A stretch of 64,000 bases of DNA from NCBI RefSeq assembly GCF_014698755.1, contig NZ_JACJTO010000001.1:62001-126000 (forward strand), in the 5' to 3' direction. A program made the translations under genes and the position numbers. The notes below the pieces were generated by a model. That model saw nothing but the letters and a program-made list of their open reading frames with translations. It was not told where the DNA came from and did not search any database. How positions within the stretch are numbered: position 1 is the first letter of the stretch; each line of letters begins with the position of its first letter. This document shows positions 1 to 64,000 of the stretch, in pieces. The DNA is from Aphanizomenon flos-aquae FACHB-1287. GTDB taxonomy: Bacteria; Cyanobacteriota; Cyanobacteriia; Cyanobacteriales; Nostocaceae.

Positions 1-395
1 CTGTAATTACACTTGATCAATTTTTTAGTCCTCATTACTTACAATTATAGGTTATATCAAAACTGACAAAATTCTGCTAACTAGAATATCTTCCTAATTA
101 GTAGGTCTGATCTTACCAAATATTTTAGATCAACCTATCTCTACAAGAATTTACCAGTTAGGATTTATAATTGTCAAGATAATCTAAAAGTATTTAAAAC
201 TAAATTCTGCCAAAAATCAAAAATATGATACAATCTTAACTAATGCTCCCGAAAATATCTAAATTTTCAATTGAACAAAAGTCTAGATAGTTTCCAAATT
301 ACCTATCAGCAAATAAAGTCAAAAAAATCATTGATTCACGGGAAAAAGCCTCAGAATTAAAGATACAATCACAAACAACTTGCAGGATATATAAT
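1..395. other. AT-rich non-coding left edge
   Basis: No convincing coding sequence is seen on either strand. The DNA is strongly AT-rich and presumably holds the promoter of the glutathione S-transferase gene that starts at 396. No terminator or repeat stands out. Confidence 0.5.
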
Positions 396-1190
396 ATGCT
401 AGAACTATATCAGTGGGAACTATCTCAATTTTCCGAAAAAGTCCGTCTAATTCTTGATTATAAAGGGTTAGAGTATCGCAAAATCGAAGTTGCGCCTGGA
501 ATTGGACAGCTAGAATTATTTCGCTTAACTGGACATAAACAAGTACCAATTTTAAAGGATGGAAATAGATATATTGTTGATTCTACGGAAATCTCTAAGT
601 ATTTAGATACGGAATATCCAGATCGACCGCTGATACCAATAGAACCCAAAAAACGGGCTTTAACTTTATTATTGGAAGATTGGGCAGATGAGTCAATGGG
701 TGTTAAAGGTAGAAAAGCACTATTTGCAGCCATTAGTCAAGATCAAAATTTTCGTAAGTCGTTGTTACCAGTTTCAACTCCAGATATTCTCAGAAGTTTT
801 GTTGAAGGTGTTCCTGGTGATTTTCTGTCCGCACTGGGTTTCGGTGTTGGTTTTACCCCAGATGTGGTTAATGCGGCTATTACCAGTTTGAAACAAGATT
901 TGGACATTATTACCCAATTATTGGTGGGTAGTCCTTATTTAACAGGTGATGAACCAACTTTAGCTGATTTGACTGTAGCTAGTTTATCAATGCTTTTGAA
1001 GTTTCCTGATGGTGCTTACTTGGATTTACCAGTATCTCTTAGAGGTAAGGGTTTATCTAGTATAGCTGATAATCCTGAGTATGAAGCATTTTTTGCCTGG
1101 CGCGATCGCATTTACTCACAATTTAGAAAACCATTACCAGGAATTACCCCACCGGTGGGAAATATACCAACAAACATTCACATTGACTAA
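396..1190 (+). CDS. Glutathione S-transferase family protein
   Basis: This is a 264-residue soluble protein with an N-terminal thioredoxin-like glutathione-binding domain (about residues 1-80, opening LELYQWELSQFSEKV, with SQFSEKV in the place of the catalytic/GSH-binding turn). A helical C-terminal domain carries the GST-typical segment TGDEPTLADLTVAS near residues 183-197. The cis-proline region QVPIL (about residue 50) supports GSH binding. Family members conjugate or reduce electrophiles with glutathione; the substrate cannot be read from sequence. It stands alone, with tandem repeats between it and the next gene. The upstream Shine-Dalgarno match is weak (caggat). Confidence 0.85.
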   Translation: MLELYQWELSQFSEKVRLILDYKGLEYRKIEVAPGIGQLELFRLTGHKQVPILKDGNRYIVDSTEISKYLDTEYPDRPLIPIEPKKRALTLLLEDWADESMGVKGRKALFAAISQDQNFRKSLLPVSTPDILRSFVEGVPGDFLSALGFGVGFTPDVVNAAITSLKQDLDIITQLLVGSPYLTGDEPTLADLTVASLSMLLKFPDGAYLDLPVSLRGKGLSSIADNPEYEAFFAWRDRIYSQFRKPLPGITPPVGNIPTNIHID

Positions 1191-1192
1191 GG

Positions 1193-1334
1193 AAAGGAAT
1201 GGGTAATTGGTAATTGATAATATTGGTCATTGGTAAGAATTTCCTATTCCCTGACAACGAACAACTGACAAAGAACAACTGACCACTGACCAGTGACAAC
1301 GAACAACTGACTACTGACCACTGACAACGGACAA
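1193..1334. repeat. Short tandem repeats (GGTAATT and AACTGACAACGA types)
   Basis: Heptamer-like units (GGTAATT) are followed by many imperfect copies of ACTGACCACTGAC and AACAACTGACAA. These are short tandemly repeated repetitive sequences of the kind widespread in filamentous cyanobacteria. The same units recur near 31.74, 48.94 and 50.07 kb. Confidence 0.7.
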
Positions 1335-1336
1335 AA

Positions 1337-3067
1337 ATGAATTTGGGATTACCATTAGGTTCAGTTATTGAAGGTTCTCTGACTGGGGGTTTGGAAGTCA
1401 GATTACACCCAGACATTTCTGTAGAAGATATGCGGGTAGGTAAATTTCTCGTAGTACAGGGAATGCGATCGCGTTTTTTCTGTATGCTAACAGATGTATC
1501 CTTGGGTATGGCAAATGACCGCATTACAGCTAGTCCTCCTAATTGGGAAGATAGTTTTTTGCGCGAAGTATTAGCAGGTAGCGGTACTTACGGGATGATC
1601 AACCTAGCGCCCATGTTGATGTTTACCCCTGAATCTCTAGAATCTGTCTTTTCCAGTAATGGTAAATCTCCTAATACTTTTATACCATCGTCTACAGGTT
1701 TAGCATCCTTTCAACCCCAAACCAGTACGACGATGGAATTGTTACCTGTTAAAACTATTCCTAGTCATTTTAGCCAAGTTTATGAAGCCAGCGTTGAGGA
1801 TTTTCGTAAAGTATTTGGCTGGGAAGACGACCCGCAACGCAAAAACTTTTCTATCGGTAAACCCTTAGATATGGATGTGCCGATTTGTATTGATTTAAAT
1901 CGTTTTGTTGAGCGCAGTAATGGGATTTTTGGAAAATCGGGAACTGGTAAATCTTTCCTGACTCGTTTAATTTTAGCTGGTGTTATCCGTAAAAATGCTG
2001 CTGTCAATTTAATTTTTGATATGCACTCAGAATATGGTTGGGAAGCAGTCGCAGAAGGAAAAAACGTCAACACTGTTAAAGGCTTAAAACAGTTATTTCC
2101 CGGACAAGTCGAAGTTTACACACTTGATCCCGACTCAACTAAACGTCGAGGTGTACGAGATGCACAAGAACTCTATCTTAGTTATGAGCAGGTTGAAGTT
2201 GAAGATATTAAATTATGTAATCGTGATTTAGGACTTTCAGAAGCGGCTTTAGATAATGCCAATATCCTATTTAGTGAATTGGGTAAATCTTGGATTATTA
2301 AGTTACTAAATATGAGTAACGAAGATATTGAGATGTTTTGTGAGGAAAAACGCGGACATAAAGGCTCAATCATGGCATTACAGCGTAAATTATTCCGTTT
2401 AGATGCTTTAAAATATATGCGTAGTGCTTGTCCACAAAATTATATTAAAAATATCGTCCAATCCCTAGAAGCTGGAAAAAACGTAGTTATCGAATTTGGT
2501 TCACAATCAAATATGCTTTCATATATGCTAGTGACGAATATGATCACTAGACGGATACATGAGCATTATGTCAAAAAAGCTGATAAATTTCTCCAGAGCA
2601 AAAATCCTTTAGATAGACCGACACCATTAATGATTACAATAGAAGAAGCGCACCGTTTTCTTGACCCAGGGGTGGTACAAAGTACAATTTTTGGAACTAT
2701 TGCTAGGGAACTGCGAAAATATTTTGTCACGCTTTTGGTAGTTGATCAACGTCCATCTGGCATAGATAATGAAGTCATGTCGCAGATTGGAACTCGAATT
2801 ACAGCTTTGCTCAATGATGAGAAGGATATTGATGCTATTTTTACAGGTGTATCTGGTGCAGGTGGTTTACGTTCAGTCTTAGCTAAGTTAGACTCTAAAC
2901 AACAAGCTTTAATTTTAGGTCATGCTGTTCCCATGCCAGTGGTTGTGCGTACCCGTCCCTATGATACCACCTTTTATGCTGAAATTGGCGATATCGTTTG
3001 GGAAGAAAAGTCAGATGAGGAAGTATTCACTGCTGCTGAACTAGCTAAAGCAGACTTAGGTTTTTAG
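1337..3067 (+). CDS. HerA-like / DUF87 ATP-binding protein
   Basis: This 576-residue ATPase belongs to the FtsK-HerA superfamily. The N-terminal about 140 residues form a beta-rich region resembling the HerA HAS-barrel. The ATPase core has Walker A GKSGTGKS near residues 199-206 and Walker B LMITIEEAH near residues 430-438 with the catalytic glutamate. A following VVDQRPSGIDNEVMSQIGTR segment matches the sensor/arginine-finger region. HerA-type hexamers translocate DNA, often with the NurA nuclease, but no nurA-like gene is adjacent here. In cyanobacteria this is usually a stand-alone gene, and its role in DNA processing is inferred from the family only. Confidence 0.8.
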   Translation: MNLGLPLGSVIEGSLTGGLEVRLHPDISVEDMRVGKFLVVQGMRSRFFCMLTDVSLGMANDRITASPPNWEDSFLREVLAGSGTYGMINLAPMLMFTPESLESVFSSNGKSPNTFIPSSTGLASFQPQTSTTMELLPVKTIPSHFSQVYEASVEDFRKVFGWEDDPQRKNFSIGKPLDMDVPICIDLNRFVERSNGIFGKSGTGKSFLTRLILAGVIRKNAAVNLIFDMHSEYGWEAVAEGKNVNTVKGLKQLFPGQVEVYTLDPDSTKRRGVRDAQELYLSYEQVEVEDIKLCNRDLGLSEAALDNANILFSELGKSWIIKLLNMSNEDIEMFCEEKRGHKGSIMALQRKLFRLDALKYMRSACPQNYIKNIVQSLEAGKNVVIEFGSQSNMLSYMLVTNMITRRIHEHYVKKADKFLQSKNPLDRPTPLMITIEEAHRFLDPGVVQSTIFGTIARELRKYFVTLLVVDQRPSGIDNEVMSQIGTRITALLNDEKDIDAIFTGVSGAGGLRSVLAKLDSKQQALILGHAVPMPVVVRTRPYDTTFYAEIGDIVWEEKSDEEVFTAAELAKADLGF

Positions 3068-3157
3068 TTTGAAATCAACAACTGACAACTGCTTGAGACT
3101 ACCAGGGGCTTTAGCTTACCGGGTATTCCTGTAAAATCCCTCCATTATCCAAACAAT

Positions 3158-3206
3158 TCAAGTTCGGTTATCCCGCTACTTGAAAGCAACTTGAGGGGGT
3201 TTTTTG
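3158..3206 (+). terminator. Probable rho-independent terminator after the HerA-like gene
   Basis: Arms TCAAGTT (3158-3164) and AACTTGA (3188-3194) enclose a 23-base loop and are followed by GGGGG and a run of seven T. The rest of 3207-3615 is AT-rich DNA upstream of the sigma factor gene, with no recognisable gene. Confidence 0.45.
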
Positions 3207-3615
3207 CGTCACTATGATTATGGTAGTACAGTTTTTGGAAGTTGAGGAAAAATAGTTATCAAATTTTGGAGTTTGATTACTGAAATATTTATTATTTGGG
3301 AACTTTACTATTGACTCTATTTGTCGTAACATGAAACAAAAGTAAACTCATACTGATTCCGGTTTTTTTCCATGCGACTACTAGATAACTAAAAAAAGAA
3401 TTCTAGAAAACAACTAATTTACTGCTGCTAAAACTCCAAAATTGAGGGAGGATAAAGCAATCTATTTTAAAGTAGCAACACCTTGACAAAGGCTTAATCA
3501 ATGTAATTATAGATGGTAGCTCCCTATATATATCCAGTGATGTGTGTAGTAAATTTACCAATTGCCTTTGTTGAAAAATATTTATTTTGTTTAGGGAGTA
3601 GAGGATAAAAAGCCA

Positions 3616-4599
3616 ATGCCTACAGTTAAAAATCATACAGAAAATATCAATGCTAAATTCACGGCTGATATGGTGCGAACCTATCTACGGGAAATTGGCC
3701 GTGTACCCTTGTTAAACCGTGAGCAAGAGATTATTTACGGTAAACAAGTACAGCAAATGATGGTGTTGCTGGAAGCCAAGGAGGCTTTAAGCAAGGAAAT
3801 TGATCATGAACCTAGTCTATCAGAATGGGCTACTCGTGTTAATCAATCGGAGACAGAACTAAATCGGCTGATGGTCCAAGGTAAGCGAGCCAAGCAAAAA
3901 ATGATTGAGGCCAATTTGCGCTTAGTTGTGGCTATTGCTAAAAAATACCAAAAGCGCAATATGGAATTTCTGGATTTAATTCAGGAAGGAACTTTGGGAC
4001 TAGAACGGGGTGTGGAGAAATTTGATCCTATGCGGGGTTACAAATTCTCAACCTATGCTTATTGGTGGATTCGTCAAGCAATTACCAGAGCGATCGCCCA
4101 ACAAGGTCGGACAATTCGCTTACCAATCCATATTACCGAAAAACTGAACAAAATTAAGAAAGTTCAAAGGGAATTAGCGCAAAAGTTGGGAAGGTCTGCT
4201 TCTCCGACAGAAATCGCTAAGGAATTGGAGCTAGAACCGGCTCAGATTCGGGAATATTTGAATATGGCACGTCAACCAGTATCTTTAGATGTGCGGGTCG
4301 GTGAGAACCAAGATACTGAGTTACAAGAAATGCTGGAAGATGATGGTCCTTCCCCGGAGTATTATACTACTCAGGAGTTTTTGCGTCATGATTTGAATAA
4401 TCTGCTTGCAGAACTCACTCCCCAGCAGCGTCAAGTTGTGGCTTTGCGCTTTGGTTTAGAAGATGGAAATGAAATGTCTTTGGCAAAAGTTGGTGAGCGC
4501 TTGAACCTCAGTCGGGAACGAGTTCGTCAATTAGAGCATCAAGCTCTTGCACATTTACGTCGTCGTCGAGGTAATGTCAAAGAATATATTGCCAGCTAG
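3616..4599 (+). CDS. Group 2 RNA polymerase sigma factor (sigma-70, RpoD subfamily)
   Basis: This 327-residue non-essential-type sigma factor has no acidic region 1.1. Region 1.2 begins at VRTYLREIGRVPLL (about residue 21). Region 2 follows: NLRLVVAIAKKYQ, then the -10 recognition stretch GYKFSTYAYWWIRQAITRAI at about residues 142-161. Region 3 comes next. Region 4.2 has the helix-turn-helix SLAKVGERLNLSRERVRQLEHQAL near residues 290-315. It therefore recognises housekeeping-like promoters. Cyanobacteria carry several such SigB/SigC/SigD/SigE paralogues for stress, carbon and nitrogen responses; which one this is cannot be decided by eye. A long 5' region and its own terminator suggest a monocistronic unit. 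Confidence 0.93.
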   Translation: MPTVKNHTENINAKFTADMVRTYLREIGRVPLLNREQEIIYGKQVQQMMVLLEAKEALSKEIDHEPSLSEWATRVNQSETELNRLMVQGKRAKQKMIEANLRLVVAIAKKYQKRNMEFLDLIQEGTLGLERGVEKFDPMRGYKFSTYAYWWIRQAITRAIAQQGRTIRLPIHITEKLNKIKKVQRELAQKLGRSASPTEIAKELELEPAQIREYLNMARQPVSLDVRVGENQDTELQEMLEDDGPSPEYYTTQEFLRHDLNNLLAELTPQQRQVVALRFGLEDGNEMSLAKVGERLNLSRERVRQLEHQALAHLRRRRGNVKEYIAS

Positions 4600-4648
4600 G
4601 AATGTGAACACGCAACAGCGAATTTTAAAATATCCTTTTCGGTAATGT

Positions 4649-4681
4649 GCCTCCTGATTTGAAAACAGGGGGCGATTTTTA
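4649..4681 (+). terminator. Rho-independent terminator of the sigma factor gene
   Basis: The hairpin has arms GCCTCCTG and CAGGGGGC around an A-rich loop, followed by a T run. It lies 50 bases after the sigma factor stop codon. Confidence 0.65.
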
Positions 4682-4983
4682 TGGGGAGGAAATAGGAAGG
4701 ATTTTAGATTTACGTTGCGAATTTGGTGACAAGGTATAAATTTTTTAAATCTTGATTTTACATCTTCCATTTGGATGATTTTATCAGATGAAGCCTGAAT
4801 TTTTCAAATTATGATCATCTGAGATTATTCCTCAAAATTAGATAAACAGAGAGTTTTTAACTAATTTTAAATTAAATATATAGATAAAACCTTTGAGGGA
4901 ATTTTTAGTTATGAGTATTTAGTTATTATTGCAGAAGTTTAGACAAAAGAATAGTTAATTAAGTTTGTTAAAGGGAGAATCCT

Positions 4984-5634
4984 GTGCTTAATTATATTTC
5001 CAAATTAATGACTTCCGATAAATTCAAAGTTCCTATAGTTGGTTTAATTATTGCTGTTGGTTTTTTAGGTATTAACTATTCTAGTCAACAACATTATAAA
5101 CTCCTTTCATCAAAAGTATTAGCTACTAATCCTGCTCTTTTATCAAGACCCCAAGAGACAAAAGAGGAACCGGTTCAAGAATCATCAGTTAAGAATTATT
5201 ATCACACATCCACTGAATTTACAAATACAGGAAAATTAGAAAGAAAAGAAAAAATCCAATTTCCAGAAGAAGATGGTATTTATCTTTATGGAGAATCATT
5301 AACACCAAACCAATTAGGACAAGGTTACATTATTTTTCAAAAACAGCAAGATAAAATCATTGGTGCTTTGTATATTGCTCAATCTAAGTTTAGTTGTTTT
5401 CAAGGTAAGTTAACCAAGTCGGGAGAACTAGCTATGATAGTGAGAACTTTTCCTGGTGAAGTCGGGACAATGGAAGTAGCTACAATAAGTACAATCCCTA
5501 AAAATAATGAAAATGAGTTGACAACCTATCCTTATTCAGTAACTTTACAAGACTATTACCGCTTAAGTTCTGTAAGTTCTCATGATAGGGAAATTTTACA
5601 GATATGTCAACAGGGAAGCGATGGTTTTAGGTAA
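4984..5634 (+). CDS. Membrane-anchored hypothetical protein
   Basis: I do not recognise a family for this 216-residue protein. It begins with GTG, chosen because GGGAGAA lies 5 bases upstream. A single hydrophobic segment at about residues 15-32 (KVPIVGLIIAVGFLGI) looks like an uncleaved anchor or signal. The remaining part is polar and probably periplasmic. It ends with paired cysteines (C133-type and C210-type positions) that could form a disulfide. The gene is flanked by a sigma-factor terminator region upstream and by the convergent cobalamin adenosyltransferase gene downstream. Confidence 0.7.
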   Translation: MLNYISKLMTSDKFKVPIVGLIIAVGFLGINYSSQQHYKLLSSKVLATNPALLSRPQETKEEPVQESSVKNYYHTSTEFTNTGKLERKEKIQFPEEDGIYLYGESLTPNQLGQGYIIFQKQQDKIIGALYIAQSKFSCFQGKLTKSGELAMIVRTFPGEVGTMEVATISTIPKNNENELTTYPYSVTLQDYYRLSSVSSHDREILQICQQGSDGFR

Positions 5635-5665
5635 TTCCCTATTACTAAAATTACCGTATTAATTC

Positions 5666-6343
5666 TTAATATTCAATTCCTGCTTGCGCCTTCACACCTT
5701 GATCTTTAAAAGGATGTTTAATTAATGTCATTTCAGTGACTAGATCAGCTTTTTCTAGTAATGCTGCTGGTGCGCCTCTTCCCGTGAGAATTACGTGCTT
5801 TTCCGGTGGTTTTTCAGCTAAACCTGCTAATACTTCTTCAACTTGTAAATAACCCATTTTCAAAGCAATATTAATTTCATCTAAAAGCACTAATTTAAAA
5901 TCGGGATTTTTGATAAATTCTAGGGATTTTTCCCAAGCCGCTGCGGCTTTATCCAAATCTCGATCACGATCTTGAGTTTCCCATGTAAAACCCTCTCCCA
6001 TTGCATGAAATTCTAGTTGGTTTTCCCAATGACTAAAAGCGCGTTTTTCTGCTGGTTCCCACGCGCCTTTAATGTATTGAATTATGGCTACTTTGTATCC
6101 ATGACCAAGGGATCTTAAAACCATTCCCAAAGCCGCTGTAGTTTTACCTTTTCCGTGACCGGTATTGACGATAATTAAGCCTTTTTCGGGTATGGCTTTA
6201 GCTATTCTTTGGTCTTGAATTTCTTTCCTTCGCTGCATTTTTTGACGGTATTTTTCATCAGTTTGTGATGTTGATATTACCTCATCAATTAAACGGGAAA
6301 TTTCTTGATCTGGATTTAATTCTTCTGGTGTGTTGCTTTTCAT
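5666..6343 (-). CDS. cobO: Cob(I)yrinic acid a,c-diamide adenosyltransferase
   Basis: This 225-residue CobA/CobO/BtuR-type enzyme transfers the adenosyl group of ATP to cob(I)alamin or corrinoid precursors, making adenosylcobalamin or its intermediates. The inverted-type P-loop is visible as NTGHGKGKTTAALG near residues 57-70. LVLLDEIN near residue 152 and the C-terminal EMTLIKHPF complete the family signature. About 50 N-terminal residues (NPDQEISRLIDEVISTS onward) precede the P-loop, as in other BtuR/CobO proteins. No other cobalamin genes and no obvious B12 riboswitch are next to it. Confidence 0.93.
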   Translation of the reverse strand: MKSNTPEELNPDQEISRLIDEVISTSQTDEKYRQKMQRRKEIQDQRIAKAIPEKGLIIVNTGHGKGKTTAALGMVLRSLGHGYKVAIIQYIKGAWEPAEKRAFSHWENQLEFHAMGEGFTWETQDRDRDLDKAAAAWEKSLEFIKNPDFKLVLLDEINIALKMGYLQVEEVLAGLAEKPPEKHVILTGRGAPAALLEKADLVTEMTLIKHPFKDQGVKAQAGIEY

Positions 6344-6486
6344 AAACCCTGTTGATAAATAACTGTTAAGGCTAAGAGAATGAAGTATAATTTTTTGTCT
6401 TTGTTATGTTAGACTAAAAATGATATAAATTCTGTTACCTGCGATCTGAATAATTCAAAATTGATAGAATCTATTTTCAGTAATTT

Positions 6487-6849
6487 TTAAACATAAGCAC
6501 TAAGAAATACCAATTCGTTAACCATGTCTTGGGCTGACTTGTCAGCAGCCAGTTTCAATAATCCTCGTAGTTGTTGACCAACCGAGTATTGTTGTTGTGA
6601 AGCCAAAATTATTCCAGTATGACTTTTATCCTCAACCATAAAATCACGATGTAATCTGCAAAAATCACCGATATTGAAACTATAAATTACTCGCTTTTGT
6701 TCTGTTGCCCAAATTAGTTGTTCTTCATCGGCATAACCCAATCTCTTAACATCAGCCACTGTCACAACATCCAAATCAGCATTTCTTAATGCTTGTATAA
6801 GTGCGGTTTTGATAGTGTCTTCATCCAAATAGAAGCAAATACGATTCAC
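6487..6849 (-). CDS. DUF5615 PIN-like protein (putative toxin)
   Basis: This 120-residue protein has the DUF5615 (Mut7-C/PIN-like) layout. The N-terminal FYLDEDT acidic motif comes first, then DVVTVADVKRLGYADEEQLIWATEQKRVIYSFNIGDF, where acidic residues could coordinate a metal as in PIN nucleases. The start is GTG; its four bases GTGA overlap the stop codon of the upstream DUF433 gene, so the two are translationally coupled. DUF433/DUF5615 pairs are widely predicted as toxin-antitoxin systems, abundant in cyanobacteria. Toxic activity is inference. Confidence 0.8.
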   Translation of the reverse strand: MNRICFYLDEDTIKTALIQALRNADLDVVTVADVKRLGYADEEQLIWATEQKRVIYSFNIGDFCRLHRDFMVEDKSHTGIILASQQQYSVGQQLRGLLKLAADKSAQDMVNELVFLSAYV

Positions 6850-7139
6850 GAGAAATGTCCTGTTTTATATTCTGCTTCAAGTCGTTGACATTCTTTTTGA
6901 TATTGAGTGAATTCAATATCTAGTGATTCCTTATTAGCATAATAATAAGCCAACGCCGTGTAAATACCTGCAATTGTCAAATAAGGCTTATCTTCAATAA
7001 TTTCTTCTGGGGTCATACCAGATTTAATTTCATTGACAATATACTGAACAGTAATGCGAGTGTCAGCAATTCGCGGACGACCACCACAAGTATCTGGTGT
7101 GCTAACAATCAAAGTGGAAATATCTGTGAGGGTTGGCAT
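6846..7139 (-). CDS. DUF433 domain protein (putative antitoxin)
   Basis: This 97-residue protein has the DUF433 core: TPDTCGGRPRIADTRITVQYIVNEIKSGMTPEEIIEDKPYLTIAGIYTALAYYYANKESL. The family has a winged-helix-like DNA-binding fold and usually precedes a DUF5615 gene, as here with a 4-base overlap. It is probably the antitoxin and autoregulator of the module. Confidence 0.82.
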   Translation of the reverse strand: MPTLTDISTLIVSTPDTCGGRPRIADTRITVQYIVNEIKSGMTPEEIIEDKPYLTIAGIYTALAYYYANKESLDIEFTQYQKECQRLEAEYKTGHFS

Positions 7140-7240
7140 CGGTTTCTGAATTAATCCTCTGGGATAATCTTATTGTAAACCAAAAAGAGCGATCGTGTCT
7201 CGTATCCCTACTTAAGTTAACAGCTAATTAATTATGATTT

Positions 7241-7581
7241 TTACAGAGGAAGATAGTAAATTTGTTCCGCCAATTCTCCTTCTAAACAGCACTCTATCAG
7301 AAGCAAAATATCTTCTATTACTTGCCCAATTCGTGTATCTGTAATAACTTCAATCACTCCTGGCATGGGCTGACCTTGTGTAATCCGTTCATAGGCATAG
7401 CTTGTAATTGTAGCGACATCATGAGTAAGTAAAACTCTGTTTTCTTGGGCTGCCCATGCTAGGATAGTTGGATCATCTTTACCCAAAAGACCAACATCTT
7501 GGACTCTGACAATATCAATATTTGGGTTACGTCACAACAATCCCCTGACAATAGTATCTCATCAGCAAGCAGTTTCAACAT
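7241..7581 (-). pseudogene. Degraded DUF5615 PIN-like toxin gene
   Basis: An ATG at 7581-7579 overlaps the stop codon of the neighbouring DUF433 gene and starts MLKLLADE, the normal DUF5615 beginning. The reading frame is then lost: roughly 13 bases are missing relative to the family pattern. The correct continuation (DTIVRGLL, stop, RNPNIDIVRVQDVGLLGKDDPTILAW) lies in another frame and contains an in-frame TGA where Arg (CGA) is expected. The remaining 3' part, about 81 codons from 7486, is open and family-like. A TTG-initiated remnant could be made, but it would lack the N-terminal acidic residues of the PIN-like site. Confidence 0.8.
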
Positions 7582-7928
7582 ACGTCCCGTTCTGCTTTGC
7601 GCGCCAACAATCTATCACGCAACCCTTGGGGGTCAAATCTGGTCTCATTTATTTTACGAATTTCCTGTGCTTGTTGCTGTCTTTGCTGTAGATACACTTC
7701 CACTTCTTGTTGATGATTGAGATAGAAGGCAATGGTAGCATAAATATCAGCAAGTTTAAGGGATGGATAACGGTAAGCAATTTCCTCTGCTGTTGTTCCT
7801 TGTTGAAAAACAGTAATTACCGTATCTAGTGTTACACGAGTTATCCTAATGACACCATCAGTGGTAAATTCCAATGGTGCGGGTTCAGATACAATTCCTT
7901 CAGAAAGATTCACTAAAGCTTGTGCCAT
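7575..7928 (-). CDS. DUF433 domain protein (putative antitoxin, partner of broken toxin)
   Basis: About 117 residues, starting at the ATG giving MAQALVNLSEGIVSEP. The DUF433 core is GVIRITRVTLDTVITVFQQGTTAEEIAYRYPSLKLADIYATIAFYLNHQQEV, followed by a longer glutamine/arginine-rich tail than its paralogue at 6846-7139. Its stop overlaps the ATG of the decayed DUF5615 gene by 7 bases, which shows the ancestral coupled pair. The intact antitoxin next to a dead toxin fits an inactivated module. Confidence 0.75.
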   Translation of the reverse strand: MAQALVNLSEGIVSEPAPLEFTTDGVIRITRVTLDTVITVFQQGTTAEEIAYRYPSLKLADIYATIAFYLNHQQEVEVYLQQRQQQAQEIRKINETRFDPQGLRDRLLARKAERDVC

Positions 7929-8114
7929 AATTAATAACAAGTTAATTGCCTTTAATAATAGCAACTAATAGAAATACAAAACTGTATTAATCCCTCAGTA
8001 TACCATTAAGCATTGTCCCTAACTCATATCGCTACAAAATATTTTAGCAACTTCCGTACATTTGAATACGATAACATTATATTCGGCATATTTAGTATTC
8101 AGGATTTCCCAAAA

Positions 8115-9263
8115 ATGTCACAAAAGCCAGGTAAAAAAATCGCACCTATCCCCATGTCTAACAATGTTAGCGTGGTTGACTTAATTGATACCTATTTTAC
8201 CGCTTACAACTCAGCCCGGTTGCGGGAAGCCTGTCAACTGCTGACTAAGGAAGTGTTTCAAGAGGGTGTCACCGTAGGAGTAAGCCTTTCTGGGGCTATG
8301 ACACCCGCAGGTTTTGGGGTTTCCGCCCTTGCGCCCCTCATTCACAATGGTTTTATTGACTGGATGATTTGCACAGGTGCGAATCTTTACCATGATATCC
8401 ACTATGGTTTGGGTTTTGAACTATTTGCTGGTAGTCCCTTTTTAGATGATGTCAAATTGCGGGAGGAAGGAACAATCAGAATTTATGATATAATTTTTGG
8501 TTACGATGTACTCCTAGAAACGGACGCTTTTATCCGTAAAGTTCTCCAAGCTGAACCTTTCCAAAAACGCATGGGAACGGCGGAATTTCATCATTTGTTG
8601 GGTAAGTGCGTCTGGGAAATAGAACAACAATTAGGTGTTAAAAATTCCTGTTTATTGGCGACAGCTTATAAATATGGCGTACCTATTTATACTTCTTCTC
8701 CCGGTGATAGTTCTATCGGTATGAATGTCGCAGCTTTAGCTTTAGAAGGTTCAAAGCTAGTTATAGATCCGTCCATTGATGTCAATGAAACAGCAGCGAT
8801 TGTTTATGGAGCGCGAGAAAATGACGGTACAAGTGCAGCGGTAATTATTGGTGGTGGTAGTCCTAAAAACTTTTTATTACAAACACAACCGCAAATACAC
8901 GAGGTGTTAGGTTTGGAAGAACGGGGACATGATTTCTTTGTCCAGTTTACCGATGCACGTCCTGATACTGGTGGTTTGTCTGGGGCGACTCCCGCAGAAG
9001 CCGTGAGTTGGGGTAAAATTGACCCCGATGAGTTACCTAGCGCCATTGTCTGTTATACTGATAGTACGATCGCTTTGCCTTTAATGACAGCTTATGTCCT
9101 GAATCAATGTCCACCTCGTCCCTTGAAGCGGTTATATGATCAACGTGAAGCTTTATTAGATACATTGCAAAAAGACTATCTAGCAGCTAAAGACAAGCCT
9201 GTAAGTGAGGGTAGTGATTCCAAAGTAGCAACTTATCCTTGTGGTACACCAGTTAAAGGTTAA
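8115..9263 (+). CDS. Deoxyhypusine synthase family protein
   Basis: This 382-residue protein uses the ATG at 8115 (MSQKPGKK), with AGGA about 10 bases upstream. An upstream TTG extension exists but is unlikely. It belongs to the deoxyhypusine synthase fold: NAD-binding and spermidine-site segments include [39 protein letters not shown] and GGGSPKNF. The last holds the lysine (about residue 251) that forms the enzyme-imine intermediate in eukaryotic and archaeal enzymes. Bacteria lack eIF5A, and bacterial homologues are thought to act on polyamines (for example homospermidine-type reactions). The exact reaction is not determinable here. Confidence 0.85.
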
Positions 9264-9293
9264 GATTTGTAACAGGTTTGGATGTCATATTGT

Positions 9294-9343
9294 GGGCGAT
9301 AGCGAAGAACTACGCAGGAACGGCTAATCAAGCTTAATCGCCC
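9294..9343. terminator. Hairpin between convergent genes
   Basis: GGGCGAT (9294-9300) and ATCGCCC (9337-9343) form a stem around a 36-base loop in the gap between the convergent deoxyhypusine-synthase-like and rdgB-like genes. No long T run follows, so its role as terminator is uncertain. Confidence 0.3.
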
Positions 9344-9348
9344 CTAGA

Positions 9349-9921
9349 TTAAATCCTAATTAACTGTGGCAATAGAGCTTTTAAAGCATGACCACGATGA
9401 CTAATGGATTTTTTTAAATCCGTCCTCATTTGAGCAAAAGTTAATTGTTGTTCGGGTACATAAAAAACCGGGTCATAACCAAAACCACCATCTCCAGCAG
9501 GTGAAAATAAAATCTCACCGTGACAAACACCCTCAGATTGAATTACTATTTCTCCTTGAGGATTTGCAACTGCGATCGCACATACAAACCGAGCTTGGCG
9601 ATTTTCCTGATCACCTAATTCTCTTAATAATCTCTCAATCCGCTCTGCATCTGTATTCCCATAACGAGCAGAATACACCCCCGGATCACCATTAAGAGCA
9701 TCTACCCTTAAACCAGAATCATCAGCGATCGCCCAATTACCTGTAACTTTAGCAATTGTCGAGGCTTTGAGACCAGCATTTTCTGCAAAAGTTTCTCCTG
9801 TTTCTTCCACATCTAAATCTTCCGGTTTTAAAGCTAATTCCCAACCAGAATCAGCTAGATAAGCTTGCATTTCCCGCAATTTACCGGGGTTTCCTGTCGC
9901 TACTACAAGTAATTTATTCAT
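9349..9921 (-). CDS. rdgB: RdgB/HAM1 family XTP/dITP pyrophosphatase
   Basis: This 190-residue house-cleaning enzyme hydrolyses ITP, dITP and XTP to monophosphates, keeping deaminated purines out of nucleic acids. Family motifs are complete: TGNPGKLREM (residues 9-18), the metal-binding ADDSGLRVDALNGDPGVYSARY (about 66-87), FGYDPVF (about 146-152) and SHRGHALKAL (about 174-183). Length is typical. Its ATG overlaps the stop of the upstream small membrane protein gene (TAATG), so the two are probably co-translated. Confidence 0.95.
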   Translation of the reverse strand: MNKLLVVATGNPGKLREMQAYLADSGWELALKPEDLDVEETGETFAENAGLKASTIAKVTGNWAIADDSGLRVDALNGDPGVYSARYGNTDAERIERLLRELGDQENRQARFVCAIAVANPQGEIVIQSEGVCHGEILFSPAGDGGFGYDPVFYVPEQQLTFAQMRTDLKKSISHRGHALKALLPQLIRI

Positions 9922-10217
9922 TACTGACGGGGTTTTTTCTTGGAAATCTTTAATACAGGTAAAGGATCAATCGAAGACTGAGGAGGTAAATAATATTGAG
10001 CAACAGGCTCTTCTGGTAAAGACGGACGTTGCTGCATTCGCCATAATTTAAAGACGAGAGCTATTCCGGCTGTTCCTAAACCAAAAGTGAAAAGTGACCA
10101 ACTATCATCCAAACCACCAATCAGAGCATCCATGATTCCCACAGTTATCAATGCACTAATGATAGGTTCTTTGCGGTAGGCTGACTTTAAAAAACGAGGT
10201 AATACAGCATTCATCAC
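9921..10217 (-). CDS. Small membrane protein of unknown function
   Basis: This 98-residue protein has two likely hydrophobic segments (IISALITVGIMDALIGGL near residues 18-36, and SLFTFGLGTAGIALVFKLW near 41-59). A proline-rich, then basic tail (LKISKKKPRQ) follows. Not recognised beyond that. It shares a one-base stop/start overlap with the rdgB-like gene, suggesting one transcript. Confidence 0.65.
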   Translation of the reverse strand: MMNAVLPRFLKSAYRKEPIISALITVGIMDALIGGLDDSWSLFTFGLGTAGIALVFKLWRMQQRPSLPEEPVAQYYLPPQSSIDPLPVLKISKKKPRQ

Positions 10218-10468
10218 AGCTTACTTAGTTCCAATTAGGTTTTCGTATAAATTTACTCAGAATACCCTGACTACAATTTATTTGTTTCATTGCAGGCCAA
10301 TAATAGCATAGACGATTGTAATTTCTTTTGGCAACAAATGGATCACTGTAGTTAACACCGCCAGCACTGCGGTAGTTTTCTATTCCTATTGTACTAGGAA
10401 TAATCCACCAAATTAATTTGGTAATTTGGAGAAACAGAATATGAGGATAAAAATAAACCAAGAACTAA

Positions 10469-10498
10469 TGTAGAGACGCTACATGAAACGTCCCTACA
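10469..10498. repeat. Dispersed 30-base inverted repeat, copy 1
   Basis: TGTAGAGACG and CGTCCCTACA flank a 10-base loop, forming a near-perfect hairpin. A second copy lies at 46058-46087. The short mobile-looking hairpin family is common between genes in Nostocales. Here it sits just after the HLIP gene and could also act in 3'-end formation. Confidence 0.7.
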
Positions 10499-10521
10499 CC
10501 CTATCAGTAACACTTAGAAGA

Positions 10522-10692
10522 TTACTTTAAACCGAGCCATGCAAGTACACCTTGATTAGTAGTGTATTCAATTATCACCATTAAAATAAAGCCAATCATA
10601 GCTGCTCTACCATTCAAACGTTCAGCATATTCATTGAAACCAAACTTAGGTTCTGCTAATTTGGGGGTAATGGTTGGTGGTTGTTGTGTCAT
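10522..10692 (-). CDS. High-light-inducible protein (HLIP, CAB/ELIP/HLIP superfamily)
   Basis: This 56-residue single-helix protein was read directly from the minus strand. A proline-rich N-terminus (MTQQPPTITPK) precedes the chlorophyll-binding signature AERLNGRAAMIGF (residues 23-35), containing the ExxNGRxAMxGF residues that ligate pigment in light-harvesting-like helices, then a membrane helix and a short tail ending LAWLGLK. HLIPs sit in thylakoid membranes with photosystem II assembly and chlorophyll-biosynthesis proteins and protect against excess light. The gene is monocistronic with over 200 bases of upstream DNA (10693-10942) before the divergent ald gene. Confidence 0.92.
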   Translation of the reverse strand: MTQQPPTITPKLAEPKFGFNEYAERLNGRAAMIGFILMVIIEYTTNQGVLAWLGLK

Positions 10693-10942
10693 AATCAGTG
10701 ATTCCTTTCTTGATAATTGGTAAACAAAAACTTACAGAGGGTTTTCAAGTAAATTGCTGGGGATGGTCGTCGGAGCTTAACAATTTTTAATTATTCTTTA
10801 TTTATTGTAAGAAAACTGGCGAATTAGTCAAGGTGTATGATTAGGGGACTAAAAATTTTGGATTGGGAATTACTGAATACATGAATAGTAAACTAGGTAC
10901 ACAGTAGGTTACAGTAAAACAATAAAATATAAGAGGTGATAA

Positions 10943-12034
10943 ATGGAAATTGGTGTTCCCAAAGAAACTAAAGATCAGGAATTTCGGGTAGGTTTAAGTC
11001 CTTCCAGTGTTCGGGTATTACGGGAAAATGGTAATAATATTTTTGTAGAAAGTGACGCTGGTACTGGTGCGGGATTCACTGATAAAGACTACCGCAGTGC
11101 TGGCGCGGAAATTGTCAATAACCCTGATAATGCCTGGAATCGGGATTTGGTTGTTAAGGTGAAAGAACCTTTGACGAGCGAGTACAAATTTTTACAAAAA
11201 GGACAATTGTTATTTACTTATTTACATTTAGCAGCGAATCGTCAATTAACAGAGCATTTAATTGATTGTGGCACTTGTGCCATTGCTTATGAAACCGTAG
11301 AACAACCAGGAGCAAATAAACTCCCCTTACTCACCCCCATGAGTATTGTTGCTGGTCGGTTAGCCGTACAATTTGGTGCAAGATTCCTAGAACGTCAACA
11401 AGGAGGAAGAGGTGTACTTTTAGGGGGTATTCCCGGAGTTAAAGCTGGTAAAGTAGTGATTTTAGGCGGGGGTGTTGTCGGTACAGAAGCCGCAAAAATC
11501 GCCGTGGGTATGGGTGCAATGGTGCAAATATTAGATGTCAACGTTGAACGTCTATCTTACCTAGAAACTCTATTTGGTTCGAGAGTAGAACTACTTTACA
11601 GCAATTCTGCCCATATTGAAACTGCCGTCAAGGACGCGGATTTACTCATTGGTGCAGTCTTAATTCCTGGTAAAAAAGCACCCATTCTAGTATCTCGGGA
11701 ATTAGTTAAACAAATGCGTCCTGGTTCAGTAATTGTAGATGTCGCTGTAGACCAAGGTGGATGTGTTGAAACATTACACCCCACATCCCACACTCAGCCA
11801 GTATACATTGATGAAGGAGTTGTACATTATGGCGTTCCTAATATGCCAGGAGCAGTTCCTTGGACATCCACACAAGCTCTAAATAACAGTACATTACCCT
11901 ATACTGTCCAGTTAGCAAAGCTGGGACTTAAAGCTTTAGACATTAACCCAGCCTTAGCTAAAGGCTTAAATGTTCAAAATCATCGTCTTGTCCATTCTGC
12001 TCTACAAGAAGTTTTCCCAGATTTAGTTAGTTGA
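10943..12034 (+). CDS. ald: Alanine dehydrogenase
   Basis: This 363-residue NAD-dependent enzyme interconverts L-alanine and pyruvate plus ammonia. It begins MEIGVPKETKDQEFRVGLSPSSV. Catalytic Lys (VVKVKEP, about residue 74) and His (FTYLHLAA, about residue 95) are in place. The Rossmann motif GGGVVGTEAAKIA is at about residues 174-186, and the C-terminal PGAVPWTSTQALNN is conserved. RBS AGAGGTG lies 6 bases before ATG. In heterocyst-forming cyanobacteria Ald is linked to nitrogen metabolism, but I see no exact NtcA site (GTA-N8-TAC) immediately upstream. Confidence 0.95.
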   Translation: MEIGVPKETKDQEFRVGLSPSSVRVLRENGNNIFVESDAGTGAGFTDKDYRSAGAEIVNNPDNAWNRDLVVKVKEPLTSEYKFLQKGQLLFTYLHLAANRQLTEHLIDCGTCAIAYETVEQPGANKLPLLTPMSIVAGRLAVQFGARFLERQQGGRGVLLGGIPGVKAGKVVILGGGVVGTEAAKIAVGMGAMVQILDVNVERLSYLETLFGSRVELLYSNSAHIETAVKDADLLIGAVLIPGKKAPILVSRELVKQMRPGSVIVDVAVDQGGCVETLHPTSHTQPVYIDEGVVHYGVPNMPGAVPWTSTQALNNSTLPYTVQLAKLGLKALDINPALAKGLNVQNHRLVHSALQEVFPDLVS

Positions 12035-12082
12035 TTGGGAATTGGGAATTGGTAAAATTTAAACCAGTTCCCAGTCCCTAGT

Positions 12083-12478
12083 CTATTTCACCATAGATAA
12101 AATAATACCAACTAGTGAACCGAGAATTAGCCCAATACTGCTCAAAGAACTAATTGCAAAACCTGGACCACGCTTTTCCGCTGCTTGATAATATCCCCAA
12201 GCATATAGAATCCGTCCCACTACCCAAGCTGCACCGAGAGCAGAACCCCAAATAGGACTAACATAAATAGAAAACAACCATAAAGCCGGGATAAACAAAG
12301 CAAGCTGTTCTAAGGTGTTTTGCTGCACCCTTAACACTCTTTCAAAATCGAGGTTTCCTGTAGTTTGTGGTACGGGAACTTGATATTTATATCTGGCTCT
12401 ACCAACATTAATTGTCACTACAAAATATAGTATCAGTGTAGCAACAGTCACTAAACTTGGATAAGGGGAAGGAGGCAT
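12083..12478 (-). CDS. MAPEG family membrane protein
   Basis: This 131-residue protein has four hydrophobic segments and the MAPEG hallmark: VGRARYKY, then FERVLRVQQNTLEQLALFIPALWLF near residues 44-68. The superfamily contains microsomal glutathione S-transferases and leukotriene-synthesis proteins. Bacterial members probably act as membrane glutathione transferases or peroxidases, but the substrate is unknown. Confidence 0.85.
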   Translation of the reverse strand: MPPSPYPSLVTVATLILYFVVTINVGRARYKYQVPVPQTTGNLDFERVLRVQQNTLEQLALFIPALWLFSIYVSPIWGSALGAAWVVGRILYAWGYYQAAEKRGPGFAISSLSSIGLILGSLVGIILSMVK

Positions 12479-12580
12479 AAGCTGAGGTAAAATCGAAAAT
12501 TGGTTTTATTTACTAATATGATAGAATAATTAGATAGGTGTAAGAATCAGTACATTTGGGGTTAAGATACCAGCAACCAA

Positions 12581-13051
12581 TTAGTCGAGTTTATTAACTG
12601 GCTGTTCGTCGGGAGATATTGCTGTTTTCGGAATTTCAAACACTGGGTTATTTAAAGCTATCATTATTGAAAACTTTGTAACTACTGGCTCTGTAGCTGT
12701 TGATTCCGTTGGTTGTGTTCTGGCAAATTCCAGCATTCTTGAGGAATTAGGGAATAAACTGGACATAGCTCCGATAATACAAACTGCTGTCACTGCACCA
12801 CCAAGCATCCAGTTTAAGCGGTAACGAAACCTCAGACGTGCTAAGATTATATTAAGCGTCATTTCTGGTGACTGAACGCCGGTAGGAATAGGTAGATTTT
12901 GTAAACTTTGTCGAAGAGTTAATAATCTCTTATACAATAATTTTATGTCAGTATCAGTTGACAGCCACTCCTCAACTTGCTTACGTTCGGTGGCTGTGAC
13001 TTCGCCATCCAAGTAAGCACTTAATAACTCAAAAAAACCGCGCTTATCCAT
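12581..13051 (-). CDS. Anti-sigma factor-like membrane protein
   Basis: This 156-residue protein has an N-terminal anti-sigma-like helical domain (FFELLSAYLDGEVTATERKQVEEWL, about residues 6-30), one transmembrane helix (about 81-100, LNWMLGGAVTAVCIIGAMSS) and a periplasmic tail. The canonical HxxxCxxC zinc ligands are absent, so it would be a zinc-free variant. It lies 115 bases downstream of an ECF sigma gene on the same strand, the usual arrangement for a sigma/anti-sigma pair. Confidence 0.75.
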   Translation of the reverse strand: MDKRGFFELLSAYLDGEVTATERKQVEEWLSTDTDIKLLYKRLLTLRQSLQNLPIPTGVQSPEMTLNIILARLRFRYRLNWMLGGAVTAVCIIGAMSSLFPNSSRMLEFARTQPTESTATEPVVTKFSIMIALNNPVFEIPKTAISPDEQPVNKLD

Positions 13052-13166
13052 ACTTGTAGTACCTGTTGATTTGTTTTAGTTCTTAATGGCAGAAAATGTA
13101 TATTTTCGTTGACAGTCCTTAATATTTCTTAAAATCTGCCATAGAATTAAAGAAACATAGTGTAGA

Positions 13167-13823
13167 TTATGTATCTAGATAGCTTCGCAATTGAGTTTGT
13201 AGCCTCGTTCTGGCTCTAGCTATTCTAGATTTCACAGTCCCTAGGGAAACTCCGGTGATTTCGGCAATTTCTTCATAGGCCATACCTTCAATTTCTCTAA
13301 GAACAATTGTAGTCCGAAAAACCTCTGGTAAATCAGCAATTGCTTCTCGCAACTGCTCATAAAATTCTCTTGTCGTCATTTCCTCCTGTGGACTTGGGGT
13401 CTGACAGGCAATTTCCCAATCCATTTCTCCGTCATCTAATAATCGCGGAGCATCCAATGATAGGGGAGTGGCCACCCGTTTACGTTTACGTAATTCATCA
13501 TAAAACAAATTCGTGGCAATGCGACTCAACCAACCCCGAAATTTGGCAGGTTCTTGTAGTCGCTTAATATTTCTATACACACGAATCCAGACTTCTTGGG
13601 CTAAATCGGCTCTGTCAGACCAATCAGGGGCTAAATGATATAAAATTCGATCAACTTGGGCCTGATAGCGACCTAGTAGTTCTGAAAAGGCGGCACGGTC
13701 TGGACGCAATCCAACTTGACAGCGTAAAATCAGATCGTGGTTTGATAGTTTGTCAACTGGAATGGATGCTTCGGGGTAGACGGCATCAACTGTTGACCAA
13801 GATACAGCAAGGGATTGACTCAT
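13167..13823 (-). CDS. ECF-type RNA polymerase sigma factor
   Basis: This 218-residue RpoE/SigW-like sigma has region 2 (SDRADLAQEVWIRVYRNIKRLQEPAKFRGWLSRIATNLFYDELRKRKR, about residues 65-115). A linker carries TPLSLDAPRLLDD. Region 4 is VLREIEGMAYEEIAEITGVSLGTVKSRIARARTRLQ (about 171-208). The N-terminus is about 30 residues longer than in minimal ECF factors. With the membrane anti-sigma gene just downstream it probably answers an envelope stress. Resembles cyanobacterial SigG-type factors, an inference from memory of the family. Confidence 0.92.
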   Translation of the reverse strand: MSQSLAVSWSTVDAVYPEASIPVDKLSNHDLILRCQVGLRPDRAAFSELLGRYQAQVDRILYHLAPDWSDRADLAQEVWIRVYRNIKRLQEPAKFRGWLSRIATNLFYDELRKRKRVATPLSLDAPRLLDDGEMDWEIACQTPSPQEEMTTREFYEQLREAIADLPEVFRTTIVLREIEGMAYEEIAEITGVSLGTVKSRIARARTRLQTQLRSYLDT

Positions 13824-14128
13824 GGATCAGGCTGGTGTTAAATCACTCCCTTCTATTAGACTTGATCATGGCTTAAAAGTTCCTCAGTAAAGTAACTGAT
13901 TTATAATTAGAACACGGAAATATAAATAGCAAGGAGTTCCCAGTATTTTATTCATGGTCAAGTAGTTACGGGAAGGTCAGGTGAAAAGAAGATCGAGATT
14001 AAGTTTTTTGTGAAATTGAAGTAATAATTCAGATGGAAAATCGTCTACCAAATACCTGACTGATAACCGATGATAAGTAATAATAGGTAATGGCTAAATA
14101 TGTCAGGGATAAATAATAGGCGAGGACA
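13824..14128. other. Divergent promoter region, no gene seen
   Basis: This 305-base gap separates the divergent ECF sigma and L,D-transpeptidase genes. It is AT-rich and holds no reading frame I would support. Both genes, envelope-related by type, may share regulation here, but no operator could be identified by eye. Confidence 0.4.
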
Positions 14129-14824
14129 ATGGCAAGAAATGAATCAGTTGGGACTATGGTAACGTTTCTCTGTTTTGGTACAGCGATTTTATCTCTGGCT
14201 GTCCATTGGCACACGACGAGAACAACAGGACAATTAAATCAATCTACATTTACAAAGGTTTATCCCCAGGGTTCAGCGGTGGAAATTGGCAATAGCGCAA
14301 TTGCGGCTTCTGTGCCTAACTCTCCCCAAAAATCTGCTGTGATTAATTTGGATTTCTCCGGTAAACCCCGCAAGTCAATTTTGGCTAATGTTACAGGTTC
14401 GGTCAATAATTCCCAGCGACCAATACCAACATTAAATACAACTAGGGTGATTGTGGATTTAGGCGATCGCCGGGTCTATGTTTTTCGATATGATGAAGTA
14501 ATAGCGAGTTATCCCATCGCTATTGGCAAAAAAGGCTGGGAAACACCAACGGGTAATTTTCAAATCATGCACAAAGAACATGATCCCATTTGGCGACATC
14601 CTATCACTGGTGCTGTTTTTGAGGGAGGTAGCAATAGTCCTTTAGGGGATAGATGGATTGGTTTCTGGTCAGATGGCCGGAATGAACTTGGCTTTCATGG
14701 TACACCAAATGTTGACCTATTGGGGGCGGCGGTTTCTCACGGTTGTCTAAGAATGCGTAATTCTGATGTGCGAATGTTGTATAGTCAAGTCAACATAGGC
14801 ACACAAGTGTTAGTGCGTGAATAA
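14129..14824 (+). CDS. L,D-transpeptidase (YkuD domain)
   Basis: This 231-residue exported protein has an N-terminal hydrophobic signal/anchor (about residues 10-28). The YkuD catalytic domain runs from TTRVIVDLGDRRVYVF (about residue 107) to the C-terminus. The active-site signature GFHGTPN...VSHGCLRM places the conserved His near residue 189 and the nucleophilic Cys near 207. Such enzymes make 3-3 cross-links in peptidoglycan or attach proteins to it. RBS GAGGA precedes ATG. Confidence 0.93.
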   Translation: MARNESVGTMVTFLCFGTAILSLAVHWHTTRTTGQLNQSTFTKVYPQGSAVEIGNSAIAASVPNSPQKSAVINLDFSGKPRKSILANVTGSVNNSQRPIPTLNTTRVIVDLGDRRVYVFRYDEVIASYPIAIGKKGWETPTGNFQIMHKEHDPIWRHPITGAVFEGGSNSPLGDRWIGFWSDGRNELGFHGTPNVDLLGAAVSHGCLRMRNSDVRMLYSQVNIGTQVLVRE

Positions 14825-14913
14825 AATTCGATCCAATTTAGATCCACGGGTAATGATTAACACAATCCACGCCAAAGATATTGAGGTTATTTAGTCAAAG
14901 ATATGACTTACTT

Positions 14914-15831
14914 TTAATCAATTTGTTGAGATTTCCAGGGTAATGGATCAACAGATTGTCCGTTTACATACAGTCCCCAGTGTAAGTGTGGTCCAGTTGA
15001 TGCACCAGTTGAACCGACTGCACCGATTTTTTCTCCTGCTTTCACAAAATCACCTTCTTGAACATTAATACGACTTAGGTGCATGAAAATACTGATTACC
15101 CCCTGACCATGATCAATCCCTACGACGTTACCATGTACCCGGAATCCTTGGGATACTGTACCAACTAAGGCCACTCGTCCGGCTGCTGGGGTGGTCACGG
15201 CTGAACCCTCACCACCTGCGTAGTCTTGTCCACGATGGTAGTAGTCTTTGGCAAATTTACCATTGTAGTAGCGACGGACACCATACTTAGTGGATGTTCG
15301 CCCAGTATTGGGTGTCAAAAAAATGCCGTGCCAATATTTTTCTGGTGTCTGTAGGGCTTTTAATTCGGCTACGCGCTTAAGTTCATATTCGGTAGCATTG
15401 ACTCCAGCTTTCCCAGGTGGTAATGTGATGCGTTGAATAGGAAATTTGCGATCTCGTACTTGTACTAATAAATTTTTTTCTTGTCCAGCTTCAGAAATTT
15501 TAATTGTTCTTACTCCGGCTTTTTCTAAAGGAGTTGTGGGAATAAAAGAACGATATTTACGAGGGGCAATTTCAAAAGCTGGATATGTTTTTTGCCCCAC
15601 TGCTACAGTAGGATTGCTGATATTGTCTGAGTTAGTAGACTCAATTACTACGGAAATTGTATCTCCCAGTTGCGGACTTTTAGGTAATATCTGTACTTCT
15701 AAAGCTTTTGCTGGTAAGCTGAAAGCAATAGGGACAGCAGCAATTATGCCTATGAACATTTTAGCAGGGTTGATAATAGAAAACACTGAAAATTTATTCT
15801 CTAGATTAATAGTCTTAGGTATGGTATTCAT
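14914..15831 (-). CDS. M23 family metallopeptidase (LytM-like)
   Basis: This 305-residue exported protein has a hydrophobic segment at residues 22-42 ending AKALE, likely a signal peptide. An Ig-like region follows, then a peptidase M23 domain (about 190-300). Zinc ligands are visible as HRGQDYAG (His and Asp, about residues 196-200) and HLH (about 281-283) within TGPHLHWGL. It probably cleaves peptidoglycan cross-bridges or, if catalytically tuned, activates amidases. It converges with the L,D-transpeptidase gene; both act on the cell wall. Confidence 0.92.
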   Translation of the reverse strand: MNTIPKTINLENKFSVFSIINPAKMFIGIIAAVPIAFSLPAKALEVQILPKSPQLGDTISVVIESTNSDNISNPTVAVGQKTYPAFEIAPRKYRSFIPTTPLEKAGVRTIKISEAGQEKNLLVQVRDRKFPIQRITLPPGKAGVNATEYELKRVAELKALQTPEKYWHGIFLTPNTGRTSTKYGVRRYYNGKFAKDYYHRGQDYAGGEGSAVTTPAAGRVALVGTVSQGFRVHGNVVGIDHGQGVISIFMHLSRINVQEGDFVKAGEKIGAVGSTGASTGPHLHWGLYVNGQSVDPLPWKSQQID

Positions 15832-15918
15832 AAGCTTAATAAACAGATTTTTAGAGGCTGTTAGTAAACGGACTAATTTATTGTAGTTACTGTTTCCTTG
15901 GGAAGTTAATAAATAAAT

Positions 15919-16884
15919 TCAACCAAACCAAATTAACCACAAGGGTAGCGCTAAAAATAACCCAATAAAAGTTAAAGCAATACTGCTGGCTAACAAGTTT
16001 CGATCTAACTCATAAACTTCTGCTAAAATTAGTACAGAAAGCCCTGTGGGTGTTCCTGACATTAATACCAATATTAACCGCTGTTCACCAATTATACCCA
16101 AGTAACTCGCACCTAATCCCACTAGTAAAGGTACAACCAAAACTTTTAAAATACTGGCAATTAAGGACATATTCAAATTTTTATATTCTTTTATTGTACC
16201 TAGTCGCAAACCAACCAGCAATAAGGCAAAGGCAATAACTACCCACACAGCTTGTTCTAAACCTGATTCAATGATTGCAGGTAATTCGACAAATTGGGTA
16301 TTTAAGCCGATAAAAAATGTCCACAGACTAGGAACAGTAACTATATCTCGTAACTGTATCCACCAGTGATTTTCGGTTTCTTTTTCTCCAAAATAGCTGG
16401 CAATTAACACGGCAATGCCATAAGTACCAACAACATTATTTGTGACGCTGAATAATACTGCCCAATCATTATTTTCTGGACTTGTTAAGACTTGTGTTAG
16501 TGTTAGTCCCACAAAGCCTGTATTTCCTAAAATGGTTGCTAAAATAAAACTGCCTAAACTTGCTTTGCTTAAGGGGGCTGACACTTCTATATTATTCTGT
16601 TCTGTCTTGATTCTACTACTTATTAACGATTGCCAAAGCCACCAAATCAACAATGATAGAACCAGACTTAACAATAAAACGCAGACTCCTATCGCTGGTA
16701 TTAGTAGGCCAATAGATGAGTTAGTGTGACGAGCTAATACTAGTAGTTGTAGTGGCACTCCTACCCAGTAAAGTGCCTGTCCTAGTAACTTGGTTAAATT
16801 ATTGGGTGTGAACCGCGCTAATACTAGTCCTAATCCTATCCAGGTAAATAGAGGAGTATAAGCTTTAAATAGGGTTTCAATCAT
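15919..16884 (-). CDS. AEC family transporter (auxin efflux carrier type)
   Basis: This 321-residue polytopic membrane protein has about ten hydrophobic segments in two halves of five, separated by a hydrophilic loop near residue 100. This is the AEC/BART topology. The second half contains the family-typical LMSGTPTGLSVLILAEVYELD. Bacterial AEC proteins move organic acids or similar anions; the substrate is unknown. No partner gene is adjacent. Confidence 0.85.
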   Translation of the reverse strand: MIETLFKAYTPLFTWIGLGLVLARFTPNNLTKLLGQALYWVGVPLQLLVLARHTNSSIGLLIPAIGVCVLLLSLVLSLLIWWLWQSLISSRIKTEQNNIEVSAPLSKASLGSFILATILGNTGFVGLTLTQVLTSPENNDWAVLFSVTNNVVGTYGIAVLIASYFGEKETENHWWIQLRDIVTVPSLWTFFIGLNTQFVELPAIIESGLEQAVWVVIAFALLLVGLRLGTIKEYKNLNMSLIASILKVLVVPLLVGLGASYLGIIGEQRLILVLMSGTPTGLSVLILAEVYELDRNLLASSIALTFIGLFLALPLWLIWFG

Positions 16885-16980
16885 AGTAAAATGGCTAGTA
16901 TCATAAAGCGGAATTCCAGATTTAAAAGATTGAGAATGTTTGGTTTATTTGTATCAACCTATATTAGTAATTTTCCCATA

Positions 16981-17006
16981 AAAAAGGTGAGCTTTTTCAG
17001 CTCACC
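16981..17006 (-). terminator. Rho-independent terminator of tkt
   Basis: On the minus strand a stem GGTGAGCT/AGCTCACC with a five-base loop is followed by a run of T. It lies 30-55 bases past the transketolase stop codon. Confidence 0.85.
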
Positions 17007-17035
17007 CCACAAAATTTAGAGAATATCCGTTAGTG

Positions 17036-19042
17036 TTAACCTAACAAAGCCTTAGCTTTAGCTAAAACATTGTCCACTGTGAAACCAAATTTCTCTAAAC
17101 AAATACCACCAGGGGCGGAAGCACCAAAGGTATCAATACTTACGGTATCACCTTCACTGCCGATATACTTGTGCCAACCGAAGCTACTAGCCGCTTCTAC
17201 GGATAGACGCTTGGTAACAGCCTTGGGAAGAATAGATTCTTTGTAAGCTGGATCTTGTGTATCAAATAAGGTAGAAGAAGCCATAGAAACAACGCGAACT
17301 TTCTTACCTTCTGCGGTTAGTTTCTCTGCCGCGCTCACACAAAGACTTAATTCCGAACCAGTACCAATTAAAATGATATCTGGTGTACCTTGACAATCAA
17401 TAATTGTATAACCACCCTTGGCAACACCTGCGATTGATGTACCTGCTAAGTTAGGAACGTTTTGACGAGTGAAAGCCAATAAAGTCGAAGCATTTGCTTT
17501 AGACTTCTCAATTGCGACTTTATAAGCCCCAGAGGTTTCGTTTCCGTCTGCGGGACGAATTACGGTTAAATCGGGAATAGCTCGTAAAGAAGCTAGAGTT
17601 TCAATGGGTTGGTGGGTAGGACCATCTTCACCTTGGCCAATGGAGTCGTGGGTCATAACCCAAATTGAACCGGCTTCGGAAAGAGCAGCCAAGCGAATGG
17701 CAGCCCGCATATAATCGGTAAAGATAAGGAAGGTTGCACCGTAAGGAATTAAACCTGAGTTATGCAAGGCCATACCGTTACAGATTGCACCCATGGCGTG
17801 TTCCCGGACACCGAAGTGAATGTTACGATTTCCGAAATGTCCTTTTTGGAAGTCTCCAGCACCTTTAAGCTCAGTGAGGTTGGAGTGGGTTAAGTCGGCA
17901 GAACCGCCGATTAATTCCGGTAAAGCAGCACCTAATTTGTTCAAGCAGGTTTCCGAGTGTTTGCGAGTAGGTAATGCTTTATCTGCATCTGTGTAAGTAG
18001 GTAATACTTGATCCCAACCTTCTGGTAATTTGCCACTAATTAAACGGTCAAATTCTGCTGCTTCTTGGGGGTATTTAGCCTTATATTCAGCATAAGCCGC
18101 ATTCCACTGGGATTCGTAATTAGCACCGCGTTCAACAGCCTTGCGGGTGTGATTGAGGGCATCTTCAGGAACGACAAAAGCATCGTATTCCCAGCCTAAA
18201 TTATTCCGAGTAGCTATTGTTTCATCAGATCCCAAGGCAGCACCGTGAATACCCGCAGTATTAGCCTTATTAGGAGAACCATAACCGATGGTGGTTGTCA
18301 CCTTAATCATGGTAGGTTTGTCCGTTACTGCTTTTGCGTCTGCGATCGCTTTGGCAATGCCTTCTAAATCTGTGTTACCATCTTTAACGTGCAGAACGTG
18401 CCAACCGTAAGATTCAAAGCGTTTAGAAACATCCTCAGTGAATGCTACATCTGTAGAACCATCAATAGAGATGTGGTTATCGTCATAGAGAGCAATAAGT
18501 TTACCTAATCCCCAGTGTCCAGCGATAGAAGCTGCTTCACCAGAAATCCCTTCCATGTTGCAACCATCACCAAGAAGTACATAAGTGTAGTGATCAACAA
18601 TTGTGGCATCAGGTTTATTGAACTTAGCGGCCAGGTGTGCTTCTGCTACGGCTAAACCAACAGCATTGGCAATTCCTTGACCTAAAGGACCTGTGGTAAC
18701 TTCTACACCGGCCGTCACAAAATTTTCCGGGTGGCCTGGGGTCTTAGCACCCCATTGACGAAATTGCTTGATATCGTCTATGGTAACGCTATCGTAGCCT
18801 GTGAGGTAGAGTAAGGCATACTGTAACATTGAACCATGACCAGCGGACAAAACAAAGCGATCGCGGTTGAACCACTGAGGATTTTTAGGATTATACCGCA
18901 TGAAGGAGTCCCAGAGGACAAAAGCCATGGGAGCAGCGCCCATTGGTAGCCCAGGGTGTCCCGATTTGGATTTCTCTATGGCATCTACAGCCAAAAAGCG
19001 GATAGAATTGATACAAAGTTCTTGGAGGGTTGCAACAGCCAT
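17036..19042 (-). CDS. tkt: Transketolase
   Basis: This 668-residue thiamine-diphosphate enzyme serves the Calvin-Benson cycle and pentose phosphate pathway, moving two-carbon units between sugar phosphates. Visible features are the N-terminal [14 protein letters not shown], the ThDP/metal motif [32 protein letters not shown] (about residues 154-185), the glutamate-bearing [17 protein letters not shown] (about 405-421) and [16 protein letters not shown] (about 460-475). Full length. In cyanobacteria it often clusters with fabF and acpP, as here. Confidence 0.98.
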
Positions 19043-19384
19043 AATCTCTAATTGTTAAGGACGGGTTAGGACTCTTTTTAGGGTTTTTTTGGTGGGTTCA
19101 TGAGCAAGAGATCCCACTTTATTCATCATCTCATTCCTAATTGCCAATGGACAAGCGGGATTTTTGAGGTTTTTAGTGATGAATAAGGCCGATAAATTTA
19201 ATCATGCCTTCCCAAAGCTAGGCTATTGGTTAGGCTTGAATGTCTCTATCATACTTGTCTTGTGTTCACTTCTAAAAAGCAAACTAGGGGCAAAATGAGG
19301 CGAGGATCAATAATACGAGTTTTAGTAATGGATAATTGGGTTATTAACTTTACCTGTTACCTATTACCTGACTAGTAAGTATCT
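19043..19384. other. Gap between fabF and tkt, no gene seen
   Basis: This 342-base interval upstream of tkt on the minus strand contains a weak GTGGG/CCCAC stem near 19090-19118 and AT-rich DNA. It probably carries a separate tkt promoter and leader; no small gene is supported. Confidence 0.4.
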
Positions 19385-20644
19385 TTAGGGAGTAAATTTC
19401 TTGAAGGCTAGAGTAACATTATGACCACCAAAGCCAAAAGAATTAGATAAAGCTACCTCGACTACTTGAGCGCGGCTAGTGTCGGGGACATAATCTAGGT
19501 CGCATTCTGGATCTAGATTTTCGATGTTGATGGTCGGGGGAATTTGATCATCAGCGATGGCTAAAATTGTCGCTACGGCTTCAATTCCACCTGAACCACC
19601 TAAAAGATGTCCTGTCATGGATTTAGTGGAACTGATGGCTACTCGATAAGCATACTCTCCCAAAGCTTTCTTGATAGCAGCAGTTTCATTGGCATCATTA
19701 GCTGGTGTGCTGGTCCCATGAGCATTGATGTAACTAACCATCTGTGGCGTAAGTGACCCATCTTTTAAAGCTAATTCTATCGCCCTAGCCGCACCTAAAC
19801 CACCGGGTACGGGCGAGGTCATGTGATAAGCATCACAGGTCATCCCATAACCCACCATTTCCCCATAAATCCTTGCACCGCGATTTATGGCGTGTTCTAG
19901 CTCTTCGAGAATTAAAATTCCCGCGCCTTCACCCATCACAAAACCGTCTCGATCACGATCAAATGGACGACAAGCATGGGCTGGATCATCATTGCGGAAG
20001 GATAAAGCGCGAGCAGCCGCAAATCCTGCTACTGACAAAGGTGTAACTGCTGCTTCACAACCGCCACAGATCATAGCTTTAGCGTATCCTCCCTGAATTT
20101 GACGAAAGGCATCACCAATGGAATTAGAACCGGCTGCACAGGCAGTGACAGAGCAGGAATTAGGACCTTTCGCGCCCGTGTGAATTGCTGTTAGTCCTGC
20201 TGCCATATTAGCGATCATCATGGGAATCATGAAGGGACTACAACGACTAGGACCACGTTTAGGATCTAAATAAATGGTTTGTTGGTCTTCTAATACTTTA
20301 ATACCACCAATACCAGAACCGATAATCACGCCAATTTGTTCAGCGTTGAGATCGTCTATTACTAATCCTGAATCTGCAACAGCTTGAATAGCCGCTGATA
20401 CACCCAGTTGAGAAAAACGATCCATGCGCTTGGCTTCTTTGCGCTCCAAGTAAATTTCTGGATCAAAGTTTTTAACTTCACCAGCAATGCGACAACTATG
20501 TTTAGAAGCATCAAAAGCGGTGATATAGTCAATACCATTGCGTCCGCTTAATAATCCTTGCCAATATTCGGTGGGTGTGTTTCCAATGGGTGTAATCGCG
20601 CCCACACCTGTTACAACAACGCGATTACGTTTATAGTCTGTCAT
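19385..20644 (-). CDS. fabF: 3-oxoacyl-ACP synthase II (beta-ketoacyl-ACP synthase)
   Basis: This 419-residue condensing enzyme elongates acyl-ACP with malonyl-ACP in type II fatty acid synthesis. The catalytic Cys is in SVTACAAGSN (about residue 168). The two His are in NAHGTSTPAND (about 308) and KSMTGHLLGGSGG (about 345), with the conserved Lys just before the latter. The C-terminus NSFGFGGHN is typical. It lies downstream of acpP on the same strand, its natural partner. Confidence 0.98.
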   Translation of the reverse strand: MTDYKRNRVVVTGVGAITPIGNTPTEYWQGLLSGRNGIDYITAFDASKHSCRIAGEVKNFDPEIYLERKEAKRMDRFSQLGVSAAIQAVADSGLVIDDLNAEQIGVIIGSGIGGIKVLEDQQTIYLDPKRGPSRCSPFMIPMMIANMAAGLTAIHTGAKGPNSCSVTACAAGSNSIGDAFRQIQGGYAKAMICGGCEAAVTPLSVAGFAAARALSFRNDDPAHACRPFDRDRDGFVMGEGAGILILEELEHAINRGARIYGEMVGYGMTCDAYHMTSPVPGGLGAARAIELALKDGSLTPQMVSYINAHGTSTPANDANETAAIKKALGEYAYRVAISSTKSMTGHLLGGSGGIEAVATILAIADDQIPPTINIENLDPECDLDYVPDTSRAQVVEVALSNSFGFGGHNVTLAFKKFTP

Positions 20645-20886
20645 GATTAGATTAAATATGGCGAAAAAGCAGCAGGGAGGAAAATTTAAGAGTGCTGAGT
20701 TCCGAGTTAAGTATCCTTAGTCAAAAGTATACTATTTCTTCAATATGATGATGAACCTTTGGCGCTTTTTTGAAGTCAAACTTATAGCTTAGACACTCAA
20801 CACTCATGTACGGGCGGGTTTATCCAGTTAATCTGTATACTTTTGAAATATCTCTTCAAGCCCGCTTATACTAGATAATTCCTTGA

Positions 20887-21138
20887 TTAAGCAGATGTAA
20901 CGATCTTTTTCTCAATGTATTCCACAGTCTCTTGAACTGTTGTAATTTTTTCAGCCGCTTCATCAGGAATCTCGATCTCAAATTCTTCTTCCAAAGCCAT
21001 GACTAGCTCAACTGTATCCAGGGAATCAGCCCCTAAATCGTTACTAAAATTCGACTCTGGTGTAACCTTTTCAGCTTCTACACTGAGTTGTTCAACAACA
21101 ATTTTTTTCACTTTTTCAAAAATATCTGCTTGGCTCAT
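20887..21138 (-). CDS. acpP: Acyl carrier protein
   Basis: This 83-residue acidic helical protein carries growing acyl chains on a phosphopantetheine arm attached to Ser39 in [18 protein letters not shown]. The 242-base gap to fabF holds an imperfect GCGGG/CCCGC stem (near 20814 and 20861), which might adjust the ratio of the abundant ACP to FabF. Confidence 0.98.
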
Positions 21139-21333
21139 AAATAAAACTCCTTAACAAGTTGCTATGATTTGCTCTCAATGAACAAAGTTTTTTTGGGCAT
21201 ATTCATCTTATCGGAAAGAGTGAATCTGAGTATAGGTTCTATCATTAAAATTGGAGATTAAAGATTATGTCAGGGAAAAGGGAATGGGGGAATACGTCGA
21301 AAATCGGTGTAAATCTAAACCAAATATAATTTT

Positions 21334-22239
21334 ATGCTATCTAAAAATCTGAAGTACGCTTATTATCCTGGTTGTGTAGCACAAGGAGCTTGTCGAGAAC
21401 TGTATTTATCAACCCAATCTCTAACTAAAGCGTTAGGTATTGAACTGATTGAATTGAAAAAAGCTGCTTGTTGTGGTTCTGGTACATTTAAAGAAGATTC
21501 TCAATTATTAGAAGATACTGTTAATGCTAGAAATATCGCTTTAGCGGAATCTTTGGATCTTCCTTTGCTGACTCATTGTAGCACTTGTCAGGGTGTTATC
21601 GGTCACGTTGATGAACGTTTAAAAGAATGTCAATCAACCAATCCCGATTATCTCAACAAAGTTAATGGTTTATTAGTGAAAGAGGGCTGTTCTCCTTATC
21701 GGGGTAGTACGGAAGTTAAACATCTTTTATATGCTTTGGTGACAGATTATGGTTTAGAGGAAATTTCTCAGCGTGTTACTAAGAAATTAAGTGGTTTAAA
21801 ATGTGCAGCTTTTTATGGTTGTTATCTGCTCCGCGCTCAAAAGTCTATGTTCTATGATGATCCTTTTCAACCCGAAGCAATGGAAAATGTATTTCGGGCT
21901 GTAGGAGCGACACCTGTATATTATCGTGGCAGGACTCAATGTTGTGGTTGGCCTTTGTCTAGCTATGCGACAAATGAATCTTTTCAAATGGCTGGAAATC
22001 ATATCCAAGAAGCTTTAAATAATGGGGCTGATTGTATTGTTACACCATGTCCTTTGTGTCATTTGAATTTAGATTCTCGTCAACCAGAAGTAGAAAAGGT
22101 AATTAGACAAAAGTTAGATTTACCGATTTTACACTTACCCCAATTAATTGCTTTAGCCTTAGGTGTTAGTCCCAAAGAATTGGGTTTAGAAAGACATATT
22201 GTGTCTACAAAACCCATTTTAGAAAAATTAGGATTTTGA
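21334..22239 (+). CDS. CCG-domain Fe-S protein (heterodisulfide reductase subunit B family)
   Basis: This 301-residue protein has two cysteine-rich CCG domains. Half one has YPGCVAQ (about residue 12) and ACCGSGTF (about 45-52), plus HCSTCQG (about 88). Half two has YGCYLLR (about 163), QCCGWPLSSY (about 204-213) and CPLCHLN (about 233). The pattern binds unusual [4Fe-4S] clusters in HdrB, and relatives act as SdhE/SdhC-like subunits of succinate dehydrogenase in archaea and cyanobacteria. A role in quinone or thiol redox is likely; the partner is not encoded nearby. Confidence 0.88.
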   Translation: MLSKNLKYAYYPGCVAQGACRELYLSTQSLTKALGIELIELKKAACCGSGTFKEDSQLLEDTVNARNIALAESLDLPLLTHCSTCQGVIGHVDERLKECQSTNPDYLNKVNGLLVKEGCSPYRGSTEVKHLLYALVTDYGLEEISQRVTKKLSGLKCAAFYGCYLLRAQKSMFYDDPFQPEAMENVFRAVGATPVYYRGRTQCCGWPLSSYATNESFQMAGNHIQEALNNGADCIVTPCPLCHLNLDSRQPEVEKVIRQKLDLPILHLPQLIALALGVSPKELGLERHIVSTKPILEKLGF

Positions 22240-22275
22240 TCAAATTGTGGGAAGGAAATAATATTTTTCTTCCCA

Positions 22276-22422
22276 TTACCAATTACCAATTACCAATTAC
22301 CAATTACCAATTACCAATTACCAATTACCAATTACCAATTACCAATTACCAATTACCCATTACCCATTACCCATTACCCATTACCCATTACCCATTACCC
22401 ATTACCCATTACCCATTACCCA
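22276..22422. repeat. Heptameric tandem repeat array, 21 copies
   Basis: Eleven exact copies of TTACCAA (22276-22352) are followed by ten exact copies of TTACCCA (22353-22422). The change between variants is abrupt. The array lies between convergent genes, and its right end supplies the last codons and stop of def. Confidence 0.98.
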
Positions 22423-22948
22423 TTACAGATTTCTGATATTCTTCCTCACTAATTAAATCATGATTATTTTCCACACGATCTAAAAATACTAATCCTTCCA
22501 AATGATCATATTCATGTTGAAAAATTCGGGCAATAAAATCCGTTAATTGTTGTTTTTGTAAATTACCATAACGGTCTGTATATTCAACTTCAACTGTTTG
22601 ATATCTAGGAACTAAACCCCTAATATCAGGGACACTTAAACAACCTTCCCAATCTTTAAGCATTTCTGAAGAATGGGCAATAATTCGGGGGTTAATCATT
22701 GCGGTCGGCTGCATTTCTGGTGCGTGTGGATATCTAGCATTAGGACGGGAAGCGACGATAAATAGACGGTAAGATGATGCTATTTGTGGTGCTGCAATTC
22801 CCACCCCATTAGCTTGAGAAACTGAGGTAATTAATTCATCAATCAGGTTTTGAATTTCTTGACTTTGAATATTCTCAACCGCAGCAGCTTTTTGTCGTAA
22901 TATCGGATTACCTAATTTAATAATTGGTGTTAGTTCATTCATTTTCAA
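22409..22948 (-). CDS. def: Peptide deformylase
   Basis: This 179-residue metalloenzyme removes the formyl group from the N-terminal methionine of new proteins. All three motifs are present: GVGIAAPQ (about residues 49-56), EGCLSVPD (about 101-108, metal-binding Cys) and QHEYDHLEG (about 144-152, two His and the catalytic Glu). The last residues VMGNG and the TAA stop are read from the heptamer array, so the C-terminus is set by repeat phase. Slightly shorter or longer forms would be expected in relatives. Confidence 0.95.
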   Translation of the reverse strand: MKMNELTPIIKLGNPILRQKAAAVENIQSQEIQNLIDELITSVSQANGVGIAAPQIASSYRLFIVASRPNARYPHAPEMQPTAMINPRIIAHSSEMLKDWEGCLSVPDIRGLVPRYQTVEVEYTDRYGNLQKQQLTDFIARIFQHEYDHLEGLVFLDRVENNHDLISEEEYQKSVMGNG

Positions 22949-23081
22949 AGCTCTATTTTTTCTGTTTCCATTTTGTTCATTAGATTAATCATAGGTATCC
23001 TGATTTTGACAGTTTCTAAGGAATTTTAAGGAACGCCCCTTGGTAATTCTGAGCAGGAAATCTGGGACAACTAACCAAATA

Positions 23082-24350
23082 TCAATTTTCTTTGTTAATT
23101 GGTAAAGGTGCGGGTTTAACTAAAACTTGAAAAATTTTGCCATTGCGATCAACTTGCACTTGTAGAGGAATACCAATTTTACTATTTTCCACTAATTTTT
23201 GTACCTCATCAACTTTGAAAACGGGTTGATTATTAATAGTTTTAATCACATCTCCTGGCCTTAATCCAGAAGTCGCTGCGGGCGAGTTAGGAACAATTCT
23301 AACTAATAAAATTCCTTGACTTGCAGATAAATTCATTTTATCACCAAATCGAGCAATAATTCTTTCCTTAACTTCAGGTGTTAATGTTACCATTTGTATT
23401 CCCAAATAGGGATGATCAACTCTACCTTTAGCAATTAATTCCTCAGCGATTTTTTGAGCAGTATTAATAGGAATAGCAAATCCCAAACCTTGAGCACCTT
23501 GAATGATTGCTGTATTCATCCCAATAACTTCACCACGGGCATTTAATAGTGGTCCACCGGAGTTTCCGGGGTTAATGGCTGCATCTGTTTGTAAATAATC
23601 AACACGTTTATCACTCGCACCAATTTCACTACTAGAACGACCTGTAGCGCTGATAATTCCTGATGTAACAGTATTATTTAAACCCAATGGATTACCAATA
23701 GCAATCACAGCTTCTCCTGGTTGTAAAGTATCAGACTTACCTAATGCTAGACTGGGTAAGTTATTCGCATCAATTTGAATTACAGCAACATCTGTTATTG
23801 CATCTTCTCCTAACACCTTACCTTTAAAAGTTCGGCCATCTTTAAGAGTAACTGTAACTAAATCAGCACCATCTACAACATGAGAATTAGTTAAAATTTG
23901 TCCAGATGAATTAATGATAAATCCCGAACCGCTACCTCGTTCTACCCTTTCTTTTGGTTGTGATGGAATCGCAAAAAAGCCGCGAAAAAAGGGATCGGAA
24001 AATTCATCTGGAGCTTGAGTTGTGACGGTTCTAGTCGAATCAATGCGAACAACTGCACCTCCCACCTTTTGTACTACTTTGACAACAAAATTATGATCTC
24101 CAGAAGCAGAGAAAATCGCCGGAGCAGCAATTTCTGTAGTGGGTGCGGTGGTTTTTTGTGGTTGTGTATTACTGGGTTCGATTTCTGCGGTCCCTTTCCT
24201 GAGATTAGTACAACCTCCCAGTATCAAAACTGCTACGCTACACACTGCGATCCATTTTTTACTCTTATTTTCCAATTTTTGCGGTAAAAATTTGGTATGA
24301 ATATTTTTAGCTACTAGGTTATGATTATTAATTTTCATCGTCATGATCAT
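23082..24350 (-). CDS. HtrA/Deg-type trypsin-like serine protease with PDZ domain
   Basis: This 422-residue envelope protease has an N-terminal hydrophobic stretch ending LILGGC (about residues 36-47), which looks like a lipoprotein signal. The protease domain has His in TNSHVVDGAD, Asp in AITDVAVIQ and Ser in NPGNSGGPL (about residues 155, 184, 263). A C-terminal PDZ domain (about 320-410) includes GLRPGDVIKTINNQPV. Cyanobacterial HhoA/HhoB/HtrA proteases degrade or refold damaged proteins in the periplasm. The exact paralogue is not assigned. It is divergent from dnaA. Confidence 0.95.
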   Translation of the reverse strand: MIMTMKINNHNLVAKNIHTKFLPQKLENKSKKWIAVCSVAVLILGGCTNLRKGTAEIEPSNTQPQKTTAPTTEIAAPAIFSASGDHNFVVKVVQKVGGAVVRIDSTRTVTTQAPDEFSDPFFRGFFAIPSQPKERVERGSGSGFIINSSGQILTNSHVVDGADLVTVTLKDGRTFKGKVLGEDAITDVAVIQIDANNLPSLALGKSDTLQPGEAVIAIGNPLGLNNTVTSGIISATGRSSSEIGASDKRVDYLQTDAAINPGNSGGPLLNARGEVIGMNTAIIQGAQGLGFAIPINTAQKIAEELIAKGRVDHPYLGIQMVTLTPEVKERIIARFGDKMNLSASQGILLVRIVPNSPAATSGLRPGDVIKTINNQPVFKVDEVQKLVENSKIGIPLQVQVDRNGKIFQVLVKPAPLPINKEN

Positions 24351-24475
24351 GCTTGAGTATTCTTTATGTTAGTAGATGTTAGGATCTTAGCTATCTGGTT
24401 TTTATCAAAATGATTATAGGCAACATAAAAGTAATTACAAATAGAAACGACGAATTACGGATAGAGGTGGTGTGA

Positions 24476-25852
24476 ATGGCAATTCCCATAGATGGTTTAT
24501 GGAATCATGTATTAGAGCGTCTACAGTTAGAGTTAGCACCTCCTACCTTTGAAACTTGGATTAAGACAGCTAAAGCACAGCAGTTAGAGAACAACTGCTT
24601 GGTAATATACGCTCCTAATCCCTTCGCTCGCAATTGGCTTCAGAAACATTACATCCATACTATTGCTAATGTAGCCCAAGATATTGTGGGTTATCCAATC
24701 GAAATTTATATTACTGTGGTTGAAGATGAGGAAACTTCTCATCTGGGTCAACAGGATATTGGGGGAAATTTATTACCAATAAATCATATTTGGAGCAAAT
24801 ACTCTGGAAATAATCAAAAAACTTCAGATTTAAATTCTAAATATGTTTTTTCTCGATTTGTTGTCGGCGCTAACAATCGCATGGCTCATGCTGCTTCTTT
24901 AGCAGTGGCCGAATATCCAGGGAGGGAATTTAATCCATTATTTTTATGTGGTGGTGTCGGTTTAGGAAAAACTCACCTCATGCAAGCTATTGGTAATTAT
25001 CGCCAGGAAATATCTCCCTACTCTAAAATATTTTATGTGTCTACGGAGCATTTTACCAATGATTTAATTACCGCAATTCGTCAGGATAGTATGCAAAGTT
25101 TTCGTGAACATTATCGGGCTGCTGATATGCTGCTAGTTGATGACATTCAATTTCTTGAGGGGAAAGAATATACTCAAGAGGAATTTTTTCATACCTTTAA
25201 TACTTTACATGAGGCAGGTAAGCAAGTTGTTATTGCTTCAGACCGTCCTCCCCATCAAATTCCTAGTTTACAACAACGGCTTTGTTCACGGTTTTCTATG
25301 GGACTAATTGCGGATATTCAAACCCCTGATTTAGAAACCAGAATGGCAATTTTGCAGAAAAAAGCCGAATATGAAAATATTCGTTTACCACGGGAGGTGG
25401 TTGAATATATTGCTTCTAATTGTACTTCTAATATCCGTGAATTGGAAGGGGCATTAATTCGGGCTTTAGCTTATATTTCTATTTGGGGGTTACCTATGAC
25501 TGTGGAAAATCTTGCTCCCATTTTAGGAACTCCTAGCCAAAAAATAGAAACCACTCCAGAAATAATTTTAAATGTAGTCGCAGATGCTTTGAGTGTTTCC
25601 ATTGACGACTTAAAAGGTAATTCCCGTCGTCGAGAAATTAGTTGGGCCAGACAAATAGCCATGTATTTAATGCGACAACTTACCAATCTCAGTTTACCCA
25701 AAATAGGCGAGGAGTTTGGTGGTAAAGATCATACGACAGTAATGTATAGTTGTGAAAAGATTGCTCAGTTACAAGAAACTGATCAGAATTTAATTCAAAC
25801 TTTACACCAATTGAGCGATCGCATTCAAATGACTACTCGTTCTAGAATATAG
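24476..25852 (+). CDS. dnaA: Chromosomal replication initiator protein DnaA
   Basis: This 458-residue AAA+ initiator has domain I at residues 1-85. A short domain II follows. The AAA+ domain starts near [19 protein letters not shown] with Walker [11 protein letters not shown] (about 159-168) and Walker [10 protein letters not shown] (about 219-227). Domain IV has the DNA-binding signature [15 protein letters not shown] (about 414-428). RBS GAGGTGG is just upstream. DnaA boxes follow the gene, consistent with oriC at its 3' side. Confidence 0.98.
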
Positions 25853-26060
25853 AATTAACTTCCTTGAGGTTTTCCACAACCAAAAAACCAATTTATTAAA
25901 TTAAAATCTGTATAATTGGATCTTGGTAAAAACCCAAATTTCGCGGATAATCTGTAGAAAACTTGATTGACTTTATCGAAAGCTAAAATAGGTTTTCCAC
26001 AGCTTTTCCACAGGGAAGTATCTATAATACTTTTTTATATCGGGACTATTGACAAATAAA
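25853..26060. other. Candidate chromosomal origin (oriC) with DnaA boxes
   Basis: Three exact TTTTCCACA boxes lie on the plus strand at 25870-25878, 25993-26001 and 26004-26012. One one-mismatch box (TTTTCTACA) is on the minus strand at 25953-25961. An AT-rich stretch at about 25887-25917 could be the unwinding element. The position directly after dnaA is a common oriC location. Confidence 0.75.
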
Positions 26061-26472
26061 CCAATTTATGAATACAGCAATTTTTGAAGCTCGACAAAGT
26101 AGACAAACAGTTAGCTTTTACGGTATAGTCAACAACCCGCTTAACAATAAGTCACTCCAAATCAAGACCACAACTAAAATTAAAAAATTTAGTGTCAATT
26201 TTTTCTACTTGCGTTATAATGGCGATTACAAGCCTAAAAACTTTGCCAAATGGACTTGTCCACGACTGTTGGGCATAACATATTGCTCAGTGGTAGTGAT
26301 TACCGTGCAAAACCAAATTCTCAAGCAACTTACTCTTGTTAGTTATGGTATAGTGAAAAAGTTAGAACTAGCTTTACCAAACTATAATTGCTCTACGCAC
26401 AGGTAATAATTGCCCACGGAAGGCTGTTTTAATCAAGAATTTACACACAAAAATCTGAAATACACCGAGGTT

Positions 26473-26691
26473 ATGATTCAGCAAGTAATTCACCCAATGG
26501 TGAAATTGCAGCGCAACGTGCAATCACTCATAGAATCCAATATTATCAAACCCAATGATAGGATTTGGAAAATTGCATTACTTTATGGCGATGAATGGCA
26601 GCATTGGAAGCAAGAGTTGCTAGACTTTGGATTTAGCACCCAAGATCCAATTAGTGATTTACTAGCAGTAGAAAAGTGGGACGACGATTAA
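26473..26691 (+). CDS. Small conserved cyanobacterial protein (DUF4327-like)
   Basis: About 72 residues from the ATG at 26473 (MIQQVIHPMVKLQRNV), with GAGG just upstream; an upstream TTG extension looks non-coding. The pattern of an N-terminal helix, VQSLIESNIIKPNDRIWKI, then WKQELLDFGFSTQDPISDLLAVEKWDDD resembles the DUF4327 family as I remember it. Function is unknown. It lies beyond the oriC candidate. Confidence 0.65.
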   Translation: MIQQVIHPMVKLQRNVQSLIESNIIKPNDRIWKIALLYGDEWQHWKQELLDFGFSTQDPISDLLAVEKWDDD

Positions 26692-26885
26692 ACATCTAAA
26701 TTATACCAGCTATATCTAGCATAACTCAGCGCAAACACGCCTAACCCTGGTAATAATAGAACTTTATCTTTGTTCTCATGGTGTGTGCAATTTTGCTCTG
26801 GTTCTGCTATGTATTTAGCACAATAATCATCTGGGGTTCATTACCAAAATACATACTCAAGAATTTTTATCAAGGTAGGTCAATT

Positions 26886-26985
26886 ATGGTTCAAACCTTA
26901 CCTAAAACTTAGTTAGTGACTTTTGAAGGGTTTATTAAATGGAAACCAGAAGGCGGATTTTATGAATTGTATGATGGGGAAATTA
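26886..26985 (+). pseudogene. Remnant of an Uma2-family endonuclease gene
   Basis: ATG at 26886 gives MVQTLPKT, then an in-frame TAG (26910-26912), then VTFEGFIKWKPEGGFYELYDGEI. This matches the N-terminus of Uma2/DUF820 proteins, which are numerous in cyanobacteria. The rest of the about 190-residue family is missing. The gap 26692-27247 otherwise shows no gene. Confidence 0.7.
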
Positions 26986-27111
26986 CAAAAGATGAATCCG
27001 CCATTAGGAAAACACGAAAGCAGAACTGGGTTTTTAACGATAGAGTGTAGTCGCTTACAGCCTTTTCCGCTGAAGATGAGGTACAAAGTTGAATCATGAA
27101 ACTCTTGTGGG

Positions 27112-27128
27112 GCGGGCATCTTGCCCGC
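27112..27128. repeat. Short GC-rich hairpin (GCGGGCA/TGCCCGC)
   Basis: A perfect 7-bp stem with a three-base loop stands out in AT-rich DNA. It is flanked by text resembling a dispersed cyanobacterial intergenic repeat. It lies about 120 bases past the end of the minus-strand kinase gene and might end its transcript, but no T run follows. Confidence 0.4.
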
Positions 27129-27247
27129 GATTGATATCAGTTTATTCTCTAATTGGTGATGAGTATAAAATCAACAAATTCAGAAACGATGATCAAATAA
27201 TTTCCCACATTTTTTCCGAATTGAAATTAACTGCTGCTCAAATTCTA

Positions 27248-28507
27248 CTAACTGCTGACTAATATTAATGCCTCAGCGAGATCTTTAGCAGTATGATAGC
27301 GATCGCGTGGTAAAGGTTCTGTAACACAATCAATTACCTGTCTTAATTTGTCACTAATTGTTGGTATACCCTTAATATCAAAGCGAAAACTGCGCCCTCT
27401 CTGACGATAGAATTTTAAAGGATTTTCCCCAGTTAATAAAAAAATCAACGTCGGACCAATAGCATACAAATCAGATTGAGTCAGAGGTTGTCCCCTGTCT
27501 TGTTCAGGAGCGCAGAAGCCCTCAGCGCCGATTCTCGTACCTGGTTGTGTACCGATTTCCTTAACAGCGCCAAAGTCCAGAACAACAATAGTATTATTAC
27601 TATTTCGCACCATTAAATTAGCTGGTTTAATGTCCCGATGGATTAATGGTGTTTCTTGGTTGTGCAGATAATCCAGAATATCACAAGTTTGTACCATCCA
27701 GGTGATTGCCTGTTTAGATGTTACAGGTCCATTTAACCTAATGCGTTTGTCTAAATCTTGTCCGTGAATTAATTCCATAGCCAAGTATTTTTTACCGATT
27801 TCCATAAAGAAGTCATAATACTTAGGAACTCCTGTATGGTTAAGATGCTTGAGAATACTGGCTTCTCGGATGAATAACTCTTGAGCCTTAGGTATTTTCA
27901 TCATATCGGCATTCATCTGTTTAAGTACAAGTAATTGTGGCATACCTGTAATTTTACCTGCACCATCCCAAGCTAAATAGGTAGTACCCATACCACCCTT
28001 TCCGAGAGTGCGTAACACCTGATAATGGCGAACGGTTTTTTGGACCAAAACCGGTTGACCACAGTGAATACAAAATAGGTTCTGAGGCTGATTTCCTTCA
28101 TGGGTACAATCAGTGCTGGAGTATGCGGGTGTCATGTTCTGACTAATTTTCCCCACCGCTTCAGAAGAGGGTTGAATAAGTATGGGGGGGGATAAATCCT
28201 GAATTTGAACCTTGAGTACAGGACCGCCCTGAGCTAATTGCAGTAAAGAATTATCAGGAATGATACATTTAGTTACGAGAGAGCCATTCAGGAAAGTTCC
28301 ATTAGTCCCTTGACTAGTTAATTCCCAATCATCCCCCCTGGCGCTAGTAATTAATTTAAGTTCTAAATGATACCGAGAAACTGAATTTTCCGCCAAAACC
28401 ACGTGATTATCTACCGCCCGACCAACGCGAATGACGGTAGAACCCTCAAATAACCACTGTTGAAGCGGTATTTTTGTGCCTTTTTCCAGTAGGGTCAGAG
28501 TAATCAC
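27248..28507 (-). CDS. FHA-domain serine/threonine protein kinase
   Basis: This 419-residue kinase has three parts. An FHA phosphopeptide-binding domain covers about residues 20-105 (VIRVGRAVDNHVVLAENSVSRYHLEL). A short zinc-ribbon-like piece follows (C-x12-C-x2-C, about 134-150). A Hanks-type kinase domain (about 163-415) has LGKGGMGTTYLA, the ATP-binding Lys in LLVLKQM, HRDIKPANLMV and LDFGAVKE. The gene starts 35 bases after the PP2C phosphatase gene, so both are likely one operon acting as a kinase/phosphatase pair. No transmembrane helix is seen. Confidence 0.95.
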   Translation of the reverse strand: MITLTLLEKGTKIPLQQWLFEGSTVIRVGRAVDNHVVLAENSVSRYHLELKLITSARGDDWELTSQGTNGTFLNGSLVTKCIIPDNSLLQLAQGGPVLKVQIQDLSPPILIQPSSEAVGKISQNMTPAYSSTDCTHEGNQPQNLFCIHCGQPVLVQKTVRHYQVLRTLGKGGMGTTYLAWDGAGKITGMPQLLVLKQMNADMMKIPKAQELFIREASILKHLNHTGVPKYYDFFMEIGKKYLAMELIHGQDLDKRIRLNGPVTSKQAITWMVQTCDILDYLHNQETPLIHRDIKPANLMVRNSNNTIVVLDFGAVKEIGTQPGTRIGAEGFCAPEQDRGQPLTQSDLYAIGPTLIFLLTGENPLKFYRQRGRSFRFDIKGIPTISDKLRQVIDCVTEPLPRDRYHTAKDLAEALILVSS

Positions 28508-28542
28508 AATACAACCTAAAATTTAAGATCAAAAAAGTAGTT

Positions 28543-29829
28543 TTATAAGCAACTTGGTGAAGACGGGCGGACTTTTACTCGCACTAGTATAGCCGTAAGA
28601 TTGTCATGACCGTTGTATTCATTACCCAACTCAATCAAATTTTGAATACCCGTTTCTAAGTTAGTAGTATAACTTAGTAAAGGTTGGAGATGAGTTAGCC
28701 AATGAGTTTCTAGACAGTCATTATCTGATAAACCATCTGATACCAATACCAGGAGCATATCTTCATTGATATTAAATAACGTCACATCAGGAGAGATATA
28801 ATTTTCATTGCGTGGACCCAAAGCCTGGGTAAGCTGGTAAGCATCTACACGTCCATAAGCTATACTAGGTTCTACACCCCTAGCAATTTCTTGCTGACCC
28901 ACTTCATGATCTATAGTTATTTGTTCTAATCCTTGCTTGTGAGTTAGACGATAAAGACGACTATCGCCGACATGGGCAATTGCTGCTTGATTATTCTGAA
29001 GTAACAGCATAACCAAAGTAGTACCCATGCGTTTAGTACCGGAACGTGATTCTTGTTGATTAAGCTCATAAATAGCTTGATTAGCTAGGTAAATAGCATC
29101 ACAGATAGATTCAGTCCCAGGTAATTCTCCTTTGACCCAGGTTTCTTGAAAGTATTTACGGATAGTATTTACAGCTAACTCACTGGCTATTTCACCTCCA
29201 GCATGACCACCCATACCATCACAAAGAATATATAAACCTTGTGCTGTGACTATGCTATGATTAGGTAGTTCTAGTTTATGGAATTGGCTATCAACGCTAA
29301 AGTAGTCTTCATTGTGATGGCGTTGACGACCTAGATCAGTATATGCGACATATTCTAAACTACTTAGCTCCATGGATAAGATAGTTTGGGAATCATCATT
29401 TTCAGTTGCTAATTTAGTTTCTGCCTCACTACTTGCTTGTAAGACGGTGGGGGAAAAGTCGGGTTTTTCCTGAGTGGTTATCTCTGTCACTATTTCGGCT
29501 ATTGGATAACGCTGCTGGGGATCTAAATAAGATTCTAAGTCAATTTGGTGGAAGGGGCTAGTATGGCTGTTTTCATTTGCTATATTTTCTAAATTTTGGG
29601 TGAGTTGAGTGGGTTCTGGGATTACAGAAACTACCTGATGTTCTTCCTGGGTGATTAAGGCATAGGAGGTGGTGCTACATTCTGTACTACATTGAGGACA
29701 ATGCTGGATATTTAAGGCTATTTTGGTGCTGCATTTGGGGCAGATTTTGTGGGTTAGAGATGTGCCACAGTTTTGACAGAATTTATTGATGTTAGGGTTT
29801 TTAAATTTACACTGGGGGCAAGTTAGCAT
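28543..29829 (-). CDS. PP2C-type protein phosphatase with N-terminal zinc ribbons
   Basis: This 428-residue protein begins with paired zinc ribbons (CPQC...CQNC, CPKC...CPQC, residues 4-50). A low-complexity linker follows, then a PP2C/PPM domain (about 155-420). Metal and catalytic motifs are RQRHHNEDYF, LCDGMGGHAGGEIAS, AIAHVGDSRLYR, LVSDGLSDND and GHDNLTAILV. It should dephosphorylate Ser/Thr targets, likely including substrates of the adjacent FHA kinase. Confidence 0.95.
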   Translation of the reverse strand: MLTCPQCKFKNPNINKFCQNCGTSLTHKICPKCSTKIALNIQHCPQCSTECSTTSYALITQEEHQVVSVIPEPTQLTQNLENIANENSHTSPFHQIDLESYLDPQQRYPIAEIVTEITTQEKPDFSPTVLQASSEAETKLATENDDSQTILSMELSSLEYVAYTDLGRQRHHNEDYFSVDSQFHKLELPNHSIVTAQGLYILCDGMGGHAGGEIASELAVNTIRKYFQETWVKGELPGTESICDAIYLANQAIYELNQQESRSGTKRMGTTLVMLLLQNNQAAIAHVGDSRLYRLTHKQGLEQITIDHEVGQQEIARGVEPSIAYGRVDAYQLTQALGPRNENYISPDVTLFNINEDMLLVLVSDGLSDNDCLETHWLTHLQPLLSYTTNLETGIQNLIELGNEYNGHDNLTAILVRVKVRPSSPSCL

Positions 29830-29937
29830 GGTGGGATTTGTTTGATTTTCACGGCGAAAGAGGTGCTTTTCACGAATATTTAAATGTCTGGATTTTTTTG
29901 GGATTTCTGGAGTATTTTAGTAATACAACTCTTTGGT

Positions 29938-30522
29938 TTAGTTTTCCGGTGCATGATTTAGGCTTGTGAGTTCAAGGGTTGTGAGTTCGCGCCATTCTCC
30001 TGGAGCTAAGTCATGTAATTGAATATTAGCAATACTGACTCTAATTAACCGTAAGGTGGGAAAACCCACGGTGGCAGTCATGCGACGAACTTGGCGGTTT
30101 TTACCTTCGGTGAGGGTAATTTCTAGCCAGGCTGTGGGTATATTTTTCCGGGTTCTGATGGGTGGGATGCGTTGAATGACGGATGGTTCTTCTAACAATA
30201 ACCTAACTTGAGCGGGACGAGTGCGGTAGTCTTGAATTTCTACTCCTTTTTGGAGTTGATGAATTGCGGTGGCATCAGGAATACGTTCTACTTGGGACCA
30301 ATAGGTACGTTGATGACGAAAGCGGGGATGGGCGAGACGATGCTGGAACTGTCCATGATTGGTTAATAAGAGTAAGCCTTCGCTGTCCCAATCTAAACGC
30401 CCGACGGGATAAATATCAGGAATATCTATATACTGTTTAAGGGTGATATGTTTAGGACTTTCTTGGGTAAATTGGCTCAAAACTCCATAGGGTTTGTGAA
30501 AAATAATATACCGATTATTCAT
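29938..30522 (-). CDS. rRNA pseudouridine synthase (RsuA/RluE family)
   Basis: This 194-residue enzyme lacks an S4 domain, as in RluE-type members. It converts a specific rRNA uridine to pseudouridine. The catalytic Asp sits in [15 protein letters not shown] (about residues 42-56). [28 protein letters not shown] (about 137-164) is the second family motif. RluE modifies 23S rRNA in E. coli; the target here is inferred. Confidence 0.92.
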
Positions 30523-30564
30523 AAAATAGAGGAAGAAGGAAAAAGGATTTAATAAACATGAATT

Positions 30565-31413
30565 ATGACAATTACTAAAATCAGTCGCAGGTCTTTTTTA
30601 TTTTTGGGTGGAGCGACTTTGGCACAAGGACTATTTCTCACGGCACCTAGTCACGCCCAATCTGTACAGATTAACAGGGGTCAATTTAATGGTATTACTT
30701 TTTATCAAACTATTGTTAATCTTCGAGACCCAAAAAACTTGATTACTATTGGTTTGGCTAATAATGCGGGCTTCGCTAATTCTATTCAAAAAACGAGTGG
30801 TGATGAGGAGTTTGGTAAGTTGGTGGGGCGTTATCAAGCGGCTGTTGTTGCTAATGGGACTTTTTTCGCCAAAAATCCCCAAAAAACGGTGATGGGTAAT
30901 ATGATTGCTGGGGGAAAATCCCTGAAATACAGTCCTTGGGAAAATTTTGGAACTACTTTGAGATTGGGTGTTGGCAATAAACCGGAAATGGTGACGGTGA
31001 GGGCGGAGGGTAAACCGGAAGGGAATAAATTTTGGTTTTCTATAAGTTCTGGACCGAGATTATTGCGAAAAGGGAAAATTTGGTTACGTCCTAATATTGA
31101 AGGGTTCAAAGATCCTACTGTTTTGGGTAGTAGCGCCCGGACAGCAATTGGTTTTAACCAAGATGGAACTAGGTTAATTTTAGTAACTTTTGACTTTAAT
31201 ATCTCTCTGCGACAAGAAGCGGAGGTGATGAGGGCTGTGGGCTGTTATGAGGCGATGAATTTGGATGGTGGAGCATCTAGGGCTTTGGCTAGTAAAAGTA
31301 CTATTTTAGTCCCGGCTGGTAGACGATTAACTAATGTTATTGTTATTTATGATGGTGGAAATCCAGCGCCGGCGGCTCTACAACAGGCATGGCTGAAGTT
31401 TCAAAAACGGTAG
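30565..31413 (+). CDS. Exported phosphodiester glycosidase family protein
   Basis: This 282-residue protein has a twin-arginine signal ([10 protein letters not shown], residues 7-16, cleavage after about SHAQ). A NAGPA-like domain (PF09992 type) covers most of the rest, with NGTFF (about 97-101) and the C-terminal [10 protein letters not shown] (about 231-240), the family's conserved acidic site. Relatives remove GlcNAc from phosphodiester-linked glycans. The bacterial substrate is unknown. Confidence 0.87.
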
Positions 31414-31902
31414 GGCGCGGCTGATATCTGTTTCATGAGACAAGGGGTAGGGAGCAGGGGGGGGAATAATTATCTATTGTCCATGGCTATCTTGTTACGG
31501 AGTCTGGGGTATTATTTTCAATATTTAATTATTAATTTTCAATTCCCAAGAGGGTTTGACGGCAAATACGACTATAAAGTTACGGTTCACCCCAATTCCT
31601 GAAGGTATTAATTCTCATACATTAGTCAATGTGAATGCACGTTAATCCATGAAACCACTAGAGATAATTTATAAAATTTGCGGTTTTCCTGACGGTTCGG
31701 TAAACCACCCTTCATGGGATAGCTACTATAGCAGGTGACAGTTGACAGGTGACAGTTGACAGGTGATTGGTGACAGGTAACAGGGGACAGGGAGAATACA
31801 ATATATTTCCCAATGACCAATGACCAATGACCACTAACAACTGACTAAAGCGGATAATTTTTCTGGTTCATTTAGTAATTTTATACGGAGTAAAAACCCA
31901 AA
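31414..31902. other. Repeat-rich intergenic region upstream of dnaK
   Basis: No gene is seen. From about 31730 to 31845 there are imperfect short tandem repeats (ACAGTTGACAGGTG, then CCAATGA units). The DNA just before 31903 has an RBS (GGAG) and presumably the dnaK promoter; no CIRCE inverted repeat was found. Confidence 0.55.
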
Positions 31903-33801
31903 ATGGCGAAAGTAGTTGGCATTGATTTAGGAACAACAAACTCCTGTGTGGCAGTAATGGAAGGTGGTAAACCGACTGTTATCGCTAATGCGGAAGGTTT
32001 TCGGACGACTCCCTCGGTGGTTGCTTTTGCCAAAAATGGCGACAATTTGGTTGGTCAAATCGCCAAACGGCAGGCGGTAATGAACCCGGAAAATACTTTT
32101 TATTCGGTGAAACGCTTTATTGGTCGTCGTTTTGAGGAGATTACGAACGAGGCGACGGAGGTTTCTTATAAGGTTCTCAGTAGCGGTGGTAATGTTAAGG
32201 TGGATTCGCCGGGGGCTGGTAAACAGTTTGCTCCTGAGGAAATTTCTGCTAAGGTTCTGCGTAAGTTGGTGGAGGATGCTAGTAAATATCTGGGTGAAAC
32301 TGTTACCCAAGCTGTAATTACTGTTCCTGCTTATTTCAATGATTCCCAACGTCAAGCGACTAAGGATGCGGGAAAAATTGCTGGTATTGATGTTCTCCGC
32401 ATTATCAATGAACCGACGGCGGCTTCTCTGGCTTATGGTTTTGATAAGAAGAGCAATGAGACTATTTTAGTGTTTGATTTGGGTGGTGGTACTTTTGATG
32501 TGTCTGTGCTGGAGGTAGGTGATGGTGTTTTTGAGGTGTTGTCAACATCTGGGGATACTCATTTAGGTGGTGATGATTTTGATAAGAAGATTGTTGATTT
32601 CTTGGCTGAAAAGTTCAAAAAGGATGAAGGTATTGACCTCCGTAAGGACAAACAAGCTTTACAACGTCTGACTGAGGCCGCAGAAAAAGCTAAAATTGAA
32701 CTTTCTAGTGTCACCCAAGCGGAAATTAATTTACCATTTATTACTGCTACGCAGGATGGTCCTAAGCATTTAGATACAATTCTCACTCGTGCGACTTTTG
32801 AGGAACTTTGTTCTGATTTGATTGACCGTTGCCGCATTCCTGTGGAAGACGCGCTCAAGGGTGCGAAGTTGAATAAAACCAATATTGATGAGGTGGTTCT
32901 GGTTGGTGGTTCGACTCGGATTCCTGCTGTTCAGGATGTGGTTAAGCGGGTTTTAGGTAAGGATCCTAACCAAACTGTTAACCCTGATGAGGTTGTGGCG
33001 GTTGGTGCTGCGATTCAGGCGGGGGTTTTGGCTGGTGATGTTACGGGTATTTTGTTGTTGGATGTAACACCATTGTCTTTGGGTGTGGAAACTTTGGGCG
33101 GTGTGATGACTAAGATTATCCCTCGTAATACGACAATTCCTACTAAAAAGTCTGAGGTGTTTTCTACTGCTGTGGACGGACAAAGCAATGTGGAAATTCA
33201 CGTTCTCCAGGGTGAGAGAGAATTTGCCAATGATAACAAGAGTTTAGGTACTTTCCGTTTGGATGGTATTCCTCCTGCTCCTCGTGGTGTTCCCCAAATT
33301 GAAGTTACTTTTGATATTGACGCTAACGGTATTCTCAATGTTGCGGCTAAGGATAAGGGAACTGGTAAGGAACAATCTATTAGTATCACTGGCGCTTCTA
33401 CTCTTGATAAGAATGATGTAGAACGCATGGTTAGGGAAGCTGAACAAAATGCTTCTTCTGATAAGGAGCGCCGTGAAAAAATTGAACGCAAAAACCAAGC
33501 CGATACTTTAGCTTATCAAGCTGAAAAGCAGTTACAAGAGTTGGGTGATAAGGTTGCTGCTGCTGATAAGACTAAGGTTGAGGGTTTGGTGAAGGAAGTT
33601 AAAGAGGCTGTTGCTAAGGAAGATGATGCTCAAATTCAGAAGTTAATGCCAGAACTGCAACAAGCCCTGTTTGCTATTGGTAGTAATATCTATCAACAAG
33701 CTGGTGGTGATGCTGGCGCTACTGGTGCTGAATCCCCTGGTGGTGGTTCTGCTCCCTCCGGTGATGATGTCATTGATGCTGATTTCACCGAAAGCAAGTA
33801 G
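31903..33801 (+). CDS. dnaK: Molecular chaperone DnaK (Hsp70)
   Basis: This 632-residue Hsp70 has the ATPase domain opening [20 protein letters not shown]. The phosphate and connect motifs [16 protein letters not shown] (about residues 190-205) and [14 protein letters not shown] (about 330-343) are present, then the substrate-binding domain and a lid. The C-terminus is rich in Gly/Ala and ends [12 protein letters not shown]. Cyanobacteria usually carry several dnaK genes; this full-length, conserved copy resembles the main DnaK2 type. No dnaJ or grpE is adjacent. Confidence 0.98.
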
Positions 33802-33818
33802 TAATTAATTCTGATAAC

Positions 33819-33880
33819 GGGCGGGGGTTATCCGCCCTAGGGGAATAATACCCATTCAGTCATTGTGCTAAATGGGTATT
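33819..33880 (+). terminator. Two consecutive hairpins after dnaK
   Basis: GGGCGG/CCGCCC (33819-33837) and AATACCCATT/AATGGGTATT (33847-33880) form two stems within 80 bases of the dnaK stop. They are likely to end or protect the transcript. The rest of the gap to 34229 shows no gene. Confidence 0.55.
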
Positions 33881-34229
33881 TCTGATGGCAGTTAAATTGT
33901 TTATGATAAGATAGTTCTTCCTTGTCAGTTCTATCATAACAAATTTAAAATCAAATGTCAAGCCCTTCGATCTCTTTATTGGCGTTTTTTTTAAGCAAAA
34001 GCTGCGGTGATTTTTAATAAAACTTCTCGAATTTCCTAATATTGTTCCCCAGTCTAATTACTTATACACCAGTTCCCTGTTCCCTTTTTGCTGATGATGT
34101 ACTCAATGTCCCGATTTATTGGAGTTATACTTTCTATGCTGTACCTATTGGTGTAATATATCTATATCATGTTAATGGGTTTCTTGACTGCCAACTAATT
34201 TAAATTTCAGACTTTGGATATAGAAATAT

Positions 34230-35159
34230 ATGCTACAAGTTATTTATTCTGACGAATTTTTAGATCACAAAACGGGAATCTACCACCCTGAAAAACCAGC
34301 TAGATTGACTGCTATAGTTGACGCTTTAAAATCTGGGAATTTTGTAGAAAAAATTACCTGGAAGTTACCTACACCTGTATTATTAAAACCATTGTTAATG
34401 TCTTGGATAGAAAATGTTCATTCGACAACCTATATTAACAAAGTTAAAGATATCGCTGTCTCTGGTGGGGGTTATTTAGATAGAGATACTCCCGTTTCTC
34501 CCCGCAGTTATGATGTAGCGTTATTAGCGGTTAGTGCTTGGTTAGATGGAATTGATATTATTCTTAATACAGATGATTCAGCTTTTATATTAGCGCGTCC
34601 ACCAGGACATCATGCGGTAAGTGATACGGGTATGGGCTTTTGTTTATTTTCTAATGCGGCAATTGCTGCTTTATATGCTTTACAGCAACCTACGGTTAAG
34701 CGCGTTGCTATTCTAGATTGGGATGTACATCACGGAAATGGTACGGAAGCAATAGTCGAAACTCACCCAGAAATTGCTTATATTTCTCTTCACCAATATC
34801 CAGCTTACCCAGGTACAGGGGATGCTTCTCAACAAGGTTTACACAATAATGTGTTAAATTTACCTATTGATCCTGGTAGTGATATTACTGTCTATCAATC
34901 TCTGTGGGAAGGGAGAATTATCCCATTTTTAACCAATTTTCAGCCAGATTTATTGATTATTAGTGCTGGTTATGATGCTAATACTAATGATCCTTTGGCT
35001 GGTATTAATTTACAACCAAAAGATTTTGGTTTATTTACAGAATACTGTTTAAGTATAACCAAAAAAATCATGTTTGGTTTAGAAGGTGGTTATGATTTAC
35101 CAAGTCTTGCGGAATCGGTAGTTGCTACAATTCAAGCTTGTATAGGTGAGTCTGGTTGA
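34230..35159 (+). CDS. Histone deacetylase family protein
   Basis: This 309-residue zinc-dependent deacylase has GIYHPEKPARL near residue 17, RPPGHHAV (about 128-135, paired active-site His), DWDVHHGNGTE (about 163-173, zinc-binding Asp and His) and the C-terminal LEGGYDLPSLAES. Bacteria have no histones, and members act on acetylpolyamines, acetoin or acetyl-lysine; the true substrate is unknown. The Asp-His dyad and tyrosine region appear intact, so it is probably active. Confidence 0.93.
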   Translation: MLQVIYSDEFLDHKTGIYHPEKPARLTAIVDALKSGNFVEKITWKLPTPVLLKPLLMSWIENVHSTTYINKVKDIAVSGGGYLDRDTPVSPRSYDVALLAVSAWLDGIDIILNTDDSAFILARPPGHHAVSDTGMGFCLFSNAAIAALYALQQPTVKRVAILDWDVHHGNGTEAIVETHPEIAYISLHQYPAYPGTGDASQQGLHNNVLNLPIDPGSDITVYQSLWEGRIIPFLTNFQPDLLIISAGYDANTNDPLAGINLQPKDFGLFTEYCLSITKKIMFGLEGGYDLPSLAESVVATIQACIGESG

Positions 35160-35393
35160 ACGATTTACTAATTAGAAAAATTCAGAATCTTGTTTTTTGC
35201 TAATTTTATATTTTTCAGTATTGTACTTAACCGAATCTAGTTAAAATTTAGCAAATATTTGGGAATAAAACTTTGTCATTGTGTCATGAAAGGGCTAAAG
35301 TTTTGTTAAGATCTGATTACAGGAATTCAGTCACCTGGCGTGAAGAAAAATTAGAAAGTACCAGTATCTGTATACAGTTCAGAAGGTGAACAA

Positions 35394-35531
35394 ATGACCA
35401 CCTATATTTTTTTTGACCAAGCCCTCAAGATGCTTACGATTGCTTTTTTAGCATCAACAATCATGCTAATCGCCGCTTCGAGTATAGGGTTAGCAGTGAT
35501 TGAAACTATTGAAAAAACAGGAGACAGCTAA
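35394..35531 (+). CDS. Small single-helix membrane protein
   Basis: This 45-residue reading frame starts at ATG 35394 with a good RBS (AGAAGGTG, 6 bases away). It has one clear transmembrane stretch (about residues 12-36, LKMLTIAFLASTIMLIAASSIGLAVI) and a polar tail ending EKTGDS. It does not match the small photosystem subunits I know (PsbM, PsbN, PsbT, PsbX, PsbY). Its size and layout fit a thylakoid accessory subunit or a regulatory microprotein. Confidence 0.55.
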   Translation: MTTYIFFDQALKMLTIAFLASTIMLIAASSIGLAVIETIEKTGDS

Positions 35532-35797
35532 AACTACGCTTCCCAGTGGGGACAGGGGTGAAAATAACAGTATGGCTGAAATTTCATCTACAACCTGTCT
35601 CTACTCTATCAAAGAGGGCTAGAAGTTCAGGAGTATGGCTAACGCCACGCTTGGCTATCAGGAGGATTTAGAAGTAATATCAAGTCTGGAAAATTGAACA
35701 ATTTTTGATGCTATGATCATATTTTTATTGCGCCTCATTTACCTTTTACACAGATAAAAGTTTTAATGTGTAGGGTTGTAGGTTTATTCAGCAAAGC

Positions 35798-36322
35798 CTA
35801 TATAGAAACTAAACGACGTAAAGATTCAGCCCGACGTTTAGCAACGGTGTTATTAGGTGATAATTTAAGTGTTGCTTCATACATTTCTAAAGCTTGAGCA
35901 TTCAATTTTTTCTTCTCATAAGCGTGTCCGAGATTATTTAGGGCTGATACATAATCTGGTTTTAATTTGATAGCTTCTTTATAATGACGAATTGCTAAGT
36001 CATATTGCTCTTGAGCAAAGTAAACATATCCTAAGCCGTTATAAATAGGAGCGATAGATTCTTCTCCTTCTTCTTCTGCTGCTTTCAGAGATTTTTGAAA
36101 TAGGGGTATCGCTTGGCTAAATACTTTTTTTTCTGAATAGATACTAGCTAATTCATAATATTCTTGAGCCGTACCTTTTTCTTTAGTTAATTTGTTTTTC
36201 AATTTATTTAAGGAGCTTTCAAGTTTCCGGGTTTTGAATACTTGACGAAAAACACTCACACCTGCAAATGCAAGTAAACCAACAAAAATTGACAAATAAA
36301 TGATGACTAAATTGCTATCCAT
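35798..36322 (-). CDS. ycf37: Ycf37-like TPR protein
   Basis: This 174-residue protein has an N-terminal membrane helix (about residues 6-24) and a short basic linker. Tetratricopeptide repeats cover about residues 50-165 (AQEYYELASIYSEKKVFSQAIPLFQKSL; PIYNGLGYVYFAQEQYDLAIRHYKEAIKLKPD; ALNNLGHAYEKKKLNAQALEMYEATLKLSPN). Layout and length fit Ycf37, an accessory factor for photosystem I assembly and stability in cyanobacteria and some plastids. The assignment rests on resemblance in architecture and sequence. Confidence 0.82.
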   Translation of the reverse strand: MDSNLVIIYLSIFVGLLAFAGVSVFRQVFKTRKLESSLNKLKNKLTKEKGTAQEYYELASIYSEKKVFSQAIPLFQKSLKAAEEEGEESIAPIYNGLGYVYFAQEQYDLAIRHYKEAIKLKPDYVSALNNLGHAYEKKKLNAQALEMYEATLKLSPNNTVAKRRAESLRRLVSI

Positions 36323-36405
36323 TTTCTACAAATACAAATTATTAAAATACCTTATCTATTGTCAATTGTCTGTTGTTAGTTGTCAATTGTCATTGCTCTT
36401 AACTA

Positions 36406-37191
36406 TTACCTAAATCCCCAATATTCTATCCTTTGCTTCAGCCAATCTGTAACCGTATAACGGGCGATCACTTCATTTACATTACGTCTTAATTCATCAT
36501 ACTGCAACCCTTTAGGCATGACTACAGATAAAGGTTCTGCTGATAATTTAGTTGGCAATATGTGATATTCAGGATGTTCTTGTACCCAACCACTAAGAAC
36601 GCTGACATCCGCTGCAAAACCATCTACTTGATTACTTGCCGTTTTTTCCCATCCTTGTTCATAAGAATTTACACTGATTAATTTAGCAGAGGGTATAAAG
36701 TATTTCAAATAGCTAATTGTGCTAGAGTGGTTGAGAACAGCTATTTTCCGGTTATTTACATCTTTTAACCCTTGAATAGATGTATTTTTTGTGACTATAG
36801 CTGCACCATCATAATAATAGGGAACACTGAAGCTAACAATCCGGGAACGCGATTCTGTGGCTGTGACTCTAGCAATCGCTAAATCAACTTGCTGATTAAA
36901 TACTACAGGTAAGCGATCGCTATTAGCTACCAATTGGAATTTTACAGCATCAGCTTTGCCTAATAAATCACTGGCCAAACCCTTAGCTAAATCAATCTCT
37001 AACCCTTGTAGATTGCCCTTAGAGTCCCTAAAAGCCAAAGGGCGAAGATTATCCTTAACTGCCACATTTAAGTAGCCTCGTTGCTGAATTTCCGCCATTG
37101 TTGCGGCTGATACAGTTAAGTTCCCTCCGGGAAAAAATAGACAAAAAATCAAAATTAGGGTAGCGGATAATACCAGATGTAACTTATTCAT
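36406..37191 (-). CDS. Periplasmic substrate-binding protein (amino-acid type)
   Basis: This 261-residue protein has a signal peptide (about residues 1-30, ending SAA). The SBP family 3 fold shows RGYLNVAVKDNLRPLAFRDSKGNLQGLEIDLAKGLA near the start of the mature domain and a hinge near IAVLNHSSTISYL. It should bind an amino acid or similar small molecule. No permease or ATPase gene is nearby, so it either serves a distant ABC transporter or acts as a sensor. It sits between rplT and ycf37 on the same strand. Confidence 0.85.
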   Translation of the reverse strand: MNKLHLVLSATLILIFCLFFPGGNLTVSAATMAEIQQRGYLNVAVKDNLRPLAFRDSKGNLQGLEIDLAKGLASDLLGKADAVKFQLVANSDRLPVVFNQQVDLAIARVTATESRSRIVSFSVPYYYDGAAIVTKNTSIQGLKDVNNRKIAVLNHSSTISYLKYFIPSAKLISVNSYEQGWEKTASNQVDGFAADVSVLSGWVQEHPEYHILPTKLSAEPLSVVMPKGLQYDELRRNVNEVIARYTVTDWLKQRIEYWGFR

Positions 37192-37302
37192 AATCGCTCT
37201 GCGTTGTACTCCAATTAAAAAGGCTAAAAAGCACCTTGATTTTTAATTTTCAATTCTCCGAAGCGGCAACTTGTTACATCCGTTATTCATCCGTTGCCAC
37301 CT

Positions 37303-37659
37303 TTATCCGTTAACCGATTGTGCCAATTCTGCAATTTTAGCAAAACTTGTCGGATCAAGAATTGCCAATTGTGCCAACATTTTGCGGTTTAGTTCCACAT
37401 TGGCCTTTTTCAAATTGCCAATTAAACGGCTGTAGCTTAAACCGTGTTGTCTAGAAGCTGCATTAATCCGTGCTATCCACAGACGGCGAAAATCACGCTT
37501 TTTCTTTTTGCGATCGCGGTAAGCACTTCTTAGCGCCTTCATTACCTGTTGGTTAGCGGTTCTAAACAAAGTGGAATGAGAACCACGAAAGCCTTTAGCT
37601 AATTTGAGAATTTTATTGCGGCGTTTACGAGCTACATTACCGCGTTTTACCCGAGTCAT
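37303..37659 (-). CDS. rplT: 50S ribosomal protein L20
   Basis: This 118-residue basic protein starts [26 protein letters not shown], typical of L20, which binds 23S rRNA early in large-subunit assembly and can repress its own operon. It lies 20 bases after rpmI, the universal order. Confidence 0.98.
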
Positions 37660-37679
37660 ATCTTATTACCTGTGATCTT

Positions 37680-37877
37680 TTACAAATATGGAAGCATTAA
37701 GCGTACGTTAGGTTCGTCTCGTTCATGAACAACTGCCATTTTTGACATATCGTTCTTTTTACTAGAGGATTTATGCTCTAATAAGTGGTTTTTGAAAGGT
37801 TTACGGCGGACGATTTTACCGCTACCGGTGGCGCGGAATCTCTTGGCCGCAGCCTTGCGAGTCTTTAATTTAGGCAT
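37680..37877 (-). CDS. rpmI: 50S ribosomal protein L35
   Basis: This 65-residue basic protein ([26 protein letters not shown]) is followed directly by rplT. infC, which precedes rpmI in many bacteria, is not upstream here. The 353-base region 37878-38230 holds the leader, where L20 autoregulation would act, but no defined structure was identified. Confidence 0.98.
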
Positions 37878-38130
37878 GGGATGGCTTTAATTCAACACAA
37901 TCTACAATTATATACCTTATTGACAAGATCGGCAAGGATTCCCAGGACATAACCATTATATTCAAAAGATTTTACTTCAGGACTTGACAAGGCGAAAATT
38001 TTAGTTTACACTAATGTTAAGATTGGAAATCTGTCCGCGCATATATAGTAAATTTTTCAACTATTAACATCATTATTTTCAAAAATCCACTAAAATCCAG
38101 TATATTATTATCATTCCTTAAATTCTGGAT

Positions 38131-38226
38131 ATCCTGATTCTGATAATTGAACGCGGATGAACGCTGATGAACGCTGATGTTATACTAGTTTTTAATTCTC
38201 TGCTATCGTGTAAATCCTGATTCTGA
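38131..38226. repeat. Short dispersed repeats upstream of kinase fragment
   Basis: ATCCTGATTCTGA occurs twice (38131-38143 and 38214-38226). Between the copies lie three tandem GAACGCNGAT units (38149 onward). Such motifs are commonly seen between genes in cyanobacteria. They bracket the start of a truncated kinase gene. Confidence 0.6.
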
Positions 38227-38230
38227 CAAT

Positions 38231-38422
38231 ATGCAATCCTGGACACCTAACACCCCACTACAGAATGGACAGTATATCATTAAAAGAGCGATCAGTGGCG
38301 GTGGCTTTGGTGAAACTTATTTAGCAGAAGATACGGAAGAAAACAGTTTGGTTGCAGGGGAAACGCATCTAATTATCTTGAAAAAATACTATATTAGTGC
38401 ATTAAAACGGAAAAATATCTAA
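38231..38422 (+). pseudogene. 5' fragment of a serine/threonine kinase gene
   Basis: These 63 codons encode the start of a Hanks-type kinase: LQNGQYIIKRAISGGGFGETYLAED is the glycine-rich loop, then a poor match to the Lys-bearing strand (LIILKKYY). The frame ends before the catalytic loop, and no continuation was found downstream. It is a truncated gene, not a functional kinase. Confidence 0.75.
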
Positions 38423-38559
38423 TTTCATTCAAAAGATGATAAATTTATTTGTTAATATTCTAAAAATTTAATAAATTGAGAGTAATTATTTATTTTTAAT
38501 GATGGATTTGTCTTGTTCAGGTTTATACATTAATAGCTATATTTTTTGACATTAAAAAT

Positions 38560-38724
38560 CTAGATCCTACCCTTTCTTAAAATTGGGTACTTTGACCTGA
38601 GAAATGTACCAGAGAAACACTGCAAGCCTCTATCTTGTAAAGCTTGAATAATTTCTTGATCTAAATCAATTGCACAAATTTTCGGAGTTTCCTTGATTTG
38701 AATTTTTGAGGCTTTGTCAGTCAT
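38560..38724 (-). pseudogene. Truncated gene, 54-codon remnant
   Basis: ATG at 38724 gives MTDKASKIQIKETPKICAIDLDQ followed by EIIQALQDRGLQCFSGTF, then a divergent end and a stop at 38560. It resembles the N-terminus of a larger cyanobacterial protein, but I cannot name the family. Together with the neighbouring kinase fragment this marks 38.2-38.9 kb as a decay zone. Confidence 0.4.
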
Positions 38725-38856
38725 CTCTATTTAATTAGCTAAGGTTAAATTTTATTCTAACTAATTCAGATACTTTTTGTCACTAACTACAATTGCATCC
38801 AAAATACCAGAAAGTCTCACGCCCAAACACAAAAACACTCAAAATCATTTTTGTGC

Positions 38857-38874
38857 CTCTGCGCCTCTGCGTGA
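38857..38874. repeat. Dispersed repeat CTCTGCGCCTCTGCGTGA, copy 1
   Basis: This 18-base sequence is identical at 55016-55033. Both copies are followed by similar TA-rich text ending TATCCT. It lies just downstream of the hemB stop codon, in a zone with an opposed CTCACGC arm at about 38817. Confidence 0.7.
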
Positions 38875-38888
38875 GATAATATCCTAAG

Positions 38889-39866
38889 TTATAACCACCG
38901 AGCCGCATCCTTAGCGTGATAAGTCAAAATCAAATCAGCACCAGCCCGTTTAAACCCAGTCAAGGTTTCCATAACAACGCGCTGCTCATCAATCCAACCA
39001 TTTAAAGCCGCAGCCTTCACCATTGCATATTCACCGGATACATTGTAAGCCGCTACAGGTAAATTAGTAGCTTCCTTAACTCGCCAAATAATATCCATAT
39101 ATGCCAAAGCTGGTTTAACCATCAGCATATCAGCGCCTTCAGCAATATCTAACTCAATTTCTTTCAGTGCTTCCCTAGCGTTACCGGGGTCCATTTGGTA
39201 AGTGCGTCTATCTCCAAATTGCGGTGTTGAGTCCGCAGCATCTCTAAAAGGCCCATAATAAGCCGAAGCATATTTAGCAGCATAGGACATAATGGGGATC
39301 TCTTCAAATCCCGCCTCATCCAAACCTGCGCGAATAGCTTGCACAAAACCATCCATCATTCCCGAAGGTGCGATAATATCAGCACCTGCTTGAGCTTGGG
39401 AAACTGCGGTTTTCTTTAATAATTCCAAAGTTGGATCATTTAATACCTTACCCGTTAAATCACCAACTTGTAAATAACCACAATGACCATGACTTGTATA
39501 TTCACATAAACAAGTATCAGCCATAACAATTAAATCAGGAACGGCATTTTTAACTGCGGTTGCTGCCTTTTGGACAATACCACAATCATGCCATGCCCCG
39601 GTAGCATCTATATCTTTATCTGCTGGAATTCCAAATAAGATAATTGCCGGAATTCCTAAATCATAAACCTCTTTGGCTTCCTCAACAATTTTGTCTGCGG
39701 AAAGTTGATAAACACCGGGCATAGATTTAACTTCTTTAGCTATACTCTCTCCTGGTACAGCAAACAATGGATAAATCAAATCGCTAGTATTTAAAACAGT
39801 TTCACGAACCATACGACGTAATTGAGTATGGTTACGTAGACGACGAGGACGATGTATAGGAAACAT
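38889..39866 (-). CDS. hemB: Delta-aminolevulinic acid dehydratase (porphobilinogen synthase)
   Basis: This 325-residue tetrapyrrole enzyme condenses two 5-aminolevulinate molecules into porphobilinogen, feeding heme, chlorophyll and phycobilin synthesis. Metal-binding cysteines are in [14 protein letters not shown] (about residues 118-131). Schiff-base lysines lie in [15 protein letters not shown] (about 196) and LMVKPALAY (about 250). Full length. Confidence 0.98.
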
Positions 39867-40147
39867 AAATTTGGTTGGGACAAAAGAATAAAATGGCCAC
39901 AGAATAAAGCGTCACAAAAGCGAGTTTCTAGCTTGCTTTATTCAGACAAACTACAAACAGTGCTTTAACTGTCTTTTGCCCTGCTGTTGATGAAGCCGTA
40001 GGGCATTTTATATTTTACAACTTAATAGACATTTGCTTGTAACAAATTTGCAAAAAACAATCTTAAAAAATCATGTAATTAATTTTGGTAATTTGTTTAA
40101 TCAAAAGTCCATGATTAATCAAATTACCATATTTCCCCGCATCTGAT

Positions 40148-40507
40148 CTAAAAAACTCGAAAAATAAATGGATAACGACAAGGTTGATTAGGATTGCTAA
40201 AAACGCCAATTAGTGCCCAAATTGTCAATCCCCAGTGGATGATATAACCTAAACCTGCAAGTGGTAACAAGAAAAATAATGGTATAATCAACCAACCAGT
40301 CAGAAAAAATAATGCCCCCAGAATTGCTCCATATAACCAAACGTTAAAATGGAAATTGATAGATTCTTTAGCATTGTCTTTGACCACAGGATCATCTGAT
40401 ACAAATAATATGGCTACAGGTAAACCAATGGAGACCATTGTAGTGCTAAAAAAAATTGCTCCATGACACAATGCTGATAATAATTTACGTTTATCGTTGT
40501 CGTACAT
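40148..40507 (-). CDS. DUF4870 domain membrane protein
   Basis: This 119-residue protein has three hydrophobic segments. The typical DUF4870 pattern is visible: LSALCHGAIFFS, then DDPVVKDNAKESINFHFNVWLYG and a final helix before a short tail. Function is unknown. It is followed on the same strand, after a terminator-poor gap, by no obvious partner; perR lies just upstream. Confidence 0.85.
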   Translation of the reverse strand: MYDNDKRKLLSALCHGAIFFSTTMVSIGLPVAILFVSDDPVVKDNAKESINFHFNVWLYGAILGALFFLTGWLIIPLFFLLPLAGLGYIIHWGLTIWALIGVFSNPNQPCRYPFIFRVF

Positions 40508-40539
40508 TGTTTGCTCCTCTGCAATTCTAGTTAATTATA

Positions 40540-40965
40540 TCAAGTATTCGTGCTGCAAGCATCACACAATCCCTCCACCGTCACCTCATACCGTTCTACC
40601 TTTAACCCCTGTCGCAGTTGACTCAGATCAAGATCGGGGAAAGTATTCCAATTGATATCTTCAATTGCACCACAACAGCTACAGCGGAAATGATGATGGG
40701 GGGCAATATTAGCATCATAACGGCATACTCCTTCCTCTAATAGCACTTCTCGCACCAAACCCACCTCCCGTAGTGCTTGAAGTGCCGAGTATACAGTAGC
40801 TTGGGAGGAAGTGGGAGCTTCTTGATTCAAGTCCCTCAGAATTTGATCAACCGTTGGGTGATCTTCTCTTGCTAATAGGTTTGCATAAACACCAAATCTC
40901 TGGGGTGTGACTCGCAACCCTCTATTTTTAAGGGTTTTGATAATATCATTAGCTTTTTGCTGCAT
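40540..40965 (-). CDS. perR: Fur-family peroxide regulator PerR
   Basis: This 141-residue repressor has a winged helix (about residues 10-80, GLRVTPQRFGVYANLLAREDHPTVDQIL). HHHF (about 90-93) contributes to the regulatory metal site. Two structural-zinc CxxC pairs are present: CSCC (about 95-98) and CDAC near the end. It is divergent from a type II peroxiredoxin gene, the same pairing as perR (slr1738) and its peroxiredoxin in Synechocystis. A palindromic operator lies between them. It should repress oxidative stress genes until its metal-bound histidines are oxidised. Confidence 0.88.
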   Translation of the reverse strand: MQQKANDIIKTLKNRGLRVTPQRFGVYANLLAREDHPTVDQILRDLNQEAPTSSQATVYSALQALREVGLVREVLLEEGVCRYDANIAPHHHFRCSCCGAIEDINWNTFPDLDLSQLRQGLKVERYEVTVEGLCDACSTNT

Positions 40966-41083
40966 AGGATTTACTAATTATATTAAAGATATAGACTCCT
41001 ATTATAACTTTTCCTTTTTAAGAACTAAACTTTTTTAAAAAATACATAATAAAATCAGTATTTCTAACTATTGACTAATTATT

Positions 41084-41104
41084 AAATCAGAATTATTCTG
41101 ATTT
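41084..41104. promoter_or_regulatory. Putative PerR/Fur operator
   Basis: The arms AAATCAGAAT and ATTCTGATTT form a perfect 10-1-10 palindrome. The inner 7-1-7 (TCAGAAT-T-ATTCTGA) matches the PerR box TTATAAT-N-ATTATAA at 10 of 14 arm positions. It lies 50 bases before the peroxiredoxin ATG and 119 bases before perR. Confidence 0.7.
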
Positions 41105-41153
41105 GAGAGATAAACACACGAGTTAAAATCTTCCATCTACAAAAGAGGTATTT

Positions 41154-41726
41154 ATGACTGCTATTACTCACGTTCCAAATGTAGTATTCAAGACTCGTGT
41201 TCGGGATGAGTCTATAGGTGGACCAAATCCTTATACTTGGAAAGACCTAAGTACAGAAGAGATTTTTGCCGGTAAGAAAGTAGTATTATTTGCTCTTCCT
41301 GGTGCTTTCACTCCTACCTGTTCTTCTACACATTTACCTCGCTATGAAGAACTGTTTAATGAATTTAAATCTCAAGGTGTTGATCAAATTGTTTGTTTGT
41401 CAGTTAATGACGCATTTGTAATGTTCCAATGGGGTAAACAACAAGGTGCTAAAAATGTCTTCTTATTACCAGATGGTAGTGGAGAATTTAGCCGTAAAAT
41501 GGGGATGTTAGTTGATAAATCTAACATCGGTTTTGGAATGCGTTCTTGGCGTTATGCAATGGTTGTTAATAACGGCGAGATTGAAAAAATGTTCATTGAA
41601 CCTGGTTTTGAAGATAACTGTGGTAGTGACCCCTTTGAAGTATCTGATGCTGATACAGTTCTTGCTTACCTCAAAGGTGTAGAACGTCCTACTGAAATTG
41701 CACCTCGGTTAGCATTTGTTGGTTAA
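41154..41726 (+). CDS. Type II peroxiredoxin (PrxII/Prx5 family)
   Basis: This 190-residue thiol peroxidase reduces hydrogen peroxide and alkyl hydroperoxides. The peroxidatic Cys is near residue 56 in [15 protein letters not shown] second Cys (about 162, EDNCGSDPF) may act in resolution or with glutathione/glutaredoxin. Divergent from perR with an operator in between, so it is likely de-repressed by peroxide. RBS GAGG lies 7 bases before ATG. Confidence 0.95.
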
Positions 41727-41783
41727 TTAATAAACCGAGAAACTTCAATCTTTTGATAGAGGTTGATAATTTTTAATTTGTCT

Positions 41784-41826
41784 AAAGCAAGGGAAGTTAC
41801 TTTTATAAAACTTCTTTTGCTTTTTT
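41784..41826 (+). terminator. Rho-independent terminator of the peroxiredoxin gene
   Basis: Long interrupted stem AAAGCAA...AAGTT paired with AACTT...TTGCTTT, followed by a T run. It separates the peroxiredoxin unit from the peptide-modification locus. Confidence 0.7.
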
Positions 41827-41973
41827 GTTTTGATAGACAAAATATCCTTGATTCTGTCTAATAAATTAGTTTCAAATCATGTATTTTATCGGATACTATT
41901 CCAAAATATAAGAGCAGGATAAATTTATAATTTTATTCTATGCAAATGGAGTATTTAAGGAGGTGAATCAATA

Positions 41974-42225
41974 GTGAGAATCACAATTTCTGAACTAGAA
42001 CTTAGGATTTCAGAAGCGATTCTGGATGAACTAACTCCTTGGGAAATGAAAACTCTTAAGGGTGGTTACGTGATGAGAAAAGACAGAAGAAATCCGCCAA
42101 CAACCAATATAACCAATACAACTGATCTTTCAACAGTATTCAAAGAACTAGACAGTAGTATGGAAAGGTGGAAAATCAGCCTCAAAGATACAACAGATAG
42201 TCTAAGAAGCAAATTCGATTTTTAA
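41974..42225 (+). CDS. Putative RiPP precursor peptide 1 (double-glycine leader)
   Basis: This 83-residue peptide starts at GTG, supported by a perfect Shine-Dalgarno (AAGGAGGTGA). The leader MRITISELELRISEAILDEL continues TPWEMKTLKGG; the GG at residues 30-31 is a candidate cleavage site. The 52-residue core (YVMRKDRRNPPTTNITN onward) is very rich in Ser and Thr and has no Cys. A terminator follows, so it can be expressed separately from the other two peptides. It may be a substrate of the kinase/HopA1 pair at 43.2-45.4 kb, an inference. Confidence 0.6.
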   Translation: MRITISELELRISEAILDELTPWEMKTLKGGYVMRKDRRNPPTTNITNTTDLSTVFKELDSSMERWKISLKDTTDSLRSKFDF

Positions 42226-42260
42226 TATCTGCTGCGAAAAATCAAATATTTTACTTATTT

Positions 42261-42304
42261 TCGTGTGTTTTCAGATTTATTAACCTGAAGATACACGATT
42301 TTTT
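42261..42304 (+). terminator. Terminator after precursor peptide 1
   Basis: Arms CGTGTGTTTTCAG and CTGAAGATACACG pair almost fully and are followed by six T. It makes peptide 1 a separate or attenuated transcription unit. Confidence 0.7.
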
Positions 42305-42495
42305 ATGGAGGTTAATTCCACAATTTGCAGTTTTTATAAAAGACAGAATTGAGATATTTGTGTCTTTTTTACTAGGTTCAAAGCCTTGATTTTTCTATTT
42401 TTTATGAATAAAAATAGGAGTAACGGTTAAGGAAACACCAACTTAACCGACTCACAAATTCTAACTTACAAAAACAGATCTTCTTGGAGGAAATT

Positions 42496-42747
42496 ATGGC
42501 AAATATTACCCTTTCTCAACTAAATACAACTGGTTCTGAATTATTTGCAGATTCTGAAAGCTATCTTAATGAATTGAATGATGCAGCTTCTGTATCAATC
42601 AATGGTGGTGGTAGCGATTTCAGCGGTTTTAGTGCCTATGGTGACTTTGGTGTTAAATATCTAGAATTCTTAGTTGATGGCTATGCGATTGCTAGTATTA
42701 AGCATATCGCTAAATCCTTCAGCAATGATTCTCGCTACGTCCACTAA
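42496..42747 (+). CDS. Putative RiPP precursor peptide 2 (double-glycine leader)
   Basis: This 83-residue peptide starts at ATG 42496 with GGAGG 5 bases upstream. The leader MANITLSQLNTTGSELFADS followed by ESYLNELNDAASVSINGG is typical of cyanobacterial double-glycine precursor leaders. The core begins after residue 38: GSDFSGFSAYGDFGVKYLEF, then a hydrophobic LVDGYAIASIKHIAKSF stretch and SNDSRYVH. Several Ser, no Cys. The core is homologous to that of peptide 3 (about 12 of 25 aligned residues identical). Confidence 0.72.
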   Translation: MANITLSQLNTTGSELFADSESYLNELNDAASVSINGGGSDFSGFSAYGDFGVKYLEFLVDGYAIASIKHIAKSFSNDSRYVH

Positions 42748-42753
42748 TTACTT

Positions 42754-42777
42754 GGCTTTGTAGTTGACTACAAAGCC
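42754..42777. other. Perfect hairpin after precursor peptide 2
   Basis: GGCTTTGTAG and CTACAAAGCC form a 10-bp stem with a four-base loop just past the stop codon. No T run follows, so it may be an RNA stabiliser or processing signal, not a terminator. Confidence 0.7.
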
Positions 42778-42782
42778 GATAT

Positions 42783-42857
42783 AACTATCCAGGAGTCAAA
42801 GTAAAAACTAATCTATGTTATTTACATCAGATTGATTACTAATAATCCTGGATAGTT
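42783..42857. other. Long inverted repeat between precursor genes 2 and 3
   Basis: AACTATCCAGGA (42783-42794) is exactly complementary to TCCTGGATAGTT (42846-42857), with a 51-base AT-rich loop. It lies 46 bases before the third precursor gene. Confidence 0.75.
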
Positions 42858-42902
42858 AATAAAATTATAGATACAAAAATTAAATTTTTCTAGAGGTAAG
42901 AA

Positions 42903-43112
42903 ATGGCAAATATTATAATTTCTGACCTAGATAATGCTGATGAAAAAAAGTTTATTTTTAATCTAAATAATCTGGACAAGGCATCTATATTTGGAGGTGG
43001 ATATAATGATGTTAATCAAATACTTAATTATGGTATTAAGGCTCTAGAGTTTGTATTGGTAATTTATGCTATAGATAGTATTTCATTCTTAACGAAGACA
43101 TTTAAAAAATAA
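42903..43112 (+). CDS. Putative RiPP precursor peptide 3 (double-glycine leader)
   Basis: This 69-residue peptide starts at ATG after AGAGGT. The leader MANIIISDLDNADEKKFIFN is followed by LNNLDKASIFGG; the GG is at residues 31-32. The core is GYNDVNQILNYGIKALEF followed by VLVIYAIDSISFLTKTFKK, with Ser/Thr at the end of a hydrophobic segment and no Cys. Its MANI-DL leader start and its core match peptide 2. It sits 56 bases before the kinase gene. Confidence 0.72.
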   Translation: MANIIISDLDNADEKKFIFNLNNLDKASIFGGGYNDVNQILNYGIKALEFVLVIYAIDSISFLTKTFKK

Positions 43113-43168
43113 ATAATTTCCAACTTATCAACAATAGCAATTCTACACACATATTATTATCATTGCAA

Positions 43169-44335
43169 ATGATGCCATTCTTAATAAGTTCTACCAACGT
43201 TTTCAATTACCTAATTGAAAACAGAATTTGTCAGCCACAAGAGCAGCCATTAAGTAAAATAGAATTAAAATCCGCGAAAAATTTCAATTTATTAATTAGT
43301 TTACCAGATGGTCGTCAACTCCTAGTAAAACAAGAGCGTTATGATCAAAATGGTAAAACTTTAGGCGAATTTATAGATGAGTGGAGAATTCATGATTTTT
43401 GTCAAAAATTCCCAGAGCTAAATCATTTACCTTCATCTTTATCAGAAGTAATTCATTTTGATTTAGAAAACTCCATCATTGTTTTTAACTATCTAAATCA
43501 ATATCAAGATTTAGCGGAATTTTATGCCAAAGATCGGGAATTTCCTGCTGAAATTTCTCAGTTAGTTGGTACGACTATTGCAGCTATTCATCGCAAGACA
43601 ATAAACAATAAAAGCTATCAAAATTTCTTTGAAAATCCTCTAAAATCTCACAATATTATCAAAGGATTAGATAGAATTACACCACAAATATTTGGTCAAC
43701 TTCCGGCTGATGGTTTGAGATTTTTTGCTCTCTATCAACGTTACGATAATTTAGGAAAAGCAATTGTACAATTAAATCAGGCTTTTACTCCCTGTTGTCT
43801 CACCCATAATGATCTCAAACTTAATAATATTCTTTTATCTTTAAACTGGGAAACAGAACTTGAAGATAAATTACCTGGAAACAAAAATATCATCCGATTA
43901 ATTGATTGGGAAAGAGGCAATTGGGGAGATCCTGCTAATGATTTAGGCACAATAATTGCTAGTTATCTGCAAATTTGGTTATATAGCATAGTGGCTAATA
44001 AAACTATCCCTATTGAAGAATGTTTACGTTTAGCTGCTATTCCGTTAACAATGATTCAACCTTCTTTATCAACATTAGTTACTGGTTATTTAACTAATTT
44101 TCCAGAAATTTTAGAACTGCGTCCAGATTTCTGGCAATTAGTGATGCAATTTAGCGGTTTAGCTTTAATTAGATCTATTCAGGCTAGACTTCAATATGAA
44201 AAAACTTTTGATAATTCGGGTATTTGTATCCTCCAAGTTGCTAAGAGTTTATTGTGTCGTCCCCAAGCATCTATTTCCACAATTTTGGGGATGGAATTTT
44301 CAACAATAACTTCTAAAAATTTATCTCTTGTTTAG
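43169..44335 (+). CDS. APH-type kinase, putative RiPP Ser/Thr kinase
   Basis: This 388-residue aminoglycoside-phosphotransferase-fold kinase starts at one of two adjacent ATG codons. It has an N-lobe lysine in LLVKQERY (about residues 53-60), the catalytic loop HNDLKLNN (about 213-220, with Asp as base and Asn for Mg) and the DFG-equivalent IDWERGNWGDPANDLG (about 244-259). Kinases of this fold next to HopA1-like proteins phosphorylate Ser/Thr of RiPP precursors in class V lanthipeptide and thioamitide clusters (LxmK, TvaC). It precedes a HopA1 gene by 15 bases, so the same role is likely. An antibiotic-resistance role is unlikely in this context. Confidence 0.85.
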   Translation: MMPFLISSTNVFNYLIENRICQPQEQPLSKIELKSAKNFNLLISLPDGRQLLVKQERYDQNGKTLGEFIDEWRIHDFCQKFPELNHLPSSLSEVIHFDLENSIIVFNYLNQYQDLAEFYAKDREFPAEISQLVGTTIAAIHRKTINNKSYQNFFENPLKSHNIIKGLDRITPQIFGQLPADGLRFFALYQRYDNLGKAIVQLNQAFTPCCLTHNDLKLNNILLSLNWETELEDKLPGNKNIIRLIDWERGNWGDPANDLGTIIASYLQIWLYSIVANKTIPIEECLRLAAIPLTMIQPSLSTLVTGYLTNFPEILELRPDFWQLVMQFSGLALIRSIQARLQYEKTFDNSGICILQVAKSLLCRPQASISTILGMEFSTITSKNLSLV

Positions 44336-44350
44336 AAAAGGAAAGCTTGT

Positions 44351-45430
44351 ATGCAAGTATTAGATTCTATAAATAGTCAACTTTTCCAATTACCAAAAGA
44401 ATTACAAACAGCACTGCAAAATATTGTTGACAATCTGGAAATTGAATCATTTTATTCTATTAAGCATCCAGAATACAAATTACCAGAATTACCAGAATCA
44501 GTAATTGCTCGCTTTAAAAATTTATCCTTAGATATTCAAAATAAACACTTGAGTATGCAATTACGTAATTTTCTCTATAGTGCTTATTACAACGGTTCTT
44601 GGACTAATTCTCTTAATACTGACACCGAAATAAATAACTTCAGTAATAATAGCTTATTTGGCATGGATTTGGCGTTTTATGAAAAACTACATACAAGTAA
44701 TACAGGACGAGGATATTGGAGTGAAAATTGGTTAGTAGTTCATGAAGAAAATGATGGCTGTTTAGCAGTGCAGAAAAATGGTTTAACCTTGCATATTGAA
44801 CGGGATTTATATTTATCAGAAGTTGATAAATCAGCTAATGTTGGTAATTTAGTAGCAATTAAAATGCCTAAAAATCTAGTTCAAAATGGATTTTATATGG
44901 CAGTATCTAATCTGGGAACTCAAGACAATGAAGATATTGTCAGAATCTACTTTAACCTATCACCAGAAGGAGCAGTATCAGTGATGGAGAATGTGACTAC
45001 AGAACTCAATAATATGCAAGTTTCTTTCTCATTTAAAGCTCTATATAATCCTGATGAATATAGACGTTATGATTCGGCAGTTCTTTACTTTAATAAACAT
45101 CAATATAAAACAATTTATCCTATGTTACAACAGGTATATTCAGAAAATCAAGATAGTTTTTTCCCACAAGTACCGTTGTTTACTAAGCAACTAGCACCAG
45201 GATTAGGTTGTGCTGAAGAACCAACCAATAAGCTGGCAGAAAAAGAAAGTTTTGGGACTAATCGTTGTCAAATAATTGCTAATGGTTTAATTGCTGCTTG
45301 GCAAGCGGGCAATAATCATCCTGAAAGTCGAATGACAGCTATTTTGGAACAATTTACTTTACACAAAATCAAATTACGATATCCTTATCTTAATGGCTAT
45401 TCAGATGATATTTATACGACTTTAGATTGA
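44351..45430 (+). CDS. HopA1-family protein, putative phospho-Ser/Thr lyase
   Basis: This 359-residue protein has family blocks GRGYWSENWLVV (about residues 118-129), NGLTLHIERDLYLSE (about 144-158), NLSPEGAVSVME (about 205-216), YRRYDSAVLYF (about 237-247) and FTKQLAPGLGCAEEP...ESFGTNRCQIIANGLI (about 276-315). HopA1 was named after a type III effector. Relatives LxmX and TvaD are thought to eliminate phosphate from phospho-Ser/Thr to make dehydroalanine and dehydrobutyrine. It has RBS GGAAAG and is the last gene before a strong terminator. Confidence 0.88.
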   Translation: MQVLDSINSQLFQLPKELQTALQNIVDNLEIESFYSIKHPEYKLPELPESVIARFKNLSLDIQNKHLSMQLRNFLYSAYYNGSWTNSLNTDTEINNFSNNSLFGMDLAFYEKLHTSNTGRGYWSENWLVVHEENDGCLAVQKNGLTLHIERDLYLSEVDKSANVGNLVAIKMPKNLVQNGFYMAVSNLGTQDNEDIVRIYFNLSPEGAVSVMENVTTELNNMQVSFSFKALYNPDEYRRYDSAVLYFNKHQYKTIYPMLQQVYSENQDSFFPQVPLFTKQLAPGLGCAEEPTNKLAEKESFGTNRCQIIANGLIAAWQAGNNHPESRMTAILEQFTLHKIKLRYPYLNGYSDDIYTTLD

Positions 45431-45440
45431 TAATATCAAT

Positions 45441-45484
45441 ATCCCCGAATTCTTAGAGAATTCGGGGATCTCAAGTATTTTTTA
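45441..45484 (+). terminator. Strong terminator ending the peptide locus
   Basis: A perfect 13-bp stem (ATCCCCGAATTCT / AGAATTCGGGGAT) with a three-base loop, then a T run near 45478-45483. It lies 11 bases after the HopA1 stop. Confidence 0.85.
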
Positions 45485-45619
45485 GACAGTAATTATTAGC
45501 TTTTTGGCTACTGTTAATTAAGATCTTCGAGTTCGGTAATCTCCCATGTCTAAGATCATGATAAAATCGATTTGTGCAACTAACGCAGATTGTAAATTTA
45601 TCAAGGTTAACTTTACTGT

Positions 45620-46042
45620 ATGAAAAATAACCATGTTTTTCTAACTTTAGCCCTATTGACTTGTTTTGCCGCTCCCCAAAAAGTTCTAGCAGATGAGATG
45701 TGGAAAACGAAGGAATATAATGTGATCTATCAAACAGATCGTAACAAAACTGCTATCTGGAGTTATGGCCGCAATAGACTTATATTTATTGATGGTTTAG
45801 CAGGAGTTACCACCAACCGGGGTTCATACAGCGGCTATTGGGCACAAGATCGTGATCGTTCATCGGTACGTTGCGATACCTATAGAGAAGGTGCTAATGG
45901 TAAACCTACTTATTATTGGGGCAGATTTGAAATTACCTTCATTGATCCAGATTTCCCTTCTCGCTGGCAAGCTAATCTTAGTCTTTGTGATCGCCTTCCT
46001 ACAATGACTTTAAATGGTAAACCGATTACATCCGATCAATAA
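45620..46042 (+). CDS. Secreted hypothetical protein
   Basis: This 140-residue protein has a signal peptide (MKNNHVFLTLALLTCFAAP, cleavage after about LADEM). The mature part is rich in Trp/Tyr and Gly (SYGRNRLIFIDGLAG, GSYSGYWAQDRD, PTYYWGRFEITF), with two Cys that may form a disulfide. The beta-rich, aromatic character suggests a small periplasmic domain. I do not recognise a family. It is close to the peptide locus but has its own upstream region after a terminator. Confidence 0.65.
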   Translation: MKNNHVFLTLALLTCFAAPQKVLADEMWKTKEYNVIYQTDRNKTAIWSYGRNRLIFIDGLAGVTTNRGSYSGYWAQDRDRSSVRCDTYREGANGKPTYYWGRFEITFIDPDFPSRWQANLSLCDRLPTMTLNGKPITSDQ

Positions 46043-46057
46043 GACTCAAATAAATTC

Positions 46058-46087
46058 TGTAGAGACGTTGCATAAAACGTCTTTACA
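46058..46087. repeat. Dispersed 30-base inverted repeat, copy 2
   Basis: TGTAGAGACG and CGTCTTTACA enclose a 10-base loop, the same family and length as the copy at 10469-10498. It sits between convergent genes. Confidence 0.7.
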
Positions 46088-46134
46088 ACTAAAAATAAAC
46101 TCCATATCAATGAATAGCATAATTATCTCCTGTT

Positions 46135-46923
46135 TTAACTAGCTTCACTAAATATTTCTATGGGAGAAACAGGAGAATTTATTTCATCTCCTAATGTAGC
46201 CATAATTTCTAATTTATTAATTTGCTCTTTTAACCAATTAGTAAATAAATCTCCAAGAATCCCTACCCGGATTTGTTCATTCAATTGGGGGGCAATAATT
46301 TCTTCAACAATAATTATATGAACTCCCTTAGGTGTAGTTACTGGTTTAATCATTTCTGGGGGATTAGCTGCAAAAACTGCGGAAGCAACTTCTGGTCTAA
46401 AATCACTGCGTTTGCGGATACCTTGATATCCTCCAGCGCGACGGATTTCAGGATTTTGGATATATTGACGAGCTACTTCTTGAAAACTAATTTCCCCTTC
46501 TTGGAGAGCATAAAATATTTCTAAAGCTAGATCTTCATCATCTAATATCACTTCATAGGTAACTGCTCCGCTATAACTAATTTGATGAGCATAAAAAAAT
46601 GGTTCTATCTTGTCAGCAAATAAATGATGGGCTAATTTCGCAGATAGGAGATTAAGATTAGCTATTTCTTCAAAATTGTCTAAGGAAAGATAATGTTTTT
46701 TTAACCATTCCCATGTGTCATCTGCTTTAATTAGATTATTAACTAATCGTAAATTATCTGCGGATTGTTGTAATTCTGCTATTTCAATGCTAATACCTTC
46801 TTTTTTAGCTGTTTCTGTAATGATTTTCCTGGTGGCAATTGCCTCTAATAAACTAGGGATTTGACAGGATATTTTCAGATGATAAATAATATCTTCTTTG
46901 GATATTTTTAAAATATTTGACAT
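46135..46923 (-). CDS. Parvulin-like peptidyl-prolyl isomerase
   Basis: This 262-residue protein has an N-terminal SurA-like helical region (residues 1-115) and a rotamase domain (about 118-218) with AVTYEVILDD, EISFQEVARQYIQNPEIRRAGGYQGIRKRSDFRPEVASAVFA and TTPKGVHIIIVEE. No signal peptide is visible, so it probably acts in the cytoplasm. Such isomerases frequently lie beside peptide-export or double-glycine precursor genes in cyanobacteria. That, plus its position just beyond the kinase/HopA1 unit, suggests a role in precursor handling. Confidence 0.85.
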   Translation of the reverse strand: MSNILKISKEDIIYHLKISCQIPSLLEAIATRKIITETAKKEGISIEIAELQQSADNLRLVNNLIKADDTWEWLKKHYLSLDNFEEIANLNLLSAKLAHHLFADKIEPFFYAHQISYSGAVTYEVILDDEDLALEIFYALQEGEISFQEVARQYIQNPEIRRAGGYQGIRKRSDFRPEVASAVFAANPPEMIKPVTTPKGVHIIIVEEIIAPQLNEQIRVGILGDLFTNWLKEQINKLEIMATLGDEINSPVSPIEIFSEAS

Positions 46924-47094
46924 GATTTAATCTCCTGAATTTACTCAATTTATTAAAAATTCTTTTTTTCTTACTTAAAGAAATTATTAACGTATCTATC
47001 ATATTTACCTAATATGTGATCTTTTTATCTCTATCCAATGGTACTTTTAATATTTTTGATAATTTATAGTCACAAAATTTGCCAATAAAAAACA

Positions 47095-47127
47095 AAATCC
47101 CTAACTTCTTCAAGAAGTCAGGGATTT
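47095..47127 (-). terminator. Rho-independent terminator of pgi (possibly bidirectional)
   Basis: A near-perfect 14-bp stem (AATCCCTGACTTCTTG on the minus strand) with T-rich DNA on its minus-strand 3' side. It lies 25 bases past the pgi stop. Confidence 0.8.
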
Positions 47128-47151
47128 AATTAATGAACAAAGAAAATTTTA

Positions 47152-48738
47152 CTAACCGAGAGAAACAGTTAAACTTCCGGGTTTAGCTAAATCACCAGTT
47201 AATACCACCCCCCGATTATTAGTGTGTAAATGACGGAGAATTTTGTAAATTGCTTCAACTTCCTCAGCAGCGCCGACAATATCTGCAAGTTCAGTCATAG
47301 AAAGTGCTTTTTTCTGGGTTTTTAACACTTCTAGAACCCGTTTTTGTAAATCAAGAATCACAGCAGCGGCTTTTTTACCAGCTTCCACACCTGGTTGATG
47401 ATAAGCATTGACATTAACTAAACTGGCATATAAACCCACAGCCCGTTCATACAATGCAATTAACGCGCCCACAGTGCGAGCATTAACTTGAGGAATGCTG
47501 ACTGTAATCGAATCGCGGTTATTTTCATACAATGCTTGACGAGTTCCTAACAAAAATCCACAGAGATAATCACCAGAAGTCACTCCAGGATCAACTTCTG
47601 GGGATTTTCCTTGACGATCTTCTAAAACTTCAATTAAGGTAGCAAAGAAATTAGGGACACCTTCACGCAACTGTTGTACATAGGCGTGTTGGTCCGTTGA
47701 ACCTTTGTTACCATAAACTGCAATCCCTTGATATACAGTTTTCCCGTCCAAATCTTTTTCCTTACCTAAAGATTCCATGACCAGTTGTTGCAAATAGCGG
47801 CTAAATAGCAACAGGCTGTCTTTGTAAGGAAGAACAACCATATCTTTTTCGCCTTTACCATTGCCAGAAAAATACCAAGCCAGGGCTAATAAGGCAGCCG
47901 GGTTATTTTTGAGATTGGGGACGCGGGTAGCATCATCCATCTCTTTTGCACCATCTAGCATGGCACGGATATCAATGCCCTGTAATGCCGCAGGTACTAG
48001 CCCTACAGCGGACATTTCTGAGGTACGTCCACCCACCCAGTCATACATGGAGAACCGGGCTAACCAATTTTCAGATTTGGCGACCTGATCCAGATTGCTA
48101 CCGGGTCCAGTAATCGCCACTGCATATTTAGCAAAGTCTAAATTTTGGGCTGTGTAAGCTTGTTTGACTTCAATCATGCCGTTGCGGGGTTCGGGAGTAC
48201 CTCCAGATTTGGAAATCACTAATACCAAAGTTGTGGCTAGTTTATTTCCCAGTTGGGCGAGAACCCGATCAATTCCGGTAGGGTCGGAATTGTCTATAAA
48301 GTGAATTTGTAAGGGCGGTAAATCGGGAGAAAGAGCTTCAGCGACAAATTGCGGACCTAAAGCTGAACCACCAATACCAATGGAGATGATATCTGTGAAG
48401 CGGCTTTCCTTGGGGGGATGAATCGCCCCGGTGTGTACCTGGTCGGCAAAAGCTTCGATTTGTTCCAAGGTTTGAACTATTTCTTGGGTTAGTTCAGGGG
48501 TGGGGGCCAAATCTGGATTCCGTAACCAGTAATGCCCTACCATGCGGTTTTCGTCAGGATTGGCGATCGCACCTTTTTCTAATTTCACCATATCCGTAAA
48601 CGCCTTGTCAAACTTAGGCTGTAATGATGCCACAAACGCATCATCAAACCGCATTCGACTAATATCTAGATATAGTCCTAATCCTGGATGGAAATATAAC
48701 CAATCCTGGTATCTTTGCCAAAGTGCCCTAGAAGTCAT
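47152..48738 (-). CDS. pgi: Glucose-6-phosphate isomerase
   Basis: This 528-residue enzyme interconverts glucose 6-phosphate and fructose 6-phosphate at the branch between glycolysis, the pentose phosphate pathway and glycogen synthesis. The start is taken at 48738 ([16 protein letters not shown]), since upstream residues of the longer frame do not look conserved. [14 protein letters not shown] (about residues 120-133), [11 protein letters not shown] (about 175-185), VGGRTSEMS and [11 protein letters not shown] are visible. It has a C-terminal extension after about residue 440, as in other cyanobacterial enzymes. Confidence 0.97.
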
Positions 48739-48937
48739 AGGGAAGTCCCAAATAAAGTGTTGGTCAAACACAAGTTTAATGTATGGTTTTGGCGATCCCT
48801 GCTTTGTCTTATACAGTTTTTAACAGAATAACGGATATGGGGAGTTTTAAGTTGTTGACACTCTCAGGGCTGAATTAAGTACAAAGGTGATAAATCTTTA
48901 CGTACTTTAACCAATCTTTACAAAAAGAAAAACTCTA

Positions 48938-49017
48938 TGGTCAGTGGTCAGTGGTCAGTAGTCATTAGTTAGTGGTTATGAACGAACAACTGACAACGAA
49001 CAACTGACAACTGACAT
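48938..49017. repeat. Short tandem repeats (GGTCAGT and AACTGACAACGA types)
   Basis: Tandem GGTCAGT units are followed by AACAACTGACAACGAAC units. A 27-base stretch (48978-49004) is identical to 50102-50128, so the acyltransferase gene is bracketed by copies in the same orientation. Confidence 0.8.
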
Positions 49018-49065
49018 AACACCGGGAAGTGCTGTATCTGGCGGTTTTTAATCGCCAGGATGATC

Positions 49066-49908
49066 TTAATGGGTAGATTCTTGGATCAAAGTATCCAACT
49101 CTTGCTGCATTTTATTTTTGACTAACTCATAGCATTCATTAACATAAATGCGATCGCTTGCAGCTTCTCTTCCATAGCGAGAAAATACAATAGGCGGACA
49201 AACCCTAGTGTATATAGGCATAGGAAAAGGAATATTAGGCCAAGGTCCAAAAGCCACTCCCCAGGGTAATCCTAGATAAATAGGAAAAACCAGAGGGTCA
49301 ACTCCAAACAGCCAAGGCATACCCATTTTATGAAATTGCTGCATGATTTCATATATATCAGCTAAGACAATCAGAGTATCATGTGACCCCCAGGAAATGG
49401 CCGGGACAATCGGCACATTTTCCCGCAACGCTAACTTGATAAATCCCTGGCGTTGAGCAAAGTAAATTTTATCCCGCATTGCATGGGGACGAAAGACATC
49501 CTCCGCCCCACCAGGATAGACTAAAACACTAGCACCAGACCGCAAAGCCGCGTAAGCCATTTTCGGATGAGCTCTGACTGCACCAGCCTTCATCGCCATT
49601 TCTGCTGCTAGAGGGAAGACATCCCAAACTTTAGGGTGCATCAAACCATAAATCGGTCTCTCCACGCCAAAGCGACGCAACCAATCATATAACATCATGG
49701 ATGTGTCTGGAGAGGCCAGCCCGCCATTATGAGAACCAACAATCAGGATTTTTTGATTGGGAACATTTTCCCAACCACTGGTTTGGACTCGAAAATATAA
49801 GTTATATAACCAGCCTAAGATAGGCATCATAGACTCAATAAACTTTGGATCTCGTTGCTCTAAGGACCACCCTGTATTGGTGTTTTGAAGATGCTTCAGT
49901 TTTAACAT
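49066..49908 (-). CDS. Lysophospholipid acyltransferase-like protein (DGAT2/TMEM68 type)
   Basis: This 280-residue acyltransferase-fold protein has ILIVGSHNGGLASPD (about residues 53-67, the catalytic His in an HNGG context), LVYPGGAEDVFRPHAMRDK (about 129-147) and PIVPAISWGSHDTL (about 167-180). The block order fits glycerol acyltransferases of the TMEM68/DGAT2 kind. In cyanobacteria these can make plastoquinol or phytyl esters or triacylglycerol; the exact substrate is inferred. No signal peptide; probably membrane-associated. Confidence 0.82.
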   Translation of the reverse strand: MLKLKHLQNTNTGWSLEQRDPKFIESMMPILGWLYNLYFRVQTSGWENVPNQKILIVGSHNGGLASPDTSMMLYDWLRRFGVERPIYGLMHPKVWDVFPLAAEMAMKAGAVRAHPKMAYAALRSGASVLVYPGGAEDVFRPHAMRDKIYFAQRQGFIKLALRENVPIVPAISWGSHDTLIVLADIYEIMQQFHKMGMPWLFGVDPLVFPIYLGLPWGVAFGPWPNIPFPMPIYTRVCPPIVFSRYGREAASDRIYVNECYELVKNKMQQELDTLIQESTH

Positions 49909-50073
49909 CAGGAAATTTTTCAGGATTTACACGGATAAAACTATCCGTTGTTTTGCAGTTTCATTCAGCCTAACGCAAGGAAAGCCATTGTTTTCTTGAC
50001 TCTAAAATCAAGAAATATTCAGTAGGAACACAATCTAATTGTTCTCGTCTCAATAAGTAATATCTCAAAGGTC

Positions 50074-50128
50074 AGTCGTCAGCAGTCAGTGGTCAGTGGT
50101 CATGAACGAACAACTGACAACGAACAAC
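50074..50128. repeat. Short tandem repeats, second bracket of the acyltransferase gene
   Basis: GTCAGT/GGTCAGT units followed by the 27-base AACGAACAACTGACAACGAA-type stretch that is identical to 48978-49004. The 307-base gap 49909-50215 contains nothing else recognisable. Confidence 0.8.
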
Positions 50129-50215
50129 ATTACGAAAAGTTCTGCAAAATCCGGCTAAAACAGACCTTTTTGTTTAAAACTCAATGCAGCCAATATATGA
50201 GAGCATAGAAATAAC

Positions 50216-50653
50216 ATGAAAACTTTGAAGCTATTGAAAATTGCTTCCCTAGCATTTACAACAGGTTTATTATTGAATCAGTCTAGTTTTGCTGACACCT
50301 CAACCATTGAAATTAATTCTGCTTTGACAGAAGACCTAATATTAACAGGTCTGTCTGGGGGGGATGTGAAAGATAAATGTGGGAATATTAGCTCCACCCC
50401 TAATCAAGTAATTTCAATTACAGAGCCATTGCCTTATCTACGCTTTACGGTGGAGGCTAAAGATAATGAAGCTACAGGACAAACACTATTGATTTCAGGA
50501 CCGGGAGGGAGATTTTGTGTTCTTGCTGAAGGTGGCAAGGCAGAACTCTCTGGTTACTGGCAAGAGGGTAAATACTTAGTGTATATAGGTCAATCACGAA
50601 AGAAGCAGAAGTACACTCTTTCTATTTCTCTGAAAAAACCAATTTTAAAATAG
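50216..50653 (+). CDS. Secreted hypothetical protein
   Basis: This 145-residue protein has a signal peptide (about residues 1-26, ending SSFA). The mature part is acidic, then beta-rich, with two Cys (KDKCGN and GRFCVLAEG) that could pair. TEDLILTGLSGGDVKDKCG and YLRFTVEAKDNEATGQTLLISGPGG suggest a lectin-like or PPC-like beta sandwich. No family recognised with confidence. It is followed by psbV on the same strand after about 100 bases. Confidence 0.7.
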   Translation: MKTLKLLKIASLAFTTGLLLNQSSFADTSTIEINSALTEDLILTGLSGGDVKDKCGNISSTPNQVISITEPLPYLRFTVEAKDNEATGQTLLISGPGGRFCVLAEGGKAELSGYWQEGKYLVYIGQSRKKQKYTLSISLKKPILK

Positions 50654-50753
50654 TACACCTGTCACCTATCACCTTCTTCTTTTTGGCAACAAATTGGACT
50701 CCTAACATGATATTGGTATTACAGTGACTCAATAAAATCTTGAAGGGGGAAAT

Positions 50754-51245
50754 ATGTTTAGAAGGCTAATTGGTGTTGTTGTTGCTACTATTTTACTGAC
50801 TTTTCAGATGGTTATCAGTAGTGCAACAGCTTTAGAACTAAATGAAACTATCCGCACGGTGCCATTAAATGACAAAGGTGATACTGTTGTATTATCTCTG
50901 AAACAAGTCAAAAAAGGTAAACGACTATTCAATTACGCTTGCGCTCAATGCCATGCAGGTGGTGTGACGAAGACTAACCAAAATGTGGGACTTGAACCAG
51001 AAGCTTTAGCAGGGGCTCTACCCAACCGCAATAATATTGAAGGACTGGTGGACTATATGAAAAATCCCACCACCTATGATGGTGAAACAGAGATTTCTGA
51101 AATCCACCCCAGTATTAAGAGTGCAAATATTTTCAAAGTCATGCGAAATCTTAAAGAGGAAGACTTGAAAGCAATTGCTGGACATATTCTCCTTGAGCCC
51201 AAAGTTGTTGGCGCTAAATGGGGTGGCGGTAAAATTTATTACTAA
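50754..51245 (+). CDS. psbV: Cytochrome c550, photosystem II extrinsic subunit PsbV
   Basis: This 163-residue precursor has a signal peptide (residues 1-26, cleavage before LELNETIRTV). The heme attachment site is CAQCH (about residues 63-67). The axial His lies in SEIHPSIKSANIF (about 118). The C-terminus KWGGGKIYY is typical. It docks on the lumenal side of photosystem II and stabilises the oxygen-evolving Mn4CaO5 cluster. RBS AAGGGGGA precedes ATG. Confidence 0.98.
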   Translation: MFRRLIGVVVATILLTFQMVISSATALELNETIRTVPLNDKGDTVVLSLKQVKKGKRLFNYACAQCHAGGVTKTNQNVGLEPEALAGALPNRNNIEGLVDYMKNPTTYDGETEISEIHPSIKSANIFKVMRNLKEEDLKAIAGHILLEPKVVGAKWGGGKIYY

Positions 51246-51310
51246 ACTATCCTGATACAGCCATACAAATTGTCAGGGAACAGATGATACATTCCCTGAC
51301 ATTTCAACAA

Positions 51311-52462
51311 CTAATTTCTAAGCTGTACAGGCATAGCCAAATAAGTCATTTTTAACCCACCTAAAGGAGTAAAAATTACTGGAGTTAAACTTTGATTTAA
51401 GTGCATTTGAATTTCTGAAGATGGTAATTCTTTCAAACCTTCCATTAGATATTTGACATTAAAAGCAATGTCTATATCTTCTCCAGATATTTGTGCTGGC
51501 ATTGATTCTGTACCACTACCCACATCTTGGGCTTCACAAGATAAAGTAACTTCTTGATTGGCATTATCAATGCTAACTTTGACAATATTGTTTTTCTGAT
51601 CTGCTAATACAGCAATTCGTTCTAAAGTGCTGATAAATTGCTTTCTTTCTAATGTAACTTGGCGTTCAAATTGACGAGGAATTAATTGCCGATAGGCTGG
51701 ATATTGTCCTTCTAAAGTGCGGCTTGTTAACCGTTGATTTTGCCAAGCAAAGACTACTTGACCTTGATCTAAATATACCGCTACAGTATCTTCCGAGGCG
51801 GAACTATGTCCTAACATCCGTTGTAATTCCCGTAATGCTCTTGCGGGTACTGTCACTTCTACCTGTTCACTCCCTTCTACAGGACGCTCATTGTTGGTTT
51901 CCAGCACGGCTAAACGGTGTCCATCGGTGGCTGCAAATTCTAAAGTGTCTTGTTTTAGGGTTAAATGTACTCCTGTGAGGACTTGTTTAGTTTCGTCTGA
52001 ACTGGTAGCAAATAAAGAACCTTTTAAACCTTCAATTAAGGCAGCAGTGGTAAGAGTAATTGCTTCAGCGTTTTCAATCACTGGTAATTCGGGAAATTCT
52101 TCCGCGCCCATTGCTCGCACTTGGTAACGTCCGGTCTTGGGCTTGAGTGTAACAATTATACCTTCTCCACCTGCGTCTCCTGATTGGTCATCGAGGGTGA
52201 TTTCCCCTTCTGGTAAACGAGAAGTGATATCTACAAGTAGTTTGGCGGGGAGAGCGATCGCTCCACTTTCTAATACTTCGGCTGTAAAACTGGTACGGAT
52301 ACCTAAACTCAAGTCAAAGGCTGTTAAACTCACTTGATTAGTTTTGGCATCTGCTTGTAATAAAATATTAGCCAGGACTGGGTGAGTTGGCCTAGATGGG
52401 ACTGCACGACTAACGAGAGAAAGATTACTACTGAGATCACTTTGAGAACAGATTAATTTCAT
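51311..52462 (-). CDS. dnaN: DNA polymerase III beta subunit (sliding clamp)
   Basis: This 383-residue clamp has three clamp domains and starts MKLICSQSDLSSNLSLVSRAVPSRPTHPVLANILL. GVHLTLKQDTLEFAATDGHRLA (about residues 163-184) and the C-terminal TPLGGLKMTYLAMPVQLR are family landmarks. It tethers the replicative polymerase and recruits many partners. Here it is next to psbV, not dnaA. Heptamer repeats lie directly upstream. Confidence 0.98.
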   Translation of the reverse strand: MKLICSQSDLSSNLSLVSRAVPSRPTHPVLANILLQADAKTNQVSLTAFDLSLGIRTSFTAEVLESGAIALPAKLLVDITSRLPEGEITLDDQSGDAGGEGIIVTLKPKTGRYQVRAMGAEEFPELPVIENAEAITLTTAALIEGLKGSLFATSSDETKQVLTGVHLTLKQDTLEFAATDGHRLAVLETNNERPVEGSEQVEVTVPARALRELQRMLGHSSASEDTVAVYLDQGQVVFAWQNQRLTSRTLEGQYPAYRQLIPRQFERQVTLERKQFISTLERIAVLADQKNNIVKVSIDNANQEVTLSCEAQDVGSGTESMPAQISGEDIDIAFNVKYLMEGLKELPSSEIQMHLNQSLTPVIFTPLGGLKMTYLAMPVQLRN

Positions 52463-52479
52463 CTTAAAGGTAATTGAAT

Positions 52480-52545
52480 GGGGGGAATAGGGAATAGGGA
52501 ATAGGTAATTGGTAATGGGTAATTGGTAATTGGTAATTGGTAATA
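52480..52545. repeat. Heptamer repeats GGTAATT/GGTAATG upstream of dnaN
   Basis: GGGAATA units followed by about six GGTAATT/GGTAATG units, the reverse complement of the array at 22276-22422. It begins 18 bases beyond the dnaN start codon and probably falls within its leader or promoter. Confidence 0.85.
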
Positions 52546-52571
52546 ACTGATTTACCCATTACGTTGTTATC

Positions 52572-53303
52572 TTAACTGCTTAAAGCCTTGATAAACCGTT
52601 GTAAACTCTTAAACACACTGGATTTTTTAGCTGGTGTAGAGTCTGTGGTGTTTTCCCCTTTCCCTAGGAGAATTGCATCTAATTCATCACCAGAGGGTTT
52701 TTTAGGGAGTTCGGTAATTTTTTGATATCCACCTTCTGTTTCTAACCATATTTCCCACAGTCCAGGGTAGCAACGGAAAAGGGCAGATTGATCATCTAGA
52801 GGACGGATATAGTAACAAGATTCGATGGTACTAATGAAGCGACGACGGGTTTCCCTGGCTGTGTAACCGATACCAACGATACTAGAATCTTCTAGTCGGG
52901 GTGTCAACATGATGACGGGACGTTCTCCAATTAGTTCACACAATTTTTCTAATTGTGGTACTTCTACGGATGTGGGGGCGATAAACAGGAAAATTTCATC
53001 TTCTGGCTGAATTTTCGCGGCTAAGGATGCGGCTCTACCTGTACCAATATCGGAAATTTGGAATCCTGCATCTTTCCAGTCACGACGGGCTAAAGCAGCC
53101 GCACCGGCATCAGCAAAGAAGACTTTGAGACGGGATTCATATTCAGTAAACTGAGGGAGAAACTGTTCTGCAACTGTCATGAATTTGAGTTCTGGAAATA
53201 ATAACTCAACTTGAATCCGAGTTACACCATCAGCTAAAGCTGATTTTACCGCTTCTGTTGATTGAGCGATCGCATCTTCTAGGGTTTTGGGTAGTTCGGC
53301 CAT
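52572..53303 (-). CDS. DUF1995 family protein
   Basis: This 243-residue protein starts MAELPKTLEDAIAQSTEAVKSALADGVTRIQVELLFPELK, the DUF1995 N-terminus shared by cyanobacteria and plastids. Later blocks include FIAPTSVEVPQLEKLCE (about 104-120) and CYPGLWEIWLETEGGYQ. Plant relatives are chloroplast proteins, some reported in adenylate or thylakoid functions. No catalytic residue can be assigned. It is divergent from the DEAD-box helicase gene. Confidence 0.85.
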   Translation of the reverse strand: MAELPKTLEDAIAQSTEAVKSALADGVTRIQVELLFPELKFMTVAEQFLPQFTEYESRLKVFFADAGAAALARRDWKDAGFQISDIGTGRAASLAAKIQPEDEIFLFIAPTSVEVPQLEKLCELIGERPVIMLTPRLEDSSIVGIGYTARETRRRFISTIESCYYIRPLDDQSALFRCYPGLWEIWLETEGGYQKITELPKKPSGDELDAILLGKGENTTDSTPAKKSSVFKSLQRFIKALSS

Positions 53304-53406
53304 GGTTTACAAAGTCGCTGGATTAGTATTTAATTCTCTCACTATTAAGTCTCCGGTTGTAAAATCGCGGATTGGGAGAGATAGTTTCAGATTTAACAAT
53401 AAGTGC

Positions 53407-53412
53407 TATAAT
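53407..53412 (+). promoter_or_regulatory. Candidate -10 box of the helicase gene
   Basis: A perfect TATAAT lies 122 bases before the helicase ATG, giving a leader of over 100 bases. The -35 match is poor. Long leaders are usual for cold-regulated RNA helicase genes in cyanobacteria, but regulation here is not shown. Confidence 0.35.
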
Positions 53413-53533
53413 GGGAGATTACGGCTTATGCTCCTAGTCTTGGTGCTTACTGCCCATTTACCATTTTAAACCATTCGTCCGCCTAAGACTGCAGCCATAA
53501 TTGGCGACAGGCCGATGTTATTTCTGGAGTTCT

Positions 53534-54877
53534 ATGTCTTTTTCTAATCTCGGCTTGTCCCCTGAAATTATCCGTGCTGTTACGGAGCTAGGATATAATC
53601 AACCTACACCAATCCAGAAACAGGCTATTCCTGTGGTATTGGCTGGGGGTGATATTATGGCTGGAGCGCAAACTGGTACTGGTAAAACCGCCAGCTTCAC
53701 TCTACCATTGTTACATCGTTTGTCTGCAAATAAGAGTATTTCCAGCAATTCTCAGGGATTTTCCCCAATTCGGGCTTTAATTCTCACTCCTACTCGTGAA
53801 CTCGCTGCACAGGTACAAGAAAGCGTCCGTGATTATGGTAAATACTTAGATTTGAGTTCAATGGTGATGTTTGGGGGGGTGAGTATTGGTCCCCAAAAAC
53901 AGAAATTGAGAACCCGTATAGATATTTTAGTTTCCACTCCGGGACGATTGTTAGATCATGTTCAACAAGGGACAGTTAATTTATCCCGTGTAGAAGTGTT
54001 GGTACTGGATGAAGCAGATCGAATGCTGGATATGGGTTTTATTAATGATATTCGCCGTATTCTGGCACTTTTACCAAAACAACGCCAGAATTTGCTATTT
54101 TTTGCGACTTTCTCGGATAAAGTTAAAATCCTGGCCGCTGGGTTACTAAATAATCCGACAATGATTGAAGTGGCACGTCGGAATGTAACTGCGGCTACGG
54201 TATCACAGAAAGTTTATCATGTGGACCGCGATCGCAAACGGCAATTACTTTCTCATCTGATTCAGGAAAATAACTGGTATCAAGTATTAGTGTTTAGCCG
54301 CACCAAGCATGGTGCTGACCGCTTGGTTAAGCAGTTGGGTGAGGACCGTATTCAAGCTTTAGCTATTCACGGGAATAAGAGTCAAGGAGCGCGAACTCAC
54401 GCTTTAACTAAGTTTAAAGATGGGACTTTGCAGGTATTGGTAGCAACGGATATTGCTGCGCGTGGTCTTGATATTAGTGAATTACCTCACGTTATTAATT
54501 ACGATTTACCGAATGTTCCAGAGGATTATGTACATCGTATTGGTCGGACTGGACGCGCTGGTGCGGAAGGTCAAGCGATTTCCCTTGTATGTGTTGATGA
54601 ACATCATTTGTTAGCGGATATTGAGCAACTAATTCAGCAGCGTTTACCTAAGGAAGTGGTGGCTGGTTTTGGAGTCAACCCGGAAATTAAGGCCGAACCA
54701 ATTCCCAATGGACGCAAAGCTCCTGCTGGTGGTGGTGGAAATCAGCGAACTCGTCGTTCTGCTCCTAAATCTGCTTCTCAAAAGTCCCCTAGACAGCCTT
54801 CTTCACGCACAGCAGCGGGTGATAAAAAGTCTATTCCTGGTTCACCGACACCACGTCGTTCTGGTAAACGTAGGTAA
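53534..54877 (+). CDS. DEAD-box RNA helicase (RhlE-like)
   Basis: This 447-residue helicase starts at ATG 53534 ([13 protein letters not shown]), with GGAG 4-7 bases upstream; a longer frame is unlikely. It has the Q motif ([10 protein letters not shown]), motif I AQTGTGKT (about residues 49-56), PTRELA, motif II DEAD (about 159-162), and motif [12 protein letters not shown] (about 333-342). Motif III, normally SAT, reads FAT (residues 190-192). The last about 75 residues are basic, Ser/Pro/Gly-rich and probably bind RNA. It should unwind structured RNA, possibly with altered coupling. Confidence 0.95.
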
Positions 54878-54902
54878 TAGACCAGTCCCCACAAGGGAAA
54901 GT

Positions 54903-54924
54903 GTTTAGTCTCTAGAGACTAAAC
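54903..54924. repeat. Perfect 22-base palindrome
   Basis: The half-site GTTTAGTCTCT is followed at once by its reverse complement. It lies 26 bases after the helicase stop. It could fold as a terminator-like hairpin or represent a dispersed cyanobacterial palindrome; AAAC follows, no T run. Confidence 0.8.
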
Positions 54925-55015
54925 TTACTAATAAATTTGGCATTGCTGATAGCTTGCGTAGCGAAGCGAGACTGAAGTATGAAAATCAAAAATTTCAAAT
55001 TCTTACTCTCTGAGA

Positions 55016-55033
55016 CTCTGCGCCTCTGCGTGA
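55016..55033. repeat. Dispersed repeat CTCTGCGCCTCTGCGTGA, copy 2
   Basis: Identical to 38857-38874, in the same orientation, 45 bases before ackA. Confidence 0.7.
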
Positions 55034-55077
55034 TGTAAAATTATATCCTGAATAAGCAACGCCATAAAATTTAATTT

Positions 55078-56289
55078 ATGAAAATACTCATCCTCAATGC
55101 CGGTTCTAGCAGCCAAAAGAGTTGTTTATATGATATAACATCCCCAATTCCTAATTTAGCCCCCCAACCCCTGTGGGAAGGGAAAATAAATTGGACTCAA
55201 GACCAAAACCCAGCGGAAATTACAGTCAAAACCGCTACAGGTGCAAAACTGCAAGAAACCCTGGCTGGTGATTCCCGACAGGTGCAATTTGCTTACCTGC
55301 TATCTACTCTCATCAATGGTACAACTAAGGTAATTGATGATTTATCAGCCATAGAAGTGGTGGGACATCGGGTAGTACATGGTGGTCAAGATTACCGAGA
55401 GGCTGTGATAATTACGGAAGATATTAAACAGGCGATCGCTCGTTTATGCAATCTCGCCCCAGCACACAATCCAGCAGCTTTAGTAGGTATCGAAGTCATT
55501 GAAAAAAGTTTGGGGAATGTGAGTCAAGTCGCAGTTTTTGATACAGGATTTCATAGCACCTTACCGGAGTCCGCAGCTATCTATCCCATCCCCTATCATT
55601 TAGCAGAGCAAGGTATTCGTCGTTACGGCTTTCATGGTATCAGTCATCAGTATTGTGCGAATCGAGCAGCGGAAATTCTGGGTCGAGATTTATCATCTCT
55701 GCGGATAATTACTTGTCATTTAGGTAATGGTTGTTCCCTAGCTGCTATCAAAAATGGTCGCAGTATTGACACAACTATGGGATTTACTCCTCTGGATGGT
55801 TTAATGATGGGTAGCCGCTGTGGATCAGTTGATCCAGGGATTTTAATTTATCTATTGCAGCAGTATAATTACTCTAGTCAAGAATTAGATAATGTGTTAA
55901 ATAAGGCTTCTGGATTAAAGGGTATTTCTGGAATATCGAGTGATTTAAGGGAGGTGATAGCTGCTAAAGAACAAGGTAATCAACGCGCTCAATTAGCATG
56001 GGATATATACGTACATCGTTTGCGGGCTGGTATCGGGGCGATGCTGGCGAGTTTAGCCGGTTTAGATGTATTAGTCTTTACTGCTGGGGTAGGGGAAAAA
56101 TCCGCAGGAATCCGTCAAGCAGCTTGTACAGCTTTTGAATTTTTGGGGCTAAAAATTGATTTAGAGAAAAATCAACAACAACCTGTTGATATTGATATTG
56201 CCACATCTGATTCAACAGTGCGCGTTTTAGTTGTAGCAACTCAGGAAGATTGGGCAATAGCACAACAATGTTACCAATTGATGCGATAA
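55078..56289 (+). CDS. ackA: Acetate kinase
   Basis: This 403-residue ASKHA-fold kinase converts acetyl phosphate plus ADP to acetate plus ATP (reversible), giving ATP under dark or fermentative conditions. Landmarks are LILNAGSSSQKS (N-terminal phosphate motif), VGHRVVHGG (about residues 95-103), FDTGFHSTLP (about 160), YGFHGISHQY (about 183), ITCHLGNGCS and FTAGVGEKSAGIR. Full length. No pta gene is adjacent. Confidence 0.97.
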   Translation: MKILILNAGSSSQKSCLYDITSPIPNLAPQPLWEGKINWTQDQNPAEITVKTATGAKLQETLAGDSRQVQFAYLLSTLINGTTKVIDDLSAIEVVGHRVVHGGQDYREAVIITEDIKQAIARLCNLAPAHNPAALVGIEVIEKSLGNVSQVAVFDTGFHSTLPESAAIYPIPYHLAEQGIRRYGFHGISHQYCANRAAEILGRDLSSLRIITCHLGNGCSLAAIKNGRSIDTTMGFTPLDGLMMGSRCGSVDPGILIYLLQQYNYSSQELDNVLNKASGLKGISGISSDLREVIAAKEQGNQRAQLAWDIYVHRLRAGIGAMLASLAGLDVLVFTAGVGEKSAGIRQAACTAFEFLGLKIDLEKNQQQPVDIDIATSDSTVRVLVVATQEDWAIAQQCYQLMR

Positions 56290-56354
56290 TCAAGAGGGAG
56301 GGGAGGTTATCCTCATTTTTAATTTTTAATGCTGAATTTTTAATTACTCGAAGT

Positions 56355-57137
56355 ATGCTTTTATCTCGTGAAGCTTTTATTACACCCTTGGTCCCTTGCT
56401 TGTGTATTACTGGCATTAGCTTAATGCAAATACCAAAACTGCAAAAACTATTAATTAATAAACAAGCGATTTCCGTAGAAACTCTGGAAAAAGACCTCAA
56501 AAAAGCAAGTCTCCACTTGCAATTATTCCAGAATGTACCCAGCTTTGGTTATAAAAACCTGATTGCAGATTGGGTGTATATTGATTTTTTGCAATTTTTT
56601 GGTGATACGGAAGCCAGAGATAAAACAGGTTACAGTATCAGCCCAGAATATTTTAAAGTTATTTTAGACCGCGACCCACGATTTCTAGAAGCCTATTTAT
56701 CACTTTCAATAAGTAGTTCTTTATACGGTGGTATGCCAGATCAAACCATAGCTTTAATGGAAAAAGGATTAAAATCTATATCCCCCCAAGTACCAAAAAG
56801 ATCCTATTATGTTTGGCGCTATAAAGGCACAGATGAGTTATTGTTTTTAGGTAATGCTCAAGCAGCCCGAACATCTTTTCTCAAAGCCGCAGAATGGGCA
56901 AGTGCTTACACTGATGAAGAAAGTAAACAAGTAGCATCTATTTCTGACAGAACTGCTCAATTTCTCAGTAAAAATCCTGATAGCAAATCGGCGCGAGTCG
57001 CTACATGGACAATGGTTTTAAATAATAACATAGATGAAAAAACTCGCAAACGGGCAATTCGGGAAATTGAAGCTCTGGGAGCAAAGGTCATTGTTAATCC
57101 CGACGGTACAACTAATATTAGACCAGGAGCAGATTAA
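56355..57137 (+). CDS. Hypothetical helical repeat protein
   Basis: About 260 residues from the ATG at 56355 (MLLSREAFITPLVPCLCI); a longer frame overlapping ackA is unlikely. An N-terminal hydrophobic segment (about 8-22) could be a signal or anchor. The helical remainder contains TPR-like stretches (FLGNAQAARTSFLKAAEWASAY; VATWTMVLNNNIDEKTRKRAIREIEAL). Family unknown to me. It follows ackA on the same strand. Confidence 0.7.
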   Translation: MLLSREAFITPLVPCLCITGISLMQIPKLQKLLINKQAISVETLEKDLKKASLHLQLFQNVPSFGYKNLIADWVYIDFLQFFGDTEARDKTGYSISPEYFKVILDRDPRFLEAYLSLSISSSLYGGMPDQTIALMEKGLKSISPQVPKRSYYVWRYKGTDELLFLGNAQAARTSFLKAAEWASAYTDEESKQVASISDRTAQFLSKNPDSKSARVATWTMVLNNNIDEKTRKRAIREIEALGAKVIVNPDGTTNIRPGAD

Positions 57138-57356
57138 TTGGTGAGTTATTCATTCGGTGACTTCTCCTGAGAACGTTACAATAGAACTCCTGCTATCTTC
57201 ACGTTTTAGACCCCACAGGAGGTGGGAGATTATTTTGAGCATGACAGGAGGATGATTTTGAGATATCTTAAGATAAGTTAACATAATTATCATAATGTCC
57301 TCTTCCTTAGAGAAGCAAGGTATAAGCAGCAAACAAGTACAGGAGAATCAACATCG

Positions 57357-59201
57357 GTGAATAATAAAAGATGGAGAAATACGGGGCTGTATGTGCTCCT
57401 TTTTATAGTTGTTATTGCGCTAGGAACAGCTTTTTTTGACAAACAACCTCAAAGCAGAGAAACATGGCGTTACAGCCAGTTTATCCAAGAAGTTGAAAAA
57501 GGTGGAGTTGAGAGAGTTAGTTTGAGTTCCGACCGGTCTACAGCCCTGGTAACACCCAAATTTGACCCTAATAAAAAGATTGTCACCTTAGTTAATGACC
57601 CGGATTTAATTAATACTCTCACAGCTAAGGGTGTTGATATCGCTGTATTACCTCAAGCAGACGAAGGATTTTGGTTTAAGGCTCTCAGCAGCTTATTCTT
57701 TCCTGTGTTGCTGCTAGTTGGCTTATTTTTCCTCCTCCGTCGCGCTCAAGGCGGTCCTGGGAATCAAGCTATGAACTTTGGTAAATCTAAAGCTAGGGTG
57801 CAAATGGAACCCCAAACTCAAGTTACATTTGGGGATGTTGCGGGTATTGACCAAGCTAAATTAGAATTAAATGAAGTTGTAGACTTTTTAAAGAATGCTG
57901 ATCGCTTTACTGCCATTGGTGCGAAAATTCCTAAAGGTGTACTTTTAGTTGGACCTCCTGGTACTGGTAAAACTCTACTTGCACGGGCTGTAGCTGGAGA
58001 AGCTGGTGTTCCTTTTTTCTCAATTTCCGGTTCGGAATTTGTGGAAATGTTTGTGGGTGTGGGCGCTTCCCGTGTCCGCGATTTATTTGAACAAGCGAAA
58101 ACTAATGCTCCTTGTATCGTCTTTATTGATGAAATTGACGCGGTAGGTCGTCAACGGGGCGCTGGTTTAGGTGGTGGTAATGACGAACGGGAACAAACCC
58201 TTAACCAGTTGTTGACGGAAATGGACGGTTTTGAAGGTAACACTGGTATTATTATTATCGCTGCTACCAACCGTCCTGACGTATTAGACGCGGCTTTATT
58301 ACGTCCTGGTCGTTTTGACCGTCAAGTTGTGGTTGACCGTCCTGACTACGCGGGAAGAAGCGAAATATTGAGAGTTCACGCCCGTGGTAAAACTTTATCT
58401 AAAGATGTAGACTTGGATAAAATCGCCCGTCGGACTCCTGGTTTTACTGGTGCTGATTTATCTAATTTACTCAATGAAGCCGCAATTTTAGCCGCTCGTC
58501 GGAATTTAACTGAAATTTCGATGGATGAAATTAATGATGCTATTGACCGCGTATTAGCGGGTCCTGAAAAGAAAGACCGGGTAATGAGCGAAAAACGCAA
58601 AACTTTGGTAGCATACCATGAAGCAGGTCACGCTTTGGTTGGGGCTTTAATGCCTGACTATGACCCTGTCCAAAAGATTAGCATTATCCCTCGTGGTCGT
58701 GCTGGTGGTTTGACTTGGTTTACTCCTAGTGAAGACCGTATGGATACTGGTTTATACAGTCGTGCGTATCTGGAAAATCAAATGGCTGTGGCTTTAGGTG
58801 GTCGTCTCGCTGAGGAAATTATCTTTGGTGAGGAGGAAGTTACGACAGGTGCTTCTAATGATTTACAGCAGGTGGCCAGGGTAGCTAAACAAATGATAAC
58901 TCGGTTTGGTATGAGCGATCGCTTGGGTCCAGTTGCCCTTGGTCGTCAACAAGGAAATATGTTCTTGGGTCGAGATATTATGTCTGAGCGCGATTTCTCG
59001 GAAGAAACTGCTGCTGCTATTGATGAAGAAGTGCGGAAGTTAGTAGATACGGCTTATATTCGAGCTAAAGAAGTTTTAGTCGATAACCGCAAGGTATTAG
59101 ATGAAATTGCTCAAATGCTGATTGAAAAGGAAACCGTAGACGCTGAGGAATTACAAGAAATTCTTGGTAATAACGATGTGAAAATGGCTGCTTTTGCGTA
59201 A
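57357..59201 (+). CDS. ftsH: ATP-dependent zinc metalloprotease FtsH
   Basis: This 614-residue thylakoid or plasma-membrane protease starts at GTG, supported by AGGAGAA upstream. It has two N-terminal membrane helices (about residues 7-24 and 104-126), an AAA+ domain with Walker A GPPGTGKT (about 199-206), Walker B IVFIDEID and second region of homology, and a zinc protease domain with HEAGH (about 421-425). Cyanobacteria have four FtsH proteins, and some replace photodamaged D1 in photosystem II. Which of them this is cannot be decided from sequence alone. Confidence 0.98.
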
Positions 59202-59218
59202 TTTTTCCTAAACTTTTT

Positions 59219-59256
59219 AAAAGAGTAATTCTGGTTTTTCTGGAATTACTCTTTTT
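59219..59256 (+). terminator. Rho-independent terminator of ftsH
   Basis: AAAGAGTAATTC pairs perfectly with GAATTACTCTTT across an 11-base loop and is followed by T. It starts 18 bases after the ftsH stop. The DNA 59257-59603 shows no gene. Confidence 0.9.
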
Positions 59257-59603
59257 AGTTAGTTTCTTCTAAAGGTCTGAACTACTTAGAATTTGACAAG
59301 CTTTTCCTTCTAGACCTATCAAATCTGACGAGCAACTACTGGCTACTCAAAATGTAATTGATTCTCTATGTCAAGAATTGAATCTTAATCATATTTAATC
59401 TCTTTCGAGAGTTATGTTTATTTTGTGATTTCTGCCGTGTATAACAGCTTATCTACATTGAAACCGATAATGGGTAATTATCTCTTTTTTGCTTCTTTGT
59501 CAAAAGTAATATAAAATGCCTTGTATTACCAGTAAGTTTCACTAGCATCGAAATTTTTGATCTAGAGAATATTAGTCCATTGGCTAGGTGTAAGATAAAT
59601 ACA

Positions 59604-61070
59604 ATGAATCCCATTAACTTAAGTTGGAGTAAACTGCTTGTTACAGCGGTTTCTGTTGTCGTATTATCACCAATATCTTCTGCATTAGCAGTATTAAGAA
59701 TTTCTTCCCCAGTTACATCAAAATTTAGCAATTCTCCGCAAACACAACTTTTAGTAAGTCAATCTGACGGTAAAGCAATTGATACTACTGATAATACGAG
59801 TTTTCCACCAGAAAAAAAATCAGCATTTACCCTTTATATATGGCAACCTGGAGGAACAATAAAAGAAGTAATTGCCCGTATTTCTATTAAGAGTAAATAT
59901 GGTAATAAATATCGTCAAGAAAGGTTTTTAGGTGATTATAAATATAAGATTAAGCAAAAGGCTAAGTTTGTTAAAGGATTTAAATTAGGCGATCGCATTG
60001 TTATCCGTTTATATGATACAAATAATCGCTTTATTGGTTACAGTGAATTTGTCTGTTTACCAGAAAATACCGCGGTTAATTTGATTTTATCAGCTAATCC
60101 CACAGAAGACAAAGTAGTTCGCACTTTTTATGGTTTTGATACTAACAATGATAGCATTGTTGATAATAATAATGCCTACGACTATTTCACGGAAGTTAAT
60201 AACCAAAAAGTTACTTTCCTGAATAGTTCAGAAAAGCTCAATATTGTCCAATATCAAGCCGCAGGATTTGCTAAAGTTGCTACCACTGGCATTTATCCTA
60301 CATCCTTTAGTGAAGGTGATTTTGCTGTAGTTGGTAAATCCCTCAATGCCTTTGATTCTACTTTAGCAAAAGCCTTAACAGCTAGTCCTGGTAGTTTAGT
60401 AAAATTAACTCCAATTACTGCAAACTCTAGTTTTGAACTTGGTAAATTATTAAGTGAATATCGGCAAATAGGAGTAGCTAAAGATATTCAAGTCTCATTT
60501 TCTGATATTCCTAAAAACTATTGGGCTAGAGAATATATTGCCGAATTAGCAGCAATGGAAGTAATTAGCGGATTTCCTAATAATTCTTTTCGTCCGAATG
60601 CACCAGTAACTCGTGCTGAATTAGCCGCTCTTTTGCAAAAAGTCTTTGTTAAAAGTAAAATTCGAGAAGCAATTAATTTTAAAGATGTTCCTCAGAAATA
60701 TTGGGCTTATGATGCTATTCGAGAAACTTACGAAATGGGCTTTTTTACTATTCTCAATAGCAAAAGCAAAAACTTTAACCCCAACCAAAAACTTAACCGT
60801 CTCGATGTTTTAATCACTTTAGCTAAAGGATTGAATTATAAATTTACAGGTTCAACAGAAAATATCCTTTCAGTTTATAGTGATGCTTCTAGTATTAGAA
60901 GTGAACATCGTAATTTTATCGCGGCTTTAACAGAAAATGGTGTAATTACTAATTATCCCCATAAAAAATTGCTAAATTCTAAAAAAGTTGCCACTAGAGC
61001 AGATGTTTGTGCTTTATTATATCGAGCAATGGTGAGCACTGGAGAAGTCCCAGATTTACCGACAAAATAA
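59604..61070 (+). CDS. SLH-domain protein, surface or outer-membrane associated
   Basis: This 488-residue protein starts at ATG 59604 and has a signal peptide (about residues 1-32, SKLLVTAVSVVVLSPISSALA). An unrecognised beta-rich N-terminal half follows. Three S-layer homology modules (about 300-350, 361-415, 425-475) are present, the first with FSDIPKNYWAREYIAELAAMEVISGFPNNSFRPNAPVTRAELAALL. In cyanobacteria SLH domains usually bind the peptidoglycan-linked polysaccharide. The lack of a C-terminal OprB porin domain sets it apart from the common SLH porins. Confidence 0.85.
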   Translation: MNPINLSWSKLLVTAVSVVVLSPISSALAVLRISSPVTSKFSNSPQTQLLVSQSDGKAIDTTDNTSFPPEKKSAFTLYIWQPGGTIKEVIARISIKSKYGNKYRQERFLGDYKYKIKQKAKFVKGFKLGDRIVIRLYDTNNRFIGYSEFVCLPENTAVNLILSANPTEDKVVRTFYGFDTNNDSIVDNNNAYDYFTEVNNQKVTFLNSSEKLNIVQYQAAGFAKVATTGIYPTSFSEGDFAVVGKSLNAFDSTLAKALTASPGSLVKLTPITANSSFELGKLLSEYRQIGVAKDIQVSFSDIPKNYWAREYIAELAAMEVISGFPNNSFRPNAPVTRAELAALLQKVFVKSKIREAINFKDVPQKYWAYDAIRETYEMGFFTILNSKSKNFNPNQKLNRLDVLITLAKGLNYKFTGSTENILSVYSDASSIRSEHRNFIAALTENGVITNYPHKKLLNSKKVATRADVCALLYRAMVSTGEVPDLPTK

Positions 61071-61091
61071 GTAGACAATTGATACTCCCAT

Positions 61092-61109
61092 GGACGCAGG
61101 TATGCGTCC
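61092..61109. terminator. Small hairpin after the SLH gene
   Basis: GGACGCA/TGCGTCC with a four-base loop, 22 bases past the stop codon. Few T follow, so termination is possible but not clear. Confidence 0.35.
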
Positions 61110-61263
61110 TTGATTACACTAAATATAGCTGGGATACTGACTGTAAAAAATTATGATAAAACAATCAAGTTTGCCAAAAACCCCATACAATCGGTTAATG
61201 TTATTAATCAACCAATTTCTTTAGCTTTACCAATGTACTTAAAGTCATTTGTAGGAGAGGATT

Positions 61264-62022
61264 ATGGATTATACTAAGTACAAAAATTCATCTGGGAATT
61301 TAAAGGCAGTTTTATTTGACTTTAATGGTATTATTATTAAGGACAAAGCAGTACATATTCAACTAATAGATGAAATTCTTATACAAGAAAATCTTCAACC
61401 TCAACGGGTACAAGAGCGTCAAGCTTTTTTAGGAATAAGCTGTCGTGCGTATCTGCAAAGTCTGTTAAAAAGTCGTGGTAGGGTATTAAACGAAGCTTCT
61501 ATAAATCAGTTACTTGTCCGCAAAGCTCAAGCTTATGTGCTAGAATTGGGGAAGCTGGAAAAATTGCCTTTGTATTCTGGCATTGAAGATGTGATTTTTC
61601 AGATTCGTTCCCGTCATCTTAAATTGGGGTTAGTTAGCGATGCTTTATCCTCAGAAATAGCAATGGTGTTAACATCTGCTAAGTTAGCTGAACACTTTTC
61701 TGTGATTGTGTCGGGGGACGATATCAGCAGCAATAAACCTCATCCAGAAGGTTACTTGTTGGCAGTTGAACGTCTAAATCAGGTATATCCAGAATTAAAC
61801 TTAAAACACCATGAGTGTTTAGTGATTGAACATACTCCATTAGGTATACAAGCAGCTAAACGCGCCCAAATGCAAGTAGTAGGTGTAGCGAATACTTATC
61901 CTTTCCATATGCTACAACGTCAAGCTAATTGGACAATTGATTATCTGATTGATTTGGATTTACAGCGGGTACAAGAAGTTTTTTTAGAAAAAGATGTGCA
62001 ATTTGTTGTTCCTGAGTGTTAA
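61264..62022 (+). CDS. HAD superfamily hydrolase
   Basis: This 252-residue protein has HAD subfamily IA layout. Motif I is LFDFNGIII (Asp19 nucleophile, but Asn21 in place of the usual acid/base Asp). Motif II is LGLVSDALS (about 119-127). Motif III is the Lys in SSNKPHPEGYLLAVERL (about residue 158), and motif IV is ECLVIEHTPLGIQAAKRAQM. Its closest functional kin are phosphoglycolate/sugar-phosphate phosphatases and beta-phosphoglucomutases. RBS AGGAGAGG is strong. The tRNA gene follows 53 bases later. Confidence 0.88.
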   Translation: MDYTKYKNSSGNLKAVLFDFNGIIIKDKAVHIQLIDEILIQENLQPQRVQERQAFLGISCRAYLQSLLKSRGRVLNEASINQLLVRKAQAYVLELGKLEKLPLYSGIEDVIFQIRSRHLKLGLVSDALSSEIAMVLTSAKLAEHFSVIVSGDDISSNKPHPEGYLLAVERLNQVYPELNLKHHECLVIEHTPLGIQAAKRAQMQVVGVANTYPFHMLQRQANWTIDYLIDLDLQRVQEVFLEKDVQFVVPEC

Positions 62023-62075
62023 GATATAGTACGTCTATTATTTCCATTAGATTTGAAAACGCATAAGCGTAACAA

Positions 62076-62148
62076 GGGGAATTAGCTCAGTTGGTAGAGT
62101 GCTGCGATCGCACCGCAGAGGTCAGGGGTTCGAGTCTCCTATTCTCCA
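62076..62148 (+). tRNA. tRNA-Ala (CGC anticodon)
   Basis: The 73-base cloverleaf folds fully: acceptor stem GGGGAAT/ATTCTCC, D arm GCTC/GAGT, anticodon stem CTGCG/CGCAG with loop ATCGCAC (anticodon CGC at 62109-62111), T arm AGGGG/CTCCT with loop TTCGAGT. G3:U70, the alanine identity pair, is present, as is discriminator A73. CCA is not encoded. A HIP1 palindrome (GCGATCGC, 62104-62111) overlaps the anticodon arm. Confidence 0.93.
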
Positions 62149-62248
62149 TTTGTACATTGTACATTCGCACATTACATATCACATTTCGCAAATCAATGTG
62201 GCATAAACTTAACACTGACTACACAATACATAAATTATAGGGGAATGG

Positions 62249-64000
62249 CTATATCTCATTCAATGCTGGTAAACTTTTAACTATTCTCACGGTTTCTAAA
62301 CTGACTCTCACTATCCTTTTAACTAAATCCACTATATAACGGGGATTTTCTGACCAATGGTTAGGGTCATTAATTATGCCACTATCCTTATCTTTGGTGA
62401 CTTTGTACCGTTCCATAATCCATTCTAGGGCTGATTTGCCATTTACTATATATTCGTAGGCTTCTAGGGGGATTTGGGACAGGGTAAGTTTACTATTATA
62501 GATGATGATGGTTTTATCTATACCGTTTTTGTTTTTACCAAATACCATTTTTTCGACTTGATAATCTTTGTCGTCTAAATATAATTCTTTTTTAAATTCT
62601 TCTAATTCATAAGGTTCTATGGTTTCATAGTTGAGATGATAATACCCTAATTCTCTACCGGCTTGACTGAATGTCCAAAAATCCGCAGTAAAGGGGATTC
62701 GTGGTAACATTTTCTTGAGGTCTGACGCAAAGCGTTGTTTATATTCGGGGGAATGTAATACTCCATAAATGTAATAGAAGATATCTGATTTTGTGATGGT
62801 TTTGTCTTGATATTTTTGCTGATATTCTTTGAAAATGCTATCGGGGATGTTTTCTTTTTTCGTGTATTGTTCTGTGGTTGCTGTTGCAAATAGTGATCCT
62901 AGTTCGCTTTGTTTTTCGTAGGTATATAAGGGGAAACATTGACTTGTATCATGAAAGTGTAAATTAGGAATAACATCAGTTATTAAAGCTGAAAAATCTT
63001 TTGTAACACCAATTCCAGTTACACAAATTACTAAGTTTTCTAAGTTTTGATTTGGGAATATTCTTGGTAATTGATATGTCATATCATTAAAATATTTATT
63101 AAAATAAACCCAATTTTTACAATAAGGTCTATATATTCCCATAAATACAGAATCATGAGAAAATTCATAATTAATGAATCTTCCTAAGTCATTTTTTAAA
63201 CCTCTTGACCAACTTATATTTTTAGGGTCATTATCAATAAAAGATTCTACTTGTTTTTTTCTTTGTTCAACATTATTTAAAGTTTGACCTTTTAAATGTT
63301 TCTTAAAATCTTCAACTTGTTGATTATAAAAATCAATCATTTTAGTCATATTAGCTGTTAATTCTTGTTTAGAAAAATTATAAACCCAAGTATCTCGACT
63401 TGTTGCTAATCCTCTTGAATATACATCAAAAATAGTTTTAGAAGTTGCATCTTTTTTATCACCCAATGAAATAAAACTTTCAAAATCATCATTACGTTGG
63501 TTAATCCAATCATAATTTTCATTAGGGGTGATTTCTTGCCATTTCATAGTAGAAATATCACCGAAATTTTTAATAATATCTAATTTTTCTTTTTGACTTA
63601 AATAATCACCAATATCATGATAAAATACCTTATTTTCTGATTTCTTACTGGAATTTTTGATTAAGAAAATAATGGCAATAGTAGCACGACTTCCTGAACC
63701 AAAAATTTTACCTCCTTCTTTTCTTGATTGTTCTCCCGAAGTTCTTTGATTACCACGTAAATTAAAACAATAAATGCTAGTAAATTCATCTACCAAACAT
63801 TTTCTAAAACCATCCATTGCATTATTATCAATGAATGAACCATTACTGACAAAACAAACTATACCTTGGTCTTTAATTCTATCACTAGCCCATCTAAAAC
63901 CGCGAATATAAGAATCATAAAGGCTGTTTTTATTCGTAGCTGTGGAATGTTTAGCGTAACTATTGGCAATTTTTTGATCTAAATTTTCATATTTGAGATT
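62249..64000 (-). CDS. Type ISP restriction-modification enzyme, C-terminal part (5' end outside window)
   Basis: The frame is open from the right edge to the stop at 62249, about 583 residues. The N-terminal part reads LYDSYIRGFRWASDRIKDQGIVCFVSNGSFIDNNAMDG, then GSGSRATIAIIFLIK, the later part of an adenine-specific methyltransferase domain. The C-terminal about 350 residues fit the specificity domain of Type ISP enzymes (FMGIYRPYCKNWVYFNKYFND, DIFYYIYGVLHSPEYKQRF, DFWTFSQAGRELGYYHLNYE, LEWIMERYKVTKDKDSGIINDPNHW). Such single proteins join nuclease, helicase, methylase and target recognition. The nuclease and helicase parts would lie beyond the window. Confidence 0.85.
   Translation of the reverse strand, partial: NLKYENLDQKIANSYAKHSTATNKNSLYDSYIRGFRWASDRIKDQGIVCFVSNGSFIDNNAMDGFRKCLVDEFTSIYCFNLRGNQRTSGEQSRKEGGKIFGSGSRATIAIIFLIKNSSKKSENKVFYHDIGDYLSQKEKLDIIKNFGDISTMKWQEITPNENYDWINQRNDDFESFISLGDKKDATSKTIFDVYSRGLATSRDTWVYNFSKQELTANMTKMIDFYNQQVEDFKKHLKGQTLNNVEQRKKQVESFIDNDPKNISWSRGLKNDLGRFINYEFSHDSVFMGIYRPYCKNWVYFNKYFNDMTYQLPRIFPNQNLENLVICVTGIGVTKDFSALITDVIPNLHFHDTSQCFPLYTYEKQSELGSLFATATTEQYTKKENIPDSIFKEYQQKYQDKTITKSDIFYYIYGVLHSPEYKQRFASDLKKMLPRIPFTADFWTFSQAGRELGYYHLNYETIEPYELEEFKKELYLDDKDYQVEKMVFGKNKNGIDKTIIIYNSKLTLSQIPLEAYEYIVNGKSALEWIMERYKVTKDKDSGIINDPNHWSENPRYIVDLVKRIVRVSLETVRIVKSLPALNEI

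What the first reader, a model, noticed from the sequence alone, without database searches (positions are those of the whole stretch)
41974..45484. Candidate new RiPP locus: three cysteine-free double-glycine precursors with an APH kinase and a HopA1 lyase
Seen: three small genes with strong ribosome binding sites and leaders ending in GG, then a kinase with HNDLKLNN and IDWERG motifs, then a HopA1-family gene 15 bases later, closed by a perfect terminator. Known: APH-type kinase plus HopA1 is the Ser/Thr phosphorylation-elimination pair of class V lanthipeptides (LxmK/LxmX) and thioamitides (TvaC/TvaD). Odd: none of the three precursors has a cysteine, and no LanC-like or LxmY cyclase, YcaO or radical SAM gene lies in the neighbourhood, so lanthionine or thioamide products are not expected. 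Inference: a cyanobacterial RiPP type carrying uncyclised or differently cyclised dehydroamino acids.
Basis: partly seen in the sequence, partly recalled or inferred. Interest (0 to 1): 0.9.

Follow-up and report, generated by a model that had tools for sequence, protein, structure and literature searches.

The report
Cyanobacterial dehydropeptide cluster without cysteines
This is a small gene cluster from a cyanobacterium that most likely makes secreted peptides in which serines or threonines are dehydrated by a kinase-lyase pair, but with no cysteines to form the usual rings; clusters of this kind have been predicted before, and no product was found in the papers searched.

Summary
Three real, Cys-free peptide genes with GG leaders precede an APH-fold kinase and a HopA1-family lyase. 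The kinase model's best solved-structure matches and the lyase's best profile match are the two chains of one complex, the lexapeptide dehydratase LxmKY; active-site residues are intact. All 80 related loci have a kinase match within 0.7 kb of HopA1, and a leader profile finds precursors in 77. Core Cys: 12 of 227 upstream peptides (28 of 274 at any position). No LanC or YcaO match in the genome.

'New RiPP type' is too strong: Eyles et al. 2021 (PMC8153245) described these precursors as cyanobacterial 'Family 1A', and the export genes match Wang et al. 2011 clusters. No product turned up in the papers searched.

Added here: (1) in the window's enzyme clade P1, P2 and P3 peptides recur, and 113 of 146 non-P1 peptides end in [KR]S[FY]S, against 0 of 74 outside; (2) the transporter operon, linked in relatives, sits on another contig; (3) a second kinase/HopA1 pair in the genome belongs to a clade (11 of 84 HopA1 places examined) lacking the essential lyase lysine and adjacent precursors, possibly a phosphorylate-only system.

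The parts
41974..42225 (+). P1: GG-leader peptide, 83 aa, GTG start; leader ends LTPWEMKTLKGG, hydrophilic core, no Cys
   Evidence: pN/pS 0.20-0.37 against 3 relatives; P1-type peptide present, and first, in 25 of 34 loci of the enzyme clade, rough pattern classes
42261..42298 (+). 14-bp RNA hairpin followed by ATTTTTT, between P1 and P2; likely terminator or attenuator
   Evidence: z -4.85
42496..42747 (+). P2: GG-leader peptide, 83 aa, leader GSELFADSESYLNEL...GG, core ends IAKSFSNDSRYVH, no Cys
   Evidence: (E 1.1e-18 to the leader profile)
42782..42858 (+). hairpin with 13-bp outer stem between P2 and P3
   Evidence: z -7.90
42903..43112 (+). P3: GG-leader peptide, 69 aa, last gene before the kinase; core shares the YAI..I..K(S/T)F end with P2, no Cys
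   Evidence: E 6e-8; P3-type in 27 of 34 loci, rough pattern classes
43163..44335 (+). APH-fold Ser/Thr kinase, LanK/LxmK-like; likely start ATG 43169 or 43172
   Evidence: NF038156 E 5.5e-21, 75 bits against a cutoff of 315; K56, E73, H215, D217, N222, D248 each in 80-82 of 84 aligned rows; first 3 PDB fold matches are LxmK chains
44351..45430 (+). HopA1-family phospho-Ser/Thr lyase, LanY-like
   Evidence: PF17914; R198, K229, Y246 in 81 and R239 in 83 of 84 rows; PDB 9dk1_B E 8.1e-10
45441..45469 (.). perfect 13-bp palindromic hairpin closing the operon
46135..46923 (-). PPIC-type prolyl isomerase (SurA-like), facing the operon; same place in L003, L005, L006, L008
   Evidence: family present in 66 of 80 related loci

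Best explanation
A split, three-peptide member of the cyanobacterial HopA1-associated 'Family 1A' RiPP clusters with a class V-type dehydratase. The kinase and HopA1 lyase form a two-subunit dehydratase that binds the conserved leader (inferred), phosphorylates core Ser/Thr (inferred from fold and residues) and eliminates phosphate to give Dha/Dhb (inferred). With no Cys in the three peptides and no LanC or YcaO match in the genome, lanthionine is not expected, so the mature peptides should carry uncyclised, or not thioether-cyclised, dehydroamino acids. The most likely P2 sites are the clade-conserved C-terminal Ser residues (KSFS). The leader is then cut at GG during export by the C39-peptidase ABC transporter and HlyD encoded on another contig, with the PPIC isomerase assisting (inferred from conserved linkage in relatives). 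Hairpins after P1 and P2 probably set more precursor than enzyme (inferred). Biological role unknown; the hydrophobic cores suggest membrane-active or signalling peptides (guess).
For: Kinase match 19-681 bases before HopA1 in 80 of 80 related loci (in L061 only the kinase's end is held); leader profile in 77 of 80. The two subunits match the two chains of the solved LxmKY complex, the lyase by sequence profile, the kinase by fold. The residues tested by mutation in CaoY (R187, K219, R229) and the conserved Y236 have counterparts at near-equal spacing. Purifying selection on all three peptides. P1/P2/P3 recurrence. C-terminal [KR]S[FY]S in 113 of 146 non-P1 peptides of the enzyme clade against 0 of 74 outside; shuffled cores reach at most 4 in 1000 rounds. 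Export operon on C21 with 90/83/93% identity to the copy linked in L006. No LanC, no YcaO match.
Against: No activity is shown. The kinase is far under NF038156's cutoff, and by sequence alone its match to the LxmK chain is not significant (E 2.1 single, 0.2 profile). PMC8153245 found no conserved core Ser/Thr over the whole family, so sites may vary, or KSFS may be an export or target motif. P1 has a different leader and may not be a substrate. In relatives 12 of 227 upstream cores, and 28 of 274 cores at any position, contain Cys, so lanthionine is not excluded family-wide. An unrecognised cyclase is possible.
Confidence: 0.68

Rival explanations
1. The pair dehydrates the cores and a not yet recognised enzyme then closes a non-thioether ring (for example Lys onto Dha, giving lysinoalanine) or reduces Dha/Dhb to D-residues. 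In other clades the aldo-keto-reductase-fold protein near HopA1 would be the candidate.
For: P2 and P3 cores hold conserved Lys as well as Ser (K54 in all 12 rows of A5). The reductase-fold gene occurs in 27 of 80 loci (two of them partial), mostly right behind HopA1. Against the recalled catalytic residues of that family it lacks the Asp and Lys at the aligned positions.
Against: The window's cluster has no such gene, and the L024 cores have no Lys. The reductase model is poor (mean pLDDT 58.3).
Confidence: 0.15
2. The peptides are unmodified class II-like GG bacteriocins or signals; the kinase/HopA1 pair acts on something else or only phosphorylates.
For: One relative's peptide gives a weak Bacteriocin_IIc hit (E 8.4e-4, 19.7 bits against a cutoff of 27.1). 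A paralogous pair exists without any precursor beside it.
Against: HopA1 genes that keep the residues RKRY lie within 6 kb of a leader-family peptide in 47 of 52 cases (42 of 52 on the same strand), which would be odd if the peptides were not substrates.
Confidence: 0.12
3. A decaying cluster: transporter separated, only three peptides left.
For: Transport genes are not beside it in the window, L003 and L005, whereas L006 and L008 keep them.
Against: The peptides are under purifying selection, both enzymes keep their catalytic residues, and the transporter operon is full-length on C21.
Confidence: 0.05

Closest known systems
HopA1-associated precursor Family 1A (Eyles et al. 2021, PMC8153245, section 16 read)
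   Same: cyanobacteria only, HopA1 plus phosphotransferase, several non-identical peptides, conserved GG leader, no conserved Cys
   Different: the paper reports no conserved core Ser/Thr over the whole family; the window's clade has a conserved KSFS end and recurring P1/P2/P3 types. The paper leaves the products as future work.
Class V lanthipeptides (lexapeptide LxmKY, cacaoidin CaoKY; PMC9486802 sections 6-7 read, PMC12141560 passages)
   Same: kinase and lyase folds and catalytic residues
   Different: no core Cys, no LanC match; LanX not searched for. PMC9486802 sets cyanobacterial precursors (type-B, collected with Cys required) apart from the type-A of the known products.
Cyanobacterial bacteriocin clusters of groups I/II (Wang et al. 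2011, PMC3140520, passages read)
   Same: long C39-ABC transporter, SurA-type rotamase, HlyD; a HetP-like gene lies before the C21 transport operon, a mark of group II
   Different: the word phosphotransferase does not occur in that paper's main text; in the window's genome the cluster is split over two contigs; the M16 peptidase of group II was not looked for in this genome
Thioamitides and kintamdin (PMC8153245, PMC10880069, passages read)
   Same: APH kinase plus HopA1 dehydration
   Different: no YcaO match in the window's genome, no Cys core

Membership tests
HopA1-associated Family 1A | HopA1 gene next to a phosphotransferase gene | tested here: met
   window; 80 of 80 related loci
HopA1-associated Family 1A | several non-identical GG-leader peptides with a conserved leader, cyanobacterial | tested here: met
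   P2 E 1.1e-18, P3 E 6e-8; P1 by its own profile, (it was among the seeds, as was P2). The published peptide list could not be matched directly.
Class V lanthipeptide | LanK-type kinase | tested here: met
   fold and residues; the NCBIfam equivalog cutoff itself is not reached
Class V lanthipeptide | LanY (HopA1) lyase with catalytic Arg, Lys, Arg, Tyr | tested here: met
   R198, K229, R239, Y246 (mapped by conservation and spacing)
Class V lanthipeptide | Cys in the core for lanthionine | tested here: not met
   0 of 3 window peptides; in relatives 12 of 227 upstream cores, 28 of 274 at any position
Class V lanthipeptide | LanX-type second APH protein or LanD decarboxylase in the cluster | tested here: inconclusive
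   none recognised among the ORFs beside the pair; two flavoprotein-family genes elsewhere in the genome; no LanX model was searched
Thioamitide | YcaO | tested here: not met
   0 matches in the genome
Group II cyanobacterial bacteriocin cluster | C39-ABC (long type), HlyD, SurA rotamase (shared with groups I and VI) | tested here: met
   rotamase in the window; ABC and HlyD on C21; linked in L006, L008, L018, L040
Group II cyanobacterial bacteriocin cluster | M16 peptidase genes | not tested
   present in 18 of 80 related loci; not looked for in the window's genome
any dehydroamino acid RiPP | dehydration of Ser/Thr shown by mass | not testable with these tools
   needs co-expression or extracts

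The most novel reading that the evidence does not exclude
Cyanobacteria have taken the class V RiPP dehydratase in two directions within one genome. The window's pair makes Cys-free three-peptide dehydropeptides with a clade-conserved C-terminal electrophile (KSFS to K-Dha-F-Dha). Its paralogue on C33 has lost the essential lyase Lys (Q or E in 11 of 11 members of one well-supported clade), keeps the kinase residues, has no adjacent precursor, and mostly sits in a fixed place beside DUF815 and TerB_C genes. It would be a kinase with a pseudo-lyase partner that phosphorylates a peptide or protein without eliminating phosphate.
Probability: 0.3. Interest if true: 0.75.

Novelty: new member of a known kind. 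Interest (0 to 1): 0.5.

Why it matters
PMC8153245 counted 183 such clusters in cyanobacteria, but no product turned up in the papers searched here. The window gives a compact test case of five short genes with an identified transporter operon and a predicted modification site. If the products are open-chain dehydropeptides, they would be a Dha/Dhb class without thioether rings and possibly reactive toward partner molecules. The lyase-deficient paralogue would show how a RiPP dehydratase can become a phosphorylation device.

Tried and rejected
A new RiPP class: rejected after reading PMC8153245 section 16. A hidden LanC or YcaO: no match in the genome. The class V equivalog model: kinase under its cutoff, so likeness rests on fold and residues. 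Conserved Ser in the core was first measured on a motif-selected set, which is circular; I redid it on a clade defined by the HopA1 tree (79 leaves, so two of the 81 sequences were missing). That clade's own support is 0.554; the next larger clade of 36 (support 0.997) has 113 of 158. Conserved small peptides beside the orphan pair: a first search was swamped by shadow frames of the large genes; restricted to 12 small ORFs with a ribosome-binding motif it found none shared and none with GG. The reductase-fold model was too poor to use (pLDDT 58.3); its PDB matches shown are aldo-keto reductases at TM about 0.3. Promoter scan: 22 found, 21.6 expected. Rfam: only a tRNA.

Counts against the reading: 3 of 80 loci have no leader hit (L063, L068, L080). 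The 227 upstream peptides with a cleavage site come from 60 of the 80 loci; other loci have leader hits downstream, and Cys is commoner there (28 of 274 over all positions, 12 of 227 upstream). 5 of 52 HopA1 places with RKRY have no leader hit, and 18 have only one; at E 1e-9 it is 42 of 52. Six HopA1 segments without the Lys still have a leader hit. Of the 95 HopA1 places, 11 short or weak ones were not fetched; of the 84 examined, 52 have RKRY, 11 R with Q or E, and 21 something else (distant or broken genes, some probably misaligned). The two collections overlap: L090 is the reverse complement of L004, and L052 and L053 are identical, so 79 of the 80 loci are distinct; both were counted.
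Full report
What is there. Searches show the three small ORFs, the kinase and the HopA1 gene at the stated places, in order on the + strand. None of the peptides has a Cys. Against near relatives the three peptides show pN/pS of 0.20-0.37 (10 comparisons), so they are genes. The surroundings are housekeeping: peroxiredoxin, a Fur-type regulator and a phosphoglucose isomerase. The nearest loci are Dolichospermum (87% identity for HopA1), so the genome is that of a related Nostocales cyanobacterium (inferred).

The enzymes. HopA1 matches PF17914 at 1.3e-59. PMC9486802 section 6 (read) names Arg187, Lys219, Arg229 and Tyr236 of CaoY; Lys219Ala stops elimination and leaves phosphorylated peptide. 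The window's lyase has R198, K229, R239 and Y246, with K-R and K-Y spacings equal to CaoY's (10 and 17) and R-K of 31 against 32 (my mapping by conservation and spacing). They hold in 81, 81, 83 and 81 of 84 aligned rows; the exceptions are second, tandem pairs in L052, L053 and L055. A 14-sequence profile finds PDB 9dk1_B at 8.1e-10. The kinase keeps K56, E73, H215, D217, N222 and D248 (80-82 of 84 rows). Its AlphaFold model (mean pLDDT 72.8) has 9dk3_A, 9dk1_A and 9dk2_A as its first three PDB matches, the kinase chains of the lexapeptide dehydratase complex (best E 1.6e-12, TM 0.65). By sequence alone that match is not significant.

The relatives. A genome-contig scan gave 149 relatives and kept 80 loci, 79 of them distinct. 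All 80 hold a kinase match 19-681 bases before HopA1 (in L061 only its end). A leader profile grown from 13 seeds out of these loci and the window finds 289 hits in 77 of the 80, 284 on the pair's strand and 237 within 6.5 kb upstream. Of 227 upstream peptides with a GG, GA or GS site (60 loci), 12 have a Cys in the core; over all positions it is 28 of 274. Neighbour families over the 80 loci: prolyl isomerase 66, C39-ABC transporter 53, HlyD 52, a helix-turn-helix protein 37, an aldo-keto-reductase-fold protein 27, M16 peptidase 18, HetP-like 11; flanks cut by contig ends make these lower bounds.

The window's clade. In a HopA1 tree of 79 leaves, 34 including the window form a clade (support 0.554; inside one of 36 with 0.997). 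There, P1-type peptides are present and first in 25 of 34 loci, P2 in 33 and P3 in 27; 21 have the full order with P1 optional (regular-expression classes, rough; several loci have little upstream DNA). Of 146 non-P1 peptides, 113 end with [KR]S[FY]S, in 33 of 34 loci; outside the clade 0 of 74 do; 1000 shuffles of the cores reach at most 4. Core Cys: 1 of 146 inside, 10 of 74 outside. This goes beyond the statement in PMC8153245 that Family 1A cores have no conserved Ser or Thr, which was made for the whole family.

Export. In L006 and L008 the operon is followed by isomerase, HlyD, C39-ABC and helix-turn-helix genes on the opposite strand. In the window, L003 and L005 only the isomerase is left there. 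In the window's genome the other three lie on contig C21, 90, 83 and 93% identical to L006's ABC, HlyD and helix-turn-helix genes, with a HetP-like gene before them. This fits the group I/II layouts in PMC3140520, the HetP-like gene favouring group II (passages).

Control of expression. Strong hairpins follow P1 (14 bp, then ATTTTTT) and P2 (13 bp outer stem) with z -4.85 and -7.90, which would favour precursor over enzyme mRNA; this is inferred.

The paralogue. The genome has a second pair on C33 (L083). In an order-level sample, 57 of 195 genomes hold 95 HopA1 places; 84 were examined. Of these, 52 have the residues RKRY at the four sites, and 47 of the 52 have a leader-family peptide within 6 kb; 11 have Q or E in place of the essential Lys with Arg198 kept, and 0 of the 11 do (46 and 0 at E 1e-6, 42 and 0 at E 1e-9). 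The 11 form one clade with support 1.0, so this is best read as one loss; the Fisher test ignores that. Nine of the 11, the C33 copy included, lie beside a DUF815 ATPase gene and a TerB_C gene, several also beside what I read as menaquinone genes (recalled, not searched). Kinase residues are intact in 9 of the 10 checked; L109 has N for D248 and L125 was not checked. Such a pair should phosphorylate without eliminating, if CaoY's behaviour carries over.

Prior work and novelty. Searches led to papers that predict the family but none seen that gives a product; three strings of the leader motif occur in no held paper. The held library lacks most subscription journals, and only the passages and sections named were read. 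I file the locus as a new member of a known, uncharacterised kind; the paralogous clade is the more surprising result.

Noticed in passing
L083 7754-10136 (contig C33 of the window's genome) and 10 further loci: Paralogous kinase/HopA1 pair whose lyase lacks the essential Lys (Q or E), without adjacent leader-family peptides, 9 of 11 beside DUF815 ATPase and TerB_C genes; one clade, support 1.0.
   Followed up: partly
L024 9098-10138, L045 9124-10143 and 25 other loci: Aldo-keto-reductase-fold gene near HopA1 in other clades, in L024 and L045 right behind it and followed by a second prolyl isomerase; lacks the usual (recalled) catalytic Asp and Lys at the aligned positions.
   Followed up: partly
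L178 1441-1617 (-) on C37 and L179 1501-1743 (+) on C78: Two stray peptides of the same leader family outside the two kinase/HopA1 contigs; one has a Gly/Tyr/His-rich core.
   Followed up: no
L114 2932-4251 on C15: A second C39-ABC gene of only 439 aa, apparently cut short, with GG-type small ORFs nearby.
   Followed up: no
L052/L053 (identical loci) and L055, second pair: Tandem second kinase/HopA1 pairs in which both kinase and lyase catalytic residues are altered.
   Followed up: no
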